DNA of 64,000 nt from Lentisphaerota bacterium (lineage in GTDB: Bacteria; Verrucomicrobiota; Lentisphaeria; Victivallales; Victivallaceae): positions 62,001 to 126,000 of the forward strand of contig SUVW01000004.1 of the NCBI GenBank assembly GCA_015061815.1, written 5' to 3'. The translations under genes were made by a program, and so were the position numbers. Positions within the stretch are counted from its first letter, which is position 1. Each line of letters begins with the position of its first letter. Positions 1-64,000 of the stretch are shown piece after piece. Under the pieces are notes generated by a model, which searched no databases, was not told where the DNA came from, and was given only the letters and a program-made list of their open reading frames with translations.

Positions 1-600
1 GGGTATCGGCGGCAATTGGGCCTTGCGGACATTCAACGCCATAAGCAGATAAATGAACGTGGCAATGACCGCTGCAGCCAACAGGATATGCCGCCAGTTG
101 AATACCCCGCAGAGAGCCGCAAAAGGAAGCGACCCCATCAATCCTCCGGCGTAACCGCAGGTATAGGCGATCCCGAACATGACCGCATAATTCTTTCTGC
201 CGAATATACGGTCAGCTTCCCGCACCAGACTCAAATACATCGTACTGGCTCCGATGCCGGTCAGTGCACGGGCCAGATAAAGCAGACTGATACTGCTGCA
301 CAGAGGGAAAAGATATATACCCAGCAGAAAAATAACGCCGCCGCAAAGCACCACCCGGGTACCGCAGAAGCGGTCGATAAGTGAGCCGGAAACCAGCTGG
401 CAGACCGCATACGGATAAACGAAAGCAGAAGCCAGATTGGCCATCTGCAGTGCATCCAGCTGCAATTCACCGCTCAAAGTGTCGTAGATCGTCCCCGGCA
501 GAGCGGTACGCTGAAAATAAGAGGCGGCATAAATCAGTACCAGCGGAACAAATATCCACAACCCCTGTCTTTTCTGATAAATTTCCTGCCAGATACCCAT
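1..600 (-). CDS. MFS transporter, N-terminal part (cut by window edge)
   Basis: An open frame runs from an ATG at 600 to the left edge of the window without a stop, giving the first 200 residues. It holds about six hydrophobic segments. The loop after the second contains GSLIDRFCGTR, the major facilitator signature (G-x-L-x-D-R-x-G-x-R) between helices 2 and 3. A Shine-Dalgarno-like AAAGGTG lies just upstream of the ATG, and a good minus promoter sits at 641-669. It is therefore the N-terminal half of an inner-membrane secondary transporter. The substrate cannot be judged; organic anions or sugar phosphates would be a guess. It is divergent from the cysteine desulfurase-like gene. Confidence 0.85.
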   Translation of the reverse strand, partial: MGIWQEIYQKRQGLWIFVPLVLIYAASYFQRTALPGTIYDTLSGELQLDALQMANLASAFVYPYAVCQLVSGSLIDRFCGTRVVLCGGVIFLLGIYLFPLCSSISLLYLARALTGIGASTMYLSLVREADRIFGRKNYAVMFGIAYTCGYAGGLMGSLPFAALCGVFNWRHILLAAAVIATFIYLLMALNVRKAQLPPIP

Positions 601-640
601 TAATCAACACCTTTGAACAAATTTGCGATCACTTCCTGTT

Positions 641-669
641 AATATAGCATTCCCGGGGCAGTTTTTCAA
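641..669 (-). promoter_or_regulatory. Sigma-70-type promoter for the MFS transporter gene
   Basis: On the minus strand TTGAAA (664-669) is followed by 17 bases and TATATT (641-646). The -10 box lies 41 bases upstream of the ATG at 600. It is back to back with the plus-strand promoter at 678-706. Confidence 0.75.
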
Positions 670-677
670 TAGAAGAG

Positions 678-706
678 TTGACAAATCATCATGTTTGTGA
701 TATATT
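678..706 (+). promoter_or_regulatory. Near-consensus sigma-70-type promoter
   Basis: TTGACA (678-683), 17 bases, then TATATT (701-706). The start codon at 797 lies about 90 bases downstream, which leaves an untranslated leader of about 85 bases. Its -35 box is only eight bases from the -35 box of the divergent promoter, so one regulator could affect both. Confidence 0.8.
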
Positions 707-796
707 TCTGCACACAGCACTTCAGCTGTACAAGCTTTAAAAAAAACGGTGAAGACCACCAATCTTTTCCGGGGATATTTTCAGGAAAATGCGACT

Positions 797-1885
797 ATGA
801 CACGAACAGTATATTTTGATCATGCGGCATCCTCGGTGCCATCGGATAAGATCCTGCAGGATCTCTCCTCGCTTTTGAAGCACTATTATGCCAATTCAGA
901 GGCCGTTCATCAGATGGCTTACCGTTCCCGTGAAGCGTTGAAAAAAGCCGGTCAACGGCTGTCACTGGCCCTTTCCGGCCGGGATGATCACCCGGTGATC
1001 TGGGGAGAATCAGCGACCGGACTTTTCCGGGTGATCTCTTCATTCCCCGGTTTTGAAACCAGCTGTACCACCGCGCTGGAACATCCTGCCCTGCTGGCCA
1101 ATCTGCAAAATCACACCTCCGCCGACATCGCCGGGGCAGCTTTCCCCGGCCGTTTCCGCCTTGAAGCGTTCCGGGGAAAAACTTATGATCTGTCCTGCTG
1201 TCACCAGGTGCAGAGCGAACTCGGGTCAATGCCGGATACCGGAGAATTTTTCTCATCCATCACGCCGCGCTGCCGGATGCTTGATGCGGTTCAGGCCGCC
1301 GGCAAAATGCCGCTGGATAAAAACGCGGATATCTGGATCATTTCCGGAGTCAAATTCGGTGCCCCCGGCGGGGCGGCGATGCTGTTGGCTCCTGACGGCA
1401 GATTTACAGATAAGCTGCTGGCCCATGCCCACTGGTGCCGCAATCAGAATTATTCGGTATCGCGGGTCAATGTTCCGATGATGCTGACCATGACCGGTGC
1501 CTTGGAAAATGCCGTTGATATGATGTCGGAAAACCGCAAAAAGATCATTCAACTGAATTCTGCCATCCGCGACGGGGTCAGAAAATTCGGGATCGAACCG
1601 ACACTGCCGGAAAATGTTCCGGTTTCTCCATATATACTGAATCTGCTGCTGCCGGACCAGGAATCAGCGATCATTGTCCGGGCACTGGGGGAGATGGGAA
1701 TATTCACCGCGTCCGGCAGTGCCTGCAGTGCAGAAAGCGGACACCCGTCACCGGCATTGACCGCAATGGGATTCAAGCCGCAAAAGGCGTATCGGGCCCT
1801 CCGGTTGAGCTTCGGAGCTTCCAATGAACCGGAGGAAGCCGGAATTTTTCTTAAAGGATTGGAAAATGTGTTGAAAAATTACTGA
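797..1885 (+). CDS. Cysteine desulfurase-like class V aminotransferase
   Basis: The 362-residue product has the PLP-dependent fold type I pattern of NifS/IscS enzymes, which take sulfur from cysteine as an enzyme persulfide. Visible landmarks are the N-terminal YFDHAASSVPS, the histidine in TTALEHPALL that stacks on PLP, the lysine in SGVKFGAPGG as probable Schiff-base residue, and SGSACSA near the C-terminus holding the cysteine that carries sulfur, followed by an arginine in ALRLSFG. The frame extends upstream to a GTG at 749, but the ATG at 797 is preceded by AGGAAAA and fits the family N-terminus. No iscU or sufU scaffold gene lies beside it, so its sulfur acceptor is unknown. A selenocysteine lyase or a non-desulfurase class V aminotransferase is possible. 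Confidence 0.82.
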   Translation: MTRTVYFDHAASSVPSDKILQDLSSLLKHYYANSEAVHQMAYRSREALKKAGQRLSLALSGRDDHPVIWGESATGLFRVISSFPGFETSCTTALEHPALLANLQNHTSADIAGAAFPGRFRLEAFRGKTYDLSCCHQVQSELGSMPDTGEFFSSITPRCRMLDAVQAAGKMPLDKNADIWIISGVKFGAPGGAAMLLAPDGRFTDKLLAHAHWCRNQNYSVSRVNVPMMLTMTGALENAVDMMSENRKKIIQLNSAIRDGVRKFGIEPTLPENVPVSPYILNLLLPDQESAIIVRALGEMGIFTASGSACSAESGHPSPALTAMGFKPQKAYRALRLSFGASNEPEEAGIFLKGLENVLKNY

Positions 1886-2032
1886 AAAGGCAGTATTTTA
1901 ATATCAGAAGATAATGAAAGATTTTTAAAACTCACCGTTCCGGCTTCATCAACGCTGATTTTTCGATCTCTTTCTGAATAGCTTTTACAATTATTTCATC
2001 AATCTGCGAACACGATATCAAGGAGTATACTT

Positions 2033-3241
2033 GTGAAAATCACATCCGCTTTACTGTTGTGCGGAGCATGTCTGCTGGCACTGCCGCAGGCATCTGCTTC
2101 GCGAGTGATCGAAATCCGGAAAAAAGCCGATTTGAATCCGACTATTGCATTTTCCGGGATCCCCGGCGATGAGCAGTTGTCTTCCGGGATAAGACGTTTT
2201 CTCTCTTTCAGCGGATGGTTTGATGCTGCACCGGCGGGAAAAACAGCAGATTATACGGTAAAAGCGGAAAAATCCTCCGGCTCACTGCTGGTTTATCTGT
2301 TCCGGGGCGAACAGCGTCTGACCGGCTGGCGTTTCCGGGAATCCGGCAACCCCAGAGCGTTAGCAAAATCAGTGGTTGACACCATTATCGAATATGTCTT
2401 TGAACAATTGAAAGTCAGAGGATTCTGTCACAGCCGGATCGCTTTTGCCGCTGAAACTGCACCGGGCGTAAGAAATATTTTCCTCTGCGACATCGATGGC
2501 GAAAATTTGGAACAGCTCACCGCTTACCGGACGCTGAATGTCGAACCGTGCTGGAGCCCCACCGGCAAAACCATCTGCTTTTCCAAATACGGAAAATCCG
2601 GGATCGATATTGTGGAAACTACCATCGGCAAACCGCGACGCAGCCGGATATTGACTTCATTTCGCGGCATAAATACCGGGGCGGCGATCTCTCCTGACGG
2701 ACGTTATATGGCCGCGATTTTAAGTCCGGATCATCAGGTCGATCTTTATGTACTTGGACTGGCCGCACACAGCCGGAAACGTTTGTCCCGGGGAATCGCG
2801 GTGGAAGCCTCCCCGTGCTGGAGTCCGGATGGTAAAAAGCTGGCCTTTGTAAGTGACCGGCTGGGCAATCCGCGTATTTTCATTGTCAATGCCGATGGTT
2901 CGGGCACGACACTCCTGCCGTCAGTTGGTATCGATGCGGTAACTCCGGCCTGGAGCGGCGACGGCAAAATCGCTTATGCCGCCAGATTGAGCCGTTCCGG
3001 GAATTATGTGCTGGCGGTTTACGATATGGATTCCAAAGAGAACAAGGTCGTCAGCAAAGGAAGCGGCAGCTGGGAATCCCCCGGCTGGGCCGCAGACAAC
3101 CGGCAGGTAGTCTGCAAACGGATACTGAATAATAAATCTTCGCTCTGGATCGTAGATACCCGTACCGGCAGAGAACGCGAATTGTTGCGTACCGGCAGTG
3201 AATTATTTGATCCGGCATGGTCACCGTGTACCAAACGGTAA
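2033..3241 (+). CDS. tolB: TolB-like periplasmic beta-propeller protein
   Basis: The 402-residue product starts with a signal peptide ending in ASA (about residue 22). An N-terminal alpha/beta domain follows (about 25-135), then WD40/PD40-type repeats with the recurring pattern P-x-W-S-P-D/T-G-K (EPCWSPTGK, SPCWSPDGK, TPAWSGDGK, DPAWSP). This is the TolB layout, a periplasmic protein that binds Pal and connects the Tol-Pal envelope machine. Translation starts at a GTG eight bases after AAGGAG. The length matches the family. tolQ, tolR and pal are not next to it; the nearest ExbB/ExbD-type genes are near 60 kb. folC follows after four bases. Confidence 0.85.
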   Translation: MKITSALLLCGACLLALPQASASRVIEIRKKADLNPTIAFSGIPGDEQLSSGIRRFLSFSGWFDAAPAGKTADYTVKAEKSSGSLLVYLFRGEQRLTGWRFRESGNPRALAKSVVDTIIEYVFEQLKVRGFCHSRIAFAAETAPGVRNIFLCDIDGENLEQLTAYRTLNVEPCWSPTGKTICFSKYGKSGIDIVETTIGKPRRSRILTSFRGINTGAAISPDGRYMAAILSPDHQVDLYVLGLAAHSRKRLSRGIAVEASPCWSPDGKKLAFVSDRLGNPRIFIVNADGSGTTLLPSVGIDAVTPAWSGDGKIAYAARLSRSGNYVLAVYDMDSKENKVVSKGSGSWESPGWAADNRQVVCKRILNNKSSLWIVDTRTGRERELLRTGSELFDPAWSPCTKR

Positions 3242-3245
3242 AAAA

Positions 3246-4496
3246 ATGAGCTTCGACACTGAAAAATATTTTGATTCTCTGGATATGTTCGGTATCCGGC
3301 TGGGACTGGATGCTACAAGAGAATTGATGGAAAAAGCCGGACATCCGGAAAAAAATCTCCGCTTCATCCACATTGCCGGGACCAACGGCAAAGGTTCAAC
3401 CGGAGCGATGCTGGAACGCTGTTTCCGGCAGGCCGGATTCAAAACCGGATTCTACACCTCCCCGCATTTGATCGACATCCGGGAGCGTTTCCGGATCAAC
3501 GGTCAGGCGGTCAGCCGGGAAGAGTTTAACCGGGCAGGCAAAAAGTTGAGCGATTGTGCAAAAAAGGGCAGGTACAGCTATTTTGAATTCGCCACTGTCC
3601 TGGCGATGGAAATTTTCGCCGCTGCGCAAACTGAAGTTGTGATCTGGGAAACCGGCATGGGCGGAAGACTCGATGCCACTAATGCCGTCATGCCGCAGGC
3701 ATGTGTGATCACCAATATCGCGCTGGATCATCAGGGGCATCTGGGCAATACCCTCGCAGAGATCGCCGGAGAAAAAGCCGGAATACTCAAAGCCGGAGTC
3801 CCGTTGTTTCACGGAGTACTGCCCCCGGAAGCAGAAACTGTGATCCTGTCCCGGGCCCGGGAATCAGCCTGCCCGGTTTATCCGCCCCGGGCGACGGTGC
3901 CGGAGTGCAGTGATTTCAGCAAAAATTGTCAGAATTTCATCTATGACGGTCAAAATTTCTCCCTGTCACTCCCCGGAACAATGCAGCGGGAAAACTTCCG
4001 TATCGTTTATGAAATCATCTCATACTTTGCCGGCAAATGGCAATTTTCTGCCGCTGAAGCATTCAAAGGTTTACCGGAAGTGCGCTGGCCCGCCAGATTC
4101 CAGCATATCGGCAACACAATAATTGACGGAGGACACAACCCGGATGGAGTCCGTGCCCTGGTCAATGCGGTGAAAGAATATCACCCGGATGAAAAATTCC
4201 TGATCGTATATGCGGCATTCGGGGATAAACATGCTCCGGAGTGTTTGAAATTTCTGGATACCATCGCCGGAGAGTATATTTTCACCACTCCCGGAACCGG
4301 CGGGCGGGCGGCGTTTGCTCCGGAACAATTAACGGCCATGACGGCAATACCATCAACCACAGAAATAAAGCCGGATGCAGCGATCAAACTTGCCGCAAAA
4401 CGTCCGGATACCCGGGTGATCATATCCGGTTCACTCTATCTTGCCGGAACTGCTTTGCAGATACTCTGCCCGCCGGAAGCAGTCCTCAATATTTGA
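3246..4496 (+). CDS. folC: Bifunctional folylpolyglutamate synthase / dihydrofolate synthase
   Basis: The product (416 residues) adds L-glutamate to dihydropteroate or folates with ATP in the cytoplasm. The Mur-ligase-type P-loop GTNGKGS is at residues 45-51, preceded by the typical FIHIA strand. Further FolC landmarks are YTSPHLIDIRERFRING, ETGMGGRLDATN and the VITNIALDHQGHLG segment. The C-terminal part has DGGHNPDGV, the family's ligand-binding motif. I chose the ATG at 3246 rather than a TTG at 3198 inside tolB because it gives the expected N-terminus. It starts four bases after the tolB stop, so the two are probably translationally coupled. Confidence 0.92.
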   Translation: MSFDTEKYFDSLDMFGIRLGLDATRELMEKAGHPEKNLRFIHIAGTNGKGSTGAMLERCFRQAGFKTGFYTSPHLIDIRERFRINGQAVSREEFNRAGKKLSDCAKKGRYSYFEFATVLAMEIFAAAQTEVVIWETGMGGRLDATNAVMPQACVITNIALDHQGHLGNTLAEIAGEKAGILKAGVPLFHGVLPPEAETVILSRARESACPVYPPRATVPECSDFSKNCQNFIYDGQNFSLSLPGTMQRENFRIVYEIISYFAGKWQFSAAEAFKGLPEVRWPARFQHIGNTIIDGGHNPDGVRALVNAVKEYHPDEKFLIVYAAFGDKHAPECLKFLDTIAGEYIFTTPGTGGRAAFAPEQLTAMTAIPSTTEIKPDAAIKLAAKRPDTRVIISGSLYLAGTALQILCPPEAVLNI

Positions 4497-4510
4497 TTGC
4501 CATCCGGCTG

Positions 4511-4556
4511 TTGTGCAGGCAAATGCTTTTACTCTGCACAATTCACAGTTATTTTT
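4511..4556 (+). terminator. Weak terminator-like hairpin after folC
   Basis: TTGTGCAG (4511-4518) and CTGCACAA (4534-4541) can form an eight-base-pair stem with a 15-base loop. A short T-run begins about ten bases later, so termination would be inefficient. It lies between folC and the next promoter. Confidence 0.3.
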
Positions 4557-4565
4557 CATTCTGAC

Positions 4566-4594
4566 TTGTTTTTCTCCTTGTTATTATGTATACT
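4566..4594 (+). promoter_or_regulatory. Promoter for the GH43-like gene
   Basis: TTGTTT (4566-4571), 17 bases, TATACT (4589-4594). It places transcription start near 4601, which argues against the upstream ATG at 4586 as start of the GH43-like gene and favours 4685. Confidence 0.6.
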
Positions 4595-4684
4595 TTATTC
4601 CCATCCGGGATGAGTTTTGCGCGGTGTCTTGTTGAATTGTTTCAAATACAAAAGATACTCCCCGGGGGAAAGGAGTACAAAAAA

Positions 4685-5716
4685 ATGATCAATAAAGAGT
4701 TGTGGCCGGATAACAATGGCCGTCATATCAACGCTCATGGCGGCGGCATTATGGAACACAAAGGAGTTTTCTACTGGTATGGTGAACACAAAGGGCCCGG
4801 GGTTGATGGCCAACTGGCCCGTGAGGGTGTACACATGTACTATTCTACTGATCTTCAGCTTTGGAATGATGGAGGAATCGTTCTCAAAGTAAATGATATT
4901 CCCAATCACCCGATCCATTCCGGCTGCCGTATTGAAAGACCGAAAGTGATTTTTTGTGAAAAGACCGGTAAATTCGTGATGTATTTTCACTCCAGCGACC
5001 CTGCACATATCATTGCCAGGCGGGGGCTGGCGATCGCGGATGATCCGGCAGGTCCTTTTGAATTTATCAGTGCAGAACGTCCCAATGCGGCAGTGTGGCC
5101 GTTGAATTCCTGCAGTAAAGACAAAGAATCCACCCTGTTTCCGGCGGGGCATAAAACAAAAAACGGCGAAAATGATACCGTAAAAAATCTTCCGCTTTAT
5201 GTGCGGGACTTTGCCGGCGGCCAGATGGCACGGGATATGAATCTCTTTAAGGATGAAGACGGCAGAGCCTATCATATTTACGCGTCAGAGCAGAACAGCA
5301 CTTTGCATATTGCCGAATTGACCGATGATCATCTCTACTGGACGGGGCGTTACTGCCGGGTGCTTCCTTACCGCTGGAATGAGGGAGAAGCCATTTTCCG
5401 CCGGGACAACCGTTATTATCTGCTGGCAAGCGGATGTACCGGTTGGGAGCCAAATGCGGCACGTTCTGCGGTTGCCGGCAGCATTATGGGTGAATATACG
5501 GAACTCGGCAATCCCTGCCGGGGAGATGGAGCAGAAATAACTTTCGGCGGACAGAGCAGTGCAGTTTTCAAGGCCGGAGATACCTATGTGGCAATGTTTG
5601 ACCTGTGGAATGAGCAGGATTTTATTGACAGCCGTTACTTCTGGCTTCCGATAAAATTTACTGAAAACGGCTATGAAATACACTACCGGAAAGAATTTGA
5701 TTTGAAGGTACAGTGA
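4685..5716 (+). CDS. Glycoside hydrolase family 43-like protein
   Basis: The 343-residue product resembles five-bladed propeller enzymes of GH43, especially the branch around exo-beta-1,3-galactanases, which share the NAHGGGI opening followed by a GxFYWYGE-like strand. Blade motifs visible are MYYSTDLQLW, RDMNLFKDEDGRAYHIY (probable pKa-modulating aspartate) and RWNEGEAIFRRDNRYYLL (probable general-acid glutamate). The aspartate that serves as base near the N-terminus of most GH43 enzymes is absent. There is no signal peptide, so it would act in the cytoplasm on imported oligosaccharides. GGAAAGGAG lies nine bases before the chosen ATG. Specificity cannot be assigned. Confidence 0.78.
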   Translation: MINKELWPDNNGRHINAHGGGIMEHKGVFYWYGEHKGPGVDGQLAREGVHMYYSTDLQLWNDGGIVLKVNDIPNHPIHSGCRIERPKVIFCEKTGKFVMYFHSSDPAHIIARRGLAIADDPAGPFEFISAERPNAAVWPLNSCSKDKESTLFPAGHKTKNGENDTVKNLPLYVRDFAGGQMARDMNLFKDEDGRAYHIYASEQNSTLHIAELTDDHLYWTGRYCRVLPYRWNEGEAIFRRDNRYYLLASGCTGWEPNAARSAVAGSIMGEYTELGNPCRGDGAEITFGGQSSAVFKAGDTYVAMFDLWNEQDFIDSRYFWLPIKFTENGYEIHYRKEFDLKVQ

Positions 5717-5863
5717 TGAATCAAGCTGCCGGTTTTCAGCAAATCAAAGTTGAAATTCTGCAGCAGGCGGTTGTAATGATCCACTGAAAGATCGTATTAC
5801 GTTCAGAAAATCAATATGGGAATGTGTTAAAGACATCTGAAAGGAAATGGAGTTCTTTTGAAA

Positions 5864-7042
5864 ATGACTGAATTCTTCTCAAAGCTTAAACATCAAATCC
5901 ATTCCGGGAAACGTAATGATACGGTTCCGATGATTTATGATGCACTGGCGCAGGAGCTTCGCCGCTCCGGCGGAACTTTCCGTTTACCGAATATCCAGCC
6001 GCTTGCGAAAGAACTGCAGGTTTCCAGCCACTCCGTCCGTAAAGTTTACACCCGGCTCTGTCAGGATGGATTAATCGAAAGACCTTTTCACAACCGTTGT
6101 TACAGAGCAGTACACCGTCACCGCGCCAATATTATCGCAATGCTCATTCCTGAAGCTTTCTATAGTTTTATCAGATTAACTGATCTGAATTGTCAATACC
6201 GTATACAGATGTATTCCGGCCTGGTTGACCGGGCATTGGAACTGGGTTGTCTGGCTACACCGGTGTTGCTTCCGCCGCCGGATGCCCCGGCAGAAAAAAT
6301 AGAGCAGATGCTTATTGATCTGCGTAATTATTGCGGTATAATTCATATCGGTGACAGGGGAGCTGCAGTTGATCTGCCGCTGCAATCCCTGCTGGCAGAA
6401 AAGAGCATTCCTCAAATCCTGTTGGGATGCGAACTGCCGGGGAGTGATCTGCCGACAGTCATTTTTGATCCCCGGCAGACAGCAGAAGGGGTACTGCATT
6501 ATTTACGCAGTTTCAATCACAATCACGTTGGGGTGATGTGGTGTGAGAGGTCTTCCCGGAAACCCGAATTGACAACCACGCTGAATTGTAATAAAGATAT
6601 ACGGTCCCATTTTGAATCAGTCCGCCCGAAAAATATGAAAATATCTTATTTGCGGGTCGCCAGCAATAAAAATTATACTGATGAATTTGTCCGTATCCTT
6701 ACGGAAGTATTCAGCAGAAGCGATCATCCAACCGCCTTGTGGTGCAGAGGAATATTGATAGCCTGTCAGGCAATGAAGGTTTTGAAAAGTATGAATTTTT
6801 CCATTCCGAAAGATATTTCCATCATGGCTTTCGGCAACCGTCTGGATGTGAATGTGATGACTCCGGCAATGACAACAATGGATTGTCAGTTTTACGAAAT
6901 GGGCAGAGCGGCAGTGGAACTTTTACTGAAATCTGTTCACGATGAACTGGACAGCCACGACAGAATCAAACGAATTTCCACCATACTGACCGCACGGTCA
7001 AGCGTTTCTATAAGAAATCAGGATGATTTCGATATAATATAA
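5864..7042 (+). CDS. GntR-type HTH / LacI-type sensor transcriptional regulator
   Basis: Residues about 10-75 form a GntR-like winged helix (IYDALAQELRRSGG, LPNIQPLAKELQVSSHSVRKVYTRLCQDGLIE). The rest (about 85-390) resembles the periplasmic-binding-protein-like sensor of LacI/GalR regulators, including NHVGVMWCERSS, PTALWCRGILIA and the C-terminal DISIMAFGN and MTTMDCQFYEMGRAAVELLL strands. The architecture is that of AraR-type sugar-responsive regulators. The start is either this ATG or a TTG six bases upstream that is closer to the GGAG at 5849. The gene is 25 bases before the pseudopilin-like gene and in the same orientation as two glycosidase genes, so it probably controls them. Confidence 0.85.
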   Translation: MTEFFSKLKHQIHSGKRNDTVPMIYDALAQELRRSGGTFRLPNIQPLAKELQVSSHSVRKVYTRLCQDGLIERPFHNRCYRAVHRHRANIIAMLIPEAFYSFIRLTDLNCQYRIQMYSGLVDRALELGCLATPVLLPPPDAPAEKIEQMLIDLRNYCGIIHIGDRGAAVDLPLQSLLAEKSIPQILLGCELPGSDLPTVIFDPRQTAEGVLHYLRSFNHNHVGVMWCERSSRKPELTTTLNCNKDIRSHFESVRPKNMKISYLRVASNKNYTDEFVRILTEVFSRSDHPTALWCRGILIACQAMKVLKSMNFSIPKDISIMAFGNRLDVNVMTPAMTTMDCQFYEMGRAAVELLLKSVHDELDSHDRIKRISTILTARSSVSIRNQDDFDII

Positions 7043-7067
7043 ACTCTAAAACAGAAAGGGTGAAAAA

Positions 7068-7907
7068 ATGAAAAGAAGAATGTATCCTGTCGTTCAATCC
7101 TGTCCCGACAACAACATTTTACCCGCCTGCAGGCGGGTAAAGCAGTGCTGCTTTACGCTGATTGAACTCCTTGTAGTCATTGCGATAATCGCAATTCTGG
7201 CAGCGATCTTGCTGCCGGCACTCAACCGGGCCAGAGAACATGCAAAAAGTTCGCAATGCCTGGCCAATTTGAAGCAGAATATCACCTCGCTGCAGATGTA
7301 TTCCAATGTGTTTGAGGGCTATATGCCTTCCACTTACCAGGAGGGAAGCACTACTAAAGCATGGACATATCCGCTTTATCTTGCCGGCTTGGCTCCGGCG
7401 AGCGGCAAAGAGTATAAAAATGTCCGGGTATGTCCGAAACAAGTCCATTTCGCGATGGCAAACGAATCACAGGAGGTGGCAAGTTCGGTTATCGATGTAT
7501 ATGCCTCACTGCGAATCGGCTGGTCGCAAAATGACTATCCGGCATTTACCAATATAAAACGGGTGAATAAACCCTCTGTTTATGCAATTCTCGGGGACGG
7601 TTCTCAAGGCTCATGGATAAACACGGTAAACGCCGGAAGGGGAACAATGGAAGTGAATTTTATCGATGACTCCATTGACCGGTTATTAATACCACTGCAC
7701 AACGGGAATTTTGCCCTGGTTTATTTGGATGGACACGCCGCTTTGACTGCCAGAGAAGGATTGGATGTGGTGTTTGGCGGATTATTCCCGGATGAACCGA
7801 AATTCACGTCAGATCAACAGCCCTGGATCAGATATTTGCGGGCTGACGGCAATTTGATTATGGATCACACTCAATGGAGACTTAAACCGGTTAATGGATT
7901 ACAGTAA
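7068..7907 (+). CDS. Prepilin-type leader protein with H-X9-DG motif
   Basis: After a 28-residue basic leader comes [16 protein letters not shown] (from residue 29), the type IV pilin/type II secretion prepilin cleavage and methylation segment; the residue before the cleavage site is Cys, not the usual Gly. The helix continues into [23 protein letters not shown]-like sequence. Near the C-terminus [12 protein letters not shown] matches the H-X9-DG motif of the large pseudopilin family that is greatly expanded in Planctomycetes and Lentisphaerae. AAAGGG precedes the ATG. The protein should be inserted in the inner membrane and processed by a prepilin peptidase. Its role is unknown; placement between a sugar-type regulator and glycosidases suggests a link with polysaccharide use. 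The leader is encoded over a perfect palindrome. Confidence 0.88.
7118..7156 (+). repeat. Two overlapping inverted repeats inside the pseudopilin leader
   Basis: A perfect 24-base palindrome (half-site TTTACCCGCCTG) covers 7118-7141. A second inverted repeat, GTAAAGCAG / CTGCTTTAC with two bases between, covers 7137-7156. They share five bases, so the corresponding RNA hairpins exclude each other. Both lie in frame within the leader codons just before the FTLIELL segment. Confidence 0.85.
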
Positions 7908-7925
7908 AAATAAGGTATAACAGAA

Positions 7926-9815
7926 ATGAATCCATTTTACATTGAAAATATCAACGGATTTCCCACACTGAAAAAAGATGGTACGCCGGTAAACCCTATG
8001 ATGTTCTGGGCCCGCGATGTCGATGACATTGATTTCCCGGAATTCCGCAAAGCCGGAATCAAAATTTTCAGCTGCTTCCGCTGGGCAAAATATTTTGAAT
8101 GTCCCTACTGGACGGGAAACGGACAATATGATTTTTCCTATTACGATGAGCAGTTGACCCGTTTCACCCGGCTGGTTCCGGATGGATATATCATTCCCCG
8201 GATTTTTGTCAGTGCGCCATTCTGGTTTTTGGATCAGCATCCGGATGAGCTTACAGAATTTGCCATTGATGTACCGTACACCCGGGATGGGATCGGCTCA
8301 ACTTATCACCATTCATTTGCTTCGGAATTGTGGAAAGAGGAGCAGGGCAAAGCATTCCGGGCGTTGATGAAACACTTCCGGCAAGCTCCCTATGGTGACC
8401 GGATCATCGGTATCCATGTGGCGGACGGCACTTGCGGTGAATGGCACTACTGGCGCGGCGGTTGTGCGCCGGATTGCGGCAAAGCGATGGCGGCCAGACT
8501 CGGCCGTCCGGTACCGCCGCTGGAGGAGCGTGATCCGGAATATTATCAGGCATTTTATTCAGCGGCAGTGGATGCAATTGATCACTTCTGCCGGATCGTA
8601 AAAGAGGAAACTGATTATCTGACGGCAGTATTTTACGGTTATTTCCCGATGGAAACAGTTCAGATCAATTCCGGTCACTGTGCGATGGAAAAGTTTCTGT
8701 CGCTGGGAAATGTAGATATCGTGGCAGCTCCACACAGTTACTCCCGCCGATTTCCCGGAGAAGACGGTTATTTCCGGGCGATCCCGGCAACTTTGGCGAA
8801 ACACGGTATATTGTTTCTGGATGAATCCGATGACCGCACACCGCTGGCGACAATAAAATATGAAAATCAATCTTTGATCATGGCAGAAAATCCGGAAAAA
8901 GCTCTGCATTGGCTCTCCCGGGAATTCGGCAATGTCGCTGCTCATTGCGCCGGTCAATGGTTCATGGATATTGATATCGGAATGTTCCGGGACCGGATAT
9001 ATTATGAACATATCGCCAAATTGTACCGATGCGGTGACCGGCTTCTGCCGCTGCCCCGCCGGCGGGTGTCGGAAGTGGCATTGATCACGGACCCGGAGAG
9101 CAACTGGTACTATTCGCGCAAAAATTATCCCAATGCACTGTATTTTTCCATCCAGCAGATGCGTGAATTGACTCATACAGGAGTACCGTTTGACTTTTTC
9201 TGTGCCGGAGATATGGATGCCAAAGAGATGGAAAAATACAAGGTGCTGATTTTCACCGATGTGGTTGCGCTCTCTGAAAAATGCCGTTCAGAGATCAAAA
9301 AACTGCAGAAAGATCACCGATGCTTTATCTGGACCTGCGGTGACGGGGCAGTGTCCCGTGACGGGAAATTTTCTCCGGACAAGGGGATGGAAGATCTGAC
9401 CGGGATCAAATTCACCCTGACCGGCAAACAGCTTTTGCCGCCTTTGAAAGACCCGTATATCACTCTGGAGGAAAAGTGGTGGCAGTCGCCGGGATTTCTG
9501 CCGGAAAAAGCGGATGTGGATTTCGGCTCATGGCGGTCAGTATACCGTTCCTGTCCGAATTATTCTGCCGATGAATTGCGGCAGATATTCAAAGACAGCG
9601 GGGTGCATATTTATTCAGAAGACGGCGATGTGATTTCGGCAAGCGAAAGCGTATTGATGATTCACGCCTCGTCTGACGGCTGCAAACGTATCCGCCTGCC
9701 CCGGCCCCGGAAAGTCAGTGATCTGCTCAATAATTGTCCGGCTGGAGAAAATATAACACAATTTGAAGTTCAGATGCAACTGGGAGAAACTGCATTATTC
9801 ATGCTCGAAAATTGA
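7926..9815 (+). CDS. GH42-like beta-galactosidase-type glycoside hydrolase
   Basis: The 629-residue product looks like a clan GH-A enzyme of the GH42 type. The N-terminal barrel contains Glu172 in DGTCGEWHYWRG (probable acid/base) and Glu300 in ILFLDESDD (probable nucleophile), a spacing compatible with GH42. Residues about 370-480 resemble the Rossmann-like trimerisation domain of that family (ALYFSIQQMRELTHTGVPFDFF, KYKVLIFTDVVALS). A small C-terminal beta domain follows. There is no signal peptide, so it should work in the cytoplasm on imported glycosides. It begins 18 bases after the pseudopilin-like gene and is probably co-transcribed with it. The substrate is not evident. Confidence 0.75.
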   Translation: MNPFYIENINGFPTLKKDGTPVNPMMFWARDVDDIDFPEFRKAGIKIFSCFRWAKYFECPYWTGNGQYDFSYYDEQLTRFTRLVPDGYIIPRIFVSAPFWFLDQHPDELTEFAIDVPYTRDGIGSTYHHSFASELWKEEQGKAFRALMKHFRQAPYGDRIIGIHVADGTCGEWHYWRGGCAPDCGKAMAARLGRPVPPLEERDPEYYQAFYSAAVDAIDHFCRIVKEETDYLTAVFYGYFPMETVQINSGHCAMEKFLSLGNVDIVAAPHSYSRRFPGEDGYFRAIPATLAKHGILFLDESDDRTPLATIKYENQSLIMAENPEKALHWLSREFGNVAAHCAGQWFMDIDIGMFRDRIYYEHIAKLYRCGDRLLPLPRRRVSEVALITDPESNWYYSRKNYPNALYFSIQQMRELTHTGVPFDFFCAGDMDAKEMEKYKVLIFTDVVALSEKCRSEIKKLQKDHRCFIWTCGDGAVSRDGKFSPDKGMEDLTGIKFTLTGKQLLPPLKDPYITLEEKWWQSPGFLPEKADVDFGSWRSVYRSCPNYSADELRQIFKDSGVHIYSEDGDVISASESVLMIHASSDGCKRIRLPRPRKVSDLLNNCPAGENITQFEVQMQLGETALFMLEN

Positions 9816-9830
9816 TAGAGGTAAAATTAT

Positions 9831-12821
9831 ATGAAAAAAATATCATTGTTTTTGCTGTTGTGGGGATTACCGCTGCTGTCCGGAGCCGGTATATTAGCTC
9901 CGGGAGAACGGATCACCGTACCACTGCCGGATGGAAAAATGCCCAACGCCGAACGCTTGATAGTCACCTTCACAGCCCGGTGTGACCGCCCGATGAATGT
10001 AAATGACTCACGCTTCATGATCGTGGCAGTCAACGGCAAACGGGTGGATAAATATCTTTCTCCAGGTCAAAATAAAATTCCCCGGCTGGTTAACAGAACC
10101 AGTCCGACTTTTCATGGCAGCGGCTATAATTATACCGATAAAAACAGTTGTTGGAGCGTGGTTTCCTGCAAAGCTGATTCGGATGCGGAGCATATTTATT
10201 TTCCCGCAGACTTCCGACAGCTGCACATCTATGCGATGGATGTGACCGATTTTCTCGGTTCCGGCAAAAATTCTCTGATCATCGGAAATACCGCTTCTCC
10301 TGCAGGGAATTATCCTCTGCATATCGGGAAGGTGAAAGTGGAAAATATCCACGCATCCAAACTTCCGGATCCGGTGGAAAGGAGTTTTTCCGGCTATGCG
10401 GTTATTCCCAATAAAAATCTGCCTCTGGCCGGTACCGCAGAAAAAATTCGGGTAGAAGTCCCCCGAAAATCCGGTTTCCGCCGGGTATTGCGTTTCCGTG
10501 CCAGACTTGGGTACACCGCCGAAGGCAGTAACGGAGATTTGAAAATTTTGATAAATGACCGTATCCTTACTCCGGAAAATGAGAACCAGTTGAGCCGTTT
10601 GCTCAATCGCGGAGCTTTTTTCCGCGGCGGCAATGAGTCAATAATCGCATCTCATGGCAGAATTGTTGTCGCCCACCGGGCTGATTGGGGGATACCTTCG
10701 GAAAAGCTTGAGGATTTGAAAGTCAACTGGTACTACCTGGATATCGATGATATGCTTCATAACAACGGCGGCACCATTTCTCTGCAGAATGTGGCCTTCG
10801 TTCCTTATTTCAAGAAACGCGGATACAAAGACGGCAGACCTTTTCTGCTTTTTTGGGATGGTGCAGTCGGTTATGTACCGGAAGTTTGTGCAGCTCTCGC
10901 TCCGGCACGAAAAACCGAAAGCCGCAAATTTGCGGACAGTGATAAAAAAATCAAAACGGACAATTATGTTTTGAGCATAGCACCGGCAGGAGGTTTGCAG
11001 ATCGAAGCCGGAAAACAGAAATTTTTCGTGGAAACTCTTTACAGTTATCCCCGGGCCGGATTTAATGCGTTTCTCTGTGACGGTGCAAAGGCGGTGACTC
11101 CGGAAAAAGAGTTCAAAGGAAAAATCAGCGAAAAGCACGGAACTTTCACTTATGAATATTCCGGCAAATACTATTCTGTGATACGGACTGTGAAGTGTGC
11201 GGCAAATGCAATTCATGTCAGTGAAAAAATCACCAATTTGAATAATGCTCCACTGGGGATGAAATTTGAAATCAATATGATCAGCGCAAACCGGGCGCAG
11301 GTCATCCGTAAAAACGGCAGTACGTTTTTTAATAATAATTTGAGCAGTCATCGCTTCCCGTGCGGCAACACTTCTCTTTTCTGGGGATTCAGCAAAGGAG
11401 ACTCCCGGGGTTTGGGAATTGCGGTCGTTGATGATATCTTCCGGATGCAGGCAGATTACCGGACTGATCCCGGCAGCGGCGGCATCAGTACCTCTCATCT
11501 CGGTTTTGCCGCCGGTAAATCACACACGTTGCGTTACACGATCTACATTCTGCCATCCGCAGATTACTTTGATTTTGTTAATGCCGTCCGGCGGGATTGG
11601 GGTGTCAACAATCGCACTATACCCGGATTTATAACCTGGAACAATCACCATATCCGTAATAATCCGGATAAATTCAAAACCTCAATAGCCAATTTAGGCA
11701 CTTCGATCCTCATCGACGGCAAAGAGTGGTACAATGCCCGGAAGTATCATGAAAGATCTTTCAACATTGCCGATGAGATGAAAATTCATACAGAATGGAA
11801 AAATCTGGGGAAAACTCTCTGTCCGGATATCCGCTATCTTCTGCAGTTTCAAATGGTATTTTCCTGGCGCAACAAGGAAAAATCTCCTGACCTGATGGCT
11901 GATTCAGCGATCATCAACCACGAAGGACATGTTGATATTTTTGCCCGCGCCAGAAAAGGAGCTCCATACTCTTCCACCTACGGATATGGCGAACCTGGAT
12001 TATATCACGCATATCACTATCCGATGATCGGCAATTCATATTACCGTTTTCTGATGGATTCAGCCCGGGTGGCAATGGATAACGGTTTTAACGGCGTATA
12101 TTATGACACTCCGGAATATGATGCTGTAACTTACGGCAGATTCACCTTTGACCGTTGGGATGATGCAACGGTGGATTTGAATGATGACTTCACCATTGCC
12201 AGAAAATATGCGGATGTCAATCTGATTTCGGTACAAGCCCGGTATGAACTTTATAAATATATTACCGGACGCGGCGGTATTATAGTGTTGAATGCTCCGC
12301 CCCACAATGAAAAAATTCAACAGATGCCGGGAATGATCATCCATCATACCGAGGGTGACCGGGAGGATTCTCTGGCCAGAATGCATTTTTCCACCCCGGT
12401 AGTATTAGGACAATACCCCCGGGATGCAAAAGGGACTCCGGGGTATACCGGTTCGCCGCGTAAACGTTTTCTGACTGGAGAAGATTTTATGCAGGATATG
12501 GTATGGAAAATCTCAAACGGAGTTCTTTACGCTGCTTATTGGCCGCCCAAAGATGTCCCGGAAAGTCACGAGTGGCCCACAAGAGATATGTATCCGATTA
12601 CGGTAACAGATATTCACGGCGGCTGGATTCGCGGCAAAGAACGTATCATTACCGTAAAAAGCGGCAAATTCGGTTGGGAAAATGAAAAAGTCGCCAGTGC
12701 CAGAATCCGGGTTTACGGGAAAAACGGCTGCATGATCAGCGACAGTCAGGTGAATAGCGATGCTGCCGGACAGTTTGAAGTCAAACTTCCGGAAAGCGGA
12801 ATGGCAATTATCATCCGCTGA
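9831..12821 (+). CDS. Exported 996-residue putative glycosidase
   Basis: A signal peptide (about residues 1-20, ending near SGAG) precedes a large protein I cannot assign to a named family. Residues about 20-600 look beta-rich. From about 600 a barrel-like region is suggested by alternating strands and helices: GTSILIDGKEW, IRYLLQFQMVFSW, GFNGVYYDTPEY and GIIVLNAPPHNE. The aspartate in VYYDTPEY and the acidic cluster HHTEGDRED are candidates for catalysis, and EPGLYHAYHYP is rich in possible substrate-contacting aromatics. A short C-terminal beta domain ends the chain. It follows the GH42-like gene by 15 bases and is closed by a terminator at 12843. Likely action is on extracellular or periplasmic polysaccharide; this is inference. 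Confidence 0.6.
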   Translation: MKKISLFLLLWGLPLLSGAGILAPGERITVPLPDGKMPNAERLIVTFTARCDRPMNVNDSRFMIVAVNGKRVDKYLSPGQNKIPRLVNRTSPTFHGSGYNYTDKNSCWSVVSCKADSDAEHIYFPADFRQLHIYAMDVTDFLGSGKNSLIIGNTASPAGNYPLHIGKVKVENIHASKLPDPVERSFSGYAVIPNKNLPLAGTAEKIRVEVPRKSGFRRVLRFRARLGYTAEGSNGDLKILINDRILTPENENQLSRLLNRGAFFRGGNESIIASHGRIVVAHRADWGIPSEKLEDLKVNWYYLDIDDMLHNNGGTISLQNVAFVPYFKKRGYKDGRPFLLFWDGAVGYVPEVCAALAPARKTESRKFADSDKKIKTDNYVLSIAPAGGLQIEAGKQKFFVETLYSYPRAGFNAFLCDGAKAVTPEKEFKGKISEKHGTFTYEYSGKYYSVIRTVKCAANAIHVSEKITNLNNAPLGMKFEINMISANRAQVIRKNGSTFFNNNLSSHRFPCGNTSLFWGFSKGDSRGLGIAVVDDIFRMQADYRTDPGSGGISTSHLGFAAGKSHTLRYTIYILPSADYFDFVNAVRRDWGVNNRTIPGFITWNNHHIRNNPDKFKTSIANLGTSILIDGKEWYNARKYHERSFNIADEMKIHTEWKNLGKTLCPDIRYLLQFQMVFSWRNKEKSPDLMADSAIINHEGHVDIFARARKGAPYSSTYGYGEPGLYHAYHYPMIGNSYYRFLMDSARVAMDNGFNGVYYDTPEYDAVTYGRFTFDRWDDATVDLNDDFTIARKYADVNLISVQARYELYKYITGRGGIIVLNAPPHNEKIQQMPGMIIHHTEGDREDSLARMHFSTPVVLGQYPRDAKGTPGYTGSPRKRFLTGEDFMQDMVWKISNGVLYAAYWPPKDVPESHEWPTRDMYPITVTDIHGGWIRGKERIITVKSGKFGWENEKVASARIRVYGKNGCMISDSQVNSDAAGQFEVKLPESGMAIIIR

Positions 12822-12842
12822 ATTATTCAGGTGCATTTCTGC

Positions 12843-12872
12843 CGTTGCCGGAAAATTCCGGCAACGTTTTTT
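12843..12872 (+). terminator. Rho-independent terminator of the glycosidase operon
   Basis: CGTTGCCGGAA (12843-12853) pairs with TTCCGGCAACG (12856-12866) and is followed by six T. It lies 21 bases after the stop of the 996-residue gene. Confidence 0.9.
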
Positions 12873-12975
12873 GTACCCGATGGGATAGACCAAAGCCGGA
12901 CTGCCGCAAAACTTTTGCCGCATTCCACATGCTCCATGCTGTCAAAGCATATCAACAATGTGCCGCTGACCGAAA

Positions 12976-14250
12976 CTAAAATTCCGGAATACCGGCAAAT
13001 TTCAACAGCCGCAGCCAATCGTAATCCGCGATACCGTGTCCCTCTGTCCGCCGGTAATATCCCAGATATTCACCAATAGCCGAGGTATCATAATCCGCCG
13101 GATACGGAACTTGCGGGAAACCGGGTTTGCCGCAAACTTCCCATGCCGGAGATGCCGCCTGACAGGCCAGAAATTCCCCCTCGGTATCAAACCAGGGAGA
13201 GTCAAATCCGGCGATCAGTACTTTTCTGGGCGCAATGGCGGAAATAAGCAGATGTTGATCAAAAGTGAGCAATTTGGCCGGATTGCGCTCATATTTTTTA
13301 TACGCACGGCAATACCAATGGGAAAACATCCGCATTTCAGTTGCAATATTCTCTCCAAAGTCCCGCTTGGCCAACGTCGCTCCGCCGCCACCGCACTGAA
13401 TCGGCACGCAAACGGCAAAACGTTCATCTCTGGCCGCAGCCAGCAACGCCGCTTTCCCCAGGCGGGAACAACCGGTAACCACATTCCGTCCGGCATCTAT
13501 TTCAGGTATACGTCCGGCAAGTTCCAATCCCCGGGACAATGCCCATGCCCAAGCCCCCAGAGCTGTCGGATTATCCATCCTGCCTTCATCCCGCTTCCCC
13601 CAGAGGTCAAAAACTCCGGTATACGCGAAGTTTTCCTGACGGTAACGCTCTTCTGTTTCATTGCTGTTGGGATCGGGAGAAACCTGACAGTAACATGCCG
13701 TCATCACCGCATAACCGGCACTCAATAACATTCCGACTGGCATGGTCGAATTGCTGTTGGGATCGCACATCGTCCCCCGATCCGGAAAAACTTTGCGTTC
13801 CGGGGTATCACGCGACCACATATCCGGAATAAGAATATCTTCATCCGGAATAAGCTGATGGTTGCCGTGAAAATTCAAAAACAATATCACCGGAACCGGT
13901 TTGGTTGCATGACGCGGACGGATGACCAGCCAATCCATGACCGGGCCGCTTTTATCAGCTTTGAACCACATCCGGTACTGTGAACGGACGGCATAACCGG
14001 CCAATGCATCAGACTTTTCATCGATCAATTCAGTGACCATCACCTCCGGCGGCGGCGGTTCAACTCCAAACATCTCCCCGGCGAAAATATCCAATATCTC
14101 CCGGCGGCGCGCCGCCCATTGTCCGGCATCGGTCACCTTCTGTCCGTTGACAAAAGTCAACGGATCTTCCAGCGTGTATGAGGTGATTTTTTCCGGATCA
14201 TAATTAGCTTCAAAGTAATTCGGTCGGATATCCGGCACCGGATTTGACAT
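12976..14250 (-). CDS. Carbohydrate esterase family 15-like glucuronoyl esterase
   Basis: The 424-residue alpha/beta hydrolase has the CE15 hallmark GCSRLGK (residues 260-266) with Ser262 as nucleophile, a glycine-rich IQCGGGGATLAKRDFGE region after it that normally carries the acid, and His405 in EGHGIADYDW as probable catalytic histidine. FLNFHGNHQL corresponds to the oxyanion-hole region. Family members cleave esters between glucuronic acid and lignin or xylan. No signal peptide is seen from the chosen ATG at 14250, which has AGGAGAAGG just upstream; a TTG at 14292 would only add a non-hydrophobic extension. A cytoplasmic esterase is unusual for polymer-acting CE15 and suggests imported oligosaccharide substrates. 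It is convergent with the glycosidase operon. Confidence 0.8.
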   Translation of the reverse strand: MSNPVPDIRPNYFEANYDPEKITSYTLEDPLTFVNGQKVTDAGQWAARRREILDIFAGEMFGVEPPPPEVMVTELIDEKSDALAGYAVRSQYRMWFKADKSGPVMDWLVIRPRHATKPVPVILFLNFHGNHQLIPDEDILIPDMWSRDTPERKVFPDRGTMCDPNSNSTMPVGMLLSAGYAVMTACYCQVSPDPNSNETEERYRQENFAYTGVFDLWGKRDEGRMDNPTALGAWAWALSRGLELAGRIPEIDAGRNVVTGCSRLGKAALLAAARDERFAVCVPIQCGGGGATLAKRDFGENIATEMRMFSHWYCRAYKKYERNPAKLLTFDQHLLISAIAPRKVLIAGFDSPWFDTEGEFLACQAASPAWEVCGKPGFPQVPYPADYDTSAIGEYLGYYRRTEGHGIADYDWLRLLKFAGIPEF

Positions 14251-14301
14251 TTTTCCTTCTCCTGACATACTGTTTTCAAACATCTGCTGCAATTATTTCA
14301 T

Positions 14302-14330
14302 AATATAGCATGACTCATACTGTTTGCCAG
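14302..14330 (-). promoter_or_regulatory. Promoter for the CE15-like gene
   Basis: CTGGCA (14325-14330 on the minus strand), 17 bases, TATATT (14302-14307). It is 52 bases upstream of the ATG at 14250. Between this promoter and the rpsS terminator, 14331-14546, I see no gene. Confidence 0.55.
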
Positions 14331-14546
14331 TGTTCCCCGGATGTATTTTTCGGAATTTTATCATTTTTCACCTGCGCAGGGCATTATGAATAATCTCTTG
14401 CTCAAAAGGTGGATACCGGGACATCATCCCTTCGACACTCCCGGTTCAATATTTCAGGCTTAAAAACTCCCGAAAAATTTTTCCACCGGCAGATTGCTTT
14501 TTGCTGACAGCATTTCCAGTGTTGCCTGATATCAGTATATGACAAT

Positions 14547-14595
14547 AAAAAAGGTACTGCTGACCACCTTTTCAGGTAACGCAACAGCACCTTTT
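14547..14595 (-). terminator. Rho-independent terminator after rpsS
   Basis: On the minus strand AAAAGGTGCTGTTG can pair with CAGCAGTACCTTTT over 14 positions if G-U pairs are allowed, followed by a T-run. It starts about 22 bases after the rpsS stop and ends the ribosomal protein operon there. Confidence 0.85.
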
Positions 14596-14616
14596 GATAT
14601 TTGCTGGTTCGGCAGA

Positions 14617-14883
14617 TTACTTACCGGAAACCACACCGTGCACTTTGAACACACGGGTCGGAACAAATTCGCCGAGCTTATGGCCGACCATGTTCTCGGT
14701 AACAAATACCGGAACAAAAGATTTGCCATTATGCACATTGAACGTGTGTCCAACAAAATCCGGAATGATCAATGACCGGCGGGACCAGGTTTTGATCGGG
14801 GTCTTGTTGGCGGGATTCATCTTTTCGACTTTGTCGATCAGATACTGATCCACAAAAGGACCTTTTTTGATGGATCTGGGCAT
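14617..14883 (-). CDS. rpsS: 30S ribosomal protein S19
   Basis: The 88-residue product matches S19 throughout ([12 protein letters not shown] at the start, then [19 protein letters not shown] and [24 protein letters not shown]). It binds the head of the 30S subunit with S13 near the decoding region. The ATG overlaps the rplB stop (TAATG). It is the last gene of this ribosomal operon: a terminator follows instead of rplV and rpsC, which come next in most bacteria. Confidence 0.98.
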
Positions 14884-15710
14884 TACTTCTTCCTCCGTTC
14901 AACGATGAATTTCTTTGAACCTTTTTTCGGATTGCGGGTACGTTTGCCTTTGGCAAGTTTACCCCAGGGTGAAACAGGATGTCCACCGCCGGACTCACGA
15001 CCTTCACCACCACCCATCGGATGGTCGACCGGGTTCTGCGCAACACCGCGCACGTGAGGACGGAAACCTTTGTAACGTTTCTTACCGGCTTTACCGAGTT
15101 TGGTATTCATCAGATCAAGATTACCTATCTGACCGATCATCGCACGGCAATTGACATGCAGCATGCGAACTTCGCCTGACGGCAGTTTGACCTGGGCATA
15201 AAGCTCTTCTTTACCGCGCAGAGTGGCGACCTGACCGGCAGAACGGACCAATTTGGCACCGGCTCCGGGCTGCATTTCAATACAGCAGATCTCAATACCG
15301 ACCGGAATATCTTTCAGCTTCAACCAGTTGCCCGGTTTCAATTCAGCTTTGGGTCCATTCATGACCACATCGCCGACTTTCAAACCGACCGGCGCGAGGA
15401 TGTAAGCTTTCTCACCATCCGCGTAAGAGATCAACGCGATATTGGCGGTACGGTTGGGATCGTATTCAATCGTAACGACCTTTGCCGCAATACCCTCTTT
15501 GTTACGGTTGAAGTCAACCATACGATAGCAGCGTTTATTGCCCGCACCCCGGAAACGGGTGGTGATCCGTCCCTGATTGTTGCGGCCGCCACTGGATTTT
15601 TTACCCTTCAGCAGACCCTTGAACGGCGCGACTTTGCTCAAGCCGGAATTGTCGACGACCGACATATTGCGCCGTGAGGGAGTCGTCGGATTGTAACTTT
15701 TGATAGCCAT
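14883..15710 (-). CDS. rplB: 50S ribosomal protein L2
   Basis: The 275-residue product is L2, a primary 23S rRNA binder next to the peptidyl transferase centre. Conserved segments include [15 protein letters not shown], the [14 protein letters not shown] region and the C-terminal [18 protein letters not shown] loop, which holds the histidine essential for peptidyl transfer. Length and order in the operon are standard. It starts 14 bases after rplW. Confidence 0.98.
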
Positions 15711-15724
15711 TGTCTTAAACTCCC

Positions 15725-16012
15725 TTAAATAATCTCAATACTGCCTTCAGCAAGCGTAACGACCGCACGTTTCCAATCGGCACGACGCCCCATTTTCATG
15801 GTACGGCCGGCACGCTTGGCTTTGCCCTGGTAGTTCATCACGTTAACTTTGGCAACTTTCACTTTGAAAAGTTCTTCCACCGCCCGGGCGATCTCAATAC
15901 GACCGGCAGCCGGATGCACGCGGAAAGTATACTTATTGTCCTGAATCAGTGCATTGCACTTTTCAGTAACGACCGGCGCGATGATGACATCATAAGCACT
16001 ATTCATCTTCAC
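15725..16012 (-). CDS. rplW: 50S ribosomal protein L23
   Basis: The 95-residue product fits L23, which lines the polypeptide exit tunnel and docks trigger factor and SRP. Seen are the [16 protein letters not shown] start, [23 protein letters not shown] and the [15 protein letters not shown] extended loop. It lies six bases after rplD and follows the usual S10 operon order. Confidence 0.96.
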
Positions 16013-16018
16013 TCCTCC

Positions 16019-16657
16019 TTACGCCAAGCGTCCGATAAAAGCATCGAGCGCATCCTTGCAGAAGACCAGCTTCTTGAAGCGGAGCAACTCATACACATTG
16101 ACCGTTGCCGCGCGGCGGACGATCAAATTCGGAATATTGCCGGTAGCACAGATCGACGCTTCGTCAAACTCGGTCATGCTCAACATGATGGTATCATCCT
16201 GAACTTTCAAGTTCTTCAAGACCGCATACGCACTGCGGGTCTTGTGATCCGGCAATACGAATTTATCCAGAACCATCACATCACCTTCTTCGATACGTTC
16301 GGCCAACGCACGCTTCAGAGCCAGAGCCAGAACTTTTTTGTTCATCTTCTTGGCATAGCTGCGGGGCTGGGGTCCGAAAATCGTACCGCCGCCGACCCAC
16401 ACGGGTGAACGGTTGGAACCGGCACGGGCTCCGCCGCGACCTTTCTGACGCCAGGGTTTTGCACCACCGCCGCGAACCAGACCGCGAGTCTTGGTGCACG
16501 CAGAACCGGAACGGGCTCCAGCCAGATAAGCGACCACTGCATCGTGAACCGCCTGGGCTCCTTTATTCAACTCGATCACGCTGGAAAGACTCTCCGGCAC
16601 GGCATATTCGCCGATCCGGGCACCGCTGCAATCGAGGATATCCAATGTCTTAACCAT
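16019..16657 (-). CDS. rplD: 50S ribosomal protein L4
   Basis: The 212-residue product is L4 of the large subunit. The tunnel loop is recognisable by TRGLVRGGGAKPWRQKGRGG with the following ARAGSNRSPVWVGGGTIFGP. The C-terminal globular part (VYELLRFKKLVFCKDALDAF) is typical. In several bacteria L4 also represses its own S10 operon; nothing here proves this. It starts 15 bases after rplC. Confidence 0.97.
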   Translation of the reverse strand: MVKTLDILDCSGARIGEYAVPESLSSVIELNKGAQAVHDAVVAYLAGARSGSACTKTRGLVRGGGAKPWRQKGRGGARAGSNRSPVWVGGGTIFGPQPRSYAKKMNKKVLALALKRALAERIEEGDVMVLDKFVLPDHKTRSAYAVLKNLKVQDDTIMLSMTEFDEASICATGNIPNLIVRRAATVNVYELLRFKKLVFCKDALDAFIGRLA

Positions 16658-16672
16658 CTTTTATCTCTCCTC

Positions 16673-17308
16673 TTACTTTGCGGCTTTTTTCAGCGCGCTT
16701 TTAATGGTAAGGATACCGCCGTTGCAACCCGGGACCGCGCCCTTGACCAACAGGCAGTTATCTTCAGCCATAACCCGCACGATCTGCAGATTCTGCACAG
16801 TACGGCGATCATTGCCATAATGTCCGGGCATCTTCTTGCCCTTGGCAACACGGCCCGGGAATTCGCACTGTCCGATAGAACCCGGACGACGTTCCCAGTC
16901 ACCGCCGTGACTGGCACGGCCGCCGCCGAAATTCCAACGCTTGACGCAGCCCTGGAACCCACGACCTTTGGTAGTACCGATCACATCAAGGTACTCACCC
17001 GCAGCGAAAATATCCGCTTTCAGAACAGCACCGACTTCAGCTTCCGCATTGCGAATTTCGCGAAGAAGCGCGGGAAGCACATCACCGGTGACTCCGGCTT
17101 TGGCCAAGTGTCCCTGACGGGCCTTGGTCACGTTTTTTGCTTTGCGACTGCCGAAACCCAGCTGAACCGCTGAATATCCGTCGCGCTCGACAGTTTTGAC
17201 TCCGGTCACAACGCAGGGACCGGCCTGGATCACCGTCACCGGGATCAGAACGCCCTTTTCGTCATAAACCTGGGTCATGCCGAGTTTTTTACCGATTAAA
17301 CCTTTCAT
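16673..17308 (-). CDS. rplC: 50S ribosomal protein L3
   Basis: The 210-residue product is L3, reaching into the peptidyl transferase centre. MKGLIGKKLGMTQVYDEKG is the classical start, which fixes the ATG at 17308 (GAGAGGAG upstream) instead of the longer frame to 17359. The central WNFGGGRASHGGDWERRPGSIG loop and MPGHYGNDRRTVQNL are conserved. The 118-base gap to rpsJ contains a GC-rich hairpin. Confidence 0.97.
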   Translation of the reverse strand: MKGLIGKKLGMTQVYDEKGVLIPVTVIQAGPCVVTGVKTVERDGYSAVQLGFGSRKAKNVTKARQGHLAKAGVTGDVLPALLREIRNAEAEVGAVLKADIFAAGEYLDVIGTTKGRGFQGCVKRWNFGGGRASHGGDWERRPGSIGQCEFPGRVAKGKKMPGHYGNDRRTVQNLQIVRVMAEDNCLLVKGAVPGCNGGILTIKSALKKAAK

Positions 17309-17384
17309 TCTTTTTCTCCTCTCATTAGATTTAGAGAAACTTACGATACTCGTCCCCAATCGGCCGGGAACGGCGGTATCTCAA

Positions 17385-17407
17385 CCGCCGGGCACCCCGC
17401 CCGGCGG
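17385..17407 (-). promoter_or_regulatory. GC-rich stem-loop between rpsJ and rplC
   Basis: CCGCCGGGC (17385-17393) pairs perfectly with GCCCGGCGG (17399-17407) around a five-base loop. There is no T-run after it on the minus strand, so it is not a simple terminator. It begins 20 bases downstream of the rpsJ stop and could be a processing site, stabiliser or regulatory structure for rplC. Confidence 0.5.
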
Positions 17408-17426
17408 CCTTCCGGAAACTCCTTTA

Positions 17427-17750
17427 TCAGAAGCCCGTTTTGATCGAAATGTCCACACCGGCAGGCAGATTGAGCTTCTTCAGCTCGTCCACCGTGCGGC
17501 CATTCGGATTGACAATGTCCAACATCCGTTTGTGAGTGCGGATCTCGAACTGCTCCATTGACTTTTTGTTAACGTGAGGTGAACGGTTCACCGTCCAACG
17601 TTCGATGCGGGTCGGAAGCGGAACCGGACCGGCAACCATAACACCGGTACGTTTCGCGGCATCCAGAATCTCATTAACCGACTGATCCAGAATCCGGTGT
17701 TCATAAGCCTGCAGCCGGATGCGGATACGTTGAGTTTTTGCCGTAGCCAT
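17427..17750 (-). CDS. rpsJ: 30S ribosomal protein S10 / NusE
   Basis: The 107-residue product is S10: [19 protein letters not shown], the [29 protein letters not shown]-type central loop and [18 protein letters not shown]. Besides its place in the 30S head it serves as NusE with NusB in antitermination. It follows fusA after only two bases, joining the str and S10 gene groups into one run. Confidence 0.98.
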
Positions 17751-17752
17751 TT

Positions 17753-19858
17753 TTATTTTTTCTCCACGATTTTATCTTGTATTTGCTTCGGAACTTTTTC
17801 AAAGTGCGCCGGCTCCATCGAGTAGGTCGCACGGCCGCGTGAGAGCGAACGGATCGCAGTTGCATAACCGAAAAGCTCTGACAACGGCACATTGGCCTGC
17901 ACCCGGGTGAAACTGTTCTCACCGGCATTGATCTCAACAATCGCACCGCGACGGCTGGTCAAGTCACCGATCAGGTCTCCCATATTCTCATCCGGAGTGG
18001 TCAATTCAACCTTCATGATCGGCTCAAGCAATTCGATTCCGGCCTTTTTCGCCGCATCTTTGAATGCCATCGAACCGGCAACCTTAAACGCCATTTCCGA
18101 AGAGTCAACCGGGTGATAACTTCCGTCAATAATCTCAACTTTGAAGTCAATGACCGGATAACCGGCCAATACACCGCTGGCAGCCGCTTCGCGGATACCG
18201 CTTTCAATCGGCTTGATGTACTCTTTGGGAATATTACCGCCGACAACCTTGTTCTCGATGGTGATTCCGGCTCCACGCTCCTGCGGGATCAGGTTGATGA
18301 TACAGTGACCATACTGACCGCGACCACCGGACTGACGGACAAATTTGGTATCCGAATTGGCCGGTTTGGAGAGAGCTTCACGGTAAGCCACCTGCGGCGC
18401 ACCGGTATTGGCTTCAACTTTGAATTCGCGGATCAAACGGTCAAGAATAATTTCCAAATGCAGCTCGCCCATACCGGAAATGATCGTCTGACCGGTCTCT
18501 TCGTTACTGTTGATGCGGAACGTCGGGTCCTCATCTGACAGCGCGATCAAACCTTTGGTCAACTTGTCACGGTCACCGGATGATTTCGGCTCAACCGCAA
18601 TTGAAATAACCGGTTCAGGGAAACTCATGGATTCCAAAACGATGGGATCTGTTTCAAGACAGATGGTATCACCGGTGGTCACATTACGCAAACCGACAGC
18701 AGCGGCAATGTCACCGGAGTAAATCTCATCACGCTCCTCGCGGCTGTTGGCATGCATCTGCAACAGACGGCCGAGACGCTCTTTCTTGCCGGTGCGCGGA
18801 TTCAACACCGTCATACCCTGCTTGGCCACACCGGAATATATACGGAAGTAATATAATTTACCGACAAACGGGTCACTCATGATTTTGAAGACCAGCGCAG
18901 CGAAGGGCTGCATATCGCCAACGTGACGGGTCAATTCAGCACCGGTAGCCGGATCGGAACCGGTAATATCCCAAATATCCACCGGACTGGGCAGATAATC
19001 AACAACCGCATCCAAAAGCGGCTGAACTCCCCGGCATTTGAAAGCACTTGCGGCCGCGACCGGCACAGCTTTGGCTTTCAACGTCGCACGGCGCAAGGCG
19101 GCACGGAGCTTGTCGACTTCCGGAATTTCTCCTTCCAGGAAAAGTTCCATGATCTCATCATCGACTTCAGCCAGACGCTCAACGTTGTTTTCGAAAGTGG
19201 TATCACGGTACGCCTGCAATTCAGCCGGAACTTCACCCTCGGTGATGGTCACACCCTGATCATCCGGATTGAAATAATAAGCCTTGTTGGCAAACACATC
19301 GATCACGCCCTTGAAATCAGCTTCGCGGCCGATAGGCAGAGTAACCGGGATCGGATTGGCTCCGAGTTTGGTCTGGATCTCTTTCACAGCACCGTCAAAA
19401 TCGGCACCGGTACGGTCCATTTTGTTGATCAACGCAACGATCGGCACATTGTATTTCTGCGCCTGCCGCCAAACGGTTTCAGTCTGCGGCTGAACTTTAC
19501 CGACGGAACAGAAAACTGCGACCGCACCGTCAAGCACACGCAGAGAACGCTCCACCTCGGCAGTGAAGTCCACGTGTCCCGGAGTGTCGATAATGTTGAT
19601 ACGGTGATTTTTCCAGAAACAGGTGGTCGCTGCGGAGGTAATGGTAATACCGCGTTCACGCTCCTGTTCCATCCAGTCCATCGTTGCAGTACCCTCGTGG
19701 GTATCACCGATCTTGTAATTTTTACCGCAATAGAAAAGAATACGCTCGGTCAGCGTGGTCTTACCGGCATCAATGTGCGCCATGATTCCGATGTTACGGA
19801 CATCGCGCAAACTTACCTGACGGCCCGGTGATTCATGAAACTGTTTTTCTTCGCTCAT
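17753..19858 (-). CDS. fusA: Elongation factor G
   Basis: The 701-residue GTPase drives translocation on the ribosome. G1 AHIDAGKTT, switch-region [11 protein letters not shown]3 DTPGHVDF and G4 NKMDRTG are intact, followed by domain II and the domain IV/V segments ([35 protein letters not shown]). Length and the canonical domain IV loop point to a translocase EF-G rather than a recycling or resistance paralogue. It sits in the normal rpsL-rpsG-fusA order. Confidence 0.98.
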
Positions 19859-19879
19859 TTTCTTGCTTCCCGATCCAAA

Positions 19880-20350
19880 TTACCAACGATAGTGGGCAAA
19901 GGCCTTGTTCGCCTGCGCCATTTTGTAGGTATCTTCCTTTTTCTTGATGGAAGAACCGGTATTATTGAAAGCATCAAGCAGCTCCCCGGCCAGAGATTCG
20001 GTCATGGATTTGCCTTTTTTGCCCCGGGAATAGCTGACGATCCAGCGCATGGCCAGAGCAACCTGACGCTCCGGATCGACTTCCACCGGCACCTGATAAG
20101 TCGCACCGCCGACACGACGGCTTTTGACTTCCAGTTTCGGCTTGACATTTTCCAATGCCTGGGTAAAAACATCGATCGCCGGCATATCGGCCTTTTTGCT
20201 CTGGATCAGATCCAAAGCATCATAAACGATACCTTCGGCAGTGGCTTTTTTGCCGCGAGTCATGATCGTATTGATCAGACGGGCGATCAATTCACTGTTA
20301 TACTTCACATCGGGAGTAAGCTCCCGTTTGACGACACTACGTCTTCTCAT
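19880..20350 (-). CDS. rpsG: 30S ribosomal protein S7
   Basis: The 156-residue product is S7, organiser of the 30S head and E-site neighbour. Conserved segments are [43 protein letters not shown] and the C-terminal [19 protein letters not shown]. It lies 19 bases after rpsL. Confidence 0.98.
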
Positions 20351-20369
20351 GGCTTCTTATTCTCCCAAA

Positions 20370-20777
20370 TTATTTCTTTTTGCCTTTAGCGGCAGTTTCC
20401 TGACCCGGTTTCGGACGTTTGGCTCCGTATTTGGAACGTCCCTGACGGCGTTTTTCAACGCCGAGGCTGTCCAGCGAACCGCGAACGATGTGGTAACGGA
20501 CACCCGGGAGGTCACGGACACGACCGCCTTTGACCAGAACCACCGAGTGTTCCTGCAGGTTGTGGCCCTCGCCGCCGATGTAGGCGGTGACTTCCTGACC
20601 GTTGGTCAGGCGCACACGGGCAATTTTACGCAAAGCCGAGTTCGGCTTTTTCGGGGTACGCGTGGTTACCTGAAGGCAGACGCCGCGACGCTGCGGGCAG
20701 GCACTCAACGCTTTAGACTTGCTTTTTTTCTCTTTTTCTTCGCGTCCGAGACGCACCAGCTGATTGATTGTCGGCAT
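20370..20777 (-). CDS. rpsL: 30S ribosomal protein S12
   Basis: The 135-residue product is S12 at the decoding centre. It has [15 protein letters not shown] with the conserved lysine equivalent to E. coli Lys42, and the DLPGVRYH loop. In that second loop the sequence reads [13 protein letters not shown], that is Arg where E. coli has Lys87; this exchange is a classical streptomycin-resistance change. The 128-base gap to rpoC contains two possible promoters, so rpsL can probably be expressed separately. Confidence 0.98.
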
Positions 20778-20809
20778 GGTAGTTTCCTGTTATTTTTACA
20801 CTTTTATAT

Positions 20810-20838
20810 ATAGTACACCCAATTACACAATGCATCAA
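20810..20838 (-). promoter_or_regulatory. Possible promoter proximal to rpsL
   Basis: TTGATG (20833-20838 on the minus strand), 17 bases, TACTAT (20810-20815), about 33 bases before the rpsL ATG. Confidence 0.5.
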
Positions 20839-20846
20839 AGACTTAT

Positions 20847-20875
20847 AAAATAACACCAAAACGTGTTTTTTTCAA
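20847..20875 (-). promoter_or_regulatory. Possible second promoter between rpoC and rpsL
   Basis: TTGAAA (20870-20875), 17 bases, TATTTT (20847-20852). Together with the box pair at 20810-20838 it would make tandem promoters for the rpsL operon. Confidence 0.5.
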
Positions 20876-20905
20876 ATCTTTTACTGAAATTTTTCATTAA
20901 AAACT

Positions 20906-23900
20906 TCAGATTTCTCCGTTAAAGCCCTCCAAATCGTCATCCACGACGAATTCTTTAGCCTCATCGGGCAGCATGTCTTCCTCGGCCGAATCGTCTTCAC
21001 GCCACTGGGCCGCGATATCCTCGTAGGAGCGTTCGGCATCTGCCGGAGCCGGCAGTTCCGGTTCGATCTCCTCGCCGAGATATTTCAGCCGGATGGACTG
21101 CATTTTCGCCGTACCTGTTCCCGCCGGGATCAGATGACCGGTGATAACGTTCTCTTTGAATCCGACCAGGTTATCCACCTTGCCGGCAACTGCAGCCTCG
21201 GTCAGGATACGGGTGGTATCCTGGAAGCTGGCGGCCGAGATGAAACTCACCGTTTCCAACGCGGCTTTGGTAATACCCAAAAGCACCGGTTCAGCTTCCG
21301 CCGGACGTTCGCCGCGTGCGATGGTTTCGCGGTTGATCCGGTTGAATTCCACCCGATCCGGCTGTTCGCCGACCAGGTATTCGGTATCGCCCGGATCGGT
21401 GATCCGGACTTTCTGCATCATCTGACGGATAATGATCTCGATGTGTTTGTCATTGATTTCCACACCTTGCGCACGATACACCAGCTGGATCTCATCCACC
21501 AGGTGACGCTGCAATTCATGGATACCGCAAACTTCAAGCAGCGCGTGCGGCACGATCGATCCTTCAGTCAATTTCTGACCTTTGTGGACATAGTCGCCTT
21601 TGCTGACCACCAGATGCTTGTGAAGCGGAATTGCATTATGTTCCTCAACGCGACCGGAATTCGGATCGCGGATCTCGATCTGACGTTTTCCGCGCGCCAG
21701 TTTATCGACGGTCACGAAACCGTCGATCTTGGCGATTTCAGCGACATCTTTGGGAATACGCGCTTCGAAAAGTTCGGCAATACGCGGCAGACCGCCGGTA
21801 ATGTCTTTGTTTTTGGCGGACTGACGCGGCACACGCGCCACTACCATACCCGGAGAAACTTTTGCTCCGTTTTTGATCATCAGCACCGCACCTGCCGGAA
21901 GCGGATAACTGGAAAGCAGATTGTTGTTCTCATCCAGAACAGTGATCTGCGGATGCAGGTCATCGCGGTGTTCCATAACTGTTCCCTGGTCACCGCTGCC
22001 GGAACCGCGTTTCTGCTTCTGAATGGTTACGCCGTCAACCAGGTCGGTCAATGACACAATACCGCTTTCCTCAATAATGATCGGCACGTGGTCCGGTTCC
22101 CAGCGGACGAAGACCTCATTGGCCTTGACCACTTCACCGTCAACTTTATCCAGCATTGAACCCGGCTCCAGATCGTAACGCTCAAGTTCAGCTTCAACGA
22201 TCGCATCCGTACCGAAGTCATAAGCCGTCGGCATCATCCCTAAAATCGCTGCTTCGGCATCACGTTTGGCCCGTTCACGTTCCTCAAATTCCGCAGCTTT
22301 TACCGGATCATAGACGATCACGCAGCCATTCTTGTTGACCACAACGGTCTGGCCTTTCTGATTGACCACTGTACGGACATTGAGCAGCTTGATCTTACCG
22401 TCATGACGGGCGGCGATGACCGGCTGTTTGTACGCGGCTGATGCGGTACCGCCGATGTGGAATGTACGCATGGTAAGCTGGGTACCCGGTTCACCGATTG
22501 ACTGGGCCGCGATAATACCCAGCGCATCGCCGAGCCGTGCTTCGCGGTCACTGGCCAGATTCCGGCCGTAACATTTGACACAAAGACCGTGCAGGGTTTC
22601 GCAAGTCAGAGCTGAACGGATCAACACTTTAAGAATACCGCGTTTTTCGATCAATTCAGCGATTTCCGGAGTAAACTCCTCGCCGGCGGCAATTATCAGG
22701 CGTTTGTCATTATACGCCGGGTCGCGGATATCCTGCGCGCTGTAACGGCCGACCAGACGGTCACGCAACGGCAGCATAACCTCATCACCCTCGGTAATGG
22801 CACTGGTCCAGACGCCCTTGGTGGTTCCACAATCCTCTTCGCGGCAGATAACATCCTGCGCCACATCGACCAGACGGCGGGTCATGTAACCGGAGTCAGC
22901 CGTTTTGAGCGCGGTATCTGCCAAACCTTTACGGGCACCGTGTGTGGAAATAAAGTATTCCAGCACTGACAGACCTTCGCGGAAGTTGGAGATGATCGGA
23001 CGTTCAATAATGTCACCATTCGGTTTCGCCATCAATCCGCGCATACCGGCCAGCTGACGGATCTGATCCTTGCTTCCGCGCGCACCGGAATCCATCATCG
23101 CATAAACCGGATTGATCTCGCCCCGGCGGCTGGCCTCTTCCAGATGTTTGAAAAGTTCATTTGCCACCGTGTTACTGGTCTGGGTCCAAATATCGATAAC
23201 CTTTTTATGACGCTCTCCGTCAGTAAGCATACCATCGGTATACTGCTGCATGACTTCGCCGATCTGGTTCCGGGCATTTTCGATCAATTCGACTTTCGTT
23301 TTCGGAACCTTCAAGTCTGCAATAGAGATGGACAAACCGGCCAGAGTAGAGTGACGGTATCCCAAATCTTTAAGATCATCCAGCAACTTAATGGTAGCCT
23401 GGTGACCGACGATCTGGTAGGAATCCCGGATCAGACGGCTCAAATCTTTCTTTTTGGCCACCTGATTGTAGAAACCGAGACGGGAGTCCCAAATCTCATT
23501 GAAAAGACAACGGCCCGGCGTCGTCAGAATAAATTTAGCTTCTTTATCACCATACAACGTATCCTTGCCCCGGTCGGGGTTCGGGATCCGCACCGCATCG
23601 TGAATACCGATAAAGCCGGACTGCATGGCAAAAAGAACTTCAAAATAGTCACGGTAAAGTTTCGCACTCTTGCTCTGCGGTTCCAGAGTAAGATAGTAAC
23701 TGCCCAGCGTAATATCCTGGGTCGGAGAAACGATTGGCTTACCGTTGGCCGGAGAGAAGATGTTGTTCGGAGAAAGCATCAGAAGTTTGGTTTCCATCTG
23801 CGCTTCATTTGACAACGGCACGTGAACAGCCATCTGGTCACCGTCAAAGTCTGCGTTATACGCCGTACAGACCAACGGATGCAGACGCAAAGCGGAACCT

Positions 23901-25240
23901 TCGATCAACACCGGGTCAAAAGCCTGAATACTCAACCGGTGCAGTGTCGGCGCACGGTTCAGCATCACCGGATGCCCTTTGCTCACTTCATCCAGAATAT
24001 CCCAAACCACCGATTCGCCGCGCTCGATCATACGCTTCGCACCGCGTACCGTGTGAGCATAACCACGACCTTTAAGATGACGGATGATAAACGGTTCAAA
24101 GAGGATCATCGCCATCTTTTTCGGCAGACCGCACTGATGGATCTTCAATTCCGGTCCGACAACGATAACGGAACGACCGGAGTAATCGACGCGTTTACCC
24201 AACAAGTTCTGACGGAACCGGCCCTGTTTACCCTTGAGCATATCCGACAAACTCTTGAGCGCACGGTTGCCGGCGCCGGTGACCACCCGGCCGTGACGGC
24301 CATTATCCAACAGGGAGTCGACCGCTTCCTGCAGCATACGTTTTTCATTGCGGATAATCACTTCCGGAGTGTGGATCTGCAACAGATTTTTCAAACGGTT
24401 GTTGCGGTTGATCACCCGGCGGTAAAGATCATTGAGGTCACTGGTGGCAAATCTGCCGCCTTCCAGCGGAACCAGCGGACGCAAATCCGGCGGAATGACC
24501 GGCAGCACCGACATAATCATATATTCCGGACGGGAATTGGATTCCAGAAATCCCTCGACCAGACGCAGGCGTTTAGCCAACTTTTTCCGGGTGGCTTTGT
24601 TGTTGGTCTTTTCCAGACGGACTTCAAGTTCGCCTTTGAGTTCTTCCAGATTGATATCTTCCAACAAAGCTTTGATCGCCGGAGCACCCATATCCGCGAT
24701 AAAGGATTCACCGAAGTTTTCCCGTGCTTCGCGGTACTGGATCTCATCCATCACCTGTCCCTTGGTCAACTCGATCACATCACCGGGATCGACCACGACA
24801 TATTTTTCATAATACAGCACATTTTCCAGATCTTTGCTGGTCATTTCCAGCATCAATCCGATACGGCACGGCATACACTTGAAAAACCAGATGTGCGATA
24901 CCGGCACAGCCAATTCGATGTGGCCCATGCGTTCACGGCGGACATTGGCAAGTGTAACTTCCACACCGCAGCGATCGCAAATGATGCCTTTGTGCTTGAT
25001 GCGTTTGTACTTTCCGCAATTACATTCCCAGTCGCGGGTCGGTCCGAAAATGCGTTCGCAGAACAGACCGCCCTTTTCCGGTTTCAATGACCGGTAATTG
25101 ATAGTTTCCGGGTTCTTGACTTCCCCGTGAGACCAGCTCCGGATCACATCCGGAGAAGCGACGTTAATGGAAATCGCGCCGAACGAAGTCGCCGGATCCT
25201 GACCCAGCAGCTCCCGATAAGCAAATGTATTGTCAATCAA
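20906..25240 (-). CDS. rpoC: RNA polymerase subunit beta-prime
   Basis: The 1444-residue product carries the catalytic NADFDGDQM motif whose three aspartates bind the active-site magnesium. The N-terminal zinc finger is [19 protein letters not shown]-like, and a second zinc site is seen in [11 protein letters not shown] with [11 protein letters not shown]. The bridge-helix/trigger-loop region ([18 protein letters not shown]) is intact. The C-terminus is acidic. It starts 27 bases after rpoB with a GAGGGAGGAATT-type ribosome binding site. Confidence 0.99.
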
Positions 25241-25267
25241 GGTAAATTCCTCCCTCGAATTTTGTTA

Positions 25268-29077
<3,810 letters not shown>

Positions 29078-29193
29078 ACATTCACCTTGCTTGTTATATG
29101 TTAGTTATAAAAAATATTTCAAAAAATCTTCAATAAAACAGCAATTTTTCACTGATTTACCGCCGATACTCCATGCTCAAAACACAAAACAAC

Positions 29194-29230
29194 CGATCTC
29201 ACAACTTTTCAGGATGAAAAGTGAAATCGG
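29194..29230 (-). promoter_or_regulatory. Imperfect long hairpin in the rpoB leader
   Basis: The core ACTTTTCA (29204-29211) and TGAAAAGT (29215-29222) pair perfectly around three bases; outer CCGAT (29194-29198) and ATCGG (29226-29230) can close it further. It lies between the hairpin array and rpoB. The remaining leader to 29077 is A/T-rich without a gene. Confidence 0.5.
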
Positions 29231-29241
29231 ACTCCATCCGG

Positions 29242-29406
29242 CAACGGCAAAAAACCACACCGCTGATCCGGAAATATGCCACCTTTACAGCAAAAAACCA
29301 CACTGCTTTCCGGGGCTGCCCCGCTGCAACCGGTAAAAAACCACACCGGCAACGGGATTTTGAAACTTTTCTGCAGAGAATATCCTGACAAAAAACCACA
29401 TCAGAA
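29242..29406 (-). repeat. Array of four hairpins with an identical 12-base loop
   Basis: On the minus strand the loop TGTGGTTTTTT plus G or A occurs four times; the complementary cores AAAAAACCACA on the plus strand begin at 29249, 29292, 29335 and 29390. Each loop is enclosed by a short stem of different sequence: CTGA/TCAG, CCGG/CCGG, GCAG/CTGT and GCGG/CCGT, so pairing is kept while the bases change. Three units are spaced by exactly 43 bases, the other by 55. The T-run is in the loop, so these are not ordinary terminators. The array lies in the transcribed leader between rplL and rpoB. Confidence 0.75.
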
Positions 29407-29443
29407 ACTATTCTCAAAAATCGTGTGCAGAAACACGAAATCG

Positions 29444-29472
29444 CGGCGGACGGGGTTTTTACCCCGCCGCCG
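29444..29472 (-). promoter_or_regulatory. Strong stem-loop just after rplL (attenuator or processing site)
   Basis: CGGCGG-A-CGGGG (29444-29455) pairs with CCCCG-CCGCCG (29462-29472) with one bulge. It starts 22 bases after the rplL stop. No proper T-run follows on the minus strand, so it could be a partial terminator or RNase site as between rplL and rpoB in E. coli. A small TCGTGT/ACACGA hairpin (29421-29438) follows. Confidence 0.55.
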
Positions 29473-29493
29473 TGAGAAAATCCAGTAAATAAA

Positions 29494-29883
29494 TTACTTG
29501 ATTTCGATCTTGGCACCAGCTTCTTCGAGCGTAGCTTTGATCTTGTCGGCTTCCTCTTTGGAAGCACCTTCTTTGATGGTCTTCGGAGCGCCTTCGACCA
29601 GGTCTTTGGCTTCTTTCAGACCGAGACCGGTAATTCCCCGGATCTCTTTGATCACGCCGATTTTCTTCGCAGCATCAAAGCCGGCGAGGATAACATCGAA
29701 CTCAGTTTTTTCTTCAGCCGGAGCAGCGGCGGCAGCTGCCGGAGCAGCAGCAGCGACGGCAACCGGAGCAGCAGCGCTCACGCCGAGACGCTCTTCGAGG
29801 GTTTTGACCAGTTTGGAAAGCTCCAGGACGGTCATGTTCTCAATGTAGGAAACGAACTCTTCCATTTTGTTTTCTTCGGACAT
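29494..29883 (-). CDS. rplL: 50S ribosomal protein L7/L12
   Basis: The 129-residue product has the N-terminal dimerisation part ([23 protein letters not shown]), an alanine-rich hinge (about residues 36-56), and the C-terminal domain [25 protein letters not shown] with [16 protein letters not shown] that contacts translation factors. Length is normal. It follows rplJ after 22 bases. Confidence 0.98.
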
Positions 29884-29905
29884 CTTAAATGCCTCCTATG
29901 CTTAA

Positions 29906-30433
29906 TTAATTGTTCGCGTTCTCAAGTTTGTCTTTATAGGCGTTGACCACGTTTACGATGCTCGCAGCTTTGGCATTGAGAACCGTGACGAGGTTGCGCG
30001 ACGGCGCCTGAAGGACACCGAGCAGCATAGCCTGGAGTACCGGTTTGGCGGGCAAATCAGCCAGCGCACCGACTTCAGCGGAGGACAGCACCGCGCCATC
30101 CATATAACCGCCTTTGGCCTTGACCTGTTCCTGTTTTTTACCGAACTCGACCAGCAGTTTGGCCACAGCACTGCAGTCGCCCTGTCCGAACACCATCGCG
30201 GTGCTGGCAGTGAGATCGATCGCCTCAAATCCAGTCAGCTCAAGCTGATCAACGGCTTTTTTGATCAAAGTATTTTTCTGAACCTGGCAAGTCGCACCGG
30301 CATTGGCCAGCTGATTGCGCAAATCAGAGAAATTTTTTACCGTCAACCCGGCGTAAGAGATAAAATAGACATAATCCGAGGTCTTAATCGCATTCACGAT
30401 CGAAGCTGCCAGATACTGTTTTTCAATTCTCAT
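29906..30433 (-). CDS. rplJ: 50S ribosomal protein L10
   Basis: The 175-residue product is the base of the ribosomal stalk that carries L7/L12. Seen are a SDYVYFISYAGLTVKNFSDLR start, NAGATCQVQKNTLIKKAV and GYMDGAVLSSAEVGALADLP. The frame is open further upstream, but the ATG at 30433, overlapping the rplA stop as ATGA, gives the family N-terminus. Coupled translation with rplA is likely. Confidence 0.95.
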   Translation of the reverse strand: MRIEKQYLAASIVNAIKTSDYVYFISYAGLTVKNFSDLRNQLANAGATCQVQKNTLIKKAVDQLELTGFEAIDLTASTAMVFGQGDCSAVAKLLVEFGKKQEQVKAKGGYMDGAVLSSAEVGALADLPAKPVLQAMLLGVLQAPSRNLVTVLNAKAASIVNVVNAYKDKLENANN

Positions 30434-31134
30434 TTCGCCGCCCTCGCCAATTCCTTGAGGTTGATTTTGAGACCGGGGGTCATCGTTGCGGAAACCGAAC
30501 AAGAGATGATATAAACACCCTTGGCGGAGACCGGACGGGCCTTCTGAATCGCATCGCTCAATGCATCAAAGTTCTCTTTGAGAGCATCTGCGGCGAAGGA
30601 CAATTTACCGATCGGCACATGGACGCAAGCTCCACGATCAGCACGGAATTCCGCACGTCCGGCTTTCGCCTCGCGCACTGCGGCACCGACAGCATCGGTG
30701 ACCGTACCGGTCTTGGGGTTAGGCATCAAACCGCGCGGACCGAGCTGACGGCCCAGCGGACGAACCATTTTCATTGCTTCCGGAGTGGCAATCAGGGTAT
30801 CAAAATCCTGAAATCCGTCTTTGATCTGCTGAACCAGATCTTCATATCCGACCACATCCGCACCGGCTTCGCGGGCTTCGTCAGCCTGCGGACCATCGCA
30901 AACCACCGCTACGCGGACAGTTTTGCCGGTTCCGCGAGGCATCGGGCAGACACCACGCACCGTCTGATCCGACTTACGCGGATCAATGCCAAGCTTGAAC
31001 GCCACTTCGACAGTCTGATCGAATTTCACTCCCGGCAGAGCCTTGAGCATACCGATCGCTTCTTCGACAGTGTGGCGTACCTGGAGATCACCCAGGACCT
31101 CAAGCTGCTTTTTGTACAGTTTACTCCTACGCAT
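30430..31134 (-). CDS. rplA: 50S ribosomal protein L1
   Basis: The 234-residue product is L1 of the mobile stalk near the E site. [14 protein letters not shown] opens it; [20 protein letters not shown], LPxGTGK-like [13 protein letters not shown] and [16 protein letters not shown] are conserved. The longer frame to 31206 is rejected because this ATG overlaps the rplK stop by eight bases, as is usual. In many bacteria L1 represses the rplKA mRNA. Confidence 0.97.
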
Positions 31135-31555
31135 CGACCACCTCGATTCCCATGCTGCGCGCGGTTCCTTCGATGATGCGCATCGCCGCTTCTTCGCTCC
31201 GGGCATTCATATCTTCCCGTTTGATCTGAACGATTTCACGGATCTGCTCGCGGGTGATTTTGCCCGCTTTTTCACTGCCCGGTTTTTTAGCCGCTGAAGC
31301 GACTCCTGCAGCCTTCTTGATCAGAACTGCTGCCGGGGGTGATTTGCAGATAAACGTGAACGACCGATCCTGATAGACCGTGATCACAACAGGAATAATC
31401 GTACCGCTTTGAGCTTGAGTGGCGGCATTGAACTGCTTACAGAACTCCATAATGTTACAGCCCGCTGCACCCAATGCCGGTCCAATCGGAGGAGCCGGAT
31501 TAGCTGCGCCAGCCGGAATCTGCAACCGGATCAAGCCTGTAATCTTCTTTGCCAT
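31127..31555 (-). CDS. rplK: 50S ribosomal protein L11
   Basis: The 142-residue product is L11 of the GTPase-associated centre. [21 protein letters not shown] with the proline-rich N-terminal domain, [17 protein letters not shown] and the [12 protein letters not shown]-like C-terminus are typical. The 94-base spacer before it from nusG can form a TTGACA/TGTCAA hairpin. Confidence 0.98.
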
Positions 31556-31649
31556 GATTACTTCCTTTTTACGACATCTGTCCGGTCAGGATTGACAGGA
31601 TTCCTCCCGCGACACATGTCAACACTTTTTTATAAAGTCCCGACCCGGC

Positions 31650-32231
31650 TTAAACTGCCGGCTCGACCTGCCAAAACTCCAATTCTACCGGAGTGGAACG
31701 ACCGAAGATCAAAATCACCACCGTCAAGCGGCCGCGAGTTTCATCTATCGCGGTTATATTCCCCTCATATCCCATAAATGCGCCATCCTTGATACGAACC
31801 ATATCACCGACTTTCACTCCAATGACCAGCACCGGAGCAGCCGCCTCCTCATTGAGGGCGGGATTCATATCCAGAAATTCCTGCTCAGTAAGCGGAAGAG
31901 GCCGGGTAGCATCACCCAGAAATCCCAGAACTCCCTGAACACTGCGCACAAAATACCACGCTTTTTCATCCACACTGCCGTCGGCAGCATACAAATCCAT
32001 ACGCACCAGCACGTATCCCGGGAAAAACTTTTTTGTCACCGTGATCGCCTTGCCGCGACGGATCTCTTTTACTTTGTTTTCAGGAATCAATGCTTCATAA
32101 ACATTGATCTGATCTCCCATACGCAACTGCCGGTTGATGGTGTCGCGCACTTTATTCTCGTGCCCGGACAGAGTCTGGATCACAAACCACTGACCTCGAT
32201 TGTCCTGCTGTTTTTCAACTGCTTCGTCCAT
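31650..32231 (-). CDS. nusG: Transcription antitermination factor NusG
   Basis: The 193-residue product couples RNA polymerase with Rho and ribosomes. The NGN domain reads WFVIQTLSGHENKVRDTI, then FPGYVLVRM, VRSVQGVLGFLG; the KOW domain has VGDMVRIKDGAFMGYEGNITAID. I use the ATG at 32231, though a GTG at 32240 is also in frame. It follows secE by about 50 bases. Confidence 0.96.
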   Translation of the reverse strand: MDEAVEKQQDNRGQWFVIQTLSGHENKVRDTINRQLRMGDQINVYEALIPENKVKEIRRGKAITVTKKFFPGYVLVRMDLYAADGSVDEKAWYFVRSVQGVLGFLGDATRPLPLTEQEFLDMNPALNEEAAAPVLVIGVKVGDMVRIKDGAFMGYEGNITAIDETRGRLTVVILIFGRSTPVELEFWQVEPAV

Positions 32232-32280
32232 TGTTTTCACCGGAACCTATTCTCTTGCGTAAATCTTTCAACTCAAAACA

Positions 32281-32520
32281 TTAACCACGAACCGTGACCA
32301 GACGGATCAACAAACGGGCGATCTCGTCCACCCCGGCAACGAAACAGGCAAGGATCACCATCGTCACCACAACCAGCAAAGTCGATTCCATCAACTGCTG
32401 TTTGGTCGGCCATGAGCAACGCCCCAGTTCGGCTGCCGTATCAGCACAAAAACGGCGAATGCGGCCGGTTACGGAATCAAAGCCGGAACTAAAACTCTTT
32501 TTGCTCTTTTCCATCTCCAA
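32281..32520 (-). CDS. secE: Preprotein translocase subunit SecE
   Basis: The 79-residue product has the SecE signature: an amphipathic stretch AAELGRCSWPTKQQLMESTLLV leading into a single membrane helix (VVVTMVILACFVAGVDEIARLL). It clamps SecY. It is flanked by the tRNA-Trp gene and nusG as in many bacteria. Confidence 0.95.
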   Translation of the reverse strand: MEMEKSKKSFSSGFDSVTGRIRRFCADTAAELGRCSWPTKQQLMESTLLVVVTMVILACFVAGVDEIARLLIRLVTVRG

Positions 32521-32549
32521 TCATCCTTGTCTGTAAAATTTCGAAAAAC

Positions 32550-32626
32550 TGGCAGGAAAGGTGAGGCTCGAACTCACGACCTGCGGTTTTGGAGACCGCT
32601 GCTCTAGCCAACTGAGCTACTTTCCT
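32550..32626 (-). tRNA. tRNA-Trp (anticodon CCA)
   Basis: On the minus strand the acceptor AGGAAAG pairs with CTTTCCT; the anticodon arm is GCGGT-CTCCAAA-ACCGC with anticodon CCA. The T arm contains GTTCGAGCC and the 3-prime CCA is encoded. It sits between rpmG and secE. Confidence 0.97.
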
Positions 32627-32650
32627 GCACTGTTAAATCATTACCGCTTT

Positions 32651-32803
32651 TCAGCGCGTTTCTTTATGCACAGTGTGCTTGCGCTCGAAGGGGCAGTACT
32701 TCTTCTTTTCCAAGCGCTCCGGAGTATTGCGCTTTTCTTTGGTCGTAGTATAGTTACGACGTTTGCACTCCGTGCACTCCATAATTACCAATTCACGAGC
32801 CAT
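32651..32803 (-). CDS. rpmG: 50S ribosomal protein L33
   Basis: A 50-residue frame starts at the ATG at 32803 and ends with TGA at 32651. It reads [20 protein letters not shown], then [18 protein letters not shown] and [12 protein letters not shown], a clear L33 with a zinc-type CTEC pair and a lone third cysteine (KKYCP), so the second CxxC is incomplete. Placement between tuf and tRNA-Trp/secE is the common arrangement. Confidence 0.95.
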
Positions 32804-32842
32804 TTTAAGCACCCAACTTCATTATTCGTTATTACGACATTA

Positions 32843-32899
32843 TCCCGGACCGTCGCACTGCGGCGATCCGGGACAGGCACTTCCCGGGAATCCCGGGAA
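32843..32899 (-). promoter_or_regulatory. Two consecutive stem-loops between tuf and rpmG
   Basis: TTCCCGGG-AAT-CCCGGGAA (32881-32899) is a perfect hairpin right after the tuf stop; TCCCGGA (32843-32849) and TCCGGGA (32867-32873) frame a second. Neither is followed by a T-run, so they look like mRNA processing or 3-prime stabilising structures that set a high level for tuf. Confidence 0.55.
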
Positions 32900-32904
32900 C
32901 ACTG

Positions 32905-34104
32905 TTACTCGATAACTTCGGAAACACGACCGGAAGCAACGGTACGACCGCCTTCACGGATAGCGAAACGAAGTCCTTTTTCCATAGCGATCGGAGCGAT
33001 CAGCTCAACGGAAATGGAGGTGTTGTCACCCGGCATCACCATCTCGGTGCCTTCCGCCAGGGTAATAGTACCGGTGACGTCAGTCGTACGGAAGTAGAAC
33101 TGGGGACGATAGTTGTTGAAGAACGGGGTGTGACGTCCACCTTCCTCTTTGCTCAACACGTAGATCTCGCCTTTGAACTTGGTGTGCGGGGTGATTGAAC
33201 CCGGTTTAGCCAAGACCTGGCCGCGAACCACATCTTCTTTCTTGGTGCCGCGCAGCAAGCAACCGACGTTGTCACCAGCCTGACCCTGATCCAGAATCTT
33301 ACGGAACATTTCAACACCGGTAACAGTGGTTTTGGCGGTCGGACGGATACCGACGATCTCGACGTCTTCACCGACTTTGATCACACCGCTCTCAACACGA
33401 CCGGTAACAACGGTACCGCGACCTTCAATGGAGAACACGTCTTCGATCGGCATGATGAACGGTTTGTCAATATCACGCTGCGGCTCCGGAATAAAGCTGT
33501 CAACAGCTTCCATCAGTTCGTAGATCGGAGCACAGGCAGGATCATCCGGGTTGCCTTCAGCTTCGACAGCTTTCAGAGCAGAACCTTTGATGATCGGGGT
33601 GTCATCACCGGGGAAGTCATATTTGCTCAACAGCTCACGAATCTCCATCTCAACGAGCTCAAGCAGCTCGGGGTCATCCAGCTGGTCGCATTTATTCATG
33701 AAGACCACGATCGCGGGCACACCGACCTGACGGGCAAGCAGAACGTGTTCATAGGTCTGAGCCATCGGACCATCGGTAGCAGCGATAACGAGGATCGCAC
33801 CATCCATCTGGGCGGCACCGGTGATCATGTTTTTCACATAGTCAGCGTGTCCCGGGCAGTCAACGTGAGCATAGTGACGATTGGCACTCTCATACTCAAC
33901 GTGGGAGGTATTGATGGTGATTCCACGCGCCTTTTCCTCCGGGGCATTATCAATTTCATCATACTTACGGACTTCGCCACCGCCGAACTTGCTGTGCATG
34001 CACATGGTGATAGCAGCAGTCAGAGTGGTTTTGCCATGGTCAACGTGGCCGATAGTACCGACGTTAACGTGCGGCTTTGTTCTCACAAAATTTTCTTTAG
34101 CCAT
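32905..34104 (-). CDS. tuf: Elongation factor Tu
   Basis: The 399-residue GTPase brings aminoacyl-tRNA to the ribosome. G1 GHVDHGKTT, switch [15 protein letters not shown]3 DCPGHADY and G4 NKCD are intact, as are the C-terminal [20 protein letters not shown] and [24 protein letters not shown] precedes the ATG. It is transcribed after tRNA-Leu and tRNA-Thr. Confidence 0.99.
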
Positions 34105-34166
34105 TTTTTCCTCCTGACAGGTTTTTGGTTTCCTTGCAAGACACTTGATACTCTATTCATAAAAAC

Positions 34167-34242
34167 TGGAGCCTACATCCGGACTTGAACCGGAGACCTC
34201 ATCCTTACCAAGGATGTGCTCTACCGACTGAGCTATGTAGGC
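34167..34242 (-). tRNA. tRNA-Thr (anticodon GGT)
   Basis: Minus strand: acceptor GCCTACA/TGTAGGC, anticodon arm CATCC-TTGGTAA-GGATG with anticodon GGT, T arm CCGG-TTCAAGT-CCGG, encoded CCA. It is 62 bases upstream of tuf, as tRNA-Thr genes are near tufB in E. coli. Confidence 0.97.
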
Positions 34243-34265
34243 ACGCCATTTCTTATTTAATTATT

Positions 34266-34349
34266 GGTACTCGAGGGGGGACTTGAACCCCCAAGGATCG
34301 CTCCATATGGACCTCAACCATACGCGTCTGCCAGTTCCGCCACCCGAGC
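34266..34349 (-). tRNA. tRNA-Leu (anticodon GAG)
   Basis: Minus strand: acceptor GCTCGGG/CTCGAGT (G-U at the end), D arm with GGCGGAACTGGCAGACGC typical of leucine tRNAs, anticodon loop TTGAGGT with anticodon GAG, a long variable arm, T arm GGGGGTTCAAGTCCCCC and encoded CCA. Confidence 0.95.
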
Positions 34350-34395
34350 ACATCATATCGGCCGATCAATCCGGCGTGATATGCGAACAAATCCT

Positions 34396-34424
34396 AATAT
34401 AACCACTATTTGCCAGTTTTTCAA
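34396..34424 (-). promoter_or_regulatory. Promoter of the tRNA-tuf-secE-nusG-rpl-rpo gene run
   Basis: TTGAAA (34419-34424 on the minus strand), 17 bases, TATATT (34396-34401), about 47 bases before tRNA-Leu. I see no other strong promoter until the one before rpsL, so it may drive a very long transcript. Confidence 0.75.
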
Positions 34425-34486
34425 ATCATTTTTAAGATATTTTCGCATTTTTTGTGCCTTTTTGCCTTTTTTGCAGCTCTCAAGGC

Positions 34487-35320
34487 TCAAAATTCCAACA
34501 TCCGCCGGACAAATTCCGGCTTGGCGAACGCAGCGCGATGGACCTCCGGAGAGTAGTAACGCAAAACTGCAGCCAGTTCTGCTTCAGGAACCGATGCAGC
34601 TTCGGAAACATTCCTTGAATCAGAAGCCACGCAGCAGCCGATCATCCCGGTGGGATAGGTCGGCACTGAAATCGCCGCATAGTCAACAAATTTAAAATTA
34701 TCCCGCGCAGCCCGGCAAAGATTTCTGACCACATCCGGAAGCAGCCAGGGAGATTCCGCCTGTGTTCCGACCACCCCGCCCGGACGCAGTGCCTTTTTCA
34801 AATCCGCATAAAAACGCGCACTGAAAAGCGGTGCCCCCGGTCCGCCGGGATCAGTGGAATCAACTATGATAACATCGTAATATCCGCGCCGCTGACGGAT
34901 AAATTCACTGCCGTCAGCGATATGTACCGTCACCCGGGGATCGTCGAATCCGCAAGCCATCTCCGGCAAGAACCTCTTTGCCGCTTTGATAACCTCTTCA
35001 TCGATATCGCACAAATCCAGCACTTTCACCTGCGGATGCCGGGCCAATTCCCGCAGAACACCGCCGTCACCGCCACCGATGACCAATATCCTTTCCGGAT
35101 CGCCATGCGCATAGTAAGGTAAATTTGCCATCATCTCCTGATAAGCAAATTCATCATGATAGGTCAATTGGATGATCCCGTCAAGCAAAAGCAGACGGCC
35201 GAGATTTGCAGTTTCATATATTTCGATCTTCTGATACCGGCTCTGAAGAGAAAAGAGCTTTCCCGTCACTTCGATCGTCTGCCCGTAACCATTGCCGGTT
35301 TCTGTTACCCATGAACTCAT
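34487..35320 (-). CDS. speE: Spermidine synthase (polyamine aminopropyltransferase)
   Basis: The 277-residue cytoplasmic enzyme transfers aminopropyl from decarboxylated S-adenosylmethionine to putrescine. It has YQEMMANLPYYAHGDPERILVIGGGDGG with the cofactor loop, then LCDIDEEVI and the catalytic-site VDSTDPGGPG (Asp as base; the family usually has DxxDPxGP). The ATG at 35320 follows GAG of the purF-like 3-prime end and starts just past its stop, so the two are coupled. A GTG at 35326 is possible. Confidence 0.94.
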   Translation of the reverse strand: MSSWVTETGNGYGQTIEVTGKLFSLQSRYQKIEIYETANLGRLLLLDGIIQLTYHDEFAYQEMMANLPYYAHGDPERILVIGGGDGGVLRELARHPQVKVLDLCDIDEEVIKAAKRFLPEMACGFDDPRVTVHIADGSEFIRQRRGYYDVIIVDSTDPGGPGAPLFSARFYADLKKALRPGGVVGTQAESPWLLPDVVRNLCRAARDNFKFVDYAAISVPTYPTGMIGCCVASDSRNVSEAASVPEAELAAVLRYYSPEVHRAAFAKPEFVRRMLEF

Positions 35321-35322
35321 GA

Positions 35323-36768
35323 TCACTCAAACTCCGGAGCTTCATTTTCAACGTCACGCCCGTTCCAGCAGTAAGTACAAACTCTTTCCTGCGGCAGACC
35401 GATGGCTTTGATCAGCGATTCAAGTTTCTGGAACTTCAGTGAAGTAAGATGCAAATCCTTGCGGATCTCCTCAACCATCTGCAAATACTTCGGAGAATCA
35501 TAGGTCAGATACTCCTGCAGTGCCTCCGGAGTGACATGACCGCCCTCCAGCCGGCTGATTGCGCGGCGGGCAGCCAGATCCAATTCACTGCGGGAACGGG
35601 AGAAATTCAAAAAGCGGCAGCCGAAAATCAGCGGCGGACAGGCTGAACGCATGTGTACCTCTTTGGCACCGCGCCGGTACAACCGGCCGACTGTATCGCG
35701 CAATTGAGTACCGCGCACGATAGAATCATCACAGAAGAGCAAACGTTTGTTGCGGATCTGTTCTTCCACCGGAATAAGCTTCATACGGGCAATCTTTTCG
35801 CGGATTTTCTGATCCTGCGGAGTAAAACTGCGCGGCCAGGTGGGAGTATACTTGACGAAAGCACGCTGATAAGGTTTGTGAGCCGCATTGGAATATCCTA
35901 CTGCATGGGCGACCCCGGAATCCGGAATACCGCAAATGGAATCTATTTCCGGCAGGATATCTTTATCCTGCTCTGCCATTATCGCCCCGTTGCGATAACG
36001 GGTGCTTTCTGTATTCACCCCTTCGTAACAACTTGACGGATACCCGTAATAGACCCAATAAAAACTGCAGATCTTGCACGTTCTGCCCGGAGGCGTCAAC
36101 TGTCTGACTCCATCAGCCGTGATCTCCACAACTTCGCCGGGCCCCAATTCGCGCATGCATTCGTAATCCAGATTCGGGAAAGCGGTAGTTTCCATCGTCA
36201 CAGCAAATGATCCCGGTTTGCGCCCGATGATCACCGGCGTCCTTCCGTAACGGTCACGCGCAGCGTAGATCCGGTCTTTACGCAAAATAAGCATGGAACA
36301 GGAACCGTCGATCACCCGCTGGGCATATTCGATGCCTGCACCGAAAGTATTGCCGCGACTGATAAGCATGGCAACAACTTCAGTCGGGTTGGGTTCGCCG
36401 TCACCGGATTCGGAAAGATGTGAACAACCGCTGGAAAATCCCTGTTCGATGATCTCGTCAATATTATTTATCTTGCCGACGGTGCTGATGGCAAATGTAC
36501 CGAGCTGACTGGTGATGATCAACGGCTGATCCTCGGTATCGCTGATAACTCCGATGCCGCATTTACCGGAAAATCCGCCGATCTCATCATCAAATTTGGA
36601 ACGGAACTGTGAATTGCTGATATCGTGTATCCGGCGGTCGATACCTCCATCATTGCGGGAAACCGCAATCCCGCCGCGCCGGGTCCCCAAATGCGAATGA
36701 TAATCTATACCGAAATAAAGATCGCTGACACAGTCCCCACTGGATACCACTCCGAAAAAACCACCCAT
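35323..36768 (-). CDS. PurF-family amidophosphoribosyltransferase homologue without glutaminase residues
   Basis: The 481-residue product aligns along its length with glutamine PRPP amidotransferase. The phosphoribosyltransferase half is intact, with the PRPP loop LLFCDDSIVRGTQLRDTV. The N-terminal glutaminase half is altered: it begins MGGFFGVV where the family has the mature Cys1 (CGVFGI), the arginine of the HVRYPT segment is replaced (GIGVISDTE), and the AHNGN glutamine-binding loop reads STVGK. Amide hydrolysis seems impossible, so it either uses free ammonia or has another role. I therefore give no purF symbol. It has its own promoter at 36823 and is coupled to speE. The start ATG follows GGAG by nine bases. 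Confidence 0.85.
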   Translation of the reverse strand: MGGFFGVVSSGDCVSDLYFGIDYHSHLGTRRGGIAVSRNDGGIDRRIHDISNSQFRSKFDDEIGGFSGKCGIGVISDTEDQPLIITSQLGTFAISTVGKINNIDEIIEQGFSSGCSHLSESGDGEPNPTEVVAMLISRGNTFGAGIEYAQRVIDGSCSMLILRKDRIYAARDRYGRTPVIIGRKPGSFAVTMETTAFPNLDYECMRELGPGEVVEITADGVRQLTPPGRTCKICSFYWVYYGYPSSCYEGVNTESTRYRNGAIMAEQDKDILPEIDSICGIPDSGVAHAVGYSNAAHKPYQRAFVKYTPTWPRSFTPQDQKIREKIARMKLIPVEEQIRNKRLLFCDDSIVRGTQLRDTVGRLYRRGAKEVHMRSACPPLIFGCRFLNFSRSRSELDLAARRAISRLEGGHVTPEALQEYLTYDSPKYLQMVEEIRKDLHLTSLKFQKLESLIKAIGLPQERVCTYCWNGRDVENEAPEFE

Positions 36769-36822
36769 TCTCAACAACTCCAGGTCTTGATAAATTCACA
36801 TCATAAAAACAGTACATTGCAT

Positions 36823-36851
36823 AAGATAACCGCCCAAATGTTTTTTTTCAA
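36823..36851 (-). promoter_or_regulatory. Promoter for the purF-like/speE pair
   Basis: TTGAAA (36846-36851), 17 bases, TATCTT (36823-36828), 55 bases before the ATG at 36768. Confidence 0.65.
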
Positions 36852-37000
36852 GAGCTGCAAAACTCTTTTTCCCGAAAACCGCAGAAAAGTATTTCAAAGT
36901 TTTTGCCTCATTTACCGCCCCGGAATACCTCCAACAAAAACTATATTCCTGCAGATTACCGGCAACCGGAAAGATGATTCCAGCCGTGACCCGGCTGCAC

Positions 37001-37038
37001 AAAAACAGATCCTCCATCGCCCGGAAGCGGTGGAGGAT
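37001..37038 (-). terminator. Terminator after ddh
   Basis: On the minus strand ATCCTCCACCGC and GCGATGGAGGAT (37009-37038) form a stem with one mismatch around TTCCGG, followed by CTG and five T (37001-37005). It lies 26 bases after the ddh stop. No gene is seen between it and the purF-like promoter. Confidence 0.7.
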
Positions 37039-37063
37039 AAAAAACAGCTGCCCCGGATAACGG

Positions 37064-38062
37064 TCACATGAAAGAACTTAACAGCGTATCCCGGTCGTGA
37101 CAGGAGAAATAAGCCGGCGGAATATCCAGAATGGTGAATGCCCCGGCCTTTCCCTCTCCGGCCAGACGGTATACGGCACGGGCATGAGCGACCAGAACAT
37201 TGGCCGTTGCCTCCGGATTGCTCGCCCACTGACACCGGTATTCGATCCGGGCCGGATTTCCTTTGCCGGTAACACCGGCGGCGACCACCAGACCGTCATG
37301 AGGGAATCCGGCGCACTTCTCATTGAGAAACTCCTGTGTGACAAAGTGTATTTCGGTCTGATACGGAGCAAAATACCCGGGCATGGTACGGATGGTTTGC
37401 GCAACCGCTTCCGGATCGGCTCCGTCTTCCAGAACCACAAAACACTCTCTTGTGTGCATATCCCCGGCGGAAAATTCCGGATTCTCTCCGGCACGGACTT
37501 TTTCGATCGCACTGCTCACAGCATGAGTATACTGCCGGGCATCTTTCACTCCCGGGATGGTGCGCAAAGCATCACTGTGCCCCATACTCAATCCGCCGGC
37601 TTCCCCCAAGCCATAGAAACCATAAGCCCGACTGCCGGGAATAAACGCATTGGCCACAACTCTTTCCATTGAAAATATCCCCGGGTCCCAGCCGGTGGAA
37701 ATGACCGCCACATGACCGGAAGCTGAAGCTGCAGCATCCATCGCCTTGAAATATTCCGGTATCCGGCTGTGATTGTCAAAACTGTCCACCGTGTTGACTT
37801 TGGCACAAAGAGCAGGCCCCTGCTGCGGCAGATCATCTTTGGAACCGCCGCAAAGGATCGCCACATCCGGACGCAAAGCTTCCAGCCACGCATCGGTGTC
37901 AGCCAGAGCCATCACCGGCAATCCGGAAAAAGTTTTCCGGACCCGTTCCGGATTGCGGCTGATAACGCCGACGGCTTCCATATCAGGATTATTTTTCAAA
38001 GCGGCAAGCACGCCGCGACCGACATTGCCGTAACCGACAACCGCGACCCGGATCTTTGTCAT
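37064..38062 (-). CDS. ddh: meso-Diaminopimelate dehydrogenase
   Basis: The 332-residue product is a Ddh-type NADP-dependent dehydrogenase making meso-diaminopimelate from tetrahydrodipicolinate in one step, for lysine and peptidoglycan. The Rossmann start VAVVGYGNVGRGVLAAL, then CGGSKDDLPQQGP, VDSFDNHSRIPEY, STGWDPGIFSMERV and GLSMGHSDALR are characteristic. The C-terminal HDGLVVAAG and YRCQWASNPEATANVLVA also fit. It is a single-gene unit between its promoter and terminator. Confidence 0.95.
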   Translation of the reverse strand: MTKIRVAVVGYGNVGRGVLAALKNNPDMEAVGVISRNPERVRKTFSGLPVMALADTDAWLEALRPDVAILCGGSKDDLPQQGPALCAKVNTVDSFDNHSRIPEYFKAMDAAASASGHVAVISTGWDPGIFSMERVVANAFIPGSRAYGFYGLGEAGGLSMGHSDALRTIPGVKDARQYTHAVSSAIEKVRAGENPEFSAGDMHTRECFVVLEDGADPEAVAQTIRTMPGYFAPYQTEIHFVTQEFLNEKCAGFPHDGLVVAAGVTGKGNPARIEYRCQWASNPEATANVLVAHARAVYRLAGEGKAGAFTILDIPPAYFSCHDRDTLLSSFM

Positions 38063-38100
38063 AAAACATTCCTTTCATAAAAATACGGTAATATGCTTAT

Positions 38101-38129
38101 AATATAACCGGATTTTTCCATTTTTTCAA
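38101..38129 (-). promoter_or_regulatory. Promoter for ddh
   Basis: TTGAAA (38124-38129), 17 bases, TATATT (38101-38106), about 38 bases before the ATG. Confidence 0.75.
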
Positions 38130-38306
38130 GCAGAGCAGAATAATTGAAAAAGCAATTCAAAAGAAAATAAGAAGTCCGCATCTGCGGAAACCGATGCTGA
38201 AATTTGAGTACGTATCACAGAATAAACAACCGGGGCAGACACTTTGCAGCGGAAGAGAACAATGAGTTCCCGGAAGTTTTGAAACCGCCTGTGAATACAA
38301 TGAAAT
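38130..38306. other. Stretch without a recognisable gene
   Basis: No coding frame with a ribosome binding site is visible. It contains AATTG/CAATT and TCCGCA/TGCGGA inverted repeats and leads directly into a strong hairpin terminator at 38307. It could encode a small RNA on the plus strand or be a gene remnant. Confidence 0.4.
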
Positions 38307-38345
38307 AAAAAATCCCGATATCCCGGTATAACGGCGGGATTTTTT
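38307..38345 (+). terminator. Strong, symmetrical terminator with no gene before it
   Basis: AAAAAATCCCG (38307-38317) pairs with CGGGATTTTTT (38335-38345). It could act in both directions, but no plus-strand gene lies within 240 bases upstream and no minus-strand gene ends here. Confidence 0.75.
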
Positions 38346-38346
38346 A

Positions 38347-38375
38347 TTGAACTTTCATTTTTCCGGTTGTATATT
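38347..38375 (+). promoter_or_regulatory. Promoter for the oxidoreductase-NSS-cdsA gene run
   Basis: TTGAAC (38347-38352), 17 bases, TATATT (38370-38375), 54 bases before the ATG at 38429. Confidence 0.75.
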
Positions 38376-38428
38376 ATACGGAAAAGCAATTTTCTGAAGA
38401 ATAAAAAAATTTCGGATATACAAAAACA

Positions 38429-39562
38429 ATGGATCATCGGAAAATCAGAGTCGGCATTCTGGGCCTCGGCAGAGCCGGACGTTTCATGCATGCAGTGGAA
38501 TTGGCCTGCTGTCCGGAACATTTTGAAATCACAGCCGGAGCAGACAACGCTCCGGAAAGAACAGTCGGACTTCCTCCGGAATTCGCCAATGCCAAATTGT
38601 ATAATTCCCTTGAAGCCATGCTGACGGATGAAAACATCGATATGATAACCGTCGCCACCAGAAACGCTTCGCATGTCGAACAGGCCATCCAGATCATGCA
38701 GGCCGGGAAGATCGCCGTACTGGAAAAACCTGTAGCGATTTCAGTCGCACAGGCCGAAGCACTCAAGGCAGCCGCTGAAAAGTTCCCCGGCAAACTCTTT
38801 TTCCGCTTCAACCGCCGCTTTGAGGCCGGTTTCACTGCCGTCATGGAAGCAGTAAAAAGCGGCATCATCGGCGAAATAAAATATGTAAAAATCAACCGGT
38901 GCGTAGGCTTTTACCGCCGTTCAGACTGGCAGACTTTGAGCAGCTGTCACGGAGGATTGCTCAATAATTGGGGGCCGCATATGATCGATCAGGCGCGGCA
39001 GTTTATCAATTCTCCGGTCGCAGACATCTGGTGTTCACTGCAGCACTATATCGCCGCCGGAGATGCTGAAGATCAGGTCAAGCTCCTGCTCAAAGGTGAA
39101 AACGGCTGTGTCGCCGATATCGATCTGGCCACTGCCGCCATGCCGCAGGCCAATCTTTATGAAGTCAGGGGGACCCGGGGAGGGATCTCGCTGGATAATA
39201 CCGAAAGCACCATGACCTTGCGTTATCTTGATCCGGAAATAAAATTCGGTCCTCTGGAAGCCGGCGAAGCTTTGTATCCTTTAAGTTATGACACCTCCGG
39301 CGACAAATTGAAGTTTATTGATGAAGTCCGGAAAATTTCCACTTCAGGAGTGATGTTTCAACGGGGCAGAAAGTTATCTGACGGCGAAAGCATCAACGCG
39401 GCCAACGGTTACACCCATTCCAACATCATCTGGTATTTCATCTATGATTCCATTGTCAACAACGCCCCTTACCCCATATCCATTGATGATGGTATCGAAG
39501 TGGTCAGAATCACTGAAGCCGCCCGCAATAAAAGCGGTTTTGTGCCGCATAAAATCTATTGA
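38429..39562 (+). CDS. Gfo/Idh/MocA-family oxidoreductase
   Basis: The 377-residue product has the N-terminal Rossmann motif VGILGLGRAGRFMHA, the EKPVAIS segment with the conserved lysine (about residue 91), and GGLLNNWGPHMIDQ, the family's G-G-x(5)-G-x-H-x-x-D catalytic region. The C-terminal alpha/beta domain follows. Family members oxidise or reduce sugars, inositols or related compounds with NAD(P). Substrate is not evident; no sugar genes adjoin. The Shine-Dalgarno is weak. Confidence 0.9.
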   Translation: MDHRKIRVGILGLGRAGRFMHAVELACCPEHFEITAGADNAPERTVGLPPEFANAKLYNSLEAMLTDENIDMITVATRNASHVEQAIQIMQAGKIAVLEKPVAISVAQAEALKAAAEKFPGKLFFRFNRRFEAGFTAVMEAVKSGIIGEIKYVKINRCVGFYRRSDWQTLSSCHGGLLNNWGPHMIDQARQFINSPVADIWCSLQHYIAAGDAEDQVKLLLKGENGCVADIDLATAAMPQANLYEVRGTRGGISLDNTESTMTLRYLDPEIKFGPLEAGEALYPLSYDTSGDKLKFIDEVRKISTSGVMFQRGRKLSDGESINAANGYTHSNIIWYFIYDSIVNNAPYPISIDDGIEVVRITEAARNKSGFVPHKIY

Positions 39563-39605
39563 CCCGGGTGGTGGAAGTTTATCAATACTTTATTAAGGAA
39601 ATATT

Positions 39606-40973
39606 ATGAACGAACCGAGAGAACATTTCGCATCCCGTCTGGGATTTATTTTTATGACTGCCGGTTGCGCCATAGGTCTGGGCAATATCTGGCGTTTTCC
39701 CTATGTCGCCGGAGAAAACGGCGGCGGTCTGTTTGTGCTTATATACTTCCTCTGCCTGCTGTTTTTCGGCATTCCGGTGCTGCTTATGGAGTTGTCTCTT
39801 GGACGCGCGGGCCAAAGCACCTACCCCGGAGCTTTCGCCAGATTGAAATCACCTGCAACCCGTTTTCCCTGGCACAGACCGGCATATCTGCTCTTTACCG
39901 GCAACCTGATTTTGCTGATGTTCTATACCGTTGTCACCGGATGGCTTTTCTTCTATGCTTTTGAATTTATCCGCATGAATGAAAAAGTGTATTCTGACGG
40001 ACACTTCCAAAATCTGCAGGCTTCCCCCGGAACTCAAACGCTGTTTATGCTGATCGCGCTGGCGGCCACTGTATTGATCTGTCTGGGCGGCATCCGTAAA
40101 ACAGTGGAAAAGAGCATAAAATATATGATGGGCGGGTTGTTTGTCCTGCTGCTCGTACTGGTCATCCACGCGCTCTGCCGTAAAGGAGCGATGGAGGGAG
40201 TGAAGTTTTTCCTGTTGCCGGATACTTCGACTTTGCAGGATGGCGGCTGGATAAAACTGATCCATGCTGCGATGGCGCAAGCGTTTTTCACCTTGAGCCT
40301 CGGCATCGGCAGTATCGCCATTTGCGGCAGCTATATCGGCCGGGAACGCTCATTGCTGCAGGAGGGATTCTGGATAATTCTGCTGGATACTGTTGTTGCG
40401 GTATCTGCCGGGTTGATCATCTTTCCCAACTGCATGGCTTACGGCATCGATCCCGGAGCCGGTCCCGAATTGATATTCATCACTCTGCCCCGGGTCTTCA
40501 TGGAGATGACCGGCGGTTTCTTCTGGGGGGCACTGTTTTTCATTTTTCTGGCGGTGGCCGCATTTTCCACCCTGGTGGCAGTATTTGAAAATATTGCCGC
40601 ATTCGGCATGGATGAATTTCACTGGAGCCGGCGGAAATCCTGCCTTATTGCCGGAGTAATTCTGGCACTGACTTCACTTCCCTGTATCTTCGGGTTCAAT
40701 TTATGGCGGGATATCCAGCCGTTGGGAGAAGGTTCGACGATCCTTGATCTGGAAGATTTTATTGTCAGCTCCAATCTGCTTCCACTGGGTGCGCTCTATC
40801 TGACGATATTCTGTACAGCTGCTTCCGGTTGGGGGGCAGAAAACTTTTTCCGTGAAGTAAATACCGGCAAAGGTCTGCACTTCCCGGTTTGGATGAAAAA
40901 CTATCTCAAATTTGTCATTCCGGTGATAATCGCTCTGATCTGGCTGTTGGGATTGCGGGAATTTTTCAAATAA
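39606..40973 (+). CDS. Sodium-dependent transporter of the NSS/SNF family
   Basis: The 455-residue inner-membrane protein opens with FASRLGFIFMTAGCAIGLGNIWRFPYVAGENGGG, the hallmark of LeuT-fold neurotransmitter:sodium symporters, with the unwound helix 1 GCAIGLGN that binds sodium and substrate. About eleven to twelve hydrophobic segments follow. Bacterial members take up amino acids. AAGGAA is five bases before the ATG. It lies 43 bases after the oxidoreductase and is probably in the same operon. Confidence 0.94.
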   Translation: MNEPREHFASRLGFIFMTAGCAIGLGNIWRFPYVAGENGGGLFVLIYFLCLLFFGIPVLLMELSLGRAGQSTYPGAFARLKSPATRFPWHRPAYLLFTGNLILLMFYTVVTGWLFFYAFEFIRMNEKVYSDGHFQNLQASPGTQTLFMLIALAATVLICLGGIRKTVEKSIKYMMGGLFVLLLVLVIHALCRKGAMEGVKFFLLPDTSTLQDGGWIKLIHAAMAQAFFTLSLGIGSIAICGSYIGRERSLLQEGFWIILLDTVVAVSAGLIIFPNCMAYGIDPGAGPELIFITLPRVFMEMTGGFFWGALFFIFLAVAAFSTLVAVFENIAAFGMDEFHWSRRKSCLIAGVILALTSLPCIFGFNLWRDIQPLGEGSTILDLEDFIVSSNLLPLGALYLTIFCTAASGWGAENFFREVNTGKGLHFPVWMKNYLKFVIPVIIALIWLLGLREFFK

Positions 40974-40998
40974 AAATACAATATGGAGGATATATAAA

Positions 40999-41856
40999 AT
41001 GTTCAAATTCCGGATAATAGGTTTTATCCTGCTGATGGGATTATTGGGAGGGATATTTTTCTGGGAAGCAGGCGGCGCCTGGCTTTTTCTGGCGGCAGCT
41101 CCGGCTCTGGCGGCGGCAGCTGTGGGCGAATGCTGTGCCATGCTGAACCGTTCCGGTCGGCCGGTACTGGTATTGCCTGCCGCGCTTATGTCCTGGTTTT
41201 TAATGGTGGTGAGCCTCGGAAATATCAATAATATGTTTACCGCCGACCCCATATACCGCAATGCGATTTTTACCGGTCTGGGAGTGATCATGCTGCTGCT
41301 GGTCATTGCCGGATGCGCCAGATTGCTGCGCATGGATGAAACTCTGATGGCCAAAACCTTCAATACATTCGGTGTAGTTTTCTGTTTTGTTCCGCCATTT
41401 TTCGGATTGCTGTTAAGTTACTTTCCCGATCCGTGCGGTTACTGGCTGCTCTTTCTCTGTCTGACGACCAAAGCTACCGATACCGGCGGGTACATCGTCG
41501 GGACTCTGACCGCTAAACTGCCCGGCGGCAACCATAAAATCGCACCGCGAATCAGCCCGAAAAAATCCTGGGAAGGTCTTTTCGGCGGCTTGCTGCTCTC
41601 CTTTGCCGTCAGCTGGGCATTTTACTGCTTTGCACCTCATGCACCGTTATTCTGGTATCTGCCGGCTGCATTCATTCTTTCGCTCGGCAGTTTTTTCGGG
41701 GACTTGACCGAATCTGCCATCAAACGGATGTGCAACATCAAAGATTCCGGTTCATTTGTCCCCGGCATGGGCGGAGCGTTTGATGTCTTGGACAGTTTCA
41801 TTTACAACGGTATACTTTTCTGGATACTTTACTTTATCAAGGGGATTTTGCAATGA
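40999..41856 (+). CDS. cdsA: Phosphatidate cytidylyltransferase
   Basis: The 285-residue multi-spanning membrane protein makes CDP-diacylglycerol from phosphatidate and CTP. The C-terminal signature is recognisable: ESAIKRMCNIKDSGSFVPGMGGAFDVLDSF, close to the family pattern S-x-x-K-R-x4-K-D-x-G-x3-P-G-H-G-G-x3-D-R-x-D, with Met for the usual His and Val for Arg. TKATDTGGYIVG and SPKKSWEG are further CdsA blocks. GGAGG precedes the ATG. The stop overlaps the next start as ATGA. Confidence 0.92.
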   Translation: MFKFRIIGFILLMGLLGGIFFWEAGGAWLFLAAAPALAAAAVGECCAMLNRSGRPVLVLPAALMSWFLMVVSLGNINNMFTADPIYRNAIFTGLGVIMLLLVIAGCARLLRMDETLMAKTFNTFGVVFCFVPPFFGLLLSYFPDPCGYWLLFLCLTTKATDTGGYIVGTLTAKLPGGNHKIAPRISPKKSWEGLFGGLLLSFAVSWAFYCFAPHAPLFWYLPAAFILSLGSFFGDLTESAIKRMCNIKDSGSFVPGMGGAFDVLDSFIYNGILFWILYFIKGILQ

Positions 41857-42338
41857 AAAACAAACTTATTTCTCTGTTGCGCAGTAATGCCAGACTCTCG
41901 GCCTCCGACCTGGCCATTGAACTTAATGTCACTGAAAATGAAGTGATTTCGGCGATTTCAGAAATGGAAAAAGCCGGAGTGATTCGCGGTTATACCGCTA
42001 TTGTCACCGATCAGGCTCCCGGCAGTGAAAGCCGGGTCAAAGCTCTTATTGAAGTCAAAGTAACCCCGAACCGTGATGGAGGTTTTGACCGGGTGGCCAG
42101 GAGAATTGCCAAATTTCCGGAGGTGACCGATCTCTTTCTGCTCTCCGGCAACTATGATCTTCTGCTCACAGTTGAGGGCAATTCTCTGCAGCAGGTGGCC
42201 AGTTTCGTTTCAGACAAACTTGCCACCATTGACGGGGTGATCTCCACTGCAACGGCCTTTCAGTTGAAAAAATACAAAGAATCCGGAATGATAATGCAAA
42301 GTGATGAAGAATATGAGCGACTCAAAATCTGTTTCTGA
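41853..42338 (+). CDS. Lrp/AsnC-family transcriptional regulator
   Basis: The 161-residue protein has a short winged helix (residues about 1-50: LISLLRSNARLSASDLAIEL, VTENEVISAISEMEKAGVIRGY) and a C-terminal RAM ligand-binding domain (ALIEVKVTPNRDGGFDRVARRI, LSGNYDLLLTVEG). Such proteins sense amino acids. It overlaps cdsA by four bases and the aminotransferase by about 26 bases, and together with the latter is a frequent gene pair. Confidence 0.92.
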   Translation: MKNKLISLLRSNARLSASDLAIELNVTENEVISAISEMEKAGVIRGYTAIVTDQAPGSESRVKALIEVKVTPNRDGGFDRVARRIAKFPEVTDLFLLSGNYDLLLTVEGNSLQQVASFVSDKLATIDGVISTATAFQLKKYKESGMIMQSDEEYERLKICF

Positions 42339-43488
42339 AAAATTTATTGCACCGCACATCGCTGCGCTTCCGCCCAGCGGTATCCGGAAATTTTTTGATC
42401 TGGTCAATTCGATGGATGATGTCATCTCTCTCGGTGTCGGAGAACCGGACTTCACCACCCCCTGGACCATCCGCGAAAGCGGTATTTACTCTCTGGAACG
42501 CGGCCATACCGGCTACACCTCCAATCTCGGCACTCCGGCTTTGCGCCGGGCGATTTGCGATTATGTGGCCAAAAATTACCATGTCGGATATGACTTCAAA
42601 AGCGAATGTCTGGTAACCATCGGAGTCAGTGAAGCTCTCGATCTGGCCTTCCGGATGCTGCTCTCGCCGGGGGATGAAGTCATTTATACTGAACCGTGTT
42701 ACGTTTCGTATCCGGCGGAGATCCGCATGGCACACGGCGTTCCGGTTCCGGTAACGACCCGCTATGAAAATGAATTCGCCGTTGAGCCGGAAGATATAGA
42801 AAGAGCCATCACTCCGAAAACCCGGGCGATACTGCTCAATTTTCCCTGCAATCCGACCGGAGCAGTCATGCCGGAAAAGAAGCTCCTTGCTGTAGCTGAA
42901 TTGGCAAAAAAATATGATTTGGCAGTTCTGACCGATGAAATATATTCGGAATTGAATTATGACGGCAACCACATTTCCATTGCCAGTCTGCCGGGAATGA
43001 AAGAACGGACGATATTCCTGCATGGATTTTCCAAAGCCTTTGCCATGACCGGCTGGCGCGTTGGCTATGTGTGCGCTCCGGCCCCGATGATCGCGGCCAT
43101 GATGCGTATCCATCAATACGCCATCATGTGCGCGCCAACCGTTGCACAGGAAGCGGCTCTTGAAGCACTGATCAATGGCGGCAAAGCGATGAATGAGATG
43201 CGGGAAAGCTACCGGCAGCGGCGGGATTTTTTTGTCAAAGGACTGAATGATGCCGGATTGGATTGCCTGATGCCGCATGGAGCATTTTATGCATTTGCTT
43301 CGGTGAAAAAAACCGGAATGGATTCAACGGAATTTGCCGAAAAACTTCTGCGTGCAGAACATGTGGCAGTCGTACCGGGAGAAGCATTCGGTCCCGGCGG
43401 ACGCGGTTTCATCCGCTGCTGTTATGCCACCGGTGCCGATGAATTGCGCGAATCCCTCATCCGGATCAAACGTTTCCTCGGCAGCTGA
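42313..43488 (+). CDS. Class I/II PLP-dependent aminotransferase
   Basis: The product (391 residues) is an aspartate-aminotransferase-fold enzyme of the AspB/PatA group. Landmarks are GVGEPDF, GHTGYTSNLGTPALRRAI, NFPCNPTGA, TDEIYSEL and the PLP lysine in HGFSKAFAMTGWRVGY, with the substrate arginine in GGRGFIRCCYA. It could transaminate aspartate or aromatic keto acids, which would close the tyrosine route encoded by the convergent aro genes. Starts at 42304 or a GTG at 42301 are possible; all lie inside the lrp-type gene. It ends four bases from the end of the aroB fusion without a visible terminator. Confidence 0.92.
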   Translation: MSDSKSVSEKFIAPHIAALPPSGIRKFFDLVNSMDDVISLGVGEPDFTTPWTIRESGIYSLERGHTGYTSNLGTPALRRAICDYVAKNYHVGYDFKSECLVTIGVSEALDLAFRMLLSPGDEVIYTEPCYVSYPAEIRMAHGVPVPVTTRYENEFAVEPEDIERAITPKTRAILLNFPCNPTGAVMPEKKLLAVAELAKKYDLAVLTDEIYSELNYDGNHISIASLPGMKERTIFLHGFSKAFAMTGWRVGYVCAPAPMIAAMMRIHQYAIMCAPTVAQEAALEALINGGKAMNEMRESYRQRRDFFVKGLNDAGLDCLMPHGAFYAFASVKKTGMDSTEFAEKLLRAEHVAVVPGEAFGPGGRGFIRCCYATGADELRESLIRIKRFLGS

Positions 43489-43492
43489 TTGA

Positions 43493-46030
43493 TTACAAAC
43501 CGGCGCGGTCTTTGTAGAGCGAAAGGATGTGCAGCGCGGTACGGTAACAGGAATTTTCCGGAATCACTGCAGCATCTGCTTCAGCGGCAAAGACTTTTTT
43601 CCGCGCCTCATTCATCCGGATAAATGCCGCCGACGGGTCGGATTCTCCGGCCAGAAACGGCGGCAAACCATTCTTCAATATTCTTTCAAATGCCACGTTA
43701 TCATCGGTATTCAGCCAAACCTTGAAACCGAGCCGATGCTTCACATCGGCAGTCACGAAAGGATTGCTCAATGCTCCGCCGCCAAGCGCGATGACCTGTC
43801 TGGCCGGAGAATCAGCCAAAGCGGTCAATACGTCTGCCTCAAGTTTCCGGAAAAACTCTTCGCCTTCTTCGCGGAATATCTCCCGGACACTGCGCCCGCT
43901 GCCTTCACGCTGCACGATCATATCATCGCTGTCGGCAAAAGGAATATCAAGAATTTCCGCGATTGCCCGTCCGACACTGCTTTTGCCGGAGTGTTTGATA
44001 CCGCACAGCACGATATTTTCCGGCAAGTTGTGAACACTCTTATAGCAAAGCCAGGAATCACGCAAATCCCGTCCCTGACGGAACAATCCGGCAAAACGCT
44101 CTCCGTCACCGGCGACCAGAGCCGAACGCATCTCATCCAAACTGTTCTGAAACTCATCCAGTGCCGGTAAAATCGCCGGGGTATTGGCCAGACAGATATC
44201 TTTCCACATCTCCGGTGAACTTGAGGCGATCCGGGAAGTGTCCCTGAACCCGGTGGCACATCCGGAATAGTGCCGCCGCTGTTCCGACGGATCATCCCGG
44301 TCAAGAATACTGCGGGTCAACGCCGAAGCGATAATGTGCAGCATATGGCTGGTATGAGCGACCAGTGCATCATGAGCCGCCGGATCGATCATCCGCACGT
44401 GTGTATTGAGTTTTTCCCACAAGCCGGTGACAGCCTCAATCCCGCTGCCGGTGGAATATTTCCCCGGAACAACAAAAACGTCGGCATTTTCATACAACCC
44501 CCTGAATCCGGAACGATAACCGCTTTTTTCCGTGCCGGCCATCGGATGTCCACCAACGAAATTCAAGTCCGGGAACTCCTCTGCAGCATCCATTACCGCT
44601 GTTTTAACACTGCTGACATCGGTAAGTACCGCGCCCGGTTTCAATTGATCATGATACTGCCGGATAAATTTTACCGTCACCGGTATCGGCAGACACAAAA
44701 CCACTATATCCGCACTGCGGAACGCCTCGGATACATCCCGGTAGATCCTCTCGGCCGCACCGGATTCCATCATCATCCGGCTGCCTTCCGGGTCGCGGTT
44801 CCAAACTCCGACCCGGTAATGGCGGTGGTCCAGACTCATGGCCAGTGAACTGCCAAGCAATCCCAACCCGACAACAGCTGCTTCCGGACGTTCATCAGCC
44901 GGGACGCCGGAATTTTCCGGGAACCGCCAGGCATAATAATCTGTCAGCAATTCCGCAGTTTTCCCGGGATCAAGATCCACCGTTTTCACCTTGCCATCGG
45001 CCAGAGGCAAAACTGCGCGGAATCTGCCGTCGCCATTTTTTTTGTCACCTTTCATCAATTCAACGATCCGGACAACATCATGTTTCACCGCCGACAGCGG
45101 AAATTTCCCCGGCGCGATACCGGCGCAAGTCAGCAAATCATACTGTCTGGACTGCAGTTTTTCATCGCACAATCCCAACTTCACCGCCGTAAATGCCGCC
45201 ATATCCATCCCGACCGCGACCGCTTCACCGTGAGTCAGCCGGAAACGGGAAAGATGTTCTATAGCGTGCCCGAAAGTGTGTCCGTAATTGAGGAATACCC
45301 TGCCGCTGTCACCGGATTCTTTTTCATCAGCCGAAACCACCATCGCCTTTATCTCACAGGAACGCTTCACCGCCCGGAGCAAAAATGCTTTATCCGACAA
45401 TATATCTGACGGCATTTCATTTATAAGAGTACGGACAAATCCGGCATCCCGGATCATCGCAGTTTTGATGATCTCCGCCATACCGCTGCCAAGTTCCCGT
45501 GCCGGCAGAGTGTCGAGCAATCCGCAATCGATGACCACCAGAGAAGGTTGATGGAATGCCCCGACCAGATTTTTCCCGTGTACCGTATCAACAGCCGTTT
45601 TACCGCCGACGGAAGAATCCACCATCGCCAGAAGCGAGGTCGGGATCTGAATAAAATCCACTCCACGCATAAACATCGCAGCTGCAAATCCGGTCAAATC
45701 CCCGGTCACACCGCCGCCGAGGGCGGCAAAAAGGGCATTGCGCCCCAATTTGAGCGAACTGGCGTAACCGCACAGTTTCATGGCATTATCCATATTTTTG
45801 GATGCTTCTCCGGCGGGTAAGACCCAGGAATATACGGTTTTACCGCTTTTTTCCATCGCCGCTGCAACGCGCGGCAAATACTGCGCGGTATTGCTGTCTG
45901 CGGTGATCAATACATTTTTTTGCGGCAAAGCGGAAAAAGCCTCCAGCACCGCCGGTGAATCCACTGCACTGAAAATTATATCGTAACTGCGCTTACCCAG
46001 TTCCACTCTGACTCGGGGTACCTCTTTCAT
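43493..46030 (-). CDS. Trifunctional fusion: 3-dehydroquinate synthase, prephenate dehydrogenase, shikimate kinase (AroB-TyrA-AroK)
   Basis: One 845-residue frame contains three enzymes. Residues 1-370 are AroB: GGGVTGDLTGF, the DSSVGGKT NAD site and zinc ligands Glu186, His251 and His267. Residues 383-665 are TyrA: Rossmann VVGLGLLGSS, GGHPMAGTEKSG with His495, and HTSHMLH. Residues 670-845 are AroK: P-loop GIKHSGKSS (677-685), ADSDD, EEFFRKLE and ALGGGAL; the LID segment reads GLPPFL where RPLL is usual, so its arginine seems absent. The chain would catalyse steps 2 and 5 of the shikimate route plus oxidation of prephenate. AGGA stands six bases before the ATG, two bases after the aroA stop. 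No stop or frameshift separates the parts. Confidence 0.95.
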   Translation of the reverse strand: MKEVPRVRVELGKRSYDIIFSAVDSPAVLEAFSALPQKNVLITADSNTAQYLPRVAAAMEKSGKTVYSWVLPAGEASKNMDNAMKLCGYASSLKLGRNALFAALGGGVTGDLTGFAAAMFMRGVDFIQIPTSLLAMVDSSVGGKTAVDTVHGKNLVGAFHQPSLVVIDCGLLDTLPARELGSGMAEIIKTAMIRDAGFVRTLINEMPSDILSDKAFLLRAVKRSCEIKAMVVSADEKESGDSGRVFLNYGHTFGHAIEHLSRFRLTHGEAVAVGMDMAAFTAVKLGLCDEKLQSRQYDLLTCAGIAPGKFPLSAVKHDVVRIVELMKGDKKNGDGRFRAVLPLADGKVKTVDLDPGKTAELLTDYYAWRFPENSGVPADERPEAAVVGLGLLGSSLAMSLDHRHYRVGVWNRDPEGSRMMMESGAAERIYRDVSEAFRSADIVVLCLPIPVTVKFIRQYHDQLKPGAVLTDVSSVKTAVMDAAEEFPDLNFVGGHPMAGTEKSGYRSGFRGLYENADVFVVPGKYSTGSGIEAVTGLWEKLNTHVRMIDPAAHDALVAHTSHMLHIIASALTRSILDRDDPSEQRRHYSGCATGFRDTSRIASSSPEMWKDICLANTPAILPALDEFQNSLDEMRSALVAGDGERFAGLFRQGRDLRDSWLCYKSVHNLPENIVLCGIKHSGKSSVGRAIAEILDIPFADSDDMIVQREGSGRSVREIFREEGEEFFRKLEADVLTALADSPARQVIALGGGALSNPFVTADVKHRLGFKVWLNTDDNVAFERILKNGLPPFLAGESDPSAAFIRMNEARKKVFAAEADAAVIPENSCYRTALHILSLYKDRAGL

Positions 46031-46032
46031 CT

Positions 46033-47310
46033 TCAATCCTGCAACTCCCTGATTACTGCGCCAAGATCACGGAAATCGGCGGCAAATTCCGGATAAGTAA
46101 CTTCACAGGCACTGCCGTCGGCGATCGTAACTGCACCGTCAGCCCCCAGAGCCGCAACCGTTAACGCCATAGCAATCCGGTGATCGTGATAACTCTCCAC
46201 TTCAGCTCCATGCAGCTGTCTGCCGCCGCGAATGACCAACCCATCCGGCAATTCGGTGATATCAGCTCCCATTTTCTGCAATTCACAGCTCATACAGGCG
46301 ATCCGGTCACACTCTTTAAGCCGTGCTTGCGGAACATTGATCAGACGGGTGACGCCTTCGGCGAAGCAACCCAAAACCGCCATTACCGGCAATGCATCGG
46401 GAGTGGCATTGAGATCAAATGTCCCTCCGGTCAGACGGGATTTTTTCACCACGACCTCTCCATCGGCCATATAAATATCCCCATTCATCGCCCGGACATA
46501 ATCAAAAACCCGCTTATCTCCCTGCAGATCATCGAAATCCAAATTTGCGATCCTCACCTCTTTTCCCGCCACCACTCCGGCACCAAGCGGGAATGCCGCT
46601 GTTGAAAAATCTGCCGGGATCACCCGGGAAAAGGGTTTGTACTCCTGATTTCCGGGAATTTCATAATACAGCATATTTTCTGCCGGATAAACTGTTATTC
46701 CGCACCGGTCAAGCCAATCCAGAGTGATTTTCACATAATCAGCTTCATTGAGAAAATCCAGTTCCAGCACCGAATTTTGTTGAGCCAGAGGCAGAGCCAT
46801 GAGCAATGCTGTAAGAAACTGGCTGGTCGTCCCGTCAACTTTGGTCCGTCCGCCGGTCAACGGCCCGGAAACACTCAAAGGAGCAAAGCCGTTGCAACTG
46901 CGGCAATCAGCTCCCAAATCAGCAAGTGCATCGAGCAATCCCTGCATGATCCGGGTACGCAAAGATGCATCCCCGTCAAAACTGATTTCTCCCCGTCCCA
47001 GAGCTGCCGCAGCGGTGATTATCCGCATCGTTGTACCGGAATTCCCCAGATCCACCGGCAATTCCGGAGAAGCAAAATCCTTTCCGCATCCGGAAATTTT
47101 CCACACCTCACGGGATTCATCGACTTTCGCTCCCAAAGCGGCTGCCGCCGACAGCGCACTGCGGGTATCAGCGGAATACAATGGAGCGTATATTTCCGAA
47201 CACCCTCTGCTCAACAATCCGGCGATCACCGCCCGGATCGTATGACTTTTGGAACCGGGGACTGCTATGCGCCCGGATAACTCATTTCCCGGAATTATCT
47301 GCCAATCCAT
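46033..47310 (-). CDS. aroA: 3-Phosphoshikimate 1-carboxyvinyltransferase (EPSP synthase)
   Basis: The 425-residue enzyme joins shikimate 3-phosphate and phosphoenolpyruvate. It has PGSKSHTIRAV at the N-terminus, LGNSGTTMRI (Ser where Ala is usual in LGNAGT), VDGTTSQFLTALL, the DFSTAAFPLGA centre, RLKECDRI and HDHRIAMAL. The ATG at 47310 is preceded by GGAGAG eight bases upstream; a GTG at 47319 overlaps the chorismate mutase stop. It lies between chorismate mutase and the AroB fusion. Confidence 0.96.
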   Translation of the reverse strand: MDWQIIPGNELSGRIAVPGSKSHTIRAVIAGLLSRGCSEIYAPLYSADTRSALSAAAALGAKVDESREVWKISGCGKDFASPELPVDLGNSGTTMRIITAAAALGRGEISFDGDASLRTRIMQGLLDALADLGADCRSCNGFAPLSVSGPLTGGRTKVDGTTSQFLTALLMALPLAQQNSVLELDFLNEADYVKITLDWLDRCGITVYPAENMLYYEIPGNQEYKPFSRVIPADFSTAAFPLGAGVVAGKEVRIANLDFDDLQGDKRVFDYVRAMNGDIYMADGEVVVKKSRLTGGTFDLNATPDALPVMAVLGCFAEGVTRLINVPQARLKECDRIACMSCELQKMGADITELPDGLVIRGGRQLHGAEVESYHDHRIAMALTVAALGADGAVTIADGSACEVTYPEFAADFRDLGAVIRELQD

Positions 47311-47315
47311 GCTGT

Positions 47316-47600
47316 TCACTCTCCCGACTGCTTTTTCAAACGTTCCTCTCTCCGGCGACTGGCCTCAAAAACCGCCTCAAAGACCGCTTTGATTTCCGGG
47401 GCGAACTCCTCTCCGGCCAAAGCGGTGACTTTTTTCAAAATCGCCTCTTCTCTTGCCGGAACGAAGATCGGCTGATCATTGGCCTTTTTCCATTCGCCGA
47501 CGATATCCACCTGCTTCATTCTCTCCACCAGCAAAGCAGTCAACTCTCCATTTATCCGGTCGATCTCCTGCCGGGCCCGGTCAATTTGCGAAGTATCCAT
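47316..47600 (-). CDS. Chorismate mutase, AroQ type
   Basis: The 94-residue helical protein matches AroQ-type mutases that convert chorismate to prephenate: ARQEIDRINGELTALLVERM, the VGEWKKAN helix and VPAREEAILKKV. Catalytic arginines and the lysine at about 38-39 are present. It stands alone rather than fused to TyrA or PheA, although TyrA itself is fused elsewhere in the same operon. It starts 11 bases after the DAHP synthase gene. Confidence 0.92.
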   Translation of the reverse strand: MDTSQIDRARQEIDRINGELTALLVERMKQVDIVGEWKKANDQPIFVPAREEAILKKVTALAGEEFAPEIKAVFEAVFEASRRREERLKKQSGE

Positions 47601-47611
47601 GATACCAACCT

Positions 47612-48613
47612 TTATTCCAATGCGCTCTTCAATTTTTCAATACGCCGGACCAGTTGCCGGAATTGTTCCGGAGTAAGACTTTGCATGCCGTCACATTTGG
47701 CGCAGGCCGGATTGTTATGCACTTCGATGATAAGTCCGTCAGCTCCCGCCGCCACCGCCGCCAGCGACAACGGGGCAACAAATTCCGCCACGCCAACTGC
47801 ATGACTGGGATCGACGATCACCGGCAGATGGGATAATTTTTTCAGCACCGGGACAGCGGAAATATCCAGAGTATTGCGGGTGTAAGTTTCAAAGGTGCGC
47901 ACACCGCGTTCACAGAGGATGACATTCTCATTACCGGAAGCCATGATGTATTCCGCGCTCATAAGCAGCTCCTGATAGGTGTTGGCCAGACCGCGTTTCA
48001 ACAGGATCGGTTTTCCGGAGTGACCGAGCTGCTTGAGCAATTCAAAATTCTGCATATTGCGTGCGCCGACCTGAATAACGTCCACATCATCAAAAAGTTC
48101 CAGCTGCGACAGATCCATGATCTCCGTCACGATCGGCAACCCGGTATCTTTTTTCGCTTCCAGAAGCAGTTTTATCCCCTCTTCACGCAAACCCTGAAAT
48201 GCGTAAGGAGAGGTGCGCGGTTTGAAAGCTCCGCCGCGCAGAAGTTTCGCTCCGGAAGCCTTGACGCTCCGCGCCACCGTGATGATCTGTTCCTCACTTT
48301 CCACTGAACAAGGTCCGGCAATGACCGTCATCCCCCCGCCGCCGATCACAGCATCTTTCACCTTGATCTGCGTATCCAGCGGATGGAATTTGCGGTTGGC
48401 GTTTTTGAAAGGCTCCTGAATGCGTTTGACATCATCCACACACTCCAGCATTTTTATCTGATCGATATCCACCTTGCCGGTATCACCGATCAAACCAAGT
48501 ACCGTATGCTGACTTCCCTGGGAAATGTGGACATCAAAACCGAACGTTTTCAGATTGGCCACCAGCTTTTCCACTGCTGCTTGAGCAGTGTTTTCTCTCA
48601 ATATGACTATCAT
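47612..48613 (-). CDS. 3-Deoxy-7-phosphoheptulonate synthase (type I-beta)
   Basis: The 333-residue enzyme performs the first step of the shikimate pathway. An N-terminal ferredoxin-like regulatory domain (about 1-70, MIVILRENTAQ onward), as in the Thermotoga enzyme, precedes the barrel: VIAGPCSVESEEQ, KLLRGGAFKPRTSPYAFQG, PIVTEIMD, KRGLANT and DPSHAVG. In the Thermotoga enzyme the added domain gives inhibition by tyrosine or phenylalanine. It is the first gene of the aro operon, with promoter at 48675. Confidence 0.95.
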   Translation of the reverse strand: MIVILRENTAQAAVEKLVANLKTFGFDVHISQGSQHTVLGLIGDTGKVDIDQIKMLECVDDVKRIQEPFKNANRKFHPLDTQIKVKDAVIGGGGMTVIAGPCSVESEEQIITVARSVKASGAKLLRGGAFKPRTSPYAFQGLREEGIKLLLEAKKDTGLPIVTEIMDLSQLELFDDVDVIQVGARNMQNFELLKQLGHSGKPILLKRGLANTYQELLMSAEYIMASGNENVILCERGVRTFETYTRNTLDISAVPVLKKLSHLPVIVDPSHAVGVAEFVAPLSLAAVAAGADGLIIEVHNNPACAKCDGMQSLTPEQFRQLVRRIEKLKSALE

Positions 48614-48674
48614 CTTAATGAAACCTTTTTATAAAAAAATGCATCTGTAAAAACTTGTAAAATCACCTCTATAT

Positions 48675-48703
48675 AAGATACTGCTGAAAATGGTCTTTGT
48701 CAA
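48675..48703 (-). promoter_or_regulatory. Promoter of the aromatic amino acid operon
   Basis: TTGACA (48698-48703 on the minus strand), 17 bases, TATCTT (48675-48680), 62 bases before the ATG. I see no leader peptide or T-box-like structure in between. Confidence 0.75.
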
Positions 48704-48790
48704 GCTGAAAAAGAGGCGTTTTCACCCGGCAAACACTCCGGTTGTCAGCATGCGGTATATCTTTGTTTTTCCGTAAAACTGCCGGCGGAG

Positions 48791-50533
48791 TCAATTATTC
48801 TCGTAAAGAGCTGTGATGGTATAATTTGCGGATTTCGGGAAGAGTGCATGTGCTTTGAGCATCAGTTTTTCCGCATTTTCCCGATCACCGCGCAGCAAAG
48901 CGATTCTGGCCAGACGGGCGAATGCCGCAGGACGGGCCGGATCAAGCTGCAAAGCCTGCTGATAACTCTTCTCTGCAAGTTCCGGAGAACCGGTACGGAA
49001 GTACCAATCCCCCAGTGTCATCGGAATAACCGCCGACTCCGGACGCCACGATGCCGCCTTTTCCGCCAGCAATTCCACCGGATAAACCGATAATGCCGCT
49101 GCCGCTTCAGGAGTGGGAGGATGCACCCGGTCCATAAGCATGGATAAAGCTTTATCTCCGGAAATATACCAATAACTGCTCCATATCCCCCCCGCAGCCA
49201 CAATTACCGCTGCCATCCGGTTCAGTTGCCGCCGCCATTTTCCGCCGCCGTCATCTTCCGGTTCCTGCGGTAAAATCGCCAGCGCATACAGCACTCCCAT
49301 TATCGCCACCAGTGCCGGAACCTGCCAGTCACAATCCATCAAACTGTGCAAAGTAAATATTGTTCCGCACCAGAATACTGCACACGGGAAACTGCCGTCA
49401 AAACGTTTTTTCCACAGCACAGCCAGCGGCATCAGCAGAACTGCCAGCATCATCACCCCGGAAACCACTCCGCACTGGGAAGCAAATGATGCCACCACAT
49501 TGTGCGGATCGCGGGCCGATTCCATTACCGGCGATTGCTTCATCTGCATGTGCGCACGGAAAAAACCTCCCCATCCGGCCCCGGCCAAAGGATACTTCAT
49601 ACATAATACGGCACTGCTTCGCAGGTAATCGGCCCGTTCTCCCATCGATGCCATTCCCCGGCCGAAGTGAACTGCAAATAAAATCCCCGCCGCCACGACC
49701 AGTGCCCCCAGTATAATCCCGGCCAAACGCCATGACCGGCGTATCCCCGGACAGGAAAAAAGCGCGATCATTCCGGCTGCCAGAGGGCAGAATAATGCAC
49801 TGCGGGAACGGGTCAATACCAGAACCGAAACAAACAGTATGACAAAAAATAAACGGAACGCATACTTCGCCCCGACCGGAGGAGTGACATGCACACTCCA
49901 CTTCCCCCCCAGATACCAGCCAAGGATCAGCATGATCATAAGCATTGATGCCAGTGTGTTGCTCGATGCCAAAGTGGAATATATGCGCGGATCGGTCAGT
50001 TTCAATCTCATCCCGTCGGAAAGCGGGATCCCGGCAGCTTCCTGTTCGGCGACAAAATTGCGCATCTCATCCAGTGCGAAAATATGCTGATGCCAACCAT
50101 AGAACGCGGTCAGCACTCCGCCGACAATTATTGCGGCAGCAAATTTTTCCACCCATTGCGGATATTTTTCCGCCAGCAATGCTCCGCTGAAAATCACACT
50201 CCCCGCCCCGAAAAGCAGAGATATTTCCCCCAATGCAATGACCATCTCTCCCCGGAACATCCCCGGCAGCACCGCCAGTACACTGCCCAGCGACCACAAC
50301 CCGACCAGAAGCGATTCACGGCGCGACAAATGCCAGTTGCCGCTTAAAAGTATCAAGAGCAGGAGCCCGCCGCCGAAATATCCGAGTGAGTGAGGCGGCC
50401 AGGTGATAAACAGCCAGTCAAAACCGTTTTCCGGATAAAAGCCGCCGGCTTCCGTCATCACCGCCAGACCACCGAATTTCAACGGCAGCAGTACCAGAAG
50501 CAGAGTAAACAGATAAAGCGGCAATTTCTTCAT
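48791..50533 (-). CDS. O-antigen ligase/polymerase-like membrane protein with TPR tail
   Basis: The 580-residue protein has about ten to twelve hydrophobic segments with the Wzy/WaaL-type block LVLTRSRSALFC (arginine-rich periplasmic entry), a large periplasmic loop containing GAGWGGFFRAHM and DPHNVVASFASQCG, typical of the O-antigen ligase family. After the membrane part (about residue 470) come TPR-like helices: GDWYFRTGSPELAEKSYQQALQLDPARPAAFARLARIALLRGD. It probably joins or polymerises surface glycans. It starts nine bases after purU. Confidence 0.85.
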   Translation of the reverse strand: MKKLPLYLFTLLLVLLPLKFGGLAVMTEAGGFYPENGFDWLFITWPPHSLGYFGGGLLLLILLSGNWHLSRRESLLVGLWSLGSVLAVLPGMFRGEMVIALGEISLLFGAGSVIFSGALLAEKYPQWVEKFAAAIIVGGVLTAFYGWHQHIFALDEMRNFVAEQEAAGIPLSDGMRLKLTDPRIYSTLASSNTLASMLMIMLILGWYLGGKWSVHVTPPVGAKYAFRLFFVILFVSVLVLTRSRSALFCPLAAGMIALFSCPGIRRSWRLAGIILGALVVAAGILFAVHFGRGMASMGERADYLRSSAVLCMKYPLAGAGWGGFFRAHMQMKQSPVMESARDPHNVVASFASQCGVVSGVMMLAVLLMPLAVLWKKRFDGSFPCAVFWCGTIFTLHSLMDCDWQVPALVAIMGVLYALAILPQEPEDDGGGKWRRQLNRMAAVIVAAGGIWSSYWYISGDKALSMLMDRVHPPTPEAAAALSVYPVELLAEKAASWRPESAVIPMTLGDWYFRTGSPELAEKSYQQALQLDPARPAAFARLARIALLRGDRENAEKLMLKAHALFPKSANYTITALYENN

Positions 50534-50542
50534 TGTCAGAAT

Positions 50543-51400
50543 TCACTTGGCAAAAACGATCGTCCGGTGACCGGAAATTATCACCCGGTGTTCCAGATGA
50601 GCCCGCACTGCCCGGGTCAGCACCCGGCGTTCGATATCCCGGCCCCGGTTGCGCAAATCTTCCGGCAGACTCTCGTGGTTGATCCGTTCCACATCCTGTT
50701 CGATGATCGGTCCCTCATCCAATTCCGGAGTGGCATAATGAGCCGTTGCCCCGATCATTTTCACGCCCCTTTCCCATGCCCGCTGATAGGGGTTGCCGCC
50801 CATGAATGCCGGAAGAAACGCATGGTGGATATTGATTATCCTCGCTGGAAAACGTTTGATAAAATCATCCGACAATATCCGCATGTAACGGGCCAGAACG
50901 ACCAAATCGATCTTCTGTTTTTCCAACAGCTCAATGATCTGTCTTTCCTGCTCCGGATCACCGCTGCGGGTCACCGGAAAACAGTAGAACGGGATACGGA
51001 ATTTTTCAGCAGCCTCCTCCAGCTCCGGATGGTTGCCGATAACCAGTCTGACCTTACCCGGCCCCAGCAGATTCTCTTCAGAATTGGTCAACAGATCATA
51101 AAGACAGTGAGTGGTTTTGGATACCATCACCGCCACATTCTGCACCTCGCCGGAGTAATGAATGGAAAACTGCAGTTCCAATTCATCGGCCAGTTTTTGA
51201 AATTCCGCCTCGATCACCGCCCGGGTCAATTCCGGCGGCAACTCCACTGCGGCACGCATATAGTACAACTTTTCCAGAATATCCGTATACTGACGGCACT
51301 CCACGATATTGAGATTCATTCCGGCAAAAAATCCGGTGATCCGGGCCACCAACCCTTTCCGGTCAGCGGCGGTTATCAAAAATACAGCACTGCGATCCAT
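50543..51400 (-). CDS. purU: Formyltetrahydrofolate deformylase
   Basis: The 285-residue enzyme hydrolyses 10-formyl-THF to formate and THF. An N-terminal ACT domain (about 5-85: FLITAADRKGLVARITGFFAG) precedes the formyltransferase fold with INIHHAFLPAFMGGNPY, ATAHYATPELDEGPII and catalytic Asn, His and Asp. The longer frame to 51475 is rejected: AAGGAA stands eight bases before the ATG at 51400. Promoter at 51435. Pairing with the ligase-like gene is probably only co-transcription. Confidence 0.94.
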   Translation of the reverse strand: MDRSAVFLITAADRKGLVARITGFFAGMNLNIVECRQYTDILEKLYYMRAAVELPPELTRAVIEAEFQKLADELELQFSIHYSGEVQNVAVMVSKTTHCLYDLLTNSEENLLGPGKVRLVIGNHPELEEAAEKFRIPFYCFPVTRSGDPEQERQIIELLEKQKIDLVVLARYMRILSDDFIKRFPARIINIHHAFLPAFMGGNPYQRAWERGVKMIGATAHYATPELDEGPIIEQDVERINHESLPEDLRNRGRDIERRVLTRAVRAHLEHRVIISGHRTIVFAK

Positions 51401-51434
51401 AATTTTTATTCCTTTATTTTTGTCACATCTTATT

Positions 51435-51462
51435 AAAATATCACCGTTTCCGGCTTTTTCAA
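51435..51462 (-). promoter_or_regulatory. Promoter for purU
   Basis: TTGAAA (51457-51462), 16 bases, TATTTT (51435-51440), 34 bases before the ATG. Confidence 0.6.
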
Positions 51463-51573
51463 GCGGTGCTTGCAAAAGTAATTCAAAGTTATTGCCCCAA
51501 ATTTTGCCAAACTTGCATAATCACAATTTTCACCGCATCTTTCACACTATCCGGAAAAACGTATATCCCGCAA

Positions 51574-51598
51574 CAAAAAAAACCGGGCGGCAACCGGT
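51574..51598 (-). terminator. Terminator of the Bat/redox cluster
   Basis: On the minus strand ACCGG (51594-51598) and CCGGT (51582-51586) form a stem with a seven-base loop, followed directly by eight T. It lies about 30 bases after the DsbD-like gene. Confidence 0.65.
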
Positions 51599-51629
51599 GA
51601 TCACACCAGCTGTCCCCGGCGGGAACCTC

Positions 51630-52829
51630 TTAATTCCCCGGCGGATAAATGATGACGAACGCCGGAAATCCGGGGATGGCATATTTTTCCAGAACCGCTT
51701 TGATATCCTTGCGGGAGGGATCTTCTGCAGGGAAGGTCACATAAATGAAATTTTTTGCGATATAGTCCGCAACTTCCGGTTCGCGCAAAGTTGTGCGTTC
51801 CATCTCATGGCAGTTTTTGCACCACGATGCGGTGAATCTGACCAGAACCGGTTTCCCGGTTTCCCGGGACTCCTCCTCCGCTTGAGCCAAAGCGGCCACT
51901 CCATCCATCGCTGAAGTCAATTCATCATCCGGCAGCAGTTTTACTCCGAGATAAGTGTAATATCCGGCCATTGCAAAAATCAATGCTGCAAAAATATATT
52001 TGACTGTCACCATGAATTTTCCCGGTTTCGGCAGAATCGACCAGCCTGCTCCCACCAGCGGCCAGGGCAATCCCATGCCGACCCCCAATGCAAACGGCAT
52101 CAATGCCCCATACCACGCCCCGTTTTGAACCATCCGGAAAGAAAATATCAATACACTGATGACCACCGGAGCTACACACGCACCGGCCAGCAACGCCGCA
52201 ACAACTCCCATGACCAGCGCACTCAACTGTTTGGACATCCGCAATTCAGACGGGGATATGCGGAATTTCGATGAAAGATCAAGGTTGAAAACTCCGGCCA
52301 TCGCCAGCGCAAGAAGCACAAAAATAAATGCGATGACAAAGTTGAATACCGGTGAGCTATTCAATGTCCCGAAACTGATCCTGACAAACGCCGCCAACAA
52401 TCCCAGCACGCCGTAAGTCACCGCCATCGCAGAACCGTACAACAACCCCTGCACAAATCCGCTTTTACCTCCGGATGCACCGATGATCGCCAGATTGACC
52501 GGCAGCATCGGCAGAACACAAGGAGTCAGATTCAACGCCATTCCGCCCAGCAGAGCCAAAAGGATCATCGTCCAGAATCCGGCAGTTTCCGGCTCTTTTG
52601 CACTTTCTCCTTTAAGGAACGCCATAAACTTGTCCACCCCGGTCGCACCGACCATTCCCCGCCATGACGGTTGAGTTTTTTCAACGATTGCTGCTGCCGT
52701 ATCAGCTGTTGTTTCAGGCACTTCCACGATCCGGCACATGCCGGTTTCATCATCACAGACCACCTGCGGCACCGCCTGCACCCCGCTGCAGAAGAACAGA
52801 AACAGAAAAAGTATTGCAATTTTTTTCAT
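51630..52829 (-). CDS. DsbD-like thiol:disulfide interchange protein
   Basis: The 399-residue protein has a signal peptide (1-19), a short N-terminal periplasmic part with a C-x6-C pair (Cys25, Cys32) in place of the normal DsbD alpha domain, a CcdA-like membrane domain from about 85 to 300 with NLTPCVLPM (Cys104) and LAGACVAP (Cys218), and a C-terminal thioredoxin domain with FTASWCKNC (Cys337, Cys340). It should carry electrons from cytoplasmic thioredoxin to the periplasm. The partner is probably the thioredoxin encoded 24 bases upstream. Domain order agrees with DsbD, but the first domain is reduced, and the whole is shorter than the usual 550-600 residues. Confidence 0.88.
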   Translation of the reverse strand: MKKIAILFLFLFFCSGVQAVPQVVCDDETGMCRIVEVPETTADTAAAIVEKTQPSWRGMVGATGVDKFMAFLKGESAKEPETAGFWTMILLALLGGMALNLTPCVLPMLPVNLAIIGASGGKSGFVQGLLYGSAMAVTYGVLGLLAAFVRISFGTLNSSPVFNFVIAFIFVLLALAMAGVFNLDLSSKFRISPSELRMSKQLSALVMGVVAALLAGACVAPVVISVLIFSFRMVQNGAWYGALMPFALGVGMGLPWPLVGAGWSILPKPGKFMVTVKYIFAALIFAMAGYYTYLGVKLLPDDELTSAMDGVAALAQAEEESRETGKPVLVRFTASWCKNCHEMERTTLREPEVADYIAKNFIYVTFPAEDPSRKDIKAVLEKYAIPGFPAFVIIYPPGN

Positions 52830-52853
52830 TTTGACCCAAAAAATCCGGCAATG

Positions 52854-53318
52854 TTACCGTTTATTATTTTTTACATTTTTTTCTGAATATTCCGGGTAAA
52901 TCGCTTTCAAATAATCCTTCAGCGGCATATAAGTACCGACCTTGCGGAGAACATTACCGCTGCTGTCCAGAATAACAGTTGACGGATAACCGGAAATATT
53001 TAATTTATCCTGCCACGTCTGCTGAAGTTTCATCTGTTCGGGAGATATCTTTTTCCGGTGCGGGAAGTCAAAGTATACCGGAACAAAGCGGGAAAATGCC
53101 AGATTTTTGAACTCTTTTTTATCCAAAACATCCTTTTTCAACCGGATGCACCAACCGCACCAGTCAGAACCGGTAAAGAGTACCAGCACCTCTTTCTTTT
53201 CCGCTTTGGCCCGCTTGAATGCGGCGGAAATATCCGTTGTCCAACCTTTCGGCACATCCGCTGCTGCCGCTGTCAATACTGATATGCCTAACAGTACGAT
53301 CAGAAATAATTTTCTCAT
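52854..53318 (-). CDS. Exported thioredoxin-like protein
   Basis: The 154-residue protein has a signal peptide ending near TAAAA (residue 20), then a thioredoxin fold with SDWCGWC (Cys54, Cys57) and the cis-proline strand ISGYPSTVIL. It resembles thioredoxin_7/DUF255-type periplasmic reductases with a long insertion after the active site. Probably a periplasmic disulfide reductant fed by the DsbD-like protein that follows. Confidence 0.88.
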   Translation of the reverse strand: MRKLFLIVLLGISVLTAAAADVPKGWTTDISAAFKRAKAEKKEVLVLFTGSDWCGWCIRLKKDVLDKKEFKNLAFSRFVPVYFDFPHRKKISPEQMKLQQTWQDKLNISGYPSTVILDSSGNVLRKVGTYMPLKDYLKAIYPEYSEKNVKNNKR

Positions 53319-53345
53319 TTTTTGACTCCTTTTCTTTGTGATGAT

Positions 53346-54209
53346 TTACAATTCCCTGCAAACTCCCGCGAATACACAACGCGGGCAATTTTCCTTATTC
53401 CCCGGAATATCAGCCAGCTCCAACCCGGCCAGTTTTGCCCACACTCCGGCTTCAGCGGAAATTTTCCGCAACGCCGATGCAATATCGTTATTCAGACCGA
53501 AGTGGCGCATTTCACCGCTGTGATAATCCAAGACAAATGATTCCACCATATCCGGATTCCGTCCGCAATGATTCAGCGCGTAAAAAGCATGGATCAAAGC
53601 AGTTTCACTCTCACATCCGGAAAATTCACCGCTGCGCAGCTCAACTATCCACAACTTGCCCCGGTGATTGAATGCACACAACGGAGTGGCAAAACAATGA
53701 AGATCATTGATATACAGATCCAGTACCTTCGGCAGGGTGCGCCGGGATTCCGGCGGTGTCCGGAGCAAATTTTCCCACTCGCCTCCGGAAATCAGAGCTG
53801 AACTGCACTCTTTAAGCTCTTTCAACAGTTCCCGCCGCTTACTTTCAACATCGAAATCATTGCCGCAAAGTGAAGCCAGTGTCCGGGATGAGCGACCGAA
53901 AATAATCTTCTCGAACTCCACATCAAAAGCTTCAAACAACTCCACCGTCAACACCCGGGGATCGGTTTCTCCGGTATAAAACTCTTTCTGCATGGTATGC
54001 AGCAGTAATTCCCGGATGAATTTGCCATCGCCGATCATCCGGTGACCGGCATATATCTTGCGCAGCAGCGGTGTCAATTCCGCACTTTCAGCCGCTTTCG
54101 CCGCCGCCGGAGCCTCCCGGTAATGCATCATCGCCGACCTGGCACAAAACTCCCGTCGCAACCGGCGGCTCAACGACCAAACCGCCGGAGAAAAATCAGA
54201 AAACTCCAT
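53346..54209 (-). CDS. PD-(D/E)XK-fold Fe-S protein, Cas4/AddB-like, probably degenerate
   Basis: The 287-residue product has the four-cysteine arrangement of iron-sulfur PD-(D/E)XK nucleases: Cys22 in an LRREFCARSAMMHY helix, then Cys275, Cys278 and Cys284 as C-x2-C-x5-C at the extreme C-terminus. Between them LWIVELRSGE (Glu190-x-Arg192) stands where the E-x-K strand and TG loop would be, and FALVLDYHSG-like FVLDYHSGEM follows. The aspartate of the preceding strand is not evident and Lys is Arg, so nuclease activity is doubtful. It overlaps the BatD-BatE gene by 14 bases. No helicase or cas gene is nearby. The assignment rests on motif pattern only. Confidence 0.55.
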   Translation of the reverse strand: MEFSDFSPAVWSLSRRLRREFCARSAMMHYREAPAAAKAAESAELTPLLRKIYAGHRMIGDGKFIRELLLHTMQKEFYTGETDPRVLTVELFEAFDVEFEKIIFGRSSRTLASLCGNDFDVESKRRELLKELKECSSALISGGEWENLLRTPPESRRTLPKVLDLYINDLHCFATPLCAFNHRGKLWIVELRSGEFSGCESETALIHAFYALNHCGRNPDMVESFVLDYHSGEMRHFGLNNDIASALRKISAEAGVWAKLAGLELADIPGNKENCPRCVFAGVCREL

Positions 54210-56553
54210 ACGGCCAGATCCTTTCTACGGCATACCGGGCGATCCAACCGCTGACCGAACCGGATTCCACCCGGTAAAATCCGCCGCTTTCCTCACGTAT
54301 ACGCAACATACTGCCGCCGGGAAGAAGTGCCGACTCTCCGCCGTCATTTGCCGGGATGGAGCGCAATTGAGCATTCTGCCGAACCACGACCGCCCGTTCC
54401 GGAGAGTACAGTCCCCTGCACTGAATACGGAGTGCCCAAAGTGAAAAAATTATACTGCCGGCAATTACCGCTCCGGCAGAAAACAACAACACTGCCGGTA
54501 TCCTGCGCCGCAAAAACACCAGAATCGCAGCTGCCAACAGCAATACTCCAACCGTAAGAATAAAGTGATCCGGCCGCATGAAAAGTGCCGCTTTATCCGG
54601 CCAGACCGTTTTTTCTGTTCCGCCCGGCAGTTTCCCGGAAACCTGCTGCACCGCATCAGCATAACCGGCGTTTCCCGGGGACAACAGATGCGCCCTGCTG
54701 AACATGACATACGCTTCCGGATAATTTCCCTGCATGTATTCGGCACTGCCCAGATCATAGAATAATTCCGGCGAAACAGCTTTTCTTTCCTCCCCGGTCA
54801 GCTCCCGCAATTTCTCTGCGGCAACCGGATAATTTCCGGCATCGAATGCTGCTTTGGCATCCGTATAACTGCCGCCGTAAAGAGGCAGAAACGCGATCGA
54901 AATCAACAACAGACATCCTTTCAAAAAAACGGTCAACTTCTTTTTCAACTCTTCACTCTCCCGGACTTCCGGAGCTGACGGATCAAATCCGGCACTGTCC
55001 AGAGAGATCAGAAACTCTTTCAACTCTTCATCCTCTGCCGCCGCAGCTATTTCACTGAATGTTCTCCTGCCGGTCAATCCGGCAAGTTCTGCCACCTGCT
55101 GACTTCCGATACGCGTCAAAGCCGCACTGCCCTCATATTTGACTGCAGCGATCAACTTTTTCAACTCCCGTTTGCGCTGCCGGCGAAGATCCTTCCGCCG
55201 CCGGGGCCAAAAAGCTGCAATCAAAACTGCCATACTTGCCGCAATCAGCAAGAGTACTGCGGTTTTGACATTGTTCCACAATGGCAAAAGCACATTTCTT
55301 CCCGGCTGTTTCAACGGGAAAGGCAAAACTCTGGCATCCTGCGGCATTTCAGCCTGACGGTTTTCCATCCCGTTACCGGTGACCGCCGCAGAGGGCGGTG
55401 ATGCCAGTTCCGGATTGGCATTTACCGTGTACTGCAATCCGCACTTATTCAGGACATACTCACCCTTCAGCGGGTCAAAAACGGCTATGGTCAACTCCTG
55501 TTTGTACTCTCCGGGTTTCAACACGACAAACGGATATTTCACCGTACAGGCCGTCCTCCGGGGATTTTCAGTAACCTCCGGCGGATAGACCCGGGCATCA
55601 GGGATCGTTATTTCCGGTGCCCGGAAAGATGCACTGGGCATCGCTCCGGCAAAATTCAAGGTTATTTCAGCGATATCTCCGGCTTTAAGCACCTTTCGGC
55701 TGATTTGAGCATCCACCCGCCATGTACCGACCAATCCGGAATCGATCACTCCGGCCGGAAGCTCCGGCAGAGGCAGAACTTCCAGCATCTTCCCGCTTTT
55801 GGCGATCACCGTTTTATTCTCCGGCGGCGGCCCGAAAAAGAAATCTCCGCGTCCCCGGGATACCTGCAGATCGATCCGGCACTCCGGAAGATATTTTCCA
55901 CTTTTCTGCACTTGAAATATCCCGCTGAATTCCACCGTGCTGCCCTCTTGCCTCCGCATAACTTCCGAACTTTGGATAAAATTGCCGCTCCGCCCGTCCG
56001 AAGCATAAATAAAGGAGGCATCTGCAAAATTTTCCGGCACTATCGAACGGATATTCTGCAGTGTCCACTGGCGCGGGACAAATATTTCCAAATCGGCCCG
56101 CAAGGTTTCTCCGACATAGACTGCCCGCCGGGGAGTGATCGTCAATACTGCCGACAATCTTTCTCCGGCAGGAAGTTGAGATGCATCACGCACCGTAAAG
56201 GAAAATTGACCGGTCGTCACCTTTTCTCCGCCGAAATCCAGGGTCACCGGAGGAATAATAAATTCTCCGGCCTTATCTGCCACTGCCGCCAAACCATATT
56301 CGGCCCGTACTGACTGACGGCCGTTGATAATAGTGGTATTCAGCGAATTTGAAGATATCCGGCTGCTGACACTCAAACCGGCAGGCATTTCCGGCAGCTG
56401 CAATGAAAAGCGTTCTTCACTGTCCACATTCAACATCAACATGAACCTCTCTCCGGAAACCGGACGGGCCGGACGCACCGACAGCGTTGCCGTAACTGCC
56501 TCAAGCTGCACCGCCAAAACACTGCACCAGAAAATCATCCATAATCTTTTCAT
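54196..56553 (-). CDS. BatD-BatE fusion protein
   Basis: The 785-residue protein joins two Bat proteins. Residues 1-20 are a signal peptide; about 20-400 form the beta-rich BatD part (oxygen-tolerance family: VRPARPVSGERFML, AVYVGETLRADLEIFVPR, ITLNFAGAMPSASF); a membrane helix (about 430-450, VLLLIAASMAVLIAAFW) and a basic cytoplasmic stretch follow. At about 565 a second signal-like helix KLTVFLKGCLLLISIAF starts the BatE part: TPR motifs (DAGNYPVAAEKLRELTG, MQGNYPEAYVMFSRAHLL), a membrane segment and a C-terminal SH3-like domain (VVVRQNAQLRSIP, GGFYRVESGSVSGWI). Bat proteins act in envelope stress and aerotolerance by an unclear mechanism. It is adjacent to BatB-BatC. Confidence 0.82.
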   Translation of the reverse strand: MKRLWMIFWCSVLAVQLEAVTATLSVRPARPVSGERFMLMLNVDSEERFSLQLPEMPAGLSVSSRISSNSLNTTIINGRQSVRAEYGLAAVADKAGEFIIPPVTLDFGGEKVTTGQFSFTVRDASQLPAGERLSAVLTITPRRAVYVGETLRADLEIFVPRQWTLQNIRSIVPENFADASFIYASDGRSGNFIQSSEVMRRQEGSTVEFSGIFQVQKSGKYLPECRIDLQVSRGRGDFFFGPPPENKTVIAKSGKMLEVLPLPELPAGVIDSGLVGTWRVDAQISRKVLKAGDIAEITLNFAGAMPSASFRAPEITIPDARVYPPEVTENPRRTACTVKYPFVVLKPGEYKQELTIAVFDPLKGEYVLNKCGLQYTVNANPELASPPSAAVTGNGMENRQAEMPQDARVLPFPLKQPGRNVLLPLWNNVKTAVLLLIAASMAVLIAAFWPRRRKDLRRQRKRELKKLIAAVKYEGSAALTRIGSQQVAELAGLTGRRTFSEIAAAAEDEELKEFLISLDSAGFDPSAPEVRESEELKKKLTVFLKGCLLLISIAFLPLYGGSYTDAKAAFDAGNYPVAAEKLRELTGEERKAVSPELFYDLGSAEYMQGNYPEAYVMFSRAHLLSPGNAGYADAVQQVSGKLPGGTEKTVWPDKAALFMRPDHFILTVGVLLLAAAILVFLRRRIPAVLLFSAGAVIAGSIIFSLWALRIQCRGLYSPERAVVVRQNAQLRSIPANDGGESALLPGGSMLRIREESGGFYRVESGSVSGWIARYAVERIWPYGVF

Positions 56554-58614
56554 TTACCAATCCTTCTGTACCTGACGCCTGCGCAGATTCCGTTGACGGC
56601 GCAGAGCTTCCTGCAGCTCTTTTGCCTCATCTTCCAGAATATCCAGCCGTCTGCCGGCATCCTCTTTTTCCCGGTCGGCGGCGGTTTTTCCATCATTTTT
56701 TTCCGCCTTGCCGTCCGATGATCCACCATCTTTTTCTTCCGGCTTTCCGGAAGATTGCTCCTGCTCTTTTTTTCCGTCCTCTCCGGTCTGTGAGCCTGAC
56801 TCCACTTCCTGCAGCTCTTTCATCGCTTCATTGATTTTTTTCTCGGCCTCTCCGGTTTTTCCATCTTTTTGCAGTTTCTCTGCCTCTTCAAGTTTTTCCG
56901 CCGCTTCACCGGCTTTATCAGCCAATTTCTGCTGTTCCAACTGCCGGGCCTGTTTTTCCAGTTCACGGGCGGATTCGGCAGCGTCAGCACTGGCCTGCGC
57001 CGCCTTGTCATTTTGCGCCTGCTGATTCTGCTGCTGCGCCTGCTGATTCTGCTGCTGCGTTTGCTGATTCTGCTGCTGCGTTTGCTGATTCTGCTGCTGC
57101 GCCTGCCGGGTCTGCTGCTGCGTTTGCTGCTGTTGTTTTTTCAACTCTTCGATCTGCTTTTTAAGCTTTTCCGCCTCTTCCATATCCAGGATCAACTGCT
57201 GATAATTATTGATCCGGCGGCGGTCGATATCCGCTGTTTCCCGGAACTCCATTGACCGGGTATAAAGTTCTCTGCTCTGTGCGAATTTTTTTAATGCCTC
57301 ATTCAAATTGCCCAATGCTTTATCCAAATTCTGCTGCTGAAGCAACTGGCGGCATCCGATTACCTGCTCCCGGCCGGAATTGTGTCCGACAATACCCAGA
57401 TTCTGCAAAGCTCTGCTTCTGACTACCGGCGGTGTTCCTCCGCCGGAAATAAGTTTTCCGTACAGCTCCGATGCCATAGGATCACCGGCCAGCTGCCGGT
57501 TGCGGGCCTGTTCATACTGGCCGTATGCATCCATTTCACCAGCGGCCTCCTCTGCGGCGGAACAAACAGAAAATCCACCGGCGGCGACCGCCAGCAACAG
57601 CCACATTTTGACCGTTTTGCGCCGGAAATTACGGTACTCCGGGAGCAATCCGGAAACTATAAGCATAACCAATGCCGCCGCTATAAAGAAGATAAAAAGA
57701 TCATCCGGAACTGTGTTTCTGACATTTTCAGCAGCACCCCGGTTCAATTTGCTGATAAAATCTTTCACCACTGTAAAACCGGTATCACTGACCGTACTGC
57801 GGACATAGATACCGCCGCTCTCTTGGGCCAGATATTCAAGCAGTTTCTCATTCAACTTGCTCCCGGCCACCTCTCCGGAAGCTGAATGCATGATCCGGCC
57901 GTTATCATCCGGCACCGGTGCCGCCGCATCCGGAGAACCGAAACCTATAACTATCAACGGTATACCGGCAGATTTCAACTCCGTAACGGCTTTCCCCGCA
58001 TCACCGCTCAATTCATCGCCATCGGTCAATACCATAACCGCCCGGTGATCTCCGCCGGCCCCGGCAAATGCCCGGTATGCAGTCTGCAGAGCCTTGCCCA
58101 GATCCGTACCGCCTAACGGAACACTTCCCGGATCAAGTTCATCCACCGAAACCATGAACGTGTGATGGTCGGCAGTCAGAGGACAACTGACAAATGCGGT
58201 TCCGGCAAACGGAATAAGTCCGAATCTTTCGCCCGGGAATGCTTTAACCACCTCTCTTACCAGAAACTTCGCCTGCTCCATCCGGGATGGCGGCAAATCA
58301 ACGGCCCGCATACTTTTGGAAACATCAAAAACCACCATGATGTCACGGGACATATCCGGCTGAATCACCACAGACTCCCGGATATATGGACGGGCAGCCG
58401 CAATTATCAGCAGTATGACCGCCGCCATTTGCAGGGCAAATTTCCAATTCCGCCTGCGCCGGGACAAAGTGCAGGCTTCCGGATTATCCGCATCCTTGCC
58501 CAGAATCAACCCCAGCAGTTTCTTCCTGCGTCTTTCACCGGCGGCATAAAGTGCTGTCCCGGCACACAATACCGGAATTATCAGCCACAACAACCAAAAA
58601 TCAACAAATTTCAT
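56554..58614 (-). CDS. BatB-BatC fusion protein (vWFA domain plus Q-rich TPR region)
   Basis: The 686-residue protein starts as BatA/BatB: two membrane helices (about 5-25, 58-75), then a von Willebrand A domain with complete MIDAS (DVSKS at 97-101, Thr170, Asp198 in TDGDE) and a closing helix near 335-355. A further signal-like helix (MWLLLAVAAGGFSVCSA) then opens the BatC part with TPR-like helices, a glutamine-rich segment made of QQQNQQT repeats, and a charged coiled-coil tail rich in Lys and Glu. The MIDAS should bind a metal and a protein ligand in the periplasm. Its own promoter is at 58642. BatA and a MoxR ATPase are not seen here. Confidence 0.85.
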   Translation of the reverse strand: MKFVDFWLLWLIIPVLCAGTALYAAGERRRKKLLGLILGKDADNPEACTLSRRRRNWKFALQMAAVILLIIAAARPYIRESVVIQPDMSRDIMVVFDVSKSMRAVDLPPSRMEQAKFLVREVVKAFPGERFGLIPFAGTAFVSCPLTADHHTFMVSVDELDPGSVPLGGTDLGKALQTAYRAFAGAGGDHRAVMVLTDGDELSGDAGKAVTELKSAGIPLIVIGFGSPDAAAPVPDDNGRIMHSASGEVAGSKLNEKLLEYLAQESGGIYVRSTVSDTGFTVVKDFISKLNRGAAENVRNTVPDDLFIFFIAAALVMLIVSGLLPEYRNFRRKTVKMWLLLAVAAGGFSVCSAAEEAAGEMDAYGQYEQARNRQLAGDPMASELYGKLISGGGTPPVVRSRALQNLGIVGHNSGREQVIGCRQLLQQQNLDKALGNLNEALKKFAQSRELYTRSMEFRETADIDRRRINNYQQLILDMEEAEKLKKQIEELKKQQQQTQQQTRQAQQQNQQTQQQNQQTQQQNQQAQQQNQQAQNDKAAQASADAAESARELEKQARQLEQQKLADKAGEAAEKLEEAEKLQKDGKTGEAEKKINEAMKELQEVESGSQTGEDGKKEQEQSSGKPEEKDGGSSDGKAEKNDGKTAADREKEDAGRRLDILEDEAKELQEALRRQRNLRRRQVQKDW
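57015..57131 (-). repeat. 21-base tandem repeats coding QQQNQQ(T/A)
   Basis: Four nearly identical 21-base units (plus strand GCTGATTCTGCTGCTGCG with a two- to three-base joint) start at about 57017, 57038, 57059 and 57080, followed by decayed copies. They encode the glutamine-rich linker of the BatC part. Copy number could vary between strains by slippage. Confidence 0.85.
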
Positions 58615-58641
58615 ATATTCTTTACCTTTCTGAAGCTAAAG

Positions 58642-58669
58642 AATATAACCATTTTTTCAAAAAAATCAA
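58642..58669 (-). promoter_or_regulatory. Internal promoter for BatB-BatC
   Basis: TTGATT (58664-58669 on the minus strand), 16 bases, TATATT (58642-58647), 28 bases before the ATG. It falls in the only larger gap of the cluster, so the Bat half may be expressed separately from the Exb half. Confidence 0.6.
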
Positions 58670-58686
58670 GACCGGCAACAAACTTT

Positions 58687-59088
58687 TCAGAAAAACGGGC
58701 AATCCAGCGTTTCCTGCCAGATGCGTTCACCTTTATAAGACAGCGAAATCGAAAAACTCTTCTCTTTCAATTCCGAAAAAACTCTCCAATCCGCATCATC
58801 ATAGGTCATGGTATTGCCGGTGATCCTGGAACTTTCATGAAATATCTGCATCGCCAGTTCCGCAGATTTGCCATCCATTCCCATACTGACCCTCTCCCCC
58901 GGACACTTTTCCAGCAGGATAAAAGTCAACGCCGTCACCAGATACTCCACTGCATCTGAAGGTTTGGCTATTTTTACCTTGTTTTGAGTCGTATTGTACA
59001 GAATATTTCCCGGCGGCGGATCTCCGGATGGCAGCCAGCAACAGCCGGTCATACCGGCCAGCAACAGCAATATCAATATTTTTTTCAT
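58687..59088 (-). CDS. Small lipoprotein of unknown function
   Basis: The 133-residue product starts MKKILILLLLAGMTGC, a lipoprotein signal with lipobox-like MTGC (Cys16). The mature part contains TTQNKVKIAKPSDAVEYLVTALTF and a C-terminal beta-type stretch (SFSISLSYKGERIWQETL). This resembles the small PCMF/LpoB-type lipoproteins in size only; I do not recognise a family. GGGAG precedes the ATG at 59088, which overlaps the stop of the zinc-ribbon gene (ATGA). The frame extends upstream but the lipoprotein signal fixes the start. Confidence 0.75.
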   Translation of the reverse strand: MKKILILLLLAGMTGCCWLPSGDPPPGNILYNTTQNKVKIAKPSDAVEYLVTALTFILLEKCPGERVSMGMDGKSAELAMQIFHESSRITGNTMTYDDADWRVFSELKEKSFSISLSYKGERIWQETLDCPFF

Positions 59089-59360
59089 TTTTTTCTCCCG
59101 TTTTTGACCGGTAATGTCCGGCCGCCGCCGCGTCTGCGGATGCAAACTGTGTTACAGCGCGGACAACGGCACAGCGACACCGGATGTTTTGGAATAAACG
59201 ACAAATGACAATTATTGCAATGAAACAACTGACGGTTGCTCAACTGCCATGCGTTACGCCGCTGACGGTTGCTCTCACGCAGCCACAGCCAGGCAATATA
59301 AATCAATACCGCAATCAGCAGCATGGTAAAAAATTCTGTAAAACTTATCCCCGGCATCAC
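59085..59360 (-). CDS. Small membrane protein with C-terminal zinc ribbon
   Basis: The 91-residue product has one membrane helix (about 8-28, FTMLLIAVLIYIAWLWL) and then a cytoplasmic, arginine-rich part with a zinc-ribbon-like cysteine pattern: FHCNNC, then LCRCPRCNTVC. The tail is strongly basic. It overlaps both neighbours by four bases, so it belongs to the ExbB-ExbD-TonB-like group. Function is unknown; it might tether or sense something at the inner membrane. Confidence 0.7.
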   Translation of the reverse strand: MMPGISFTEFFTMLLIAVLIYIAWLWLRESNRQRRNAWQLSNRQLFHCNNCHLSFIPKHPVSLCRCPRCNTVCIRRRGGGRTLPVKNGRKK

Positions 59361-60103
59361 TTATTCTCCTTTTCAGCTGCCGCCCAGTCGATAATGTACA
59401 GTCCGCCGGGCAAACCGGCCGCTTTCAGAATATTTTCCGCCTGCTTATCCAAATCTCTGTTGCCGCAGGACTTTATTACGGTTGAACGCAGCAGCAGTCC
59501 CTCTCCGGATATCCGGATCACCCCCGGCATTACCGCTGATGACACCTTTATTGCTTCGAGCTTTTCCATCCCGGTCACGATCCTGCCATCCCCCGCAATG
59601 ACCCTGGTGCGGCAGGATTTTTCTGCCGGAACCGCCGGATGCGGCAATATCTGCGGCACGCTCACCGCCGGAGGCAGTGTTTTCATTCCATCCGGCAATT
59701 CCGGCATTTCATGACGGTATTCCGGCAATTCCGGAATAAATACACTGTCCAGCGATACTTCAAACTTCCGTTCCACAACGGCAGTACACTCATCCGGATG
59801 ATGACTGCGGCGGCAGGTAAGACAAAACGGCTGTCCACCGTTGTTGATACCGTAAATATGCGCCGGATCAAAACGTTCAAGCAAATTTTTCATCCGGTAA
59901 TCATGGTCGGTTATCAATGACACATCCGTCGTCTGACGCTGATCACCGCCAGTCCGGTAATTGTAACGGAAACTGCACAGAACCACAGCCGTTACCATCG
60001 CCGTTATCAACAGGGCGAAAATAACGCTGCTTGAATGCCTGCCCTTTTCAAAGGACCAGCGGCGGCGGTGAAACTTACTATTCGACAAAACGGGTCTCCG
60101 CAT
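59357..60103 (-). CDS. TonB/TolA-like energy transducer
   Basis: The 248-residue product has one N-terminal membrane anchor (about 25-45, SSVIFALLITAMVTAVVLC), a periplasmic linker with a proline-rich stretch (PAVSVPQILPHPAVPAE), and a C-terminal segment like the TonB C-terminal domain: GLLLRSTVIKSCGNRDLDKQAENILKAAG. The position after exbB and exbD supports this. An odd Cys/His cluster (PFCLTCRRSHHPDEC, about residues 92-107) sits in the linker. The start overlaps the end of exbD by 26 bases. The anchor lacks the usual SHLS-type motif being clearly visible, so the assignment is moderate. Confidence 0.6.
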   Translation of the reverse strand: MRRPVLSNSKFHRRRWSFEKGRHSSSVIFALLITAMVTAVVLCSFRYNYRTGGDQRQTTDVSLITDHDYRMKNLLERFDPAHIYGINNGGQPFCLTCRRSHHPDECTAVVERKFEVSLDSVFIPELPEYRHEMPELPDGMKTLPPAVSVPQILPHPAVPAEKSCRTRVIAGDGRIVTGMEKLEAIKVSSAVMPGVIRISGEGLLLRSTVIKSCGNRDLDKQAENILKAAGLPGGLYIIDWAAAEKENK

Positions 60104-60548
60104 GTTCTTTCAGCGGTTGAACTGCAATAAAACTCTCCATCCGGGCAGATTCTGCGATATTCATGATCTCGTACAAAACTCCCGACGGCACATCCTTATC
60201 CGCCCGGATGACCAGAACCTTTTCCCGGTGGATATCCGTAAGCAATTCCCGGCGCAGCTGTGCCGCGTCTATATGCCGGTCACGGAAGTATATCCGGCAC
60301 GGCAGTCCCGGTTTATCCGGCGGCGTGACCGATACGATCGCTTTGCCCAATCCCACTGCCTGCGGCACTTTTTCCGCCTGCGGCAAATTCACCCGGATAC
60401 CGGATATCCGCACCACCGACGAGGCCAGCAGCAGAAAAAATACCAGCAGAAAAAACAGATCAGCCAAAGCGATATACTGGCCGATACGCCACAATGGCCG
60501 CAGCCTTGTCCGGTAACGTTTGGCCCCGATTTGTCCGGAAAAATTCAT
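60078..60548 (-). CDS. ExbD/TolR-family protein
   Basis: The 156-residue product has one membrane helix (about 26-48, ALADLFFLLVFFLLLASS) with the conserved proton-relay aspartate at ADLFF, and a periplasmic domain ending VLVIRADKDVPSGVLYEIMNIAESA, the typical ExbD C-terminal block. Together with the preceding ExbB-type protein it should form a proton-driven motor. It overlaps exbB by four bases. Confidence 0.88.
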   Translation of the reverse strand: MNFSGQIGAKRYRTRLRPLWRIGQYIALADLFFLLVFFLLLASSVVRISGIRVNLPQAEKVPQAVGLGKAIVSVTPPDKPGLPCRIYFRDRHIDAAQLRRELLTDIHREKVLVIRADKDVPSGVLYEIMNIAESARMESFIAVQPLKEHAETRFVE

Positions 60549-61183
60549 TCATCCGCCTCCGGCATTTCCCCATTATTCTGACGTTCAAAAAATCCGGTCA
60601 ATTCCAGTGCCGCTTTTTCCATATCCAAAGTCAACGCCTCCACCCGCATAGTCAGATAGGTATAACCGATATGACAGGGGATCGCCACAGTCAATCCGGC
60701 CGCCGTCGTCAACAGTGCTTTGGCCAGCGGCCCACCGATATCACCGGCGGAAAAGTATTCACTGGCCTGGATCGCCTCAAAGGCATCAAGCATTCCCAGA
60801 ACGGTCCCCAACAGACCGAGCAGCATCGCCACATAACTCAATGTGCCAAACAGCGCGATATGCCTTTCCAGCTTCGGCAATTCATCCATCGCTGCATCAT
60901 CAACTGCAGTACGGATATCCACATCTCCCCGCTGCCTGGCAAGTATTCCGGCACTCAACAATCTTGCCACCGGTCCGGGAGTATTGTCACAAAGTGTCAA
61001 TGCCTCAACCACACCATTGCGCTGAAGTACGTTGAATAATCCGCGCATCAACTCCCGGACACTGATTTCATCCCGGTGAAACTGAAAAACCTTCAACAGA
61101 AAAATAAAGAGTGCCAGTACCGCACAAACCAATATTACCCACATCACCGGGCCGCCATCATCCATCAATTTGAAAAAAAACAT
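60545..61183 (-). CDS. ExbB/TolQ/MotA-family proton channel protein
   Basis: The 212-residue product has three membrane helices: near the N-terminus (VMWVILVCAVLALFIFLLKVF), then LERHIALFGTLSYVAMLLGLLGTVLGML and GGPLAKALLTTAAGLTVAIPCHIGYTYL, the last two carrying the family's GLLGTVxGM and ALLTTAAGLxVAIP motifs with the conserved threonines. It is the pore partner of the ExbD-type protein encoded next. It starts two bases after the TPR gene stop. Confidence 0.92.
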   Translation of the reverse strand: MFFFKLMDDGGPVMWVILVCAVLALFIFLLKVFQFHRDEISVRELMRGLFNVLQRNGVVEALTLCDNTPGPVARLLSAGILARQRGDVDIRTAVDDAAMDELPKLERHIALFGTLSYVAMLLGLLGTVLGMLDAFEAIQASEYFSAGDIGGPLAKALLTTAAGLTVAIPCHIGYTYLTMRVEALTLDMEKAALELTGFFERQNNGEMPEADE

Positions 61184-61185
61184 TT

Positions 61186-63771
61186 TTATCTCCGTTGTTT
61201 GAGCATTTGTTTTCTGAAATTATCGCGGGCCTTACCCGTAAAATCATCATTCAGCAGAAGTTTTTCACACCTTTCCAACAATCTCAATCCCCGCTGAAGA
61301 GAACCGTTTTCACCGCTGCTGACCAAAAGGCGCAATGCCGATTCACAACTGCGTATGCACCATAAACTTTCCGGAAGCACCCCCCGGCTGTTCATATCTA
61401 CGGCAATATAAATCGCTTTTTCATACGCCGCCAACGCTTTGACATTGTCTCCGGCGTGTTCCAGCGCGATCCCGTTTTTAACTGCCGCTTCCAAGCGGAT
61501 CTGATCAAATTTACTGACGGAAGACAACTTCTCAAACCTCTCTGCCGCCCCGGCAACCACCGCCGTATCCAAAGGTGATTTCCCGGCCAATTCACAATCT
61601 CCGGCCCGTATCAAAGCTATATCGCTCTGATAACTGTACGGTTGAACAGCCGCACTTTGCAGAAAAAGATGCCGCGCTCCGGAAAAATCCCCCTGCCGGA
61701 AACATATTTCCGCTGAACGCATCATGCTCTCTGCTGCCAGTGATTTATCCGGAGAACGGAACATCCCGGACAAAATCCTCCGGGCACCGGCAGAATCACC
61801 GGTCTTATCCAGAAATACCGCATGCATCAAGGCCGCTTCTCCGGCATATTTCGTTCCGGAAAAATTTTTCTCAACCAACTGCAGATCCCGGATCACCGGA
61901 ACAAAATCTCCTTTCATCGCCCCGTCAGCAGCCTGCCGCAGCACCAGTACTGCGAACGCTTCACTGCCCGGATAAACCGTCCGCAGGATATCTGCCGCTT
62001 TGGCTGACATTTCCGCATCATTGACCGGATCAAAAAGATCAACTGCCATAAACAGTGCTTCCGGAGCTTTTTCATAGCCGGGATACTTTACAGCACTGCT
62101 GAAAAATTCATTGGCGGCCCGGCGGAAATCATTGTTGCGATAAGACATCAGAGCCTTTTTGAATGAGGCCATCCCGACGTATTTTTCTGATCCGGTATCC
62201 TCTGACTCCTGATAATACTGCCGCGCCCGGGCATACACAAATGAATCCGCCAGCAAATCCCCCAACGCCAGTTTTGCACCGGCTTTGTACTCCGGAACAG
62301 TCGATTTTTCCAACATTTGTGCGTATTCTCTGATCCGGGCGGCATCTCCCCGCCTTATATAGAACTCCAACAGCAGCATGGAACTTTTTTCCAGATCCCG
62401 GCTGCGCCCGGAGAGTCCGGCATATTCACGCGCGCTCAACAACTCTTTCCCGGCCAATTCATATTTCCCGTTTTTTTCCAGATACGCCGCATATCTGCTC
62501 TGCCACAAAAGCCGGTCAGAAGTACCGGTACGCTCAAAAATCTGCCGGTTGAGCTTTTCCAGCTGCGAAAAATCTCTGGTCATCTCTGCGCAGGCTATCG
62601 CTCCGGCGATTGCTTCCAGCGACTTGGCTTCCGGAAGCTTCTGCTCCTGCAAAAAGGTAAATAATTCAAATGAAGCGGTATAAGACTTCAGCCGGTAAAG
62701 ATCTGCCGCCGTATCAAACAGCTCATCCACCCGCTGCGGATCATCCGGATAAGAACGCCAGTAGTTCCGGGCCTCTTCCACCACACCGGTCCCCCCGGCA
62801 GCTGCCAATGTGTCGATCAACTGCCGGTGCAATTCCCGCCGGTCGGACGGAACAGACACAAAACTCATCGCTTGACGCCAGGCGGCCGCAGCAAATTCAT
62901 GATCCCGGGCTTCCGCCGCTGCTTCAGCAGCTCTGGAAAATAATTCAACCGCCCGGGGATGCAGCTGCACCGGAATCTTTTCCACAAAAATACTCTGATT
63001 TTTTTTCAAATTCTGATATTTGCCGTTGACCGCTTCCAGCAGATACTGCAGCAGTTCGACATTGATATTGCGTTTATCCGCAGGTATTTCCGCCAGAACA
63101 GTTGCCGCTTCGCTTTTTCTGCCCAACCGGATCAAAGCATATCCGGCTTCGGCAGAAGCATAAAATTTCCATGGAGAATCCGGACGGGCGATCAACCGCC
63201 CGGTCAAACGGTAAGCTTCAGCGGCCCTGCCGGAACGCAGGGCCTCGCCGGCTTCAGTCAGTGCTGACGGCACACACAACTCCCCGGTACGGCCGGAAAC
63301 CCGCAAAAACAATTCGCATGCTTCACTCATCCGCCCGGTTTTCATGTACAGCACCGCCAAACTGAAAAGTCTGGCATCTTCCGAATGATTATCACACGTC
63401 GCCGCCGTCAGCAGAACTTTTTCCGCTTCAGCGTATTGCCCACCGGCAGCCAGTGCCTCGCCGCGCAACACGTCGACCGGATATGCCGGATAACGGCGGC
63501 TGAATTCAGCCAACAACTGCAACGCCTCACTGCTTTTCTGGTCATGCAAATAAGCGGTGATCAGATTCAAAGCTGCCGAACGCCATAATTCTGTATCTTT
63601 TGTCCGGTCCGCACTCCGTAAAACCAGCTCATAACTCCCGATCGCATTGCGGTAATCCCCGGCGTAAAATGCTTCATCGCCGAGCCGGTATTCTGTGACC
63701 GCATCAGCATAAAGCACCCCTGCCGTCATCACTGCGGCAGTAAACAGCAACCGGTGTACGAGTTCTTTCAC
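61186..63771 (-). CDS. Large exported TPR protein
   Basis: The 861-residue product has a signal peptide (1-23, ending VLYADA) and then tetratricopeptide-like helix pairs throughout: DEAFYAGDYRNAIGSYELVL, GQYAEAEKVLLTAATCDNH, RPDKSLAAESMMRSAEICFRQGDFSGARHLFLQSAA-like units and DNVKALAAYEKAIYIA. The start is a GTG with GAGGG upstream overlapping the recA stop. It should lie in the periplasm or at the outer membrane as a scaffold for the ExbB/ExbD/TonB-like motor encoded directly after it. I cannot name an orthologue. Confidence 0.8.
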   Translation of the reverse strand: MKELVHRLLFTAAVMTAGVLYADAVTEYRLGDEAFYAGDYRNAIGSYELVLRSADRTKDTELWRSAALNLITAYLHDQKSSEALQLLAEFSRRYPAYPVDVLRGEALAAGGQYAEAEKVLLTAATCDNHSEDARLFSLAVLYMKTGRMSEACELFLRVSGRTGELCVPSALTEAGEALRSGRAAEAYRLTGRLIARPDSPWKFYASAEAGYALIRLGRKSEAATVLAEIPADKRNINVELLQYLLEAVNGKYQNLKKNQSIFVEKIPVQLHPRAVELFSRAAEAAAEARDHEFAAAAWRQAMSFVSVPSDRRELHRQLIDTLAAAGGTGVVEEARNYWRSYPDDPQRVDELFDTAADLYRLKSYTASFELFTFLQEQKLPEAKSLEAIAGAIACAEMTRDFSQLEKLNRQIFERTGTSDRLLWQSRYAAYLEKNGKYELAGKELLSAREYAGLSGRSRDLEKSSMLLLEFYIRRGDAARIREYAQMLEKSTVPEYKAGAKLALGDLLADSFVYARARQYYQESEDTGSEKYVGMASFKKALMSYRNNDFRRAANEFFSSAVKYPGYEKAPEALFMAVDLFDPVNDAEMSAKAADILRTVYPGSEAFAVLVLRQAADGAMKGDFVPVIRDLQLVEKNFSGTKYAGEAALMHAVFLDKTGDSAGARRILSGMFRSPDKSLAAESMMRSAEICFRQGDFSGARHLFLQSAAVQPYSYQSDIALIRAGDCELAGKSPLDTAVVAGAAERFEKLSSVSKFDQIRLEAAVKNGIALEHAGDNVKALAAYEKAIYIAVDMNSRGVLPESLWCIRSCESALRLLVSSGENGSLQRGLRLLERCEKLLLNDDFTGKARDNFRKQMLKQRR

Positions 63772-63783
63772 AGAGTCAATCCC

Positions 63784-64000
63784 TCAACCTTGAACACCAT
63801 CTCCGGAACCGGCGGGATTATCCGTTTTTTTAACCGTCGACGCCGACTTGGCCGCCGCGATCTGTTCCTTTATGCGGTCATTGATTTTCTGCTGCAATTC
63901 CGGATTGTCGGCAAGGAGCTGTTTGGTCTGATCCCGTCCCTGCCCAAGCTGTTCACCATCAAAACTGAACCATGAACCGCGCTTTTCCACAATACCCATA
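63784..64000 (-). CDS. recA: RecA, C-terminal end (cut by window edge)
   Basis: The last 72 residues of a frame that enters from the right edge. KRGSWFSFDGEQLGQGRDQTKQLLADNPELQQKINDRIKE matches the C-terminal region of RecA (GAWYSY-G-E-IGQG-x-NPE in others), followed by an Ala/Lys/Asp-rich tail. The catalytic core is outside the window. Its stop overlaps the ribosome binding site of the TPR gene, 12 bases upstream of that start, so the envelope cluster may be partly transcribed with recA. Confidence 0.88.
   Translation of the reverse strand, partial: MGIVEKRGSWFSFDGEQLGQGRDQTKQLLADNPELQQKINDRIKEQIAAAKSASTVKKTDNPAGSGDGVQG

Follow-up and report, generated by a model that had tools for sequence, protein, structure and literature searches.

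Gene content of the locus

The gene described here lies in a window of 64,000 nucleotides (the whole stretch of DNA analysed) from a Lentisphaerota bacterium. An open reading frame with an ATG start and 996 codons occupies positions 9831 to 12821 of the forward strand, confirming the 996-residue protein of an earlier note on this DNA. An AGAGG motif stands 5′ of the ATG, and 15 bases separate the frame from the stop codon of the gene before it, which encodes a GH42-like protein (7926..9815). The product begins MKKISLFLLLWGLPLLSGAG, which on inspection looks like a signal peptide, in agreement with the export proposed in that note. The cassette runs in the order regulator, prepilin-like protein, GH42-like protein, 996-residue protein. 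The genes and the signal peptide are as follows.

4586..5716, + strand: homologue of GH43_24-type exo-β-1,3-galactanases (PDB 6eug, E = 7e-93; also 3vsf, 7bys and 5flw)
5858..7042, + strand: regulator with a LacI-type sugar-binding domain (Peripla_BP_3, E = 7.4e-17) and a GntR-like DNA-binding domain (GntR, E = 1.5e-5, 2 bits under the cut-off)
7068..7907, + strand: prepilin-like protein (N_methyl) of the cassette (Pfam PF07963, E = 2.5e-7)
7926..9815, + strand: GH42-like protein, directly upstream (Pfam GH42, E = 6.7e-6, above the cut-off)
9831..12821, + strand: predicted secreted protein of 996 residues from an unclassified family resembling glycoside hydrolases (open reading frame, 38-member family alignment, AlphaFold2 model)
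9831..9884, + strand: probable signal peptide, residues 1–18 (hydrophobic N-terminus; putative boundary)
12976..14292, − strand: CE15 glucuronoyl-esterase homologue, downstream and convergent (PDB 6gry, E = 9.9e-65; 6syu, OtCE15A, E = 3.4e-59)

A divergent family without a Pfam model

Of 60 near relatives, 15 hold matches to the 996-residue protein; with the barrel region as query, 12 of 194 genomes sampled from the phylum do so. The genome of the window is counted in both samples. It accounts for six matches, which fall in five genes if the query is counted, and as many as nine occur in a single genome of the phylum sample. From 62 matching open reading frames, 38 were aligned as the family; fragments and duplicates were left out, as were L007, a truncated orthologue (87% identity) from a yak-colon metagenome-assembled genome, and L002, an own-genome paralogue for which L008 stands in. 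Clustered at 40% identity, the 38 homologues separate into 16 groups, and their median pairwise identity over the barrel region is 23%; on this diversity the reading frame is judged not to be a chance one. A short-peptide-pattern scan of genome contigs returned three loci, all from Lentisphaeria or Lentisphaerae, with thin sampling beyond the phylum, and a plasmid search found nothing.

The earlier note had recognised no family signature in the protein, and profile libraries bear this out. At E values up to 1, Pfam returned only Stimulus_sens_1 (0.22) and NCBIfam only PseH (0.12), both irrelevant, and a single-sequence phmmer search of the PDB came back empty at E values up to 10. With E values up to 0.1 allowed, none of the Pfam glycoside hydrolase catalytic models fits any of the 38; their Pfam matches are to accessory domains or stray, including Laminin_G_3 (three members), CBM9 (three members) and a GH2 sugar-binding domain (one member, E = 0.095). 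The suggestion of a possible new glycoside hydrolase family is thereby supported, there being no strong match to an existing glycoside hydrolase or polysaccharide lyase model in Pfam or NCBIfam. The literature covered, which took in few subscription journals, contained no description in which we recognised the family. Judged by its sequences, the family is large, diverse and divergent, and has no Pfam model; "unclassified" and "new" here mean absent from Pfam and NCBIfam, CAZy numbering lying outside the comparison.

Predicted domain architecture

An AlphaFold2 model of the 996-residue protein (pLDDT 85.3, pTM 0.83) places two tandem beta domains first, followed by a beta-supersandwich and a (β/α)8 barrel, with a further beta domain at the C-terminus.

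9885..10388, + strand: domain A, residues 19–186, predicted beta domain and copy of domain B (hhalign, model strands)
10389..10904, + strand: domain B, residues 187–358, predicted beta domain (33 of 38 alignment rows have more than 110 residues here)
10926..11609, + strand: predicted beta-supersandwich, residues 366–593 (structure matches over about 367–592 to GH65, GH94 and galactose mutarotase)
11610..12545, + strand: predicted (β/α)8 barrel, about residues 594–905 (model strands; structure matches to GH168, GH66 and GH30)
12588..12818, + strand: predicted C-terminal beta domain, about residues 920–996 (alignment and model; P922, G931 and E937 invariant)

Beta strands dominate the model up to about residue 575. 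The pattern beyond that point, with strands at residues 600–603, 624–628, 668–674, 755–759, 817–821, 836–841, 857–859 and 899–901, we read as a (β/α)8 barrel. The model thus shows both halves that the earlier note described, a beta-rich N-terminal one and a barrel-like C-terminal one. The supersandwich and barrel regions are common to all 38 members, most of which (33 of 38) also have domain B; the homologue L003 is without both N-terminal domains. Domains A and B align to each other with an hhalign probability of 98.8, against 0.3 for the reversed control. Modelled alone, the N-terminal domains gave a poor prediction (pLDDT 63). We rejected a fold name for them, as their matches, mostly to double-jelly-roll viral capsid proteins, PNGase F and an exo-α-D-arabinofuranosidase, were weak and of low TM score. 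These tandem domains may bind carbohydrate.

The model was compared with known glycoside hydrolases, as the earlier note had proposed. With VIA-align, residues 370–996 matched FpGalNase of Flavonifractor plautii (9ayu; Z 15.7, rmsd 5.1, 520 residues aligned) in the top row and the GH129 enzyme NagBb (5wzq; Z 15.1, rmsd 4.9, 480 residues aligned). Rows covering only the barrel (Z 13.6–15) comprised GH168 (Z about 14), GH66, GH30 and alpha-amylases; some family numbers in the VIA-align rows are those that we take to apply. Foldseek matched a GH31 enzyme at E = 7.1e-13, and GH31 enzymes, FpGalNase and GH36 headed its list, with GH97 proteins lower down. Fold matches are scattered over many families at an rmsd of about 5 Å. 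As VIA-align rows within 1 Z of each other count as ties, the fold assigns the protein to a broad group rather than to any single family.

NagBb shares the succession of supersandwich, barrel and C-terminal beta domain, whereas neither the window protein nor any of the 38 members matches the GH129 model PF11308, and the hhalign value of the family barrel against GH129 (19 sequences) is 0.1. FpGalNase, which we take to be a GH36 enzyme, is the top full-length fold match, within 1 Z of several others, but the two proteins are only 6% identical and the GH36 profile (20 sequences) gives 0.9, with 0.5 for the reversed control. The GH31 alpha-glucosidases and sulfoquinovosidases share, besides the Foldseek match, the layout of β4 nucleophile and β6 proton donor proposed here, yet their hhalign value (20 sequences) reaches only 15.0. 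For GH101 it is 1.0 (reversed 0.1), from five GH101-type sequences of which two are weak. Sequence kinship to GH129, GH36, GH101 and GH31 is thus weak or absent by hhalign, although the folds match. Neither Melibiase (PF02065; GH36, clan GH-D) nor GH101 (PF12905) matches the window protein or the 38 members in Pfam. For GH66, matches came from 2 of 59 genomes, which is too small a number to build a profile.

Sequence relationships to GH168 and DUF6259

Searching 177,635 PDB sequences with the barrel profile at E up to 10 gave six matches, all of GH168 (fucanase) type: 9f9v (1.6e-5), 8ya6 (Fun168A, 0.0054), 8rg5 (0.11), 8rg3 (0.12), 9jom (0.18) and 9jos (1.4), so that four of the six have E values above 0.1. 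The titles of 9jom and 9jos name them as GH168 fucanases, while 8rg3 and 8rg5, titled PbFucA, and 9f9v are counted as GH168-type by likeness. The code 9F9V is not mentioned in the literature searched. Fragments of 9f9v and Fun168A (35% identical to each other) match the Pfam family GHL15 (PF14885; E = 2.2e-16 and 8.9e-19, respectively), and relatives of the 9f9v fragment occur in 9 of 188 phylum genomes. Of 25 aligned GH168-type proteins of the phylum, four were scanned and all matched GHL15 (E = 1.6e-34 to 7.5e-46); some of the phylum's GHL15 proteins are longer and multidomain. The window protein, by contrast, gave no GHL15 match at E up to 1, and the 38 members yielded none with an E value up to 0.1.

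Profile-profile comparison gave the family barrel an hhalign value of 92.6 against the GH168-like set (25 sequences; reversed 0.4) and 87.4 against DUF6259 (PF19773; 12 sequences, reversed 0.2); with the whole-protein profile the values were 93.5 and 65.5. Across all comparisons the reversed controls lay between 0.1 and 0.5. GH168/GHL15 and DUF6259 are on our best reading the nearest relatives by sequence, and the family is not an orphan: its kinship to both is distant and measurable at the profile level. DUF6259 pairs its invariant Asp386 with Asp759 of the window protein, but matches none of the 38 members in Pfam at E up to 0.1 and has other conserved motifs. The structures grouped with the GH168 endo-α-fucanases (8ya6, 9jom and 9jos, and 9f9v, 8rg3 and 8rg5) resemble the family in their barrel, in a DG-x-x-x-D motif at β4, in an Asn at β5 and, putatively, in a Glu at β6. 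They differ in that the family adds the supersandwich and N-terminal domains, whereas FunA and FWf5 are described as lone catalytic domains, which follow a signal peptide (PMC10778895).

Conserved residues and a proposed active site

Four acids are invariant in all 38 aligned members: D759, D777, E841 and E937. Three of the residues listed here close barrel strands of the model.

12105..12107, + strand: Asp759, end of β4, proposed nucleophile (D in 38 of 38; aligned with the Asp of the GH168-type DG-x-x-x-D motif)
12159..12161, + strand: Asp777, invariant W-D motif in the β4–β5 loop (D in 38 of 38)
12291..12293, + strand: Asn821, end of β5, substrate-binding candidate (N in 37 of 38; paired by hhalign with the GH168-like Asn)
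12351..12353, + strand: Glu841, end of β6, proposed acid/base (E in 38 of 38; strand 836–841)

D759 closes β4 (755–759), N821 closes β5 (817–821) and E841 closes β6 (836–841). The candidate acids picked out in the earlier note, in VYYDTPEY and HHTEGDRED, are D759 and E841, and so are among the invariant ones. The lack of a catalytic pocket, which the note gave as a counter-case, is not what the model indicates: these two acids stand at the C-termini of β4 and β6, in what appears to be a catalytic layout. In the alpha-galactosidase superfamily the nucleophilic Asp lies at the C-terminus of β4, and GH27 and GH31 carry their proton donor at the C-terminus of β6 (PMC1249566). D759 and E841 agree with the layout of this superfamily (GH27, GH31, GH36) in position and conservation alone.

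The correspondence with GH168 is closest at the first of the two acids. HMMER and hhalign both align D759 with the Asp of the DG-x-x-x-D motif, and hhalign aligns N821 with the GH168-like Asn. The confident part of that hhalign alignment stops before E841; when the alignment is forced on, E841 stays unpaired with the GH168 Glu. Published GH168 catalytic residues are D206 and E264 in FunA (PMC10778895, PMC12210190) and the predicted pair D167/E237 in MeGH168, in a family taken to be retaining (PMC12210190); for FWf5, N234 and E254 are given, 20 residues apart (PMC10778895). The 8ya6 chain numbers the corresponding acids D221 and E279, which we infer to be FunA D206 and E264 displaced by a 15-residue tag. 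By the published numbers the Asp-to-Glu span is 58 residues in FunA and 70 in MeGH168; it is larger in the present family, where 76–89 residues separate the equivalents of D759 and E841 and 16–23 those of N821 and E841. E841 is accordingly a candidate acid/base by its conservation, its predicted strand position and its spacing.

Gene neighbourhood

Several family copies adjoin glycosidase genes, and in the window a GH43_24-type gene lies 4 kb upstream of the 996-codon frame. The Glu-Arg pair, catalytic Glu and Gln base described for GH43_24 (PMC7939473) are all present in its product, in alignments read by eye. In genome G001 (locus L068), a 74%-identical GH43_24-type homologue directly adjoins a family homologue of 53% identity. 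Across 14 chosen genomes of the genus the GH43_24-type gene occurs in two, in three copies, and each of these genomes has a copy near a family gene. It had no match in G004 (54% complete) or G008, both of which carry close family members, and is not among the open reading frames listed at the orthologous locus L007. There, judged from frame sizes and first residues, the gene order equals that of the window cassette. The GH42-like neighbour adds little on substrate, since it matches no PDB sequence at E = 0.01. The CE15 homologue is a convergent neighbour, with at most a putative tie to the family. Elsewhere, the homologue L071 lies two genes from a GH20 hexosaminidase.

The genome of the window (G000) contains 73 prepilin-type N_methyl matches. 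Four of the five family genes there are preceded by such a match on the same strand, at a distance of up to 3 kb, against a chance expectation of 0.044 per gene, in a test devised after the pattern had been seen; in the window the GH42-like gene intervenes. The fifth family gene is near a contig end, two open reading frames behind a DUF1559-type fragment.

Discussion

The protein is probably a sugar-chain-cutting enzyme of a gut-associated bacterium, distantly akin to enzymes acting on the sugars of seaweed and mucus. We think it rather likely that it is a secreted, retaining glycoside hydrolase of an unclassified family, built in the manner of the alpha-galactosidase superfamily with a supersandwich on a barrel. 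As D759 and E841 fit the layout of that superfamily and, less surely at E841, that of GH168, a retaining hydrolase of an axial bond is proposed; going from position to function is our inference. On this proposal Asp759 would attack the anomeric carbon and Glu841 would serve as acid/base, so that an alpha-type (axial) glycosidic bond would be cleaved with retention, as in GH27 and GH31 and presumably GH168. Asn821 and the W776-D777 loop would shape the −1 subsite. Among substrates, the leading though tentative candidate would be a sugar on the side chains of type II arabinogalactan, because a GH43_24-type exo-β-1,3-galactanase gene accompanies the family gene. More speculatively, that sugar might be alpha-L-fucose, alpha-D-galactose, beta-L-arabinopyranose or alpha-L-rhamnose.

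The same fold could be directed at another glycan, with an alpha-N-acetylgalactosaminidase-like or endo-fucanase-like cut in mucin-type O-glycans or sulfated fucans. We regard this as a possibility of limited weight. The top full-length fold matches are galactosaminidases, the closest PDB sequences are of fucanase type, L071 has its hexosaminidase neighbour, and two of three named relatives come from the yak-colon genome; the neighbours of clearest specificity, the GH43_24-type and CE15 homologues, nevertheless point to plant cell walls, and the part of the neighbours that was scanned included no sulfatase. We think it unlikely that the protein belongs, as a very divergent member, to an existing CAZy family such as GH168, GH129, GH36 or a recent one without a Pfam model or structure. 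That the barrel profile reaches GH168-type PDB sequences, and the fold NagBb and FpGalNase over 480–520 residues, would suit such membership. However, Pfam and NCBIfam contain no glycoside hydrolase model that fits the window protein, no Pfam catalytic model fits any of the 38 (E up to 0.1), and GHL15, which recovers the GH168-type controls (4 of 4 phylum proteins, 2 of 2 PDB fragments), misses the family. The supersandwich of all 38 members also sets them apart from the bare catalytic domains of FunA and FWf5.

A non-catalytic or non-hydrolytic relative, for instance a glycan-binding protein or a lyase, seems very improbable: two tandem N-terminal beta domains would suit a binding role, but four acids held in all 38 members at 23% median identity look like an undecayed active site. 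Among catalytic alternatives, the enzyme may be a phosphorylase or lyase instead of a hydrolase.

On the preferred reading the unclassified family has a recognisable superfamily fold and catalytic layout, and is not a categorically new system. We offer as a conjecture that it is a new glycoside hydrolase family bridging the bare barrels of GH168/GHL15 and the supersandwich alpha-glycosidases (GH129/DUF6259, GH31, GH36), and that it supplies the alpha-acting exo- or endo-enzyme missing from arabinogalactan side-chain degradation in Lentisphaerota. The profile links among GH168, DUF6259, GH129 and GH31 amount to a testable grouping, and the bridging reading, if true, would bring together families so far kept apart. 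Naming an activity would annotate many hypothetical proteins, and could yield an enzyme for arabinogalactan or mucin-type glycans.

Prepilin-like ORFs upstream of family genes

In G000, the genome that contains the window, four of the five genes of the unclassified glycoside-hydrolase-like family have a prepilin-like ORF no more than 3 kb upstream on the same strand; the whole genome holds 73 prepilin-like matches. Examples of the pairing are:

Window 7068-7907: prepilin-like ORF accompanying a family gene
G000 loci L063, L064 and L065: prepilin-like ORF accompanying a family gene

At some of the G000 family loci, the prepilin-like ORF itself follows a regulator gene whose product has both GntR and LacI-type domains, and we read the gene order as a regulator–pilin–glycosidase cassette. 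Locus L072 of another genome (G011:C8) carries two closely spaced family genes on one strand (6083-9148 and 10232-13288), and inspection of the ORF list by eye placed an ORF with a prepilin-like N-terminus ahead of each.

Other proteins of the window and related loci

Outside this gene order, the window encodes a fusion protein:

Window 43493-46036 (-): 847 aa protein with 3-dehydroquinate synthase, prephenate dehydrogenase and shikimate kinase domains

At a further locus, L107 (919-3303), an alpha-L-fucosidase domain (PF01120) and a GHL15/GH168-like domain are joined in a single protein.

The GH42-like protein at window 7926-9815 is matched only weakly by Pfam (6.7e-6), and a search of PDB sequences at E 0.01 gave no hit; it may represent a further unclassified group. 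DUF6259 (PF19773) is abundant in the genus, with 10 matches in the window's genome. Comparison of its profile (alignment A2, comprising L073 and other sequences) with that of GH129 by hhalign gave 98.0, against 0.2 for the reversed control, which clearly points to kinship between the two. Because of this profile kinship, DUF6259 is probably a glycoside hydrolase group.

Follow-up and report, generated by a model that had tools for sequence, protein, structure and literature searches.

A putative AroB-TyrA-AroK trifunctional enzyme, probably assembled by two successive gene fusions in a single genus of gut Lentisphaeria

Whether a bacterium may depend on a single polypeptide for 3-dehydroquinate (DHQ) synthase (AroB), prephenate/arogenate dehydrogenase (TyrA) and shikimate kinase (AroK), and how such a polypeptide could have arisen, are the questions raised by a locus of a Lentisphaerota bacterium (GCA_015061815.1, contig SUVW01000004.1, positions 62,001-126,000). 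The window, to which the positions given below refer, is this whole stretch of 64,000 nucleotides. The locus consists of a single 845-codon open frame that is read on the minus strand, from an ATG at 46030 to a stop at 43493; translation of 43493-46030 on the plus strand meets stops. An earlier note, made from the letters alone and giving no strand, had described a chain of 845 residues with three complete domains in the order AroB, TyrA, AroK, and this is what Pfam recovers in the one minus-strand frame: DHQ_synthase at residues 70-180, DHQS_C at 183-332, PDH_N at 399-545, PDH_C at 549-652 and SKI at 681-823, all far above the cut-offs. A chance origin of the frame is ruled out by its size and by the three domain matches, each at E 1e-22 or better. 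The gene and its parts are as follows:

43493..46030, minus strand: AroB-TyrA-AroK fusion gene, 845 aa, AGGA six bases before the ATG start
44936..46030, minus strand: AroB (3-dehydroquinate synthase) domain, aa 1-365, PF01761 E 1.6e-43, PF24621 E 1.4e-36
44888..44935, minus strand: AroB/TyrA linker, aa 366-381, variable, lower model confidence (about 78)
44039..44887, minus strand: TyrA (prephenate/arogenate dehydrogenase) domain, aa 382-664, PF02153 E 4e-27, PF20463 E 9e-23
44021..44038, minus strand: TyrA/AroK junction, aa 665-670, directly after the ...SWLCYK end
43496..44020, minus strand: AroK (shikimate kinase) domain, aa 671-845, PF01202 E 1.3e-24

Comparison with known enzymes agrees with these assignments: the AroB domain scores above the TIGR01357 cut-off and matches structure 3zok at E 3e-77, the TyrA domain matches structure 3b1f at E 3e-46, and the AroK domain matches the shikimate kinase of M. 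tuberculosis at E 4e-16. Among the NCBIfam models only that of AroB passes its cut-off, and none passes for the AroB-TyrA-AroK combination; an automatic label could therefore say DHQ synthase alone, and the bacteria would then seem unable to make tyrosine or chorismate. The best-hit annotation problem has been described in general (PMC7311316).

Twelve other sequences are full-length homologues of the frame, and the alignment of all 13 chains substantiates what had been claimed of the AroB zinc ligands, the TyrA Rossmann motif and the AroK P-loop, which are present and invariant. AroB has both of its Pfam domains and keeps the zinc-ligand positions (E186, H251, H267) and the lysine (K144). TyrA combines PDH_N and PDH_C with the Rossmann GxGxxG, the HPMAG histidine and the GFRDxSR arginine, and G388-x-G390-xx-G393, H495 and R596 do not vary. 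In the kinase the P-loop, DxD, FRxxE and GGG motifs and the substrate arginines are found, with the P-loop to K683, D700/D702, R728, G750-752 and R810 invariant. The exception is the lid arginine of the RPLL motif, as the chain reads LPPFL where M. tuberculosis has VRPLL and Pro790 stands at the position of Arg117. The same proline is common to the standalone AroK of the order, so its presence here does not point to decay of the fusion. The AroK proteins of the order, the domain at 43496-44020 among them, show a lid of the form G-x-P-x-[FY]-[LV] vs RPLL in characterised enzymes, and the lid arginine of shikimate kinase seems to have been replaced throughout this lineage. We infer that the domain has kinase activity because the lid variant is conserved across the order and no other SKI protein accompanies it. 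At the end of the second Rossmann strand of TyrA, Asn-Arg is found where NAD-specific enzymes carry Asp, a residue that marks NAD specificity at this position (PMC1173090); the predicted cofactor preference leans towards NADP.

An AlphaFold2 model built on a 50-row alignment reached a mean pLDDT of 94 and a pTM of 0.83, with no segment below 50 and a weaker spot (about 78) near residues 371-380, between AroB and TyrA. In the model the last TyrA helix (643-664) runs into the short AroK junction. This geometry, with TyrA lying between the other two domains, would be in keeping with a regulatory coupling in which tyrosine or hydroxyphenylpyruvate acting at TyrA would alter AroB or AroK and place early steps under end-product control, and TyrA enzymes are indeed inhibited by end products (PMC1173090). 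Pfam found no ACT or other regulatory domain in the fusion, however, and such a coupling is regarded as distinctly unlikely.

Since every source is a metagenome assembly, it could be argued that three genes were joined artefactually during sequencing or assembly. The named records are Lentisphaeria from different projects, a number of them sampled from the colon of sheep, yak and roe deer, and against an artefact the same frame is found uninterrupted on single contigs in 12 species (G000, G001, G003, G004, G008, G010, G012, G015, G021, G025, G028 and G033), the others at 63-81% identity to the frame of the window, and across those different projects and hosts. In a thirteenth species (G017) the gene is split at a contig break whose two ends overlap by exactly 141 bases. 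Purifying selection acts on all three domains, dN/dS lying between 0.03 and 0.19 in each, with synonymous sites near saturation in some pairs; double-fusion intermediates, described below, exist as well. An artefact is thus refuted by repeated occurrence in separate assemblies, its probability being negligible, and the domains are separated neither by a frameshift nor by a hidden stop, which the earlier note had named as a possible refutation.

The gene could also yield separate enzymes, if translation started internally or the chain were cut by proteases. The sequence varies in the AroB/TyrA linker, which is also modelled with less confidence, the stretch 346-383 around it being only 48% identical, and processing would be invisible in the sequence. 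Yet in the 13 sequences neither junction has a conserved start codon with a ribosome-binding site, and the TyrA/AroK junction belongs to the best conserved regions of the chain (83% identity). With no second copies in the genome, separate products are very improbable, and the chain would stay whole.

The fusion closes an operon whose other members are:

48675..48703, minus strand: putative sigma-70-like promoter, TTGACA-17-TATCTT, upstream of the DAHP synthase gene, by consensus match only
47612..48613, minus strand: DAHP synthase, first gene of the operon, PF00793 E 3e-78, NF006421 above cut-off
47316..47600, minus strand: chorismate mutase (AroQ type), PF01817 E 5.5e-20, 4-base overlap with aroA
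46033..47319, minus strand: aroA (EPSP synthase), upstream of the fusion, PF00275 E 1e-102, TIGR01356 above cut-off

The order is DAHP synthase, chorismate mutase, AroA and fusion, with spacings of 11 bases, -4 bases (overlap) and 2 bases. The order DAHP synthase-(chorismate mutase)-AroA-fusion recurs in ten related contigs, of which some reach a contig end and some are without the mutase. That the operon supplies DAHP synthase, chorismate mutase and AroA thus holds here and in most species with the triple fusion, G015 and G025 (L032, L042) showing no operon gene beside the fusion on the available flanking sequence. The wider proposal that a single transcript spans the pathway from entry through the middle to the exit stands for the operon genes as described but fails for dehydroquinase, AroE and AroC, which lie on other contigs. 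An aminotransferase gene ends 4 bases before the stop of the fusion, and as it lies on the opposite strand and converges on the fusion, it stands outside the operon. The plus-strand segment at 41853-43488 holds an Lrp/AsnC-type regulator and this class I aminotransferase, an arrangement that is the same in the nearest relative (L031); the pair may be an aromatic aminotransferase and the gene that regulates it.

A metabolic neighbour of each domain is encoded in the operon (DAHP synthase for AroB, AroA for AroK, chorismate mutase for TyrA). It might be supposed from this that the fusion forms a scaffold, or metabolon, that binds the three operon enzymes and passes intermediates between neighbours. 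The AroB and TyrA families are dimeric, so that the chain could build larger complexes, and the fusion is stable across a clade. The fused steps are nevertheless non-consecutive, dehydroquinase, AroE and AroC are made from elsewhere in the genome, the mutase has gone from the operon in some species, two species have no visible operon gene beside the fusion, and the AroB-TyrA linker varies in sequence; a metabolon therefore seems unlikely.

The genome of the window (2.5 Mb, 94% complete) gave one match in a whole-protein search. Family searches returned one PDH_N match, one DHQS_C match and one SKI match among the matches listed, and neither the protein search nor these SKI, PDH_N and DHQS_C searches revealed a second AroB, TyrA or AroK. 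AroC, AroE, a type II dehydroquinase and PheA occur once each, on other contigs. With no second copies and these four enzymes present elsewhere, the fusion most likely supplies all three activities of the cell, and the pathway would thus be complete and dependent on it, provided that no unrelated shikimate kinase (GHMP-type, non-homologous) exists. In a separate observation, genomes of several families in the same order (among them G037, G040, G044, G045, G052 and G057) gave no SKI-family match at E 1e-10; they are largely complete, and some carry AroB and TyrA. They may have a divergent or non-homologous shikimate kinase, or may have lost the enzyme.

The same three-domain order thus occurs in 13 species of one Lentisphaeria genus. 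The scan of the genome collection used peptide patterns and covered close relatives only; given that scope, the order may also have originated independently in a distant phylum. Apart from these species, the 78 genomes of the family have the triple fusion on only two contigs, from other genera (G035 and G092), and both look like contamination: their AroB nests inside the triple-fusion clade, the G035 contig is only 3.4 kb long, and G092 also carries its own three separate genes. They were rejected as signs of a wider spread. Elsewhere in the phylum, two long frames among the matches listed in an SKI scan are fusions other than TyrA-AroK, from other families: a shikimate kinase with an NAD-dependent epimerase-like domain (L118, 2226-3659, minus strand, 477 aa) and one with an amidohydrolase/dihydroorotase-like domain (L119, 2339-4168, minus strand, 609 aa).

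Three further species of the genus (G018, G029 and G031; L060-L062) have a TyrA-AroK double fusion of 474-520 aa, with PDH_N, PDH_C and SKI domains, and a separate AroB gene on another contig, while in other members AroB, TyrA and AroK are three separate genes. The rpoB tree covers 24 genomes, its rows selected by similarity, and gives 100/100 support each to the triple clade, the double clade and their sister grouping. In the TyrA tree triple and double fusions form one clade (SH-aLRT 97). The triple AroB form one clade (100) in the AroB tree, where a sister position to the AroB of the double-fusion species is without support and their joining is not rejected (p-AU 0.11). The AroK tree is poorly resolved, and the grouping of triple and double is again not rejected (p-AU 0.70). 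Standalone TyrA ends in ...LRDSWLxYK plus a few residues, and the same end continues into AroK in both fusion types. As the sister clade has the double fusion with a separate AroB and other relatives have three genes, TyrA and AroK were probably joined first and AroB added later. Two independent TyrA-AroK joins, one in each sister clade, are a less probable history that the poorly resolved AroK tree still allows.

Taken together, the data very probably describe a trifunctional enzyme that is the sole source of its activities and that arose by a two-step fusion within one Lentisphaeria genus, followed by vertical inheritance. According to this proposal, all three domains would be active, and one chain would carry out step 2 (DHQ synthase), step 5 (shikimate kinase) and the exit to tyrosine (prephenate/arogenate dehydrogenase) as the only provider of these functions in the cell. 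Two successive end-to-start gene fusions would account for it: the first, in the ancestor shared by the 16 sampled species, united TyrA and AroK, and the second, in the ancestor of a subset of 13, added AroB at the N-terminal side. The benefit may be fixed 1:1:1 co-production from one operon; alternatively, a near-neutral fusion may have been locked in after loss of the separate copies. Substrate channelling within the chain is unlikely because the three reactions do not follow one another in the pathway, and a locked-in co-expression fusion is the most economical reading. A bolder idea, and an improbable one, is that TyrA physically couples the tyrosine exit to two upstream shikimate steps, through allosteric feedback by tyrosine or hydroxyphenylpyruvate or through recruitment of the other operon enzymes; if it were true, the chain would be a bacterial alternative to eukaryotic AROM built from non-consecutive enzymes. 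For the trifunctional fusion, the living series of three separate genes, TyrA-AroK with AroB apart, and the triple chain offers a comparison for why enzymes of non-adjacent steps fuse.

The fear that the arrangement might already be well described was not borne out: no description of AroB-TyrA-AroK, nor of a TyrA-AroK double fusion, was found in the open-access literature searched, although such absence is not proof. The triple chain is a domain combination new to that literature and a real architecture of known enzymes that is apparently undescribed. Several partial likenesses exist. TyrA is a popular fusion partner, known in AroQ-TyrA, TyrA-AroA (named TyrA-AroF), HisHb-TyrA and TyrA-AroQ-PheA-ACT (PMC1173090); these fusions, as here, unite TyrA with another aromatic-pathway enzyme, but none with AroB or AroK, and the window chain, without an EPSP synthase domain, falls outside the TyrA-AroA model PRK14806 (206 bits against a cut-off of 902). 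Archaeal and bacterial proteins that fuse AroE with AroK or AroD with AroE (PMC11237513) are also prokaryotic shikimate-pathway fusions, but they have other partners and combine adjacent steps. AroK-AroB or AroL-AroB proteins (PRK14021, PRK13951), such as the bifunctional AroL-AroB of Herbaspirillum (HSERO_RS20920; PMC7311316), likewise combine shikimate kinase with DHQ synthase in a single polypeptide; in those proteins the kinase is N-terminal and directly precedes AroB, whereas here AroB leads, TyrA intervenes and the kinase is last, and with this reversed domain order the chain does not belong to either model (246 and 187 bits against cut-offs of 565 and 560). The closest eukaryotic parallel is AROM (Aro1), likewise a single polypeptide that begins with DHQ synthase and has shikimate kinase later in its sequence, and in Foldseek, where the model matches DHQ synthases at a TM of about 0.9 over the target, AROM chains (6hqv) are the top matches. 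A shared fusion origin is not suggested: AROM unites AroB, AroA, AroK, AroD and AroE for steps 2-6, whereas the chain of the window has AroB, TyrA and AroK domains only, leaves AroA to a separate neighbouring gene, lacks AroD and AroE, and includes instead the post-chorismate enzyme TyrA.
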